A stretch of 29,861 nucleotides of DNA from the IMG/VR virus record IMGVR_UViG_3300035698_024476, positions 1 through 29,861 of that record; one strand, 5' to 3'. Of this stretch, positions 1 to 29,861 are shown in pieces. The notes under the pieces were generated by a model. It did no database searches, was not told the DNA's origin, and was given only the letters and a program-made list of their open reading frames with translations. This DNA comes from a virus. A program made the translations under genes and the position numbers. Within the stretch, counting starts at the first letter, position 1. Every line of letters begins with the position of its first letter.

Positions 1-380
1 AATACGTAGATAGTTTAGCAGATGGCTACATGGACTACGGCGCTACGACAGCACATAGGTTTAATAATGATATGACAGTAACGGGTAATATCATGGTAGA
101 TATGGCAGATGCTGCTGAAGATGCTATCACTGAAGGTTATTATATAAAGATACAGAGAACATATTCACCAACTATACCAACAGAACCAATAGAGGATTAC
201 TTCAAGATATATTTAGAAAAATCTGGTGACACAGGAATGAGAGTAACAGGACAAGGTGTAGTTAAGTTACCTTACATTACGGCAGCACCAACGAGCCCAG
301 AAAATGGGATGATTTGGATGGAAGCAGATGGTTTGCATCTTTATTATGGTGGGGCAGAAAAATTAGTTGCAGGTGTTTAA
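1..380 (+). CDS. Fibre-like structural protein, C-terminal end (5' truncated)
   Basis: The reading frame is open from base 3 at the left edge, so the gene begins outside the window and the ATG at base 30 is probably internal. About 125 C-terminal residues are visible. They start with YVDSLADG, which resembles the KQYVDDNAGG element of the tail fibre at the right end of the window. DMTVTGNIM follows, resembling the fibre's SVTASGN element. The protein ends in ENGMIWMEADGLHLYYGG, a type of ending often seen on phage fibre and appendage proteins. It lies just upstream of capsid assembly genes, so a head fibre is as likely as a tail fibre. The fibre-like nature is inferred from these motifs. The receptor or attachment site cannot be told. 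Confidence 0.7.
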   Translation, partial: YVDSLADGYMDYGATTAHRFNNDMTVTGNIMVDMADAAEDAITEGYYIKIQRTYSPTIPTEPIEDYFKIYLEKSGDTGMRVTGQGVVKLPYITAAPTSPENGMIWMEADGLHLYYGGAEKLVAGV

Positions 381-395
381 AATAAGGAGATAGAC

Positions 396-605
396 ATGGG
401 AGATGAAAGTTTTAAAGTTATAGATAGTAATGGTGAAGAAGCCTTGGAGATAACTAAAGGTTCTCCAGAAGTAGAAACAATAAACATAGAATATATAAGG
501 GGATGCATAACAGCTTACGAAGAAGCCGAGGCGCAAAAAAGAGAACGAAAAGAATACTACCAGGGATTATTAGCTGAATATGAAAAGATAAAAGAAGAGA
601 AATAA
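396..605 (+). CDS. Small acidic helical protein, unknown function
   Basis: A 69-residue protein with a clear ribosome binding site (AAGGAGA) eight bases before the ATG. The N-terminal third is acidic and mixed. From about residue 33 it becomes a charged run rich in Glu, Lys, Arg and Ala, ending in repeated EK residues, as expected for one long helix or coiled coil. It starts 15 bases after the fibre-like gene and precedes another small gene, so it is probably co-transcribed with the head genes. I do not recognise a family. A small virion or assembly accessory role is possible, but only from position. Confidence 0.65.
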   Translation: MGDESFKVIDSNGEEALEITKGSPEVETINIEYIRGCITAYEEAEAQKRERKEYYQGLLAEYEKIKEEK

Positions 606-617
606 CGGGGGTAATGT

Positions 618-893
618 ATGCCGAATATTCAAATAATTACAGACGGAAATCCAAAAAATACTACACTAATAATAGATGGTGTAGACATAACGGATAAATA
701 TAGTATAGGTTGGATAAATTTGGACGCTTTTGGGAACGATCCATTGCAGATTAAGCTACCATACTTTAAGCTTCAATATGGTATAATAGAAGATAATCCG
801 TTGGATCCAAAAACAATTGAAACAGCCGTTAAGACGATAGTTATTAAACCGGATGATGCTGGGGCGATGCAAGCATCTATACAAGAACAATAG
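618..893 (+). CDS. Small protein of unknown function in head region
   Basis: A 91-residue protein. The start at 618 is preceded by a G-rich stretch (GGGGG at 607-611) acting as a weak ribosome binding site. An ATG at 614 is in another frame. The N-terminal half looks beta-rich, with alternating hydrophobic residues (IQIITDG, TLIIDGVDITDKY). A hydrophobic middle segment follows, then a short C-terminal tail ending in QASIQEQ. There is no signal peptide or membrane segment. It sits between two other small genes ahead of the prohead protease. The family is not recognised, and a structural or assembly role is inferred only from the neighbours. Confidence 0.6.
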   Translation: MPNIQIITDGNPKNTTLIIDGVDITDKYSIGWINLDAFGNDPLQIKLPYFKLQYGIIEDNPLDPKTIETAVKTIVIKPDDAGAMQASIQEQ

Positions 894-902
894 GAGGTAG
901 AT

Positions 903-1082
903 ATGGCCGGAGCTCAAATGGGAACAGGTTCAGGTAAGGCTGGTATTTATGACCCGCGCCAAAAGGGAGAGGCTAAAGTTGGCAAAAAAGGTTATTGGCC
1001 ATCAGTGCAAGCTGATTTAAGCAAGCAAGAACGTGCCCGCCAGAAGGGTAAAAGTTTAAAAACAAAAAAGGTGGGGAGATAA
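903..1082 (+). CDS. Small basic protein, unknown function
   Basis: A 59-residue reading frame that fills the otherwise empty stretch between the 91-residue gene and the protease. The ATG at 903 is preceded by a strong AGGAGG about five bases upstream, right after the previous stop codon. The TAA at 1080-1082 lies just before the protease ATG at 1086. The protein is Gly-, Lys- and Arg-rich, with motifs such as GTGSGKAGIYDPRQKG and a C-terminal KSLKTKKVGR. It is therefore strongly basic and probably disordered in part. The good ribosome binding site and tight fit make it a likely real gene. Nucleic-acid contact inside the head is a guess from charge alone. Confidence 0.65.
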   Translation: MAGAQMGTGSGKAGIYDPRQKGEAKVGKKGYWPSVQADLSKQERARQKGKSLKTKKVGR

Positions 1083-1085
1083 ACT

Positions 1086-2666
1086 ATGAGTAATACAATA
1101 GACCTTATAGATAACTTTCCGATAAAGACCACAATAAAAGATGATAACAAGAAGTTAGTTTTTTCTGACTCTGGGAGTGTTAGGGATAATGTAAGTCTAA
1201 TTTGTAGCGTTGCTGCTACACATTCTGGAACGCTTATAAATAATAGGGTTTATCCCCCAAAATCCATGAAAAAAGGAATTAAAACATGGACAACCCCATA
1301 CAAGAAGCCAGTTCTTGTTAATCATGATGAAGAAAAAGATCCGATAGGAAGAGTGGTAAGGGCTAAGTATACCAAAACGCCCAAAGGTATTGATGGGAAA
1401 GATTATAAACCAATATTGAAAGCTAGCGATGGATATGGATATATTGATTTAGTTGTTAAAGTAACAGATCAGTCCGCCATAGAAAAAATTGTGGACGGAA
1501 GGTACGAAACAGTGTCAGTAAGGATGAGCACCGACCATGCTTATTGTTCTATTTGTGGCATTGATTGGGCAGACGATGGACCGTGTGAACATGTGCCCGG
1601 AAAAAGTTACAAAGACGAAGGTCTGGCGTATATTACCACTGGAGATCTTACCTACAGGGAAGTTTCTTTTGTAAATATACCTGCAGATGAGTATGCCAGG
1701 GTTGAGGGTTTAACTTTTGGTTCAAAGCAAGAAGATAACCTAGACGAAAACCCAACAGAAGTAAGTGTGTATGCTAATAACGCAGAAGAGAAGACTCTTT
1801 GCGATCTAAGTGGAAAAGAAGGTACTAATTTATATGATTACTTGGAAGATGAAACTGATGAAGAGGAAGAGGTCATAGTTCATCTTTTGGACAAAATGAT
1901 CAAAAACGAAGACAAGAAAGAAAAGGAGGATCAGATGGCTAAAGTTGAAGAGCTTACGAAAGACCAGCTCGGTGAAATGGACTCTGTTAAAGAACTGATC
2001 CAGGAAGCTCTTAATAAGATGAAAACAAATGTTGATGATAATTGCGAAAAACAGCTAGATGAACTTAAGAAACAGCTCGAAGGAGATGATTGTCTAAAAG
2101 AACTTAAAACTCTCAAAAAGAAAATGGAGGATATGAAAAATGATCCCAAGAATGAGGGTGTCCTTAAAGAACTTGATGAAGCAAAAGATGCGACTAAAGC
2201 AGCGCATGACGCACAAACAGCTTTGTCAAAAGAAAAAGAATCCCTAGAAAGCCAGAGAGATCAGCTTAAAGATGAGCTTGATAAGAGGGACAAGGAAAGA
2301 GATACAATCATGGACGAGAATGTTAATCTTAACGCAGACCTTCATAAACTGAATGCTGAAAGGCTTTTTGATCTTAAGAGGACTCTTGGAAAACCAGATG
2401 TAACTGGGATAAAAACTGTTGAAGATCGCGATAAAAAGGTGGATGAATTTTCTCAGAGAAGCGTTGATTCTTTAAATGATCAAATTAACGATTTCTTGAT
2501 AGAGCAGGATGCTCAACCAGACGTGATAAAACATACAGTTAAAGTGGAAAACCCTGGAGTTGAACATGAAGATTCCGGAGAAAAAGAAGAAAAAACAATT
2601 AAAAAGGATAAAGAAACAAAGGGTGAAACTTTAGGTAGATTGTTTGGTGCAAAAGGCTCCGAATAA
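1086..2666 (+). CDS. Prohead protease fused to scaffold domain
   Basis: A 526-residue protein that should act inside the assembling prohead, cutting scaffold and capsid N-termini. The N-terminal 210 residues look like a phage prohead serine protease. They carry the segment ATHSGTLINNRVYPPKSM (44-61), a candidate catalytic His80 in VLVNHDEEKDPIGRV, and a candidate Ser144 in ETVSVRMS. A zinc-type cluster (Cys154, Cys157, Cys167, His169) sits between that Ser and the conserved-looking REVSFVNIPAD. After an acidic linker (about 220-283), residues 284-460 are a Lys/Glu-rich coiled coil typical of scaffold proteins. The C-terminal tail is charged. It directly precedes the decoration and capsid genes. 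Catalytic residues are assigned by motif, not by structure. Confidence 0.85.
   Translation: MSNTIDLIDNFPIKTTIKDDNKKLVFSDSGSVRDNVSLICSVAATHSGTLINNRVYPPKSMKKGIKTWTTPYKKPVLVNHDEEKDPIGRVVRAKYTKTPKGIDGKDYKPILKASDGYGYIDLVVKVTDQSAIEKIVDGRYETVSVRMSTDHAYCSICGIDWADDGPCEHVPGKSYKDEGLAYITTGDLTYREVSFVNIPADEYARVEGLTFGSKQEDNLDENPTEVSVYANNAEEKTLCDLSGKEGTNLYDYLEDETDEEEEVIVHLLDKMIKNEDKKEKEDQMAKVEELTKDQLGEMDSVKELIQEALNKMKTNVDDNCEKQLDELKKQLEGDDCLKELKTLKKKMEDMKNDPKNEGVLKELDEAKDATKAAHDAQTALSKEKESLESQRDQLKDELDKRDKERDTIMDENVNLNADLHKLNAERLFDLKRTLGKPDVTGIKTVEDRDKKVDEFSQRSVDSLNDQINDFLIEQDAQPDVIKHTVKVENPGVEHEDSGEKEEKTIKKDKETKGETLGRLFGAKGSE
1921..1930 (+). promoter_or_regulatory. Internal ribosome binding site for nested scaffold start
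   Basis: The bases AAAAGGAGGA lie five bases before an in-frame ATG at 1935, inside the protease-scaffold gene. The match to the Shine-Dalgarno core is as strong as that of the independent genes in the window. The codons read Lys-Lys-Glu-Asp-Gln, so the match is not forced by a conserved protein motif. Confidence 0.7.
1935..2666 (+). CDS. Nested scaffold protein (internal start)
   Basis: An in-frame internal ATG at codon 284 of the protease gene, with its own AAGGAGG, would give a 243-residue protein beginning MAKVEELTKDQLGEMD. This is exactly where the coiled-coil part starts, after the acidic linker. The product would be almost all charged helix (about residues 1-180) with a Lys/Glu-rich tail, as expected of a scaffold that fills the prohead and is later removed. 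Many phages make such a pair, with lambda C/Nu3 as the classic case, so that scaffold is in excess over protease. The start is seen in the sequence. Its use is inferred. Confidence 0.7.
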   Translation: MAKVEELTKDQLGEMDSVKELIQEALNKMKTNVDDNCEKQLDELKKQLEGDDCLKELKTLKKKMEDMKNDPKNEGVLKELDEAKDATKAAHDAQTALSKEKESLESQRDQLKDELDKRDKERDTIMDENVNLNADLHKLNAERLFDLKRTLGKPDVTGIKTVEDRDKKVDEFSQRSVDSLNDQINDFLIEQDAQPDVIKHTVKVENPGVEHEDSGEKEEKTIKKDKETKGETLGRLFGAKGSE

Positions 2667-2702
2667 GCCCTACTTTATACTTAATACAAGGAGGAAAGAA
2701 TA

Positions 2703-3494
2703 ATGGCTCAAAATAGAACAGCTAACCAGAATGTAAATAGGATTCCTTTTGGTTATGAGCGCACAAGAGGGCTTCTGGAAATTTCAGAAGGACAAAGACC
2801 AGCACTTGAACTTAGACCAGCACAGTATTTACCGGTTATCAGGAGAGACAACTATCTAGAAGATTGGGTAGTTATCGAAGCTGGTAGGATTGTTTCGATA
2901 GATCCAAGTGGTGATTTAGTTCTATGTAATGGTGGTGCCGCTGGTACGTTAACGTACACTGCAAACGATGTAGGCCTAACTGTAAACGTAGATGCTAATG
3001 GTCACGATGTCTATGTTCTTACTGCTGATATTGGCGCATCAACTGATAGCGTTGCAGGAAACAAACCAGTTGGAATTGCACCGTACGATTACTACCAGAA
3101 TCTAGCGGTTGATTTTGGTCAGACAGGAAATACGAAGTATACCAACTACCAGATACAGAACAAGGTAGCCATACTTTGTGATTATATGATTGAAGTTCCA
3201 GTTCTAACTACTTCAGATGCAAGTGGAGCAATTGGTGTTGGAGACTTGGTGTCTTCAGACGCAAATGGTAGATTTATCAGATGGATAGATGGTACAACTG
3301 ACGTGTCACAGATTGTTGGTCGTTGTATTCAGAGAACTGCAAATTCAGTTGTAGATAATCTTGATATGGTACAAACAGTGCCAGGTCTTGGTCTTTCTGG
3401 ATCTGCTACAGCTGGCGTACCACAGCATCTTTATGATTATGATAATAGCACTCCGTACTCAGAGAAAATGTTAATCCAGTTGATGGTAGCGTAA
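2703..3494 (+). CDS. Probable capsid decoration or minor head protein
   Basis: A 263-residue protein with AAGGAGGA upstream of the ATG. It lies between the scaffold and the major capsid gene, a slot where many phages keep a decoration or stabilising protein. The N-terminus is polar and basic (Asn/Arg-rich to about residue 35). The remainder looks beta-rich, with many short hydrophobic strands separated by Gly, Asn and Asp turns, for example IVSIDPSGDLVLCNGG and VGVGDLVSS-like segments around residues 65-190. It has no membrane segment, signal peptide or enzyme motif. The beta-rich composition and position support a surface head protein. The family itself is not recognised, so decoration is an inference. 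Confidence 0.6.
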   Translation: MAQNRTANQNVNRIPFGYERTRGLLEISEGQRPALELRPAQYLPVIRRDNYLEDWVVIEAGRIVSIDPSGDLVLCNGGAAGTLTYTANDVGLTVNVDANGHDVYVLTADIGASTDSVAGNKPVGIAPYDYYQNLAVDFGQTGNTKYTNYQIQNKVAILCDYMIEVPVLTTSDASGAIGVGDLVSSDANGRFIRWIDGTTDVSQIVGRCIQRTANSVVDNLDMVQTVPGLGLSGSATAGVPQHLYDYDNSTPYSEKMLIQLMVA

Positions 3495-3539
3495 GTATTT
3501 GGCTATCATTAAAGAGATTATAATAAGAGGAGGAAATAA

Positions 3540-4032
3540 ATGGAAGACAACAAACAGGTAGGATTAGAGGTTAGCGACGAACTTGTTGAGCAAGTTGCTG
3601 TGAAAGTTGAAGAGAAGATGGCTAAGAAAGAAGATAGCACTTCTCCTAAAATGTTTTCAGATCCTACCCTACAGGATAAATACGAGAATGCCTATAAAGT
3701 TTGGAGAAACAATGGCTATGAAGACTCAGTGGATCAGTTTGATTCGACAAAGAAAGATCAGAAGATCGGTTATGCAGATCTTTGCGATGCTCTTTCAACG
3801 CCGGATGCATCAATCTTGATTCCAAAAGTCATATCAAACATTGTTAAAGAAGCTATAGAGCCACTTCTCGTTGGTACAAGCCTACTGCAGGCAATTAGAT
3901 TTTCTGCAGGACAGCAAATTACCTTTCCAGCCGCAGGTGCTTTCACTGCTGAAGATATTCCCGAGGGTGGAGAATATCCGGAGAGAAAACTCGAAGTCGC
4001 AGGTACGGTAAATAAAGTTGCCGTGTTTAAAT
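3540..4032 (+). CDS. Major capsid protein, exon 1 (N-terminal part)
   Basis: The first 164 codons plus one base of the HK97-fold major capsid protein, starting at the ATG after AGAGGAGG. It joins to the exon at 4716-5539, giving 438 residues. Residues 1-60 are charged and helical, as in the delta domain that the prohead protease removes. From about residue 85 the capsid-like sequence begins (SIPKV-type segment ILIPKVISNIV, then QQITFPAAGAFTAEDIPEGG). The frame runs past the exon into the intron and stops at 4127, adding about 31 residues that do not resemble capsid protein. The exon end is placed at U4032, the last exon base in a plausible P1 helix. It could be a few bases off. Confidence 0.85.
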
Positions 4033-4715
4033 CCCGTTTGATTAATTGGGGAACCCTAAGGCGAAAGCTATGGCAATCCACAGCAAGCAAGATCTCTGAG
4101 ATCTGTGCAGCTGCAACGACTGAGTAATGGGACGCACTTTTGTGCGAAGCGACAGTCTGAACTGTATGGAAACATACAGAGCTAGGCAGAAATGATCTAG
4201 CCATACAAAATAGGATGTTAATATGAATAGAATAGATATAGCCAAAGATTGGTTGGAAGAAAAATATTGGGGTGAAAATTTAACCCAGAAAGAGATAGCC
4301 AAAGAACTCAATGTTAATCTTAAGACAGTATATAATTATTTGGTTAAGTTTAATATTAAAAGAGGCAGAACAGGTCAAAAACATTGTGGACCAAAACATT
4401 GGAACTGGAAGGGTGGATACATAGATTCAAGAGGATATAAAGTTGTTCACGATAGAGAACATCCCAATTCAGATTCAAAAGGAAGAATATTGGAACATAG
4501 ACTGGTAATGTCAAACATCCTAGGAAGACCGCTCGAAAGTTATGAGCAAGTTCACCATAAAAATGGAAACAGAGCAGACAACAGAGAAGAGAACCTGGAA
4601 CTTACAACTGTTTTAAAGCATATTCCAGGGCACAAAGTTATATGTCCTTGTTGTGGTGAAGATATAACGGGTCGTGTATAGTAACAAAATTGAACTGCGT
4701 TCATCGGGAAATCTG
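4033..4715 (+). ncRNA. Group I self-splicing intron in the capsid gene
   Basis: This 683-base insert splits the capsid gene, and removing it restores the frame. Core helices can be traced. P1 pairs exon UUAAAU with GUUUGA at 4036-4041, with a U-G pair at the splice site. P4 begins in GGGGAACC (4048-4055). P5 has a GAAA loop near 4063-4066. P6a pairs 4090-4094 with 4100-4104. P7 is GACU 4118-4121 with AGUC 4154-4157. P8 is CGCAC/GUGCG (4133-4146). P9 is a 7-bp stem with a GAAA loop (4162-4179), followed by GCUAG/CUAGC (4181-4201). P3 may be AUUA 4041-4044 with UAAU 4125-4128. P2 seems absent. The last base is G4715. The class is not assigned. Confidence 0.85.
4223..4681 (+). CDS. Intron-encoded HNH homing endonuclease
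   Basis: A 152-residue protein encoded within the group I intron, after the P9 helices. Residues 21-40 (TQKEIAKELNVNLKTVYNYL) form a helix-turn-helix likely to contact DNA. Residues 91-128 carry the HNH nuclease signature, with EHRLVM, then His111-His112 in VHHKNGNRADNREENL. A C-terminal CPCC (141-144) may bind a metal. Such enzymes cut intronless copies of the host gene, so that repair copies the intron across, here probably near the capsid exon junction. The ribosome binding site is weak (AGGATG at 4212-4217), which would keep expression low. The fold assignment is strong. The target site is inferred. Confidence 0.88.
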   Translation: MNRIDIAKDWLEEKYWGENLTQKEIAKELNVNLKTVYNYLVKFNIKRGRTGQKHCGPKHWNWKGGYIDSRGYKVVHDREHPNSDSKGRILEHRLVMSNILGRPLESYEQVHHKNGNRADNREENLELTTVLKHIPGHKVICPCCGEDITGRV

Positions 4716-5539
4716 GTGTAAAGGTGAGAATTACCGACGAAATGTTAAGGTATTCACAGTATGACGTTATGGGCATGCACATTCGTGCAGCTGGTCGTGC
4801 ACTTGCGAGACACAAAGAAACGAAGATCTTTAATATGATCAACAATGAAGGTGTCACGATATTCGACAATAACGTTGCAACTATGCAAACATCCGGTAGG
4901 GATTCAGCGGGTGCAGGAAACGGTACTATAACTCTTGATGACCTTTTGGTCATGTATTCTAGAATCGTGGCGCAGGGTTTTATACCTAATGCGCTAATTA
5001 TGAGCCCGCTTGGATGGCTTGTATTTGCGAGGGATCCGATTTTGAGAGCCTTTGGCTTTGCGAATGGTGGTCCGATTTTTAGCCCGCTTCAAGGTCAAGC
5101 AGGCTTGGCTAGACAGTGGTATCAAGGTGGTAATAATGTTGGACCTACGGCGCAAGCTCAGTTTGCATCTTCAACGTATGCAAATGTGCCTAATCTTTTC
5201 CCAGCACCACTTCGTATCATAGTAAGCCCGTTTGTATCTTATACGGCCGCTGTAACTGGTGGTGCTGACGCACATACAGATATGATTATGTGTGATACAA
5301 ACGAACTTGGCATTATAGTTATAGATGAGGATGTCACGACTGAAGAATGGGATGATCCGAACAGGGATATACGTTCGATTAAGTTCAGAGAAAGATATGG
5401 ACTTGGTATCCTTAATGAAGGTAAAGCAGTTGCAGTTGCTAAGAATGTCGAAATTGTACGTGCATATGATCTTGATGATTCACTTACATGGCAGGCTGGC
5501 AGTGGTGCGTTACCGACAATAAATCAAACAGGTGTTTAA
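4716..5539 (+). CDS. Major capsid protein, exon 2 (C-terminal part)
   Basis: The second exon contributes the rest of the HK97-fold capsid protein. With the junction at 4032/4716 the protein reads VAVFKCVKVRITDEMLRY, a smooth strand-to-helix passage. It continues with SQYDVMGMHIRAAGRALARH, which fits the spine-helix region of this capsid family. The C-terminal part holds the beta-rich segments NELGIIVIDEDVTTEEWDD and ERYGLGILNEGKAVAVAKNV, typical of the P and A domains. A GTG at 4724 could be read as a start, but it has no ribosome binding site and lies inside the conserved strand. The gene is therefore better read as spliced. A likely alternative junction residue would differ by one amino acid. 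Confidence 0.88.
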
Positions 5540-5553
5540 TAGCAATTTAATGT

Positions 5554-5588
5554 GTGTGGGTGGAGCCTTTATCGGCTCTGCCCTGCAC
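5554..5588 (+). terminator. Strong hairpin after the capsid gene
   Basis: GAGCC (5563-5567) pairs with GGCTC (5574-5578) around the loop TTTATC. The stem extends through two wobble pairs to GGG/CCC and, past a small internal loop, GTG/CAC. It lies between the capsid stop and the next ribosome binding site. No T-run follows, so it may be a weak terminator, or a structure that marks or protects the 3' end of the abundant capsid mRNA. Confidence 0.5.
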
Positions 5589-5611
5589 TTTAAGTAATAT
5601 AGGAGGAATTC

Positions 5612-6088
5612 ATGGAAATAAAGAGAGGGACTAGAGTAAGTCTCAACAAAAAAGCAAGGAATTATTACTTTCAAGGAGAAGGTGGAATTAACTTGAGAGC
5701 TGGCGTAGAAGAAACAGCTATAATTCCAGAAGATATTAGCGAAAGAAACCTTCAGATGATACAGAAAGCTGTAAACGGTGGGCACTTGTCTTTTGGCTGG
5801 GCAAAAGAACCAGAAGTCAAAATTCCAGATAGAAGGAATGACTTGGATCTCCTTGAAATGAACGTGAAGAAGATACAAGTATATTTAGAAAAAATAGCAC
5901 AAACTACGGGAAGAGATGAAAATGCTCCTATGGCTAGGCTAGAGAAACTTTTATCTGCTGAAAAGTCTGATAAAAACAGAAAAACTGTTATTGATAAGAT
6001 AGAAGAACTTCTAGAAAACATGGCTGGCGTATCAGCTGTAGAAGAGGATGATGAAGGTAAAGAGAAGGTAGAAATCCAAATAGTATAA
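5612..6088 (+). CDS. Unknown structural-region protein (helical C-terminus)
   Basis: A 158-residue protein with TAGGAGGA before its ATG, first after the capsid gene. Residues 1-75 form a mixed segment with a likely small beta domain (TRVSLNKKARNYYFQGEGG). Residues 80-145 are charged helix with heptad-like spacing (LLEMNVKKIQVYLEKI, then KTVIDKIEELLENM), suggesting a coiled coil. The last residues are acidic. It has no enzyme motif or membrane segment. Genes in this slot in contractile-tailed phages are often head-tail connection or head completion proteins, but I see no motif proving that here. Function is left open. Confidence 0.6.
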   Translation: MEIKRGTRVSLNKKARNYYFQGEGGINLRAGVEETAIIPEDISERNLQMIQKAVNGGHLSFGWAKEPEVKIPDRRNDLDLLEMNVKKIQVYLEKIAQTTGRDENAPMARLEKLLSAEKSDKNRKTVIDKIEELLENMAGVSAVEEDDEGKEKVEIQIV

Positions 6089-6098
6089 GGATAAAATT

Positions 6099-6572
6099 AT
6101 GGCCAAAGTATGTAAGGATGGTAGAATTTGGGGTCAAAACAATAAAGCCAAGCATAGCCTAGGTACTCTCAAAATTTATAGCAATAGAAGCGATGGGAAT
6201 GGATATGTAAAAAAAGGTTTTAATGCAAATTCTAAGGGAAATCCTTTCAAAAAAGGCTTTATTCCATGGAATAAGGGAAAAACTGGGTTGCAACCTCCTC
6301 CTTGGAATAAGGGGATTGGACGTCCTGGACTTTATTCTTATGAATTTTTATCTAAATTGAGAGAACTAATAAGAGAACGAGATGGATATAAATGTAAATT
6401 ATGTGGAATGCCCGAAGCAGAGGATATAAGACGACTTGATGTACATCATATAGATTATAACAAGAGAAACGATGACCCTAATAATTTGATATCATTATGC
6501 AGAAGTTGTCATGCTAAAACACAAACCAGAAGAGATTACTGGAAGGAGAGGCTTTCATGTCTGCCCCATTAA
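6099..6572 (+). CDS. Free-standing HNH endonuclease
   Basis: A 157-residue protein starting 10 bases after the previous stop (AAGGA upstream). The N-terminal half is basic and contains two copies of PWNKG (56-60 and 68-72), a short repeat seen near the DNA-binding parts of phage homing endonucleases. Residues 99-140 form a zinc-bound HNH domain: Cys99 and Cys102, His116-His117, Asn128/129, then Cys134, Cys137 and His138. It differs in motif and layout from the intron-encoded nuclease, so it is a separate arrival. No intron splits its neighbours, so it appears to be an intergenic homing gene. Its 3' end overlaps the next gene by 16 bases. Confidence 0.85.
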   Translation: MAKVCKDGRIWGQNNKAKHSLGTLKIYSNRSDGNGYVKKGFNANSKGNPFKKGFIPWNKGKTGLQPPPWNKGIGRPGLYSYEFLSKLRELIRERDGYKCKLCGMPEAEDIRRLDVHHIDYNKRNDDPNNLISLCRSCHAKTQTRRDYWKERLSCLPH

Positions 6573-7966
6573 TAATATCAACAAATCCAACAAATGGTGG
6601 AACAGAACAGTATTTGAATGTTCACTTAGAAATTGCCTTTAATCAGGCAATGCTTGAGTCGAGCCTAAACGCAAATACGATACTGTTGTACAGGTCTACC
6701 GATTATCAACAAGTGGAAGGTATGATTACTTATGATTCTTCTAATTATACCATTACGTTTATACCAGTAAAATCGTTGGATGAATCATCTGGATATACGC
6801 TTATAATAGTAGGGGCAGATCAGTCTGTTGATTGTATCAAGAATGCGCTATCTGAGAACTTAGCGACTTCAGGGTTAGTACAATTTACAACTGGTAGTGA
6901 AATATATGAACCGCCACAAGAAGAAGAGCCATCTCCTGTATCTCCAGATGAGGAAATAGCTCCTTCTCCAACGGTACCAGTTCTAGAGCCAGCAGTAAGT
7001 TTAGATTTTTGCGTTACAGATACAAACCCAGACCATAGACAGACTAACGTTGGTAGCCCACTTCCGTCTGGATGGGAAAATGTAGAATCTCCTGGTGGAA
7101 GAGTTTATATACCAGAACCATCTGGTTCGTCAAGTATATATGTTACATTTAGTCAAGATTTATGGTCAAGTGGAATAGCGTATCTTGATTGGCTTACGGT
7201 TGAAGCTACATCAGTAAACGGTGATCCAATGTTTCCATCTTCAGTACCAAGTGGATATATATTGCCACCTAGTGGGAACACGTTGTATTGGACTACACCA
7301 TATTCTAGTGATTGGTGGCAGAACAATGAAATAACTGTTACAATTTCTAAAGAAGTAATAAGTGCTAGCGGAGATTATTTGGGAGAAGCTCAGCAGTTTA
7401 TGTTTACTACTGCATATAATCCATTATATTGTTCGGTGCAGAAAATAAGAATGGCAATAGGACCATATATAAGGGAAGTCCCCGATGATACGATAAATAG
7501 AACAATATTTAATAATTCTTTATTAGCTTATCAACTAGCGAATGAGACATATGGGCAGAATCAGTGGGGGATAGAAGACCCGTCGTTTGCTGCCAAGATG
7601 TACACTTGCTGCAAAACCCAGTACGATCTTATGAATGCCGAACTATTGAATAGAATAGGTGGTGCTGGGCAACTCAAGAGACTAGGAGACTTTACCGTTC
7701 AAGACCAGTTAGATTTATCTAAGGCAATGAGACCAGCCATGGATCAGGCAGAATCATGTATGGCCTTCTGGGTAGATAGACTTGTTGGGAAAACAGGTAA
7801 AGCACATCCAAAGATGGCGATTAAGGGAATATCGAATTCAGCTACACCTCCAATGAGAGGTGTTAGAACGTGGACAAGGACTGTTCCTGGAATGAGTATT
7901 CCTGCAGCCAATACGAGAACACAAAGAAGTTTAAAGCTGCCAAGCATATATTCGAGATGGAGTTAA
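6557..7966 (+). CDS. Ig-like domain and head-tail connector-like fusion protein
   Basis: A 469-residue protein whose ribosome binding site (GGAAGGAG) lies within the end of the HNH gene. Residues 1-113 resemble a bacterial Ig-like domain of the SbsA/Big_5 type: ISTNPTNGGTEQYLNVHLEI, a central Phe-x-Pro turn (ITFIPVKSL) and the closing FTTGS. A Pro/Glu-rich linker (114-147) leads to a second, longer Ig-like domain (148-287) that ends FMFTT. Residues 292-469 are helical, with SVQKIRMAIGPYIREVPDD at the start, resembling small phage head-tail connector proteins. The likely role is a neck component bearing surface-exposed Ig domains. The Ig calls are fairly firm and the connector call is tentative. 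Confidence 0.65.
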   Translation: MSAPLIISTNPTNGGTEQYLNVHLEIAFNQAMLESSLNANTILLYRSTDYQQVEGMITYDSSNYTITFIPVKSLDESSGYTLIIVGADQSVDCIKNALSENLATSGLVQFTTGSEIYEPPQEEEPSPVSPDEEIAPSPTVPVLEPAVSLDFCVTDTNPDHRQTNVGSPLPSGWENVESPGGRVYIPEPSGSSSIYVTFSQDLWSSGIAYLDWLTVEATSVNGDPMFPSSVPSGYILPPSGNTLYWTTPYSSDWWQNNEITVTISKEVISASGDYLGEAQQFMFTTAYNPLYCSVQKIRMAIGPYIREVPDDTINRTIFNNSLLAYQLANETYGQNQWGIEDPSFAAKMYTCCKTQYDLMNAELLNRIGGAGQLKRLGDFTVQDQLDLSKAMRPAMDQAESCMAFWVDRLVGKTGKAHPKMAIKGISNSATPPMRGVRTWTRTVPGMSIPAANTRTQRSLKLPSIYSRWS

Positions 7967-7970
7967 TCTT

Positions 7971-8555
7971 ATGGGCATGTCACTTTGGCCGACAAGAAAG
8001 AGCAGAGAAGGAATTGGCTTGTATCCCGTGCAGGGTTATGAGCATGAAATAAATCTGCGTAAAGAGTTCTTTGATTTCATAGATGGAACATCAACTTCTC
8101 CTCAAAGAGGTCACTGGGTTCTTTTAAGAAAGATGGATACGAGGCAAAGATGTTCTTGTTGGAAAGGTTATGATACAAAGTATGAAGAGCCAAACTCTGA
8201 TTGCGAAATATGTCAAGGAGAAGGGTGGGTATATGCTGAAGAGTTACATAATGTTAGAAGGAGAGTGGTAACACCTCCACCAGGAGCGGCTGGAATGGAG
8301 GGACAAGCAGATTTTGCAATAATGACAGTACCTTATGTCGTGTATTATTTTAAATTTTATGTTAATCCTACAGAAAAGGATAAAATAATAGAAATAGATA
8401 CTAAAGAATCTACAGGAAAACCTACTAGGCCGTTTGTTAGAAATGGTTCTTATAATATAACATTTTCAGAGCCTTTTAGAGATCAAAATGGAAGAATAGA
8501 ATACTGGCGATGTGCGGTAAAGAAGGAGGAGCTCAAGTATGGCGGAACTAGATAG
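7971..8555 (+). CDS. Neck/head-closure candidate with cysteine cluster
   Basis: A 194-residue protein starting just after the previous stop. A second ATG two codons later is also possible. The notable feature is a putative metal site, Cys61-x-Cys63 and Cys78-x2-Cys81, set in RCSCWKGYD and DCEICQGEGW. A mainly beta segment follows (MTVPYVVYYFKFYVNP) with an even charge pattern. The Cys-x-Cys-Trp, Cys-x2-Cys-x-Gly-x-Gly layout recurs in phage proteins coded between capsid and tail genes, so a head-tail joining role is likely. The 3' end overlaps the next gene by 17 bases, and that gene's AAGGAGGA lies within this reading frame. Confidence 0.6.
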   Translation: MGMSLWPTRKSREGIGLYPVQGYEHEINLRKEFFDFIDGTSTSPQRGHWVLLRKMDTRQRCSCWKGYDTKYEEPNSDCEICQGEGWVYAEELHNVRRRVVTPPPGAAGMEGQADFAIMTVPYVVYYFKFYVNPTEKDKIIEIDTKESTGKPTRPFVRNGSYNITFSEPFRDQNGRIEYWRCAVKKEELKYGGTR

Positions 8556-9465
8556 AAGACTAGAGAGCTTTGATGAAGCACCTGAAGTATACAGCACAGA
8601 TGTAGATAGTCGTCAGGCAGATAGAACAGCATCATTAGATGATGTGACCAGCTATATTTATGAAAGTTTAATAGACTATCAAGGGAAGTGGGAAAAATCA
8701 GATGCCCATTCGTGGGCGTATAGATTTCCATATGCAAGATATTTATCGGTTAACGATAAAGTTATCAACATTAGCAAAGATCCATACATGGTGTATACAG
8801 TTGTTGAAGTTATTGATGAAGACACAAACACGGTCCGATTGATGGGCTTGACTAAACCCTCTACAGGGGATAGATTGAAGCTCCAAGATTTAGATATGGT
8901 AAATTTCATCTCAGCTTATCCATCATCACATGCAGATCCTGCTACATGGAGAGATACGATAACATATAAGGTGTCAAGAAGAGAACCAGGTACTTTGCAA
9001 GCACATCCGTTTGATGCAAAAAAGGAAATTAAACCAAGGGTAAGGCAATACATTAAGGATCCAGATAACCCAGGATATCATATTAAAATCTTGGGACAGC
9101 GATTTGATAATCTCTTGCAGTTCGAATTCTGGACTACAACTGCAAACAGTGGCGATACTCTCGTCAGTTGGTTTGAGGACTTTTTGTATAAATATACATG
9201 GGTCTGGAAGAAAAATGGAGTACAAGAAATATTATACACTAAAAGAGGAATCGACGAAGAAGTTACAAAATGGAGAGAAGATCTATCTTATAGATCTTTG
9301 TGGTACTTCTTCAGAACGGAAAAATTAATCTCCGTTAGAGAAAAAGATTTTGCTCAGTTTGATTTAAGTATTGATTTGAGCAACGAAGTTGCCGTTGGGG
9401 CCAGTGGTATTATACCAGCATCTGGTATGACGGTAATCAATGACGGTGGATTAATAACGTCGTAA
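8539..9465 (+). CDS. Tail terminator/tail completion candidate
   Basis: A 308-residue protein directly upstream of the sheath gene. The first 55 residues are polar, and a beta-rich middle follows (YMVYTVVEVIDEDTNTVRLM). Residues 185-220 read PGYHIKILGQRFDNLLQFEF and then GDTLVSWFEDFL. The pattern of a hydrophobic strand (FDNLLQFEFW) followed by a helix with WFEDF resembles phage tail-terminator proteins, which cap the tube and sheath at the neck end. The C-terminus is Gly-rich, with VGASGIIPASG. Its position between the neck genes and the sheath supports this. The assignment is by pattern and order rather than by a clear family match. Confidence 0.55.
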   Translation: MAELDRRLESFDEAPEVYSTDVDSRQADRTASLDDVTSYIYESLIDYQGKWEKSDAHSWAYRFPYARYLSVNDKVINISKDPYMVYTVVEVIDEDTNTVRLMGLTKPSTGDRLKLQDLDMVNFISAYPSSHADPATWRDTITYKVSRREPGTLQAHPFDAKKEIKPRVRQYIKDPDNPGYHIKILGQRFDNLLQFEFWTTTANSGDTLVSWFEDFLYKYTWVWKKNGVQEILYTKRGIDEEVTKWREDLSYRSLWYFFRTEKLISVREKDFAQFDLSIDLSNEVAVGASGIIPASGMTVINDGGLITS

Positions 9466-9476
9466 AGATAAACAAA

Positions 9477-9483
9477 AAGGAGG
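9477..9483 (+). promoter_or_regulatory. Ribosome binding site fixing the sheath start
   Basis: AAGGAGG here lies one base from an ATG at 9485 but seven bases from the ATG at 9491. The second spacing is normal and the first is not, so translation should begin at 9491. Confidence 0.7.
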
Positions 9484-9490
9484 AATGACA

Positions 9491-10837
9491 ATGCCAACCT
9501 TTGCTAACCTACCAGGAGCAACGGTAGAGATCACGGATCTTGGTTTGCGTATCAGTAGGCCCCCTGCGGGGCCAAAAGTTATGCTCCTTGGTATAACTAC
9601 ATCAACAGACATATCGGCAACGCCATATGTTCCATATACCGTATCAGATGGAAGTCTAACTGCGGCATACGTTAAGTTCAAAAATTCAGATGGAACAATA
9701 AGTGAACTTGATAAAGCATTGATGGAAACATCAGTAGGCGGTGGAAGAGATATAGAGCTTATGAACATTCTGCCTACAGCTAGTGGAGTTTTAACGGGTG
9801 ACGATGATAGATATGGTTATCTAGATGAAGCATATGCACATTTGCTTAATTATGATGTTGATATAGTGGTACCAGTTGGAGCGCACCTTGATTCTCAAAC
9901 TCTTAGCAATCCTACTCAGAGGAATTTTGGTTACCAGTTAGCCAACTTCTGTTACCAAGCTACATCAAATAACGATACCTGCCTTGGCGTAATTGGCGTC
10001 GATGGAGCAACAGCTAGTCCATCGGGGACACCAACCCTTGATGAATTAGAAAGCTGGAAAACAGCTTTAGCGGCATATACGAATTGTGCGTGTTATGATG
10101 GAACCACAGATTCGACGGGAGATGGTGTACCTGAAAATTATTGCTTTGTTGCAACGACCGAGGGTACCATGCCAGCTAGTTTTGCAGGAGGAAGCGTTAC
10201 TGATGAGAAAGGTAATAAAGTTGATATTGGTGCATATATCTCAGTAGTTGCTGCAGCAGTAAGGGCCATTAATGAAGCATCCACAGATTTGTATCCTACT
10301 CTTGGATATTATAATGCTGATGGTGCGGCTACTTATGCTGGTTTAATCTCGTCATTACCAGCTATGAGTGCTCCAACTAACAAGATAATGAGTGGTATAT
10401 CTATGCAACAGTATGTATCATTGACGCAGGCAAATAGTCTTGCTGGTAGCAGATTTGTACCAGTTATCAACAAGCCTAAGGGTAATGTTGCTGCGACAGC
10501 AATGACTGGAGCATATAATATCAGTCAGTATTACAGGTCAGATTTTGTAAGACTCACTACGGTTAGAATAGTACATGATGCTATTAATTTTGTAAGAGAT
10601 GTTGCGGATCAATTTATAGGTGAGCCAAATAGCGCACCACAAAGAAATGCTATGTCAACAGCTATTGAAAATGCACTTAAAGCTATGCAATCTCAAGGAG
10701 CGTTGAGGCGTTACGATTTTAATATATTTGCCACCGCAACAGACCAAGTCCTGGGTAGGGCCACGGTCGAATTGGAACTAGTACCTGCGTTTGAATTAAC
10801 GCAGATTACAGTTATTGTATCACTTGCAGCTGAATAA
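9491..10837 (+). CDS. Contractile tail sheath protein
   Basis: A 448-residue protein, started at 9491 because of ribosome binding site spacing, beginning MPTFANLPGATVEITDLGLR. Sheath subunits wrap the tail tube and contract to drive it through the host envelope. The N-terminal segment with PGATVEI and a Gly/Ser-rich loop, the central alpha/beta part (DEAYAHLLNYDVDIVVPVGA, then LGVIGV), and the C-terminal strand-rich part (GRATVELELVPAFELTQITV) fit the layout of the sheath family. The C-terminal strand exchange region is expected to link subunits. It is directly followed by tube-like genes. No frameshift or truncation is visible. The call rests on the fold pattern and gene order. Confidence 0.85.
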   Translation: MPTFANLPGATVEITDLGLRISRPPAGPKVMLLGITTSTDISATPYVPYTVSDGSLTAAYVKFKNSDGTISELDKALMETSVGGGRDIELMNILPTASGVLTGDDDRYGYLDEAYAHLLNYDVDIVVPVGAHLDSQTLSNPTQRNFGYQLANFCYQATSNNDTCLGVIGVDGATASPSGTPTLDELESWKTALAAYTNCACYDGTTDSTGDGVPENYCFVATTEGTMPASFAGGSVTDEKGNKVDIGAYISVVAAAVRAINEASTDLYPTLGYYNADGAATYAGLISSLPAMSAPTNKIMSGISMQQYVSLTQANSLAGSRFVPVINKPKGNVAATAMTGAYNISQYYRSDFVRLTTVRIVHDAINFVRDVADQFIGEPNSAPQRNAMSTAIENALKAMQSQGALRRYDFNIFATATDQVLGRATVELELVPAFELTQITVIVSLAAE

Positions 10838-10855
10838 TAGAAAAGGAGGAGTATT

Positions 10856-11467
10856 ATGCCTGTTAGCGAATATACCAGAAGCTATAACTCTTTCTCAGGT
10901 GTAGACATTAAAGCTACATTTGGAGGACAAGTTATAGGGGAGCTCCAGGGCGTTAGTTATTCTGTGACGCGCGAAAAAGCTCCTATATATACGATGGGTT
11001 CTGCTGACCCTCGCTCCTTTTCTAGAGGTAAACGAGGGATAGCTGGAACTGTTATTTTTACTGTTTTTGATAGAAGTGCATTAATCTCTGTATTTTCAGA
11101 CAGAGGCGATCCAGGTGCGTTATTTTTTGCACATGATACAGATGTTGCGAGACATACCGCAGAGGAGAGTTCAAGAGGAACTCAGGTGCATGAGAGTGTT
11201 TTTACTGATAACGTTTGGGTGCCTGCATGGTATCCAGATCAACTTCCACCGTTTGATATAGTTCTTACCGCGGCTAATGAATATGGACAGGTAGCCGTGT
11301 TATCTATTAACAGTGTTGAAATACTCAACGAAGGTTCGGGTATATCTGTTGATGATATAGTTACGGAACAGCAAATGACGTTTGTGGCAAGAGAAATTAT
11401 GCCATGGAAACCTAAGGCTGATGTCGATACTGCTGGTTGGGGAGTTAATTTTAATATTAATACATAA
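10856..11467 (+). CDS. Tail tube protein, first of three paralogues
   Basis: A 203-residue protein with AAAGGAGGA upstream, immediately after the sheath. Tube subunits stack as hexamers to make the inner channel for DNA. Beta-rich motifs are visible: YNSFSGVDIKATFGGQVI, GVSYSVTREKAPIYTMGS, RGKRGIAGTVIFTVF and the C-terminal INSVEILNEGSGISVDDIV. The segments FSG, the TREK/Pro turn, GIAGT, and EILNEG-type endings recur in the next two genes, so the three are paralogues. Of the three this is shortest and closest to the sheath, which makes it the best candidate for the main tube subunit. Confidence 0.8.
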   Translation: MPVSEYTRSYNSFSGVDIKATFGGQVIGELQGVSYSVTREKAPIYTMGSADPRSFSRGKRGIAGTVIFTVFDRSALISVFSDRGDPGALFFAHDTDVARHTAEESSRGTQVHESVFTDNVWVPAWYPDQLPPFDIVLTAANEYGQVAVLSINSVEILNEGSGISVDDIVTEQQMTFVAREIMPWKPKADVDTAGWGVNFNINT

Positions 11468-11479
11468 TAAATGTTATGC

Positions 11480-11505
11480 GTTGGGAGGGGTAAAACCCTC
11501 CCAAC
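11480..11505 (+). terminator. Perfect 10-bp hairpin after first tube gene
   Basis: GTTGGGAGGG at 11480-11489 pairs without mismatch with CCCTCCCAAC at 11496-11505, around a GTAAAA loop. It occupies most of the space between two tube-like genes. It lacks a following T-run, so full termination is doubtful. Partial termination or protection of the 3' end of the tube mRNA would set expression of this gene above the next. That role is inferred. Confidence 0.5.
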
Positions 11506-11522
11506 AATCATAAGGAGAAAAG

Positions 11523-12266
11523 ATGGGCTTCAACTATTCACCATATTGGTGGCCGTTTACTGACCCTAAAAGAGACTCAAGTTTCACCGAAAGAGAGGCT
11601 AGTGCTAGACGTAGGTCTGCAGAAGGAGCACAGAATTACTGGTCAAACCTTTATGGAACTTATAATTCTTTTTCTGGGGCAGATATAGTTGCATACATAC
11701 ACATCCCACCGCAAGAGGTTGGGTTTGACGGTACTGGTGCGCCAAGACAAACGGAACCTATAGTTGGAGTATTGGGAACACTTCAGACAATATCATATAG
11801 CACTCACAGAGAAGTTGTTCCAGTTAGAGCGCTAGGAAAAGTAAGAGCACACGCTTACACACGAGGACCAAGAACGATAGCAGGAACTATGGTTTGGGCC
11901 ACAATGGATGAATATGTTTTAGCAGAAGCACTCAGATATACCTACACTGGAGATTGGGATCCATCTACTACCCTTGTAGATCAGATACCACAATTCAATA
12001 TAATAATAACATTTAACAATGAGTATGGTGATGTATCAACAATGGGTATATATGGAATACGGTTTGTTAATGAGGGAGCTACAATGAGTGTGGATGACAT
12101 TTTAATGGAACAAACAAATACCTATATAGCAACTGATATAGATATGATGCACAAAGGTCCACCGTTTAGAAACATGAAAACCTTTGAATCTCTTAAGTCT
12201 GGAAGTCAAGTTCTTATGACAGAGGCAAGAAAGAGAATGGCAGGCCACAGGAGCTCTTTAAAATAA
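11523..12266 (+). CDS. Tail tube-like protein, second paralogue
   Basis: A 247-residue protein with AAGGAG before the ATG. After a polar N-terminal extension of about 40 residues (rich in Arg, Ser and Pro), it repeats the tube pattern: YNSFSGADIVAYIHIPPQEV, ISYSTHREVVPVRALGK, RGPRTIAGTMVWATM and GIRFVNEGATMSVDDILMEQ. These line up with the FSG, REK-Pro, GIAGT and NEG-x-(S/T)-(I/M)-SVDDI stretches of the upstream gene. The long N-terminus and a basic C-terminal tail are extra. Such a relative could form a special ring at the tube end or be a tube-baseplate adaptor. It is a paralogue by eye; its position in the tail is inferred. Confidence 0.75.
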   Translation: MGFNYSPYWWPFTDPKRDSSFTEREASARRRSAEGAQNYWSNLYGTYNSFSGADIVAYIHIPPQEVGFDGTGAPRQTEPIVGVLGTLQTISYSTHREVVPVRALGKVRAHAYTRGPRTIAGTMVWATMDEYVLAEALRYTYTGDWDPSTTLVDQIPQFNIIITFNNEYGDVSTMGIYGIRFVNEGATMSVDDILMEQTNTYIATDIDMMHKGPPFRNMKTFESLKSGSQVLMTEARKRMAGHRSSLK

Positions 12267-12276
12267 GGGGTAAAAT

Positions 12277-13053
12277 ATGGGTATATTTGATTCTACCGGT
12301 CCAGGTACAAAATTTAGGTTTGCTTCGAAGAACTATCAACCAACTGATACTAGTGATTTTAATTATTTCTCAGGATCACAAATAACTATATGGTTTGGGA
12401 ATATATGGGTTGATGACATAACTGCCATAGGTTGGCAATACAATCAAGAGAAAAGACCAATATATGGATATGCTTCTCAGCATTTTGATGCTGTGGCTAA
12501 GGGGCAAGTTTTGATTCAGGGTCAGTTAAGAATAAATTTTAGAAATCAAGGATACCTGTCTTATATACTTAAAAATTTACCAAAACTTCGTGAAGGTCTC
12601 AAGACCAATCAAAGCGAAGAAGAAGATGAAAAAGTGTGGGAAGAGTTAAGGCCAGTTATTTCTACACACTTGAATAACGGAACCTTCGGCCCAAAAACAT
12701 TTCAGGAGATACTTGAGATGCCAAAGAGAGATGATTTTTTGGAAGTATCAGAGCTATATGCAAAAGCTATTTGGGGCGAATTGCCAGAAGAAAAGAAGAA
12801 ACAATTGAATACTCCAGACATAATACAACAAGAAATATTTCCAGAAGGATTTAACATATTAATAACTTACGGAGATCCGCAGCAAGCAGATCCACAATCA
12901 ATTAATGATGTTATGGCTTCAACTACAAAATCACTAACAGGAGTTCATCTTCTTGGTTCTTCCCAGGTAATAGAAATAAATGGAGAGCCTACTCAAGAAA
13001 GTTATACATTTATGGCTCAAGATATGGATAAATATATGGGAGCATCACAATAA
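12277..13053 (+). CDS. Tail tube-like protein, third paralogue
   Basis: A 258-residue protein with AAGGGGT before its ATG, coded just after the second paralogue. It shares the core: FNYFSGSQITIWFGNIWVDD, GWQYNQEKRPIYGYASQHF, GQVLIQGQLRINF and a C-terminal half with GVHLLGSSQVIEINGEPT before a SYTFMAQDMD strand that matches the T-x-VARE-type strand of the first. It differs by a central insertion of about 90 residues (roughly 105-195) of acidic, mostly helical sequence rich in Glu and Lys. The FSG and EKRPIY matches are convincing. A tube-end or baseplate-tube junction role is a reasonable guess. The insertion may be a specialised docking arm. Confidence 0.7.
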   Translation: MGIFDSTGPGTKFRFASKNYQPTDTSDFNYFSGSQITIWFGNIWVDDITAIGWQYNQEKRPIYGYASQHFDAVAKGQVLIQGQLRINFRNQGYLSYILKNLPKLREGLKTNQSEEEDEKVWEELRPVISTHLNNGTFGPKTFQEILEMPKRDDFLEVSELYAKAIWGELPEEKKKQLNTPDIIQQEIFPEGFNILITYGDPQQADPQSINDVMASTTKSLTGVHLLGSSQVIEINGEPTQESYTFMAQDMDKYMGASQ

Positions 13054-13068
13054 GGAGGATATTAAGTC

Positions 13069-13392
13069 ATGGCAGAAGAAAACAAAGAAATAACACAAGA
13101 AATGATTACAGAATGGAAACAGAAATTTGGAGATGTATATAGTGCAGTTTTAGCGGATAACAAAAAATATGTATATAGATCCATGAAGAGAGTGGAATAT
13201 AAGAGCGTTATTGCAAACCAAGACGCTTCAAGATCGTACATGGAAGAACAGATAGTCTTAAAGTGTTTGGTATATCCAGCCCTAAACGCGACAGACCTAT
13301 CTGCAGAGAAAGCTGGCACAGTTTCTACACTTACGGATCTTATTATGGCGGCAAGTAATTTCGGCGTAAATGAAGAACCAGTTAAGTTATAA
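13069..13392 (+). CDS. Tail assembly chaperone candidate 1
   Basis: A 107-residue protein with AAGGAGGA upstream. It lies where tail assembly chaperones are normally coded, between tube genes and the tape measure slot. It is mostly helical and charged. The motifs EWKQKFGDVYSAVL, EEQIVLKCLVYP and AGTVSTLTDLI (82-92) recur in the next gene in nearly the same register (AGTVS at 81-85 there), so the two are tandem paralogues. Its TAA overlaps the next ATG as TAATG. Chaperones of this class often use a -1 frameshift, but I saw no slippery site. A chaperone role is by position; the paralogy is seen directly. Confidence 0.65.
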   Translation: MAEENKEITQEMITEWKQKFGDVYSAVLADNKKYVYRSMKRVEYKSVIANQDASRSYMEEQIVLKCLVYPALNATDLSAEKAGTVSTLTDLIMAASNFGVNEEPVKL

Positions 13393-14030
13393 TGGATAAG
13401 AAACTTCCTGCTAGCATAAATAAAAAGATAGAAATTCTTAAAGAAAAATATTCTACTATATATGGACTTGAGATAGGAAAAGACTATTTTATACTTAAAC
13501 CCTTGAGCCGAAAAGAGTTTGGTATACTAGTTGAATTGCAAGACTATATGGTAGGAGCTGCGGAAGAGTTTATCTTTAAAATATGTGTCTTATATCCAGA
13601 GATAGAAGCAAAAGACATAGACCAGATGCTAGCAGGAACTGTTTCTGAAATAGCTAGAATAGTGGTTGAGATCTCTGGATTTTCATCCGCAGAAGCACTA
13701 GCTGGACTTATGCAGACAAACAGAGAATTAATGGAACTTGTAGACATGCAAGTTACAGCACTTTTGTGCAAAGCGTTTCCTCAATTAACTCCTGAGATTA
13801 TAGACGAATTCGATATATACAAAATCACACATTATCTAGCCCTCGCTGAACAGATACTGGGGGTCACATTGGATATTCCAATTAATCAAAAATCACAAAA
13901 ATCAAAATTAAGTAGTGGTCCGATAGACTTTAACGTTGATAACAATGAATTGTTTAAGTCTGAAGTAGGCAATTTTATGCCAAAAGGAGACCACAACGTA
14001 GATAAACTTAAAGGAGGGAATGTGGGGTAA
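13392..14030 (+). CDS. Tail assembly chaperone candidate 2 (paralogue)
   Basis: A 212-residue protein coupled to the gene before by a TAATG overlap. The first 100 residues repeat that gene's pattern, including KEKYSTIYGLEIGKDYF, EEFIFKICVLYP and AGTVSEIARIVVEISGF. The C-terminal half adds helical sequence (TNRELMELVDMQVTALLCKA) and a disordered, Lys/Ser-rich end that includes KSQKSKLSSG. The gene's 3' end lies inside the terminator hairpin that follows. The short form plus long form resembles the G/GT pair of other tailed phages, except that here two separate reading frames are used. Chaperoning of the large protein downstream is inferred from position. Confidence 0.65.
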   Translation: MDKKLPASINKKIEILKEKYSTIYGLEIGKDYFILKPLSRKEFGILVELQDYMVGAAEEFIFKICVLYPEIEAKDIDQMLAGTVSEIARIVVEISGFSSAEALAGLMQTNRELMELVDMQVTALLCKAFPQLTPEIIDEFDIYKITHYLALAEQILGVTLDIPINQKSQKSKLSSGPIDFNVDNNELFKSEVGNFMPKGDHNVDKLKGGNVG

Positions 14031-14049
14031 CTCCCATGTTCCCATTTTT
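14016..14049 (+). terminator. Intrinsic terminator after chaperone-like pair
   Basis: GGGAATGTGGG at 14016-14026 pairs with CCCATGTTCCC at 14033-14043 (two wobble pairs), with loop GTAACT, followed by ATTTTTA at 14044-14050. This is the only hairpin in the window with a clear T-run. It overlaps the last codons of the upstream gene, so it would close a head-to-tube unit before the large tail genes. Confidence 0.75.
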
Positions 14050-14063
14050 ATAGGTGATTAAGT

Positions 14064-17000
14064 ATGCCAGAAGACAAAAGTAAACTATTAGCACAATATG
14101 GTCCATACAATGAGGCTGACCTTGGCGATCCAGACGAAGGGGGTACATTTTGGGCTAAAGCGTTAAAAATAGCATCAGCAACCGCAGTAGCTGCGGGTGT
14201 AGGTTTTGTTGTATACAGGGGTGCTAGGGGTGCTGGTTTTTTGCCTTTTGGTAAAACAGTTTTCGAGAAGAGGGGTGCTTTAGACTTTCCTCTTCAAAAA
14301 TTCTTTCGTCCATTATCAAAAGATATTGTATTTAAGAAACCTATAAAGATACCAGAAATACGTATACCAGGTTTTGAGAAACCGCTAGTAAAAGGTAGAA
14401 CTATAGGCGGAATAAAATCTATAAGACATTTTAATATAAAAACAGCTGCGTGGAATGCTACTGAAGGACAACTTGGGAAGTATGGAGAGTTAGTAAAAAA
14501 GAGAACTTTTATTGAGAGTTTTCTGGAAAATCAAAATTTATTGCGTGAAAGTGGTTTTGGTTTAAGGGGCGTTAAAGAAAGCGTAGCACACTTATTTAGC
14601 AGGACAATAGAGTCTATACCTGAGTTTTTGAGCTATGCTGGTTTTGAGACTGCAGCTAAAAAAGCTAAAAAGATACCAGAGTGGATACTTGGTGGCTCAA
14701 CTTCTGCTCATCCTGGATTTTTAAAGGCCCCAACAAGAATACAAGAAGCACTAAAGAGTTCTGGATTTAACCCTGGTTCAAGAACTCCTTGGGGAGTTAT
14801 AGGTAGAGTTGCAACAAGAGTTATGCTTCCAGCGTACATTGCAACCCTTGGATATAACTATTTGGACTATAGGTTAAGAAGGTCTGAAGCTTTTGACAAA
14901 ACACCACTAAGAGAGGGAATTACTGAAGCTGGTGCTAACATGTGGGTTAAATCTCGCATGTTTATGCAAAAATCATTAGATAAGCTTGGTGCTCTTAACG
15001 CAAATAAATATATGCAGAATCTGTTTCCTGGATATCTAAGAGCAGCGGGACTTGTTCTAGGTTTATCTGCGGGGATAAAAGGAAAACAAGGATATCTATC
15101 GACACTTCTTAAGAGCTTTGCTGGTGGAGTAGGTGGTTATGCTCTAGAAAGAGGTCTTAGTTATTCTCCAGAACAACTCGAAAAGATATACTCAGGCGAA
15201 GAAGATGTAGCTGTAAAGAAGGGTAGATGGTGGGAATTTGGGCGAACACCATTTGAGGGTGGTAAGGTTTCGTATTACAGGCAACATTGGTATCCGTTGC
15301 TTAAGTCAAGATATAGAGAGCAAGGAGCGCTATATCCGTCTGAGGATTGGAAGTGGCAACACCATTGGCTAGTTGGGCCGATTACTGGAAACAAGCCCGA
15401 TCCATATGCTTGGGAAAAAAGATACTACAAAGAAAGACCATATCCCGTAACGTCTGGAGCGTTTGAAGATGTTCCACTTATAGGGCCAGCTTTAGATGCT
15501 ACTATAGGAAAAATAATAAAGCCAAGAAAATTGATGCACGAAGAGGAGTGGCTTGGATCTGGTGAAATGATTCAACAGCCAGAAGAAACAGAACGCATCA
15601 GAAGAATGCCCATTGATACAACCGAAAGACTTCAACTTGGCGGCATACCGCGTGGTGGTATGGGTGAAGTAATTACGCCAGAAGGCGTAAAGTATGCTAT
15701 CGGTGAGCAGCAGTATAGGTTTACAGAATGGTTTGGTTTACCAGGTTTTTACATGCAAGAAGCACTAAGGTCAGCAACTGGACAAGAAAGTTTATTTGAG
15801 CAAGCTAGATTGCAGGGGTCTGGGCGTGCTACTGGGTATGAGCGGTCGTATTGGGATAGAGATCTTGGTGGACTTTTAGGAACCACAGAAATTTTCAGGA
15901 GGTTTTTTCCACACAGAAGACGTCAGATAGAAGAGTATAATCCGATTGAGAATCTTGCAGGAAAAAGACATCCTTGGCTCCCTGGTTCTGAGTACTTCGT
16001 TGATTTTAAACACGGAGACCCATACATAAAAGTACCAATGGGCGAAGCAAGGCTTCCAGGGACAGGTTACGAAGCTTTAAACGAATTGCACTCAAATATT
16101 CCAGGTGTTTATGATGCCGTAGACAGATTTCTTATATTGGCAGATATTGCTCCGTATTCTGAGCAGTTCAAAAATTATAGAACAATAGTGAATATGTGGT
16201 CTAGGGCTGGAGTTATAGATAAAACGTGGGAAGGAAAGATAGAAACGGCTAGGGAACAAAGAAGTGAAAGGATGAAAAAATACGAGTTTCAGCCTCGTAG
16301 ATTCTCAAGGGTACGCAAGCAAGTAGACGAAGCTCTTACTGGAGATAATCTTAGCAAGATAGAGGAAGGAGCTGGTAGGGCCTGGGAAGGTGTAACCCAT
16401 ACGCTCTCAAACGTTCCAGTACCAGGCGTAAGTTACCTGGCTGGGAAAATGATGCCAGCAAGGACACCAATAGAACATTATGAAAGATTTCAGGTATTTG
16501 GAAGAGAAGCTTCATTTTGGGGACACCCAATACGAGATTTTGCTAAAGTATATTATCAAGAAGCCAGAGGGAAATTGCAACCCACATGGATTCCACCAGA
16601 TGTTAGCAAAAAACGTGAAATAGAAGAGTATTTTGATAAGGTTGAATATATAAAATATAAACAACTAGCAAAAAGATCAAGAGAAGTAGAAGATTATGGA
16701 CTTGCTAAAGAATTTGACAAAAGATCTAAAGAAACATTACACGGTTTAGATCCTTATGGTAGTTTTGCGAACATATTTAGAGCGATGCCAAGAGCTGAAA
16801 GAGATTATTTTACTGAATTTTCCGATGCACAGGGCGAAGAAAGAGAGAGAATAAGAGAGCTGACACCTAAGTATATGAGTAGGATATACGAAGCACAGTG
16901 GCAGATGAGAGATCGCAAGTCTGGCGTAGATGATGAAACTGTTGCAGTAGAAAGACAAACAAATGAAGATCTTTCTGAATTTTTCACTGAACATCATTTA

Positions 17001-17366
17001 CCTGGACCAAACTGGTTAGGATGGCATCCAGATGTAGATCTTGATAAAGTTAAACTTAAAGTTGTAAAAAACGAAGCTCTTGATATTCATGATTTCAATT
17101 TATGGAGGACGCAGGAAAAAGAAGCAACAAGAGAACCAGTACCATTTATAAGAGATTTTAGCACACCAAATCCACAATATGATACTCCAGTTCTAAGGAG
17201 AGATCTTATAGAAGAACTTACTAGCAGAGATTTTAGCTTTCCAGAAATAGAAATAACAACACAACCATCTGACAGGAGAATAGTTAGTATCGATTTTGAT
17301 GTATCAAGAGATCAATCAGATAAATTCTTACAAAGAGTAAAGGGCAGGATGCCCATAACAGTATAG
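14064..17366 (+). CDS. Very large tail protein in tape-measure slot (part 1)
   Basis: An 1,100-residue protein with only a weak AGGTG before the ATG. A hydrophobic stretch near residues 35-50 (ATAVAAGVGFVVYRG) and another about residues 325-360 (AAGLVLGLSAGI, AGGVGGYALERGL) suggest membrane-active segments. Long stretches are basic and aromatic-rich, with Trp, Tyr and Arg clusters (HHWLVGPITGNKPD, RHPWLPGSEYFVDF, GEARLPGTGYEAL). The C-terminus is acidic and helical. No long coiled coil dominates, unlike many tape measures. I do not recognise a named family. Position favours tape measure or ejected tail protein. It could be both, since the gene follows the chaperone-like pair and precedes baseplate genes. 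Confidence 0.6.
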   Translation: MPEDKSKLLAQYGPYNEADLGDPDEGGTFWAKALKIASATAVAAGVGFVVYRGARGAGFLPFGKTVFEKRGALDFPLQKFFRPLSKDIVFKKPIKIPEIRIPGFEKPLVKGRTIGGIKSIRHFNIKTAAWNATEGQLGKYGELVKKRTFIESFLENQNLLRESGFGLRGVKESVAHLFSRTIESIPEFLSYAGFETAAKKAKKIPEWILGGSTSAHPGFLKAPTRIQEALKSSGFNPGSRTPWGVIGRVATRVMLPAYIATLGYNYLDYRLRRSEAFDKTPLREGITEAGANMWVKSRMFMQKSLDKLGALNANKYMQNLFPGYLRAAGLVLGLSAGIKGKQGYLSTLLKSFAGGVGGYALERGLSYSPEQLEKIYSGEEDVAVKKGRWWEFGRTPFEGGKVSYYRQHWYPLLKSRYREQGALYPSEDWKWQHHWLVGPITGNKPDPYAWEKRYYKERPYPVTSGAFEDVPLIGPALDATIGKIIKPRKLMHEEEWLGSGEMIQQPEETERIRRMPIDTTERLQLGGIPRGGMGEVITPEGVKYAIGEQQYRFTEWFGLPGFYMQEALRSATGQESLFEQARLQGSGRATGYERSYWDRDLGGLLGTTEIFRRFFPHRRRQIEEYNPIENLAGKRHPWLPGSEYFVDFKHGDPYIKVPMGEARLPGTGYEALNELHSNIPGVYDAVDRFLILADIAPYSEQFKNYRTIVNMWSRAGVIDKTWEGKIETAREQRSERMKKYEFQPRRFSRVRKQVDEALTGDNLSKIEEGAGRAWEGVTHTLSNVPVPGVSYLAGKMMPARTPIEHYERFQVFGREASFWGHPIRDFAKVYYQEARGKLQPTWIPPDVSKKREIEEYFDKVEYIKYKQLAKRSREVEDYGLAKEFDKRSKETLHGLDPYGSFANIFRAMPRAERDYFTEFSDAQGEERERIRELTPKYMSRIYEAQWQMRDRKSGVDDETVAVERQTNEDLSEFFTEHHLPGPNWLGWHPDVDLDKVKLKVVKNEALDIHDFNLWRTQEKEATREPVPFIRDFSTPNPQYDTPVLRRDLIEELTSRDFSFPEIEITTQPSDRRIVSIDFDVSRDQSDKFLQRVKGRMPITV

Positions 17367-17374
17367 GTGAATTC

Positions 17375-19792
17375 ATGGCCGAATTTGAAAAATATACACA
17401 ATCATATAAAGGGGATACTTTTTATCGAACAAAATATCCGTCAACCCCTAGGCCAGCAGCGCTAAGGAGAGCCAGAGGTCGCGCGGCAATAAAACTTAGA
17501 GGTGGCCCTTCTGATGTACTTGATGTATTAAAATCTGGAGAAATTGCTGATGCTTTAGAAAAAAGAGCAGCAAGGATAGATGCGTCGTATACTGTACGCC
17601 AAAAAATACCATTAAAAGCTGGTGGATGGCAACTAATAGATAGAAATGCGTCTGTGTATGGTGCCATAGATCCGCATGTTCCAGTCTGGAACGTTGGTCC
17701 TGGAGATGTAAGTACGGCAGAGATAGCTGATGCATATAACAAATTGGCAAGAAGTAAAGAATTGCCAACTGGCATGAAACTTGAAGATGCGGCAAGAACG
17801 CCTGAGATGAGTGGTGAGCTTTCAAGGAGACGACTCATAAAATCAGAGTTTATGCCAGCCGGAAGAGTACGCCCCCAGACTCTACTAGGCGAAGATTGGG
17901 TTAGCCCAGGAAGAGCTGGAACAGAAATAGAAAAAGCTGGAGCTCAGATACCAAGGGGGCTAGAAAAGTACCCAGAAAGCATTAGAGAGGGTATCTTGTC
18001 TGGAAAACAAACAAGTTTTGAAACAAACGTTTTAGCGGACCTGGAAAAAAGATGGTACAAAAAAATAAGAGGACTACCACGCACTAAAAGAAAAGAGATT
18101 TCTGCTAGACTTAAGGGGAGTAGGGTTGTTGGAACAACCCTGGACAGAGGGGGACTTACCTATGCTGAGAAGGAAATTGCAGGTGAAGTTGCCGCCGGTA
18201 GGACATCGTATATAAATGCTCTAGATTTAGATAGGGTTAGCAATTATGAATCTAAGGCAAGTATACTTTCCAAAGAACTTGCAAGACAAGACTTGAAAAC
18301 TGGAGCATATCGTGCCGAAAGTACGTTAAGAAATATGGGCTTAACAGAAGCTCAATTAAAGGCCTTGAAACCTGTTGGAGGATATAGAAAAGTATGGATA
18401 CCAGGTGAGGGATACGTAGAGTCTGGAGAGGTTTTTGCGCGTGAAATTACCGGGACAAAAGGTCAAGAGAATCTTTTTAGAAGACTTCTTCCAGATCAAA
18501 CAGGTGACCCGCAGGTACCCTTTGATGAGCTGTCACTTGGAGACGATACTTTAGGAAAAACTCGCAGAAAAAGCAGAAAATTAGTAATAGATAGACACAA
18601 AGATTACGCTTCAGCACAATACGCCTACCCGAGGACTATTACTAGAACTAAAAGAAGATTGGCTTATAAGGAAGCCAGGTTAGCAAGAAAAGCCAGAGGC
18701 AGAGAAGCCATGCTCTTCAGGGAGACTGCAGCAGTTCCAGTTGGTGAATCATACGGTGCGACACAAGCCCCCGATGCATCAGCCATAAGAAGAATGAGAA
18801 CCATGGCACGAGCAGGAAGAGCAAAAACTCAGGCTTCAGCTACGCTTACAAGCATAAATCAGTCGATAAAAGACAGTGCATTACTTCCAGATATAGTAAG
18901 ACCAGAGCTCGTTTCTGAGGGATTGATACCAGCAGGAAAGACTAGGTTGACATTAAGACCATATGATCTTACAGATGATCTTCTTGCTAAATATACAGGA
19001 ACAACTAAGGGTATAGATGTTCTGCTTGGAGACAAAAAGATAGGTGTTGTTCCTTATGGTGGCGAAAGCGGGATGAAGGGTGGTACTATAAATCAGATAT
19101 TAAGATCAGAAAGAAATGCTGCATACCTAGAAAAATCAGGAAGACTAGCAGGTGGTCAACCATGGGGGAAGATGAGAATCTTGCAAGAGTTAGAGCCAGG
19201 CAAAGTATCTCAGATGAAGAATGTTCAAATAAGGGGAACAACGTTTTTTGGTCTTGATGATTTACTCCCAGGGCAAACGAAACAATCTGCACAGAAATCA
19301 GCTTCAAGGGGAGCTAGACTAGAAGGTTTCGAAGCCGTTAAATCGTGGATGAGAAAAGTGCCAGCAAAATGGAAAATAGGTGCAGCTGTAGCAGGTGTAA
19401 CACTTGGTGCTTTAATGTTTAGAAAAAAAGAACCACAGCAACTAGCACTAGAACCAGGAGGTGCTTCAGACACTTCTTTGTATGGTGGTCTAAAAGGAAG
19501 AACAATGTATCCAGAAGGAATGGAAGAAGATATGTCATCTCCAACGCAGGAGCCAGCGCTTCCTATGTCTTATAGCGCCAGGATAGAAGACCCAAATTCA
19601 ATACAAACAAACATAAGAATAAAAAGCGGAACAAGAAGAGATGTTGATTTTGAGGCTGTTGGTAGAGGGTTAGGGTTAATGGCTTCCAATAGGTCTGGGG
19701 CAGAATTGGGAGATGTTAACGTCAGAGTTACGGATGACTCTAGAAGAATGAATGATCAATATATAGACAGAAAAATAGCGAGGATAATATAA
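17375..19792 (+). CDS. Very large basic tail protein in tape-measure slot (part 2)
   Basis: An 805-residue protein starting 9 bases after the previous stop (AGGTG upstream), so it is a separate gene rather than a frameshift product. It is strongly basic across most of its length (many Arg and Lys, for example RRARGRAAIKLRGG and RKARGREAM). Near the C-terminus it has a single likely membrane helix (WKIGAAVAGVTLGALMFRKK, about 662-681) and then an acidic, disordered tail. Its stop overlaps the next ATG as TAATG. The helix and charge suit a protein delivered with DNA or lining the tube. I do not recognise a family, so tape measure, pilot and DNA-binding internal protein all remain possible. Confidence 0.6.
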   Translation: MAEFEKYTQSYKGDTFYRTKYPSTPRPAALRRARGRAAIKLRGGPSDVLDVLKSGEIADALEKRAARIDASYTVRQKIPLKAGGWQLIDRNASVYGAIDPHVPVWNVGPGDVSTAEIADAYNKLARSKELPTGMKLEDAARTPEMSGELSRRRLIKSEFMPAGRVRPQTLLGEDWVSPGRAGTEIEKAGAQIPRGLEKYPESIREGILSGKQTSFETNVLADLEKRWYKKIRGLPRTKRKEISARLKGSRVVGTTLDRGGLTYAEKEIAGEVAAGRTSYINALDLDRVSNYESKASILSKELARQDLKTGAYRAESTLRNMGLTEAQLKALKPVGGYRKVWIPGEGYVESGEVFAREITGTKGQENLFRRLLPDQTGDPQVPFDELSLGDDTLGKTRRKSRKLVIDRHKDYASAQYAYPRTITRTKRRLAYKEARLARKARGREAMLFRETAAVPVGESYGATQAPDASAIRRMRTMARAGRAKTQASATLTSINQSIKDSALLPDIVRPELVSEGLIPAGKTRLTLRPYDLTDDLLAKYTGTTKGIDVLLGDKKIGVVPYGGESGMKGGTINQILRSERNAAYLEKSGRLAGGQPWGKMRILQELEPGKVSQMKNVQIRGTTFFGLDDLLPGQTKQSAQKSASRGARLEGFEAVKSWMRKVPAKWKIGAAVAGVTLGALMFRKKEPQQLALEPGGASDTSLYGGLKGRTMYPEGMEEDMSSPTQEPALPMSYSARIEDPNSIQTNIRIKSGTRRDVDFEAVGRGLGLMASNRSGAELGDVNVRVTDDSRRMNDQYIDRKIARII

Positions 19793-22700
19793 TGGCCAAC
19801 AGTTTGACCCAATATGAAACAACTAATGGAACAACAGCCAAAGGATGGATTGAAGGTGGTAAACTTGCTGGTGAGTTTACTAAAAGGTATTCTAAGTGGA
19901 ACGAAGATTCAGACGCATTCTACGAAAGCCTTACTGTGCCATACAGCAAAATATATGAAGAATGGGCAAACAAAAATCAAAGCACAAAAGTATTGCCTGA
20001 TGTAAATTCTGAGATAGAAAGAATAGAAAAGCAAGCCGCAGGAAAAGATGAAAAAAAACAAGGCTACTTTAAAATAGGTACAGTCGAGCTTACTATACCG
20101 CCAATACAAATAAGTGTAAATGAGACAAAACAGAACCGCCCATACAAAACGCTTAGGACGTCTTCCGACATTGTTTTTCAATCTGGTAAATCTACCAAAA
20201 TTATAGAATTAGATATTTATTTTCATGATATAGATGAAATAAACAATAAACTTAGACCTTTGTTAGCACAGCTTAAGGCGTCTCCTTTTATACCGCTATA
20301 TAGTGATTATTTAAGGAGCATATTTCTTCCTGGTGATATTAAAAAAACGTCAAGCGAAGACAAGGACGAAGAAAAAGCTAAAAAAATAAAAGATATAGAT
20401 GCAAAAATAATGTCAAGGAGAAACGATTTAAGAGAGATTCTGCGCAAAAATAAACAGTTAATGGATTCAAGCCCAGACCTCATAGACAATCTTAATGAGT
20501 ATTGGGATGGTACATTAACAGCAAGAAATTCAAGTGGTTTAAATCAAAACATTAGTGTAGCAGAAAATCTTATAACCGTATTGACAGAAGCAGGAATAGC
20601 AGAGCCATATTCTGAGAAAGATAACATAATGGCTGTTTCTTATAGCGTTGAGATTGACGTGAAAGAGTATAAAAATGATAAAAATAATATTTTCCAGACT
20701 ATAAGCATACCTACAACAGATAGCAATATTGCTGGAGTTTTGTCTCAAGTAAATGTGGGTACTGTTGCTGGTTTTTCTGAATCATTGGTTTGTCATATTA
20801 CTTTTTTTATATTTAATTATTACCCGTTCAGTGATAGATTTGATTTTTTAGATAAAGACAATAAGCCAACACTTGATGTAGATAAATGTTTATATTTCAT
20901 ACAGTGGTATTCGTCTAGATTTCTAAGCCCAGACACCAACAGTGATAGCGATCATAAGTACTTTAAACCATTAAGCGGTAGCATGAATGGGAATATAACA
21001 TTCGAGTACATAAAAGAGATTGTTACGATAAATGAAAAAGATGAAAAAACTGTAGAAGAAAGTCCGATGGATCCAGTTAGCTTGGATGATAATACAGCAT
21101 GTTCGGCTATAACTGTTTCTCAAAGAAACAGCATATGTCTTTTGCCGGTGCTTCAGTGGTCTGCGCCTACATGTCAATACTTGGGATCTCACAATGCTAC
21201 CATAGGCATAACATTAGATACAATAGATAATAATTTTACAGAAAAGATTAAACACATGATAGATGAATGTGAAGAATCTGCTAGAATGGGGGATAAGGTA
21301 ACAAGGTCGAATTATATCCTAGTTGAAAATGAATTATTAGAACTTTTAGGTGTAAGAAATTGTGTTGTTGATGGTATCCAAACAAGCACAGTACAAGGTT
21401 CTCCTGGTATGACTAGAATACAGATTACTTTGACAGAGTTTAGCCCAAAACAGCTTAAAGGTGAAGCTATAGTTGTGTATAAAACGGCCGTTAAAGAGTT
21501 GCAGCTGGAATATTTTAAAGCAGATCTACAATTATATTTAGATGAAATTAATGGTGCAAGAAGTAAAGAGATACCAAGAAATAAACTAAGAGAAATATTG
21601 CAAGGAGACGAAATGTACAGAAATGCTGCAGGTGTACGTGATGAAGTTTTTCTTGAAAAAAAGTATTCAAATGCTATTATGCAAGCAGCGGCATCTATGG
21701 TTGGTCTTCCGCTTTTAAATACATTCCAAAAACTGTTAAGTAGGGATTCACTTAATTCCGTATATTTTGATGGAGACGAAAAAAGAATATCAGCTCTTAA
21801 AAATGTTATCGATTTATGTGGATCGCACGATAAAAGTGGTAATAAAAAAGTAGAAGCAATGTCTGTTTCTGGTTCAAAAGACAGAGAAGGAGTGCTTTAT
21901 AAATCTACAACAATAAGAGTAAAAGATTCAAACACAGCTCCTTCTAGGGAGTATAATAATGTGGACAAGAAAAACGTAGCAGATTATCTGAAGTTTTGTT
22001 TGTCAAAAGGATCAGGTATTAGTGATGTAGGTGAAATAGACGAAAGTGTTATCTATCTTTTGTATGAATCAGATCCTTTAAGCAAATATAGGCCAGAAGT
22101 AATAAACAACATAGAAGCGCATATAGGTGGAAATGGTGTTGGTTTAGATCCGCACGTGGAAAAAAGGTTGTTAGAAAATAAACTCTTTGTAGACACTAAA
22201 AGTAGAACTAAAAGATACCCAGATATGTGCCTTCCACTTTATTCTGATACCAAAAAAGTTGGCGTTGGATCGCCAAAAACAACATATAGCGTTCTAGGTA
22301 AGCCAAATGAAAACAATAGGCCAGAAGATACTCCTCGCGTAGATAGCGACACAGTAGAGCCAGATTTTTATTTTAATAATCTTATGTTAGACGCAGAAGA
22401 AGCACGAGAAAGAGCAGCAATTGTATTTGATAAAGAGTATGTAATGATGAGAGATAATATTTCAAAAAATATTGCTAGCCAAAAATTAGAAAATGATAAG
22501 AACGCATCTATACCACAAGATGATTTACAAAATGCAGAGGGACTAAAAGAGACAGATAAGGATATAAAAGAAAGAAGAGAAGCTGCAAAACGTTTTAAAA
22601 ATAAAGTAACAGCATTATATTTGTTACCAACATCTTCAGAAGAAAATGAATTATATAGAGAAGAAGTACTAAGAGAGGGTACTTGGGATCTTCCAGAAGA

Positions 22701-22848
22701 AGGTGTATCAACTAAAAACAAAATAGCTGATGATAAGAAATATTATAAAGAAAAAGATAAAACTATGGACGCGTCAACAGCAGATATATATGGATTAAAT
22801 GTTGATTCTTCTAAAAAAATAATAATAATTCCTGGAGAGAAAGAATAA
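19792..22848 (+). CDS. Large baseplate/tail structural protein
   Basis: A 1,018-residue protein beginning in the TAATG overlap. The N-terminal 280 residues include VELTIPPIQISVNETKQNRP, followed by SDIVFQSGKSTKIIELDIYF and LRPLLAQLKASPFIPL, a beta pattern with 'LRPL...PFIPL' that recurs in large-phage baseplate proteins. A second segment (about 280-370, VSYSVEIDVKEYKN and ESLVCHITFFIFNYYPFSDR) and a third (about 450-560, ending SPGMTRIQITLTEFSP) look similar in layout, suggesting repeated domains. A large helical and charged C-terminal half follows. It precedes the hub gene, so a baseplate hub or tail-tip ring is likely. No family name is certain. Confidence 0.6.
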   Translation: MANSLTQYETTNGTTAKGWIEGGKLAGEFTKRYSKWNEDSDAFYESLTVPYSKIYEEWANKNQSTKVLPDVNSEIERIEKQAAGKDEKKQGYFKIGTVELTIPPIQISVNETKQNRPYKTLRTSSDIVFQSGKSTKIIELDIYFHDIDEINNKLRPLLAQLKASPFIPLYSDYLRSIFLPGDIKKTSSEDKDEEKAKKIKDIDAKIMSRRNDLREILRKNKQLMDSSPDLIDNLNEYWDGTLTARNSSGLNQNISVAENLITVLTEAGIAEPYSEKDNIMAVSYSVEIDVKEYKNDKNNIFQTISIPTTDSNIAGVLSQVNVGTVAGFSESLVCHITFFIFNYYPFSDRFDFLDKDNKPTLDVDKCLYFIQWYSSRFLSPDTNSDSDHKYFKPLSGSMNGNITFEYIKEIVTINEKDEKTVEESPMDPVSLDDNTACSAITVSQRNSICLLPVLQWSAPTCQYLGSHNATIGITLDTIDNNFTEKIKHMIDECEESARMGDKVTRSNYILVENELLELLGVRNCVVDGIQTSTVQGSPGMTRIQITLTEFSPKQLKGEAIVVYKTAVKELQLEYFKADLQLYLDEINGARSKEIPRNKLREILQGDEMYRNAAGVRDEVFLEKKYSNAIMQAAASMVGLPLLNTFQKLLSRDSLNSVYFDGDEKRISALKNVIDLCGSHDKSGNKKVEAMSVSGSKDREGVLYKSTTIRVKDSNTAPSREYNNVDKKNVADYLKFCLSKGSGISDVGEIDESVIYLLYESDPLSKYRPEVINNIEAHIGGNGVGLDPHVEKRLLENKLFVDTKSRTKRYPDMCLPLYSDTKKVGVGSPKTTYSVLGKPNENNRPEDTPRVDSDTVEPDFYFNNLMLDAEEARERAAIVFDKEYVMMRDNISKNIASQKLENDKNASIPQDDLQNAEGLKETDKDIKERREAAKRFKNKVTALYLLPTSSEENELYREEVLREGTWDLPEEGVSTKNKIADDKKYYKEKDKTMDASTADIYGLNVDSSKKIIIIPGEKE

Positions 22849-22861
22849 AAATGGAGCAGAT

Positions 22862-24814
22862 ATGACTGGAGTACCCCCACCATATAAATACGAGAACGAA
22901 TCTGGTTCTATGAGCTTTGATGCTTTTAGTGATGAGCACAAAGAAGAATTGAAAAAAAATTTTATAGAATCTTTTCCAAATGATATAGTTAGAATGTGTA
23001 GAGCGTTCCCAACATTTAAGCTTAAATTCATAGAAGAAGACGCTAACCATATGGGTTTTTATGATGATTTTTATGGATACGATTCAGTTAGAAGCATAAG
23101 CATACATAAATCAAGAAAAAACGCAGCTGACACAGCCATTGTTGAACTTACAAATTTTAAGGGTGTGCTAGATAACAAAGATTTTAAAAATGCAAAACAT
23201 GCTGATACAGCAAAAGAACATCTTAATTTCAAGAGGGCAAACACAGTAGACGAGCAAGAAGAGATAGACAAAATGATGATTCGTCCTGGATTGAGAATAC
23301 AAATAAAATTAGGATACTCATCGCATGATGGTGATTTAGATAATGTTTTTACTGGCAAAGTAACTGAGGTCGAATATGGTGACATGATTACATTTGTTGC
23401 TCAGGGGTATGGCGTTGAGTTGTTGCATAAGGCGGGTCTTAGTTTTTGGGAAAGGGTTACACGTGCTACATTTGGTACGCCACGTCGTTTAGTAGCAAGT
23501 TTGATGACTAGTAGACATACAAGACACCTTGGCAGGAGAGGTATCAGCAACCCTTCAAAGGAAGTCATTGCTGGAGAACCTGACAAAAAAAGAACCTGGT
23601 TAGATAGCCCTATAGATGATAATGTATTTATAGAGTCTGGCGACGAAACAAGTTATTGGTTTGATGTTAGGTGGTGGGTGGAGCAGTTTAAAGTATATCA
23701 TACGACTGCATGGGAAGCGATACAAGAAATAACTACCAGATTTCCTGGACACATAGCCTCTGTAGTTCCGTTTGATGATAGGGCAACCCTCTTTTTTGGA
23801 TTACCAGATCAACCATACTTTTATACTGCAAGGAGGGATTATAGTATAAGGAGGGATTTTTGTAGCAAAGTAAAAGATGAAAAAACTGCAGTAGACGATG
23901 GTGGTGGGTCGTCACCGAAGAACTTAAATGCTAAGATATTTAGGTCATATCATTACAAAGATAGTGAACATCATATAGTTGCTAATAATATAAAAATAAA
24001 TTTTGATAATTTTTTTAATGAAATTGTAATCACTTATAAGGTGACCAAGGTAAGTCTTCGACCATGGAAAAAAAGAGTTTCCCTTCTAGATTTAATCGAT
24101 GACGGAAAAGCTGAATTAGCAGCAGATGATACAATAGAAGAGAAGTATCTAAAAACAAAAATATTAAACGTACAAAATTGTGAGAACAAAGCACAAGCAC
24201 TGCAGTATGCTTTAGGTCATCTTCTTTTGTCCACAAAGGAACTATACGACGGAGAGTTGGTTATACTGGGTGACGCAAAGATAAAACCACATGACGTTGT
24301 GATAATATCTGACGATTATAATGCGATGTATGGACCAATAGAAGTGAGAGAAGTTACGCATAATTTTGACAAAGACCAGGGTTTTACCACAACTATAGTT
24401 CCAGATCTTGTTGTGCATATTAATAATCCGTTCAAGATAGCTCAGTTAATGTCTTTTGGTTTCATGATGAGTGAGCTTTTTGTTAAATATTCGCCACAAA
24501 GACTTATGTTTAATCCGATGGGGACTCCTAAGTTAAACCCTCTTAACATGGATTTTGATTTAGAGAAAAAGATTTATTCATTATTTGGTAAGTCTGGTTG
24601 GCAAGAAGCCAGAAGAGAACCAATAGGACTGTCTCCTTTGGTGTATAATGGACAACCATATATAGCTGGTTTTGAGGGCATGAAACATGAAGATTGGTTA
24701 GTGAGAAAATGGGAGGGATATGTTAAAAAGTGGAAAGAGATAAAAGCTGGAACTAGGGCTGCGTACGATATTGCTGATACTGTTTTTAGTGGATCCATAA
24801 AAGGGGGAAAATAA
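22862..24814 (+). CDS. Baseplate hub protein (gpD/gp27-like)
   Basis: A 650-residue protein. After an acidic start, residues 130-190 hold RPGLRIQIKLGYSSHDGDLD, VFTGKVTEVEYGD and a following TFVAQGYGVELLHKAG. This 'pGxxIxIxxGY ... vFtGxVxxV ... vxAxGyxxeL' pattern is the tube-like barrel seen in P2 gpD, T4 gp27 and VgrG hub proteins, which join tube and spike. Residues 360-480 are beta-rich (ELYDGELVILGDAKIKPHDV) and fit the second hub domain. The C-terminus is helical, with Trp and Lys residues. It is followed by a small protein and the spike candidate, as expected of a hub. The barrel assignment is fairly good. The ends are unassigned. Confidence 0.7.
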   Translation: MTGVPPPYKYENESGSMSFDAFSDEHKEELKKNFIESFPNDIVRMCRAFPTFKLKFIEEDANHMGFYDDFYGYDSVRSISIHKSRKNAADTAIVELTNFKGVLDNKDFKNAKHADTAKEHLNFKRANTVDEQEEIDKMMIRPGLRIQIKLGYSSHDGDLDNVFTGKVTEVEYGDMITFVAQGYGVELLHKAGLSFWERVTRATFGTPRRLVASLMTSRHTRHLGRRGISNPSKEVIAGEPDKKRTWLDSPIDDNVFIESGDETSYWFDVRWWVEQFKVYHTTAWEAIQEITTRFPGHIASVVPFDDRATLFFGLPDQPYFYTARRDYSIRRDFCSKVKDEKTAVDDGGGSSPKNLNAKIFRSYHYKDSEHHIVANNIKINFDNFFNEIVITYKVTKVSLRPWKKRVSLLDLIDDGKAELAADDTIEEKYLKTKILNVQNCENKAQALQYALGHLLLSTKELYDGELVILGDAKIKPHDVVIISDDYNAMYGPIEVREVTHNFDKDQGFTTTIVPDLVVHINNPFKIAQLMSFGFMMSELFVKYSPQRLMFNPMGTPKLNPLNMDFDLEKKIYSLFGKSGWQEARREPIGLSPLVYNGQPYIAGFEGMKHEDWLVRKWEGYVKKWKEIKAGTRAAYDIADTVFSGSIKGGK

Positions 24815-25170
24815 TGGGACACATACAAGACGATATTTTAAAAAAAGCAGACAATCAATCTAGAGCATATACTTGGTTTGAATACGTTAAAATAGCACCA
24901 AAAGACGGTGATGTTAGATTTGATTATGAAACCTATTCTACAATATTAATAGATAGGTACGACGATAGTAGAAGTTTTGTTGAGATACCACTAGTTGCCT
25001 CTGATTCCTTTAGAAGGTTAGGAACCGCAGAAAACAGAAATAATTATATGGTATTGGTTCAATATGTTGGAAGCGGAAAGAACGCAGATGCTATAGGAAC
25101 TATAGTTAGAATGCGTTCAGATAAAGATATAATAAAAACAGTTAAACATGCTAATCTGGAGGCAATCTAA
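24814..25170 (+). CDS. Small baseplate protein, unknown
   Basis: A 118-residue protein coupled to the hub gene by a TAATG overlap. It is mixed alpha/beta: a helix at residues 5-20, strands in the middle (STILIDRYDDSRSFVEIPLV) and MVLVQYVGSG around residues 85-95, then a short basic C-terminal helix. It has no signal peptide or membrane segment. The gene lies between the hub and the spike candidate. That placement suggests a baseplate adaptor or a LysM-like connector, but I see no LysM signature. The start is well supported by the overlap. Function is left open. Confidence 0.6.
   Translation: MGHIQDDILKKADNQSRAYTWFEYVKIAPKDGDVRFDYETYSTILIDRYDDSRSFVEIPLVASDSFRRLGTAENRNNYMVLVQYVGSGKNADAIGTIVRMRSDKDIIKTVKHANLEAI
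25157..25162 (+). promoter_or_regulatory. Ribosome binding site choosing the spike start
   Basis: TGGAGG lies 9 bases before an ATG at 25172. An earlier in-frame ATG at 25148 has no ribosome binding site of its own and overlaps the previous gene by 23 bases. The later start is preferred. Confidence 0.65.
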
Positions 25171-25171
25171 G

Positions 25172-25891
25172 ATGTCCGATAATTTTGCTAGAACAGAAAA
25201 AAAGAATCTGTACAGCTCTACAGATGCGATAGGCGAAAGAGCTCGCGTTAGTAGCATAATAAAAGAAGGACGAGAGTCGGGCATGGCGCGAGGTGGTGAG
25301 TCTGGTGGTGGAGGTGCTACTGGTAGTTGGGATACTCACGTAAAGGGAAGAGATCCATCTAAAAATCAAAACGATAGAAACTTGCAGGCGTTCAAGCAAT
25401 ATGAGGGTGATATATTTTTAAAGCATGATGATACCCCTGGTTCTACGTCTGTCTCAGTAAGAGAAGATAGCGTAGGCTTACAAACGATGGATGGTAAGGT
25501 GGGGTTACTTGTAAAAACAGATGGCAACATATTAGTTCAAGGTAAGCCAGTGTTTAAGGCATCTGGAAGTAATATAATAAAAGGGGATTATACTGAAAAC
25601 CCTGACAGTACAAAATTGTTTACATACACTGAAACGATTGAGTTTGCGGGTGCAATAAAGGAGAAGATTTATGAGGCTGCTGGACAGGCTGGAGTTGATG
25701 CTAGCGAACAGCTGAGTTCTGGAGGCGGTCAGCTGATGACAGATTTTGCTGGGTATCCACCACATAATCATAATATGCTTTTTAAGCATGTTCATGCAGT
25801 AGAGCCAACGTATCTTTTTAGAATGCCCAAGATTGGCTTACTTGATGGAATTAAAGGTAAACTTTCAGAAATTTTAAAACTATTACAATAG
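25172..25891 (+). CDS. Baseplate central spike candidate with paired HxH motifs
   Basis: A 239-residue protein beginning MSDNFARTEKKNLYSS. The first 60 residues are Gly-rich and flexible. Residues 80-125 are short strands with regular spacing (IFLKHDDTPGSTSVSVRE, VGLQTMDGKVGLLVKTDGNI), as in OB-fold and beta-helix parts of phage spikes. Residues 196-209 contain PHNHN, then HVHAV, giving His198/His200 and His206/His208, two His-x-His pairs like those that bind iron in trimeric spike tips. The C-terminal 20 residues form a helix instead of a tip, which is unusual. It follows the hub gene by one small gene. Spike is the best guess, from position and motif. Confidence 0.55.
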   Translation: MSDNFARTEKKNLYSSTDAIGERARVSSIIKEGRESGMARGGESGGGGATGSWDTHVKGRDPSKNQNDRNLQAFKQYEGDIFLKHDDTPGSTSVSVREDSVGLQTMDGKVGLLVKTDGNILVQGKPVFKASGSNIIKGDYTENPDSTKLFTYTETIEFAGAIKEKIYEAAGQAGVDASEQLSSGGGQLMTDFAGYPPHNHNMLFKHVHAVEPTYLFRMPKIGLLDGIKGKLSEILKLLQ

Positions 25892-25898
25892 GTGAATA

Positions 25899-26324
25899 AT
25901 GGCTCAATATAATGAGATAGACATATTAATTGATGCGAGTGGGGATCTTGTCCTGGATAGTAGTAAAAATTTTAAATTTGCTAACTCTAGGGAGACTCTT
26001 CAGCAAGATATAATGTTTAGAGCTAGAACAGAATTCAACGATTTTGAACCACATCCTGAAATTGGAGCAGACCTTCAGTCTCTCGTGGGTGAGCCAAATA
26101 CTAGAGAGAACGCTGCTATGGGTGAAAAAAAACTGTTTACATCATTAACCAAGGATGGAAGAATGGTGCCGCAAGATTTACGAGTAAAAGCCGTACCACT
26201 GGATATGTATAGAATAGCTATGTATACATTCGTAAATTCATCTAATGAGGACGTAAATGTTGTTACTGCTTCAGTGCTTGATTATGAAAATGGCATACTA
26301 AATACCCCAGGAGGAGGAGAATAA
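25899..26324 (+). CDS. Baseplate wedge protein, gp25/W-like
   Basis: A 141-residue protein with AGGTGA before its ATG. It resembles the gp25/W family of contractile systems: an N-terminal beta part (ILIDASGDLVLDSSKNFKFA), then the helix ETLQQDIMFRARTEFNDFEP with the following GADLQSLVG, then a C-terminal strand (VNVVTASVLDYENGIL). In T4 and P2, members join the sheath to the baseplate wedge and initiate sheath assembly. It is coupled to the baseplate J-like gene by TAATG, the same order as P2 W and J. The length is normal for the family. Confidence is fairly high because motif, length and order agree. Confidence 0.75.
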   Translation: MAQYNEIDILIDASGDLVLDSSKNFKFANSRETLQQDIMFRARTEFNDFEPHPEIGADLQSLVGEPNTRENAAMGEKKLFTSLTKDGRMVPQDLRVKAVPLDMYRIAMYTFVNSSNEDVNVVTASVLDYENGILNTPGGGE

Positions 26325-27457
26325 TGTTATTCAAGAAAAGCTTAACAGAACTCAACGCAAGCACTATTAACGATCTTCAGAACAACACAGATGTTACCAA
26401 CTTGAGCGTTGGTGGGGTTGCTAGGACTATGTTAGAGGTTATAAATAAACAACTAGCTGATTACTATAACGTGTTAGATATAAATCAAGCTATGGGTTTT
26501 TTGTCAAGTGCAGAAGGATATTTTTTGGATTTGATAGGAAATCTTTTTAATATGCCAAGATTACAATCAGAAACAGCAACAGCAACAACAGCAGATGAAA
26601 ATCAAAAATTCTATGTTACAAGAGGAGTTCTAGGTGACTATATTCCGGGGTTACAAATACTAGAGGGAACAAAAGTTACCACATCTGATTATGAAATATC
26701 ATTTACAGTTACTTCAAGCGTTTCTTTTGATGCGGGAGCGACAGAGGTTTATGTTTCCACAGAGAGTGATGATACGGGTGCGTTACAAAACGTTGGAAAG
26801 AATGCTCTTATAAGTACTAATCTTGGAGTTACAGATGTATATACAACTAACGATAAAGCTATAGTAAATGGTTCAAACATAGAAGATGACAGCAACTACA
26901 GGTATAGGATATCTAATGCAACGCTTTCTGCAGAAAAAGCTAACGAAACAGCTATAAGGATAGCAGCGCTATCTGTTGATGGTGTGGCTGATGTAGTGAT
27001 GAAAAAATATGCTAGAGGCATGGGTAGTTATGATGTGCTTGTTATACCTACAGATGGGTTAGCTAGTGCTACTCTTGTTAGCAACGTTCAGTCAGCCATA
27101 GAAGAAGTGCAGGCCTATGGTGTAAGGGGAACGGCAGCAGCTCCAGGTGTAGTTACCGTAGATATAGAAGTAAGGGTTGTTTTTATAGATAGCGTTATTG
27201 AAAGCGAACAGAGCGCAATAAAAGCAAGAGTTAAAACTGCAATAGAAAAATACACAGTTAGTATACCAATTGGTGGAACCTTTATTCTTAATGAGCTAAG
27301 GCAACAAATAATGGATGTAAGCCCCAAGATAAGAGATCACGTTATTCGTTGTTATTATTTTAGAGAAGAGCCACATCTATTGGGAAACGTTTCTATACTA
27401 TATGATGAGATGTTCTATCCAAACCCGGATAGTGCAGAAGCTATAAGGGCGATATAA
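26324..27457 (+). CDS. Baseplate J-like protein
   Basis: A 377-residue protein that fits the baseplate J/gp6 family, which forms the baseplate wedge arms. The N-terminal helix region (SVGGVARTMLEVINKQLADY, with the preceding NNTDVTNL) and the following GYFLDLIGNLFNMPR match the usual start of this family, as does ILEGTKVTTSDYEISFTVT in the middle. The C-terminal half has VDGVADVVMKKYARGMGSYD and later VTVDIEVRVVFIDS, the repeated domain pattern of J-type proteins. It is coupled by TAATG both to the gp25-like gene and to the next gene. Sequence pattern and gene order agree well. Confidence 0.8.
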   Translation: MLFKKSLTELNASTINDLQNNTDVTNLSVGGVARTMLEVINKQLADYYNVLDINQAMGFLSSAEGYFLDLIGNLFNMPRLQSETATATTADENQKFYVTRGVLGDYIPGLQILEGTKVTTSDYEISFTVTSSVSFDAGATEVYVSTESDDTGALQNVGKNALISTNLGVTDVYTTNDKAIVNGSNIEDDSNYRYRISNATLSAEKANETAIRIAALSVDGVADVVMKKYARGMGSYDVLVIPTDGLASATLVSNVQSAIEEVQAYGVRGTAAAPGVVTVDIEVRVVFIDSVIESEQSAIKARVKTAIEKYTVSIPIGGTFILNELRQQIMDVSPKIRDHVIRCYYFREEPHLLGNVSILYDEMFYPNPDSAEAIRAI

Positions 27458-28497
27458 TGGCAAACTCGTATCCTAAATATTTTGAAAGAACGTATGTAAA
27501 TCCATCTGGCAATCCAGCTGCTAGTGGGTATTATATGAGCTATATCACACAAGAAATAGCAAACAAATACCCCACGTGGCACGCCATAAGAGATGATAGT
27601 AACTCTGTGGGGCAACAGTTTATTTCTCCCTTTTCTAAGGTGCTTCGCAATTTAGAAGGAGAGATGACCGAAGATCTTAATAATAATTTTATATCTTTAG
27701 CGCCAGTGGATGAAGTAGACGTTTTATATAGGATGAAAGTTCCGTCCACAATATCGTTCTTAGAAAACCAATACGTTAGATGTTGGACTGCTCCATCTGG
27801 AGCAACACCAGTCGGGTCACCGTTCCCTGAACCATCAGGCGCAGACTCATCAACATTTAATCAAATAGAGTTAGAAGAGGTAACTGATCTAGAAGAGTTT
27901 TATTACCACCTTGTACCTACAAGAATAAAGGTTTTTAATGAAGAAACATTCTCAGAGGCAAGAGCCACAGGTATTGGAATAACTATTCCAGTTGCTCCAA
28001 GTGGAATGACAGATCCGATACAGAAGTATGTAGATAGGGCAAAAAAAGAACACGATCTTGTGTGGTCGCATACTAGCAGCACAGTAGCAGAACACCTATA
28101 CAGACAAGATTCTGAAACCCTAGAGTCATACGAAACATACAAAGTTGGTGCCTCTGGATATATAAAAGGATTTACTTTATACAAAGATTATATCTGGTGG
28201 ATAGGGCACGTGCCCCCGTCAGATTATTTTTTAAATTTATCAAATCCAAACCCAGTTCCAGAATCAAAATATTTAGATCAAATAGCTTCGTATGACATTA
28301 CTGACCTTACAACAGGATCTCCACCATCCGGGATAGCAGTAGACGAAGAAGGAACGCTTTGGATAGTTGATGAGGATAGACAAACATTATATGCAGTTAC
28401 ACCAATGTATGACCATTTCCTAGCAGACAAGGAAAATAGATGGTTGTACTTTTATGAAGATTATTCAGATCCAGGAGTTTTTGTAAAATCCGCTTAA
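27457..28497 (+). CDS. Baseplate/tail appendage protein with NHL-like end
   Basis: A 346-residue protein in the slot where P2-type phages code protein I, between the J-like gene and the fibre. The first 90 residues are polar and helical (QFISPFSKVLRNLEGEMTED). The middle is Pro/Ser/Gly-rich, with several PSG triplets and a beta-rich section. Near residues 300-330, PSGIAVDEEGTLWIVDED and QTLYAVTP form an NHL/propeller-like strand pair, a pattern used for protein or sugar contact. The rest of a propeller is absent, so it may be only one blade. It is coupled to the J-like gene by TAATG. It may attach the fibre to the baseplate; the family is unsure. Confidence 0.55.
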   Translation: MANSYPKYFERTYVNPSGNPAASGYYMSYITQEIANKYPTWHAIRDDSNSVGQQFISPFSKVLRNLEGEMTEDLNNNFISLAPVDEVDVLYRMKVPSTISFLENQYVRCWTAPSGATPVGSPFPEPSGADSSTFNQIELEEVTDLEEFYYHLVPTRIKVFNEETFSEARATGIGITIPVAPSGMTDPIQKYVDRAKKEHDLVWSHTSSTVAEHLYRQDSETLESYETYKVGASGYIKGFTLYKDYIWWIGHVPPSDYFLNLSNPNPVPESKYLDQIASYDITDLTTGSPPSGIAVDEEGTLWIVDEDRQTLYAVTPMYDHFLADKENRWLYFYEDYSDPGVFVKSA

Positions 28498-28510
28498 GGA
28501 GGAGACCAAG

Positions 28511-29861
28511 ATGACTTATCCAGATACAATTATGACATATCCAAATAGAATAGACAAAAACGCATCCGGCTGGTATGTTAGTGGTGAGTATTTTAATGTT
28601 CCCACTGGTTTACCATATCAAACATATTTAGACCACGTTCCAAAAGACATAGCAACTACGCGTGTTTATGCGTCTGGCGGAGCTGAGTGGACAGAAGATT
28701 TTACTGGTACTCCAGCAGCTGGAGAATTTTACGTTGAGTATGATGTTGGTAGGTTAACATTTAATGCTGCTAATCTTGGAGCAGCCATGGAAGGTAGATA
28801 TCAAACGCTTGGCGATGATATCATGGCTGAACATGTAAACAACATGCAAGACGAAGTCTATGGCATTGAGTCTGAGTTGGGACAAGGCATTCCAGGTTCG
28901 TATAATAACCTATCTCAAAGACTTGGTACATTTATGACAATAGGGGCGGCAATAAATGCTTCTCAGGTGAGCATGAATACTCCTGGTGGATTGAGTGCAA
29001 CTGTAGTCCAAGAATTTATAGACTTAAGCGGAACGGCTGGAAGTAGAGATGATACTAACCCGTTTGGTCTTGGGTGGAACGATATATACAACGTAGATGG
29101 TGATATGGATAGAGCTCAGAACAATATAACAACTGGATATTTGCGCGCCAATACTGTATCTGCGAGTGGAAATGTAATAGCATTAAACATAGATGGACCA
29201 GATGTAGACCAATGGATATATTTTTATGATAATGGTGCAGCAAATGGTCAACACATTAAATGGGATGAAGGAGACGATAGGTTTGAATTTAGTGATGATG
29301 TATTTGTTCATGGAAGCGTAACGGCAAGTGGAAACAGAATTGGAATAGGGGCAGCTGGTCCGCTTCAAGACCAATGGCTTTACTTTTACGACGGGGATCC
29401 ATTAGCCCAATGGTTAAAATGGGATGAAGGTGGCAGTCAGTTTGAACTTAGCACACATTCATTTGTTCATGGAAATATAACGGCTAGTGGTAATCTACTG
29501 CCAGAGGCTAGTGGAACGAGAGACATAGGAAGCATATCAGTGGCTTGGAATGAAGCATATATCGATAAAGTATACCTTGAGGCTAACCCTACGACAGCGT
29601 TTGAAGCTGCTACTAAGCAATACGTGGATGACAATGCTGGCGGTACGTCTGATCACTCGGCGCTTACTAATCTTGAATGGTCGGCAGCTGGTCATACTAT
29701 TGACGCAGACATCGACCCTACTGCGAGTGGTACTTTAAACCTCGGGAGCTTATATCTAGCTTACAACGATGCTCATATCGATAAAGTATACCTTGAGGCT
29801 AACCCTACGACAGCGTTTGAAGCTGCTACTAAGCAATACGTGGATGACAATGCTGGCGGTA
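28511..29861 (+). CDS. Tail fibre protein, N-terminal part (3' truncated)
   Basis: The frame starts at an ATG after AAGGAGGAG and is open for 450 codons to the right edge, so the gene continues outside. The N-terminal 150 residues (MTYPDTIMTYPNRIDKNASG and after) would attach to the baseplate. A Gly/Ala-rich, strand-rich shaft follows. Two 42-43-residue repeats begin at DQW(I/L)YFYD (29207 and 29369), each with IKWDEG or LKWDEG and ending FVHG-x-(V/I)-TASGN. After them come two copies of a unit ending IDKVYLEANPTTAFEAATKQ and then YVDDNAGG. Such repeats are typical of trimeric fibre shafts. The receptor-binding tip is not in the window. Confidence 0.8.
   Translation, partial: MTYPDTIMTYPNRIDKNASGWYVSGEYFNVPTGLPYQTYLDHVPKDIATTRVYASGGAEWTEDFTGTPAAGEFYVEYDVGRLTFNAANLGAAMEGRYQTLGDDIMAEHVNNMQDEVYGIESELGQGIPGSYNNLSQRLGTFMTIGAAINASQVSMNTPGGLSATVVQEFIDLSGTAGSRDDTNPFGLGWNDIYNVDGDMDRAQNNITTGYLRANTVSASGNVIALNIDGPDVDQWIYFYDNGAANGQHIKWDEGDDRFEFSDDVFVHGSVTASGNRIGIGAAGPLQDQWLYFYDGDPLAQWLKWDEGGSQFELSTHSFVHGNITASGNLLPEASGTRDIGSISVAWNEAYIDKVYLEANPTTAFEAATKQYVDDNAGGTSDHSALTNLEWSAAGHTIDADIDPTASGTLNLGSLYLAYNDAHIDKVYLEANPTTAFEAATKQYVDDNAGG
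29207..29335 (+). repeat. Fibre shaft repeat A, first copy
   Basis: A 43-codon protein repeat that matches the stretch at 29369-29494 (42 codons) in the shared elements DQW, YFYD, KWDEG, FVHG and TASGN. The copies have diverged at the DNA level, so the match is best seen in protein. One residue is gained or lost in the loop after YFYD. Confidence 0.65.
29369..29494 (+). repeat. Fibre shaft repeat A, second copy
   Basis: The second copy of the DQW-YFYD-KWDEG-FVHG-TASGN unit, 162 bases after the first. It is one codon shorter and lies next to the 87-bp exact repeat, which suggests that shaft length changes by duplication. Confidence 0.65.
29559..29645 (+). repeat. 87-bp exact direct repeat, first copy
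   Basis: Begins ATATCGATAAAGTATACC and ends ATGCTGGCGGTA. It is base-for-base the same as 29775-29861. It codes for IDKVYLEANPTTAFEAATKQ plus YVDDNAGG. The starts are 216 bases (72 codons) apart, so the frame is kept. Confidence 0.9.
29775..29861 (+). repeat. 87-bp exact direct repeat, second copy (runs to edge)
   Basis: Identical to 29559-29645 up to the last base of the window, so the true repeat may be longer and further copies may lie beyond the edge. The upstream protein context (ASGT-x2-(I/L)GS and A-x-N-(E/D)-A) is also shared but diverged, so the exact part looks recently copied or under gene conversion. Confidence 0.9.

Follow-up and report, generated by a model that had tools for sequence, protein, structure and literature searches.

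Two predicted tail genes in the tape-measure slot of a virus related to 0305phi8-36, and a predicted RNA polymerase in their relatives

In Bacillus phage 0305phi8-36, gp146 was called the tape measure on the strength of a correlation with tail length, and recognisable conservation in this protein is confined to the last ~60 residues (Hardies et al. 2007, PMC2147016). Thermus phage P23-45 joins a virion RNA polymerase (RNAP) to its tape measure in one protein, gp96, and some of its relatives lack the RNAP (Chaban et al. 2024, PMC10770324). In the literature that we surveyed, no other polymerase is linked to a tape measure. The crAss-like phage phi14:2 has a virion RNAP (gp66, PMC10770324; equated in this work with the 2,180-aa structural protein of KC821624) that is a giant structural protein with a two-barrel polymerase, encoded beside other giant structural proteins. 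The virion and non-virion RNAPs of phiKZ and AR9 consist of several smaller subunits.

We analysed a viral DNA of 29,861 nt (IMG/VR record IMGVR_UViG_3300035698_024476, positions 1 to 29,861; hereafter the window), which is itself a genome fragment. Its tail genes follow the order of the 0305phi8-36 block and of BtI1/BwK1, ME3, KLEB27-3 and MTATph1: sheath, tube proteins, two-gene chaperonin, virion protein, gp146-type protein, hub. The two proteins between chaperonin and hub are referred to as slot 1 and slot 2. The features are as follows:

9485..10837, + strand: tail sheath (phrog_16991, E 1e-68)
13069..13392, + strand: small tail chaperone, 107 aa, first of a two-gene G/GT-like pair (order as in 0305phi8-36 orf143/144)
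13392..14030, + strand: long tail chaperone, 212 aa, second of the pair (paralogy; position as in 0305phi8-36)
14064..17366, + strand: slot-1 protein, 1,100 aa, candidate ruler or tail-lumen protein (tblastn E down to 1e-39)
14151..14231, + strand: slot-1 N-terminal hydrophobic helix, aa 30-56 (Kyte-Doolittle maximum at aa 33; low-confidence AlphaFold helix)
14811..17153, + strand: slot-1 conserved core, aa 250-1030 (AlphaFold pLDDT mostly 70-96)
17184..17360, + strand: slot-1 C-terminal alpha-beta-beta-alpha domain, aa 1041-1099 (secondary structure of the model)
17375..19792, + strand: slot-2 protein, 805 aa, putative polymerase-free form (position; C-terminal homology)
17375..19291, + strand: slot-2 variable basic part, aa 1-639 (no similarity to the polymerase core above shuffled controls)
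19292..19783, + strand: slot-2 conserved C-terminal module, aa 640-803 (profile E 1.2e-12)
19364..19420, + strand: membrane-like helix in the slot-2 module, aa 664-682 (Kyte-Doolittle maximum at aa 664)
19792..22848, + strand: hub protein, first half, 1,018 aa (phrog_20474, E 3.2e-35)
22862..24814, + strand: hub protein, second half, 650 aa (phrog_20474, E 2.8e-55)

Judged by sequence, the tail sheath identifies the virus as a myophage and places it in its lineage. The short chaperone is homologous to a domain of the longer one that follows it (E 2.9e-9 and 1.7e-9 across the window and the relative L004), which is the predicted arrangement of a 0305phi8-36-type two-gene tail chaperonin. Both slot ORFs were verified at exactly the coordinates above, each with an ATG start; only 8 bases separate them, and their GC content by codon position agrees with that of the neighbouring genes. 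Since more than 60 related records have this gene pair at the corresponding position, both genes are real.

A first-pass annotation, made from the letters of the window, had placed the pair in the tape-measure slot, and both ORFs do lie between the two-gene tail chaperone and the baseplate hub genes. Its description of slot 1 as aromatic-rich with hydrophobic patches is borne out by an F+W+Y content of 12.1% and a hydrophobic stretch at aa 33-51. For slot 2, described as very basic with one C-terminal membrane-like helix, the net charge is +41 and the helix is present at aa ~664-682, but it is only moderately hydrophobic, its Kyte-Doolittle mean of 1.24 lying under the strict membrane cut-off of 1.6. 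Neither protein contains a single heptad-like window, in agreement with the remark that coiled coil dominates neither of them, and G+P amount to ~15% in both. The proteins had also been called unrecognised: neither has a Pfam match, and PHROGs returned one insignificant match (E 0.058), for slot 2. Single-sequence searches of viral contigs with either window protein as query yielded no relatives; these were recovered by alignment-based searches. The remote-homology and structure-prediction checks that the annotation proposed uncovered relatives of the pair and the slot-2 module, but no PDB match for the slot-1 fold.

Homologues of slot 1 include ME3_35, KLEB27-3 gp031/gp033 and MTATph1 CDS26 (tblastn). 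The alignment-based search gave 53 viral and 5 bacterial-genome loci, and the family occurs in more than 60 records overall. Seventeen columns are invariant in an alignment of 42 sequences, while length ranges from 1,100 to 2,764 aa among the relatives. In the AlphaFold model the core consists of short helices and loops, and aa 1-240 are unresolved. A fold search with this model found no PDB match at E <= 0.001, and the best VIA score, Z 4.6, was uninformative. A C-terminal domain shared by slot 1 and slot 2 was also considered; the two C-termini show no detectable relation (probability 0.7%), and the idea is unsupported.

These comparisons bear on the suggestion that one tape measure gene has been split into two ORFs. 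The ORFs are indeed adjacent, with the short spacing given above, but no relative seen has them fused, and their sizes change independently. Slot 1 persists and is conserved, whereas slot 2 is almost free to vary, holding a polymerase or almost nothing, and the C-terminal domains are not detectably related. A split gene is therefore largely refuted and barely credible. By sequence, the window genes are instead separate members of a conserved pair of the 0305phi8-36/ME3/KLEB27-3 lineage.

Slot 2 is the sole gene of the block that can barely be aligned between the window and L004, and what the window protein shares with its relatives is only a C-terminal module of ~165 residues. A profile of 51 other slot-2 C-termini, built without the window protein, matched this module at E 1.2e-12 (41 bits), while the best of 2,000 shuffled controls reached 6.7 bits. 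The module comprises the membrane-like helix, a Pro-rich linker and a beta-alpha-beta-alpha domain, so that the helix seen in the first pass belongs to the conserved part; in many relatives a hydrophobic peak lies 110-141 residues ahead of the C-terminus. Conservation only near the C-terminus is also the pattern of 0305phi8-36 gp146. Both this module and the position between the gp145-type protein and the hub mark slot 2 of the window as the predicted positional counterpart of gp146 and a gp146-type protein, with 805 aa as compared to 1,603 aa in ME3 (ME3_36) and 2,434 aa in KLEB27-3 (gp034).

In most relatives, slot 2 carries a predicted two-barrel RNA polymerase, in the C-terminal half of the protein. 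A DxDxD motif was found in 53 of the 58 non-duplicate relatives, at 60-96% of the protein length. The larger motif group has RYPT...Q ahead of the motif, as in RNAP beta'; P, D, D and D are invariant in both groups (25 and 15 sequences), and the groups are homologous to each other (hhalign E 7.6e-10). In a comparison of the core profile with PDB sequences, 18 of 20 matches were RNAP beta'/Rpb1-type chains (best E 0.001), the best being the beta' parts of AR9 and phiKZ. For the relative L043, the core was modelled with AlphaFold (pLDDT 71.6), and the best 50 Foldseek rows were all RNAP (best E 3.9e-4, prob 1.00). In VIA this model scored Z 9.2 against E. coli beta' (457 residues), 8.9 against QDE-1 and 8.4 against AR9 beta'; over the full chain the TM-scores are low, since the aligned part is only ~220-460 residues. 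In BFVD, an independent model of an ME3 protein was matched at E 3.9e-6, and no match was named as 0305phi8-36. The relatives' slot 2 shows a putative catalytic DxDxD in a beta'-type context and a predicted beta'-like fold. Some relatives have a DnaQ-like exonuclease region alongside the polymerase. Annotations of these proteins read "structural protein" (slot proteins of KLEB27-3) or "hypothetical" (ME3_36).

The likeness to P23-45 gp96 is a two-barrel RNAP with DxDxD on a protein encoded in the tape-measure slot. In gp96, however, the RNAP is N-terminal in a 5,002-aa protein, and the slot-2 relatives differ from it in being separate proteins of contractile-tailed phages with a C-terminal module of their own. 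The relatives' core gave no profile match to gp96 and no detectable one to the phi14:2 RNAP, which lies in another gene neighbourhood. From the phiKZ and AR9 enzymes the predicted polymerase differs as one long chain encoded in the tail operon.

The window protein has no DxDxD, and its aa 1-639 did not rise above shuffled controls against the polymerase core by profile HMM or hhalign, although the held-out relatives L100 and L101 were detected at 50-117 bits. A polymerase fold that has diverged past sequence recognition, perhaps working with another subunit, would fit the shared slot and module, and the motif surroundings already vary in nearer relatives (DKDAD in L026, DLDLD in L028). The 640 aa left after subtracting the module, however, are shorter than the ~850-aa core used, and we regard a hidden polymerase as very unlikely. 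A core profile run over the L004, L086, L091 and L085 records found no match, but the same profile missed the motif-bearing L100, which a more sensitive profile run detected, so a core elsewhere in those genomes may have escaped it. PF00623 likewise matched nothing in L004, L026 and L028, and since it misses the motif-bearing L026 and L028, Pfam is too insensitive here. In the tree, the window clade is nested among polymerase-bearing phages and L086 is a second, separate case. Because of this nesting, the polymerase appears to have been lost in the window clade rather than gained elsewhere, judging by the shape of a tree with long branches and a root that is not fixed.

The shortest slot-2 proteins bear on which gene sets tail length. 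In L086 and L091, from two metagenomes, slot 2 has only 193 aa and scarcely exceeds the module; drawn out as one straight helix it would reach about 29 nm. Such a protein cannot measure a long tail, and the tail of L086 may be short or another ruler encoded. That slot 2 is the tape measure, as published for gp146, with a polymerase fused to it in relatives, would agree with the tail-length assignment (PMC2147016), with slot 2 diverging fastest, as tape measures do, and with the P23-45 fusion. The 193-aa form speaks against this, as do the lack of coiled coil and of long stretches free of P and G, the large share of the KLEB27-3 chain that the exonuclease-like and polymerase regions occupy, and the place directly after the chaperones, which belongs to slot 1; we consider it unlikely. 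Because of the 193-aa form, slot 2 is better read as a module with cargo that varies and is probably ejected, and slot 1 is the better candidate for the tape measure or, failing that, a tail-lumen protein that is always required. Slot 1 has unusually strong conservation for a tape measure and no long helices or coiled coil. There is a modest chance that neither slot is a ruler, both being tail-lumen or ejected proteins and tail length being governed in some other way or by a gene that lies beyond the window. The short-helix core with many invariant residues, unlike known rulers, would suit this, as would the failure to find a coiled-coil ruler, or any clearer tape measure, elsewhere in the window. 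On the other hand, the place just behind the chaperone pair is the classic one for a tape measure, and slot-1 length varies more than twofold.

We think it fairly probable that the two genes encode separate, anciently paired tail proteins, slot 2 being a carrier with a C-terminal module and changeable cargo and slot 1 the likelier ruler. The constant module would dock slot 2 on the hub or inside the tail lumen, and the N-terminal cargo would accompany the DNA into the cell. In most relatives this cargo would be the two-barrel RNAP, in some together with the exonuclease, and would presumably transcribe the first phage genes; the window clade would have dropped the polymerase and kept a basic cargo of ~640 aa. 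Slot 1 would serve as tape measure or obligatory tail-lumen protein. We infer that the polymerase was lost and not gained, that slot 2 is packaged in virions, docks there and is ejected, that its polymerase acts in early transcription, and that slot 1 is the ruler. The initial proposal of a tape measure plus a DNA-delivery protein comes near this reading and is partly supported; an RNA polymerase in most relatives was not foreseen.

Extended to 0305phi8-36-like jumbo phages at large, the case is evenly balanced: their assumed tape measure may be a tail-loaded carrier with a docking module and exchangeable cargo, usually an unrecognised virion RNAP and in some with an exonuclease, slot 1 being the ruler and the window clade an example of an RNAP that can be dropped or swapped. 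This casts doubt on a function that has been published for a widespread lineage of jumbo phages, and points to an unannotated predicted RNAP family in the tail operon of more than 50 related viral, plasmid and bacterial-genome records. With natural polymerase-free members such as the window virus, the role in early transcription and the question of which protein is the tail ruler can be tested by comparison. Were the C-terminal module a loading signal, it would offer a handle on how contractile tails are loaded with proteins for ejection.

The hub is a single gene in ME3, KLEB27-3 and MTATph1 and two genes in the window, where its second half matches the "putative baseplate protein" of KLEB27-3 at E 8e-46.

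The window, a virus record of 29,861 bases, comes from a contractile-tailed phage, in which the first-pass annotation had placed two unrecognised proteins in the tape-measure position. Both were recovered as described, and are listed here as slot 1 and slot 2, with the tube-like and hub genes.

10856-13053: three tube-like paralogues in tandem
14064-17366: slot 1, 1,100 aa
17375-19792: slot 2, 805 aa
19792-24814: hub, as two ORFs (1,018 and 650 aa)

Slot 1 is rich in aromatic residues (12.1%), while slot 2 is very basic (net charge +41) and has one moderately hydrophobic, membrane-like helix (aa 664-682). Coiled coil was said not to dominate, and indeed heptad-like stretches are absent from both proteins. 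Pfam and PHROGs gave no significant match for either protein. No clear coiled-coil ruler (tape measure), the counter-evidence named beforehand, was found among the other ORFs of the window. Codon-position GC of both slots was in line with the adjacent genes.

Among 50,697 phage records, the sheath, the hub and slot 1 each matched only Acinetobacter phage ME3, Bacillus phage KLEB27-3 and Moorella phage MTATph1. All four share the order sheath, tube-like proteins, small genes, slot 1, slot 2, hub; the hub is a single gene (~2,200-2,330 aa) in the three named phages. PHROGs labels the tube-like family phrog_9206 "major head protein" and the hub family phrog_20474 "endolysin", both probable mislabels. 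The ME3 record notes connect this block with Bacillus phage 0305phi8-36. In that phage the tail chaperonin consists of two genes, orf143/144, and orf147 is the hub; orf146, the slot-2 counterpart, was assigned as tape measure chiefly from correlation to tail length, and its match to BtI1/BwK1 is confined to the last ~60 residues (PMC2147016). A nuclease-like domain has been reported in the BtI1 hub. Since the 107-aa and 212-aa genes upstream of slot 1 in the window are mutual paralogues (E about 1e-9), the chaperone pair is present, with slot 1 directly after it. Circular ~200-240 kb "plasmids" from Bacillus, Paenibacillus and Cytobacillus harbour the lineage, and the one from B. licheniformis has a slot pair of 1,980 and 2,288 aa, with DSDGD. 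The slot-1 gene lies on ~190-240 kb "plasmids" (L103, hits H18-H27) of Bacillus, Paenibacillus, Cytobacillus and Cetobacterium; thus, phage-plasmids probably belong to this lineage.

Slot 2 comprises 1,388-3,270 aa in most relatives. Of 58 relatives, duplicates removed, in which the slot-2 gene spans the relevant region, 53 have a DxDxD motif, located 60-96% along the length read. The larger of two groups mostly has D-x-D-G-D with RYPT...Q upstream, the beta' double-psi-barrel signature. Within each group, neither the proline nor any of the three aspartates varies, and the groups are homologous (hhalign E 7.6e-10). When the core profile was compared with the PDB, no fold being presupposed, 18/20 matches were RNAP beta'/Rpb1-type chains, led by AR9 and phiKZ (E 0.001). 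The AlphaFold model of the core from one relative, L043 (pLDDT 71.6, pTM 0.68), had nothing but RNAP in its top 50 Foldseek rows (best E 3.9e-4, prob 1.00). VIA-align placed it with E. coli beta' (Z 9.2; 457 residues, 6.4 A), QDE-1 (Z 8.9) and AR9 beta' (Z 8.4), and an independent BFVD model of an uncharacterized ME3 protein matched it (E 3.9e-6). Homology of the gene pair and of the C-terminal module described below, together with the polymerase fold in relatives, is almost certain. No description of a slot-2 polymerase was found in the literature consulted; a survey of 224 jumbo phage genomes lists RNAPs only in its group 1, 0305phi8-36 (YonO-like enzyme) and c-st (PMC7824862).

Slot 2 of MTATph1 has a DnaQ-like exonuclease (phrog_192, E 5e-11), and that of KLEB27-3 has motifs resembling one by eye. 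The MTATph1 gene (L010:21513-28869) is broken by a gene annotated as a transposase and another resembling an IstB-type ATPase; the exonuclease part is still upstream, and the C-terminal module is a gene of its own (CDS31, E 1e-12). The profile applied to this genome detected no polymerase core. A further relative (L059:13570-18720) encodes a 1,716-aa slot-2 protein without DxDxD and with a weak C-terminal match.

A profile made from 51 slot-2 C-termini, not including the window's own, matched aa 640-803 of the window protein (E 1.2e-12, 41 bits), its last ~165 residues; the best of 2,000 shuffles scored 6.7 bits. The aa 664-682 helix falls within this module, and many relatives have a hydrophobic peak 110-141 residues before the slot-2 C-terminus. 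In the related record L004, the listed neighbours that are present align with the window at 36-80% identity, mostly over full length, unlike slot 2, where alignment is limited to the last 62 residues. The other ~640 residues showed no relation to the polymerase core in a test that gave held-out L100 and L101 50-117 bits. Hence the window's slot-2 protein very probably lacks the polymerase. Judging by charge, we would guess that this basic part binds nucleic acid or aids DNA entry.

The window groups with L002, L085, L004 and L006 in a single clade (SH-aLRT 99); DxDxD is absent from all three of its members whose slot 2 could be read (805, 745 and 882 aa). Groups with the polymerase flank this clade on several sides. 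L086, itself nested in a supported group of phages that bear the polymerase, has a 193-aa slot 2 that extends barely beyond the module (E 8e-16); L091, from a different metagenome and nearly identical (2 differences in 22.8 kb), has the same protein. Two separate losses of the polymerase are the simplest account, although gain instead of loss is possible given the long branches and unknown tree root.

Extended as a straight helix, a protein of 193 aa would be about 29 nm long. Thus slot 2 cannot be the ruler in such a virus, unless the tail is very short, which points to slot 1, placed beside the chaperones as tape measures classically are, or to the absence of an ordinary ruler. We give slot 1 an even chance of being the ruler; the case is only moderate because it lacks long helices and is conserved, unlike a textbook tape measure. 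That slot 2 is a virion carrier whose cargo would enter the cell is somewhat likelier than not, by analogy with P23-45 (PMC10770324) and in view of the tail-operon position and the "structural protein" annotation in KLEB27-3.

Alignment-based scans recovered 53 viral and 5 bacterial-genome slot-1 loci, and then 18 more, including several closer ones. Seventeen positions are invariant among 42 aligned sequences. The AlphaFold model (mean pLDDT 68.9, pTM 0.68) is confident in its core (aa 250-1030), leaves the N-terminus unresolved and ends in a small alpha-beta-beta-alpha domain; a fold search of the PDB gave no convincing match. Profile positions 1165-1266, found in larger relatives (e.g. L009 gp033, L010 CDS26) and missing from the window's shorter protein, weakly match a thermonuclease (E 0.056). 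In KLEB27-3 (L009:15827-22980), the slot-1 gene is split into gp031 and gp033 by a 211-aa ORF, gp032, which by eye is HNH-endonuclease-like and is possibly an intron or homing element.
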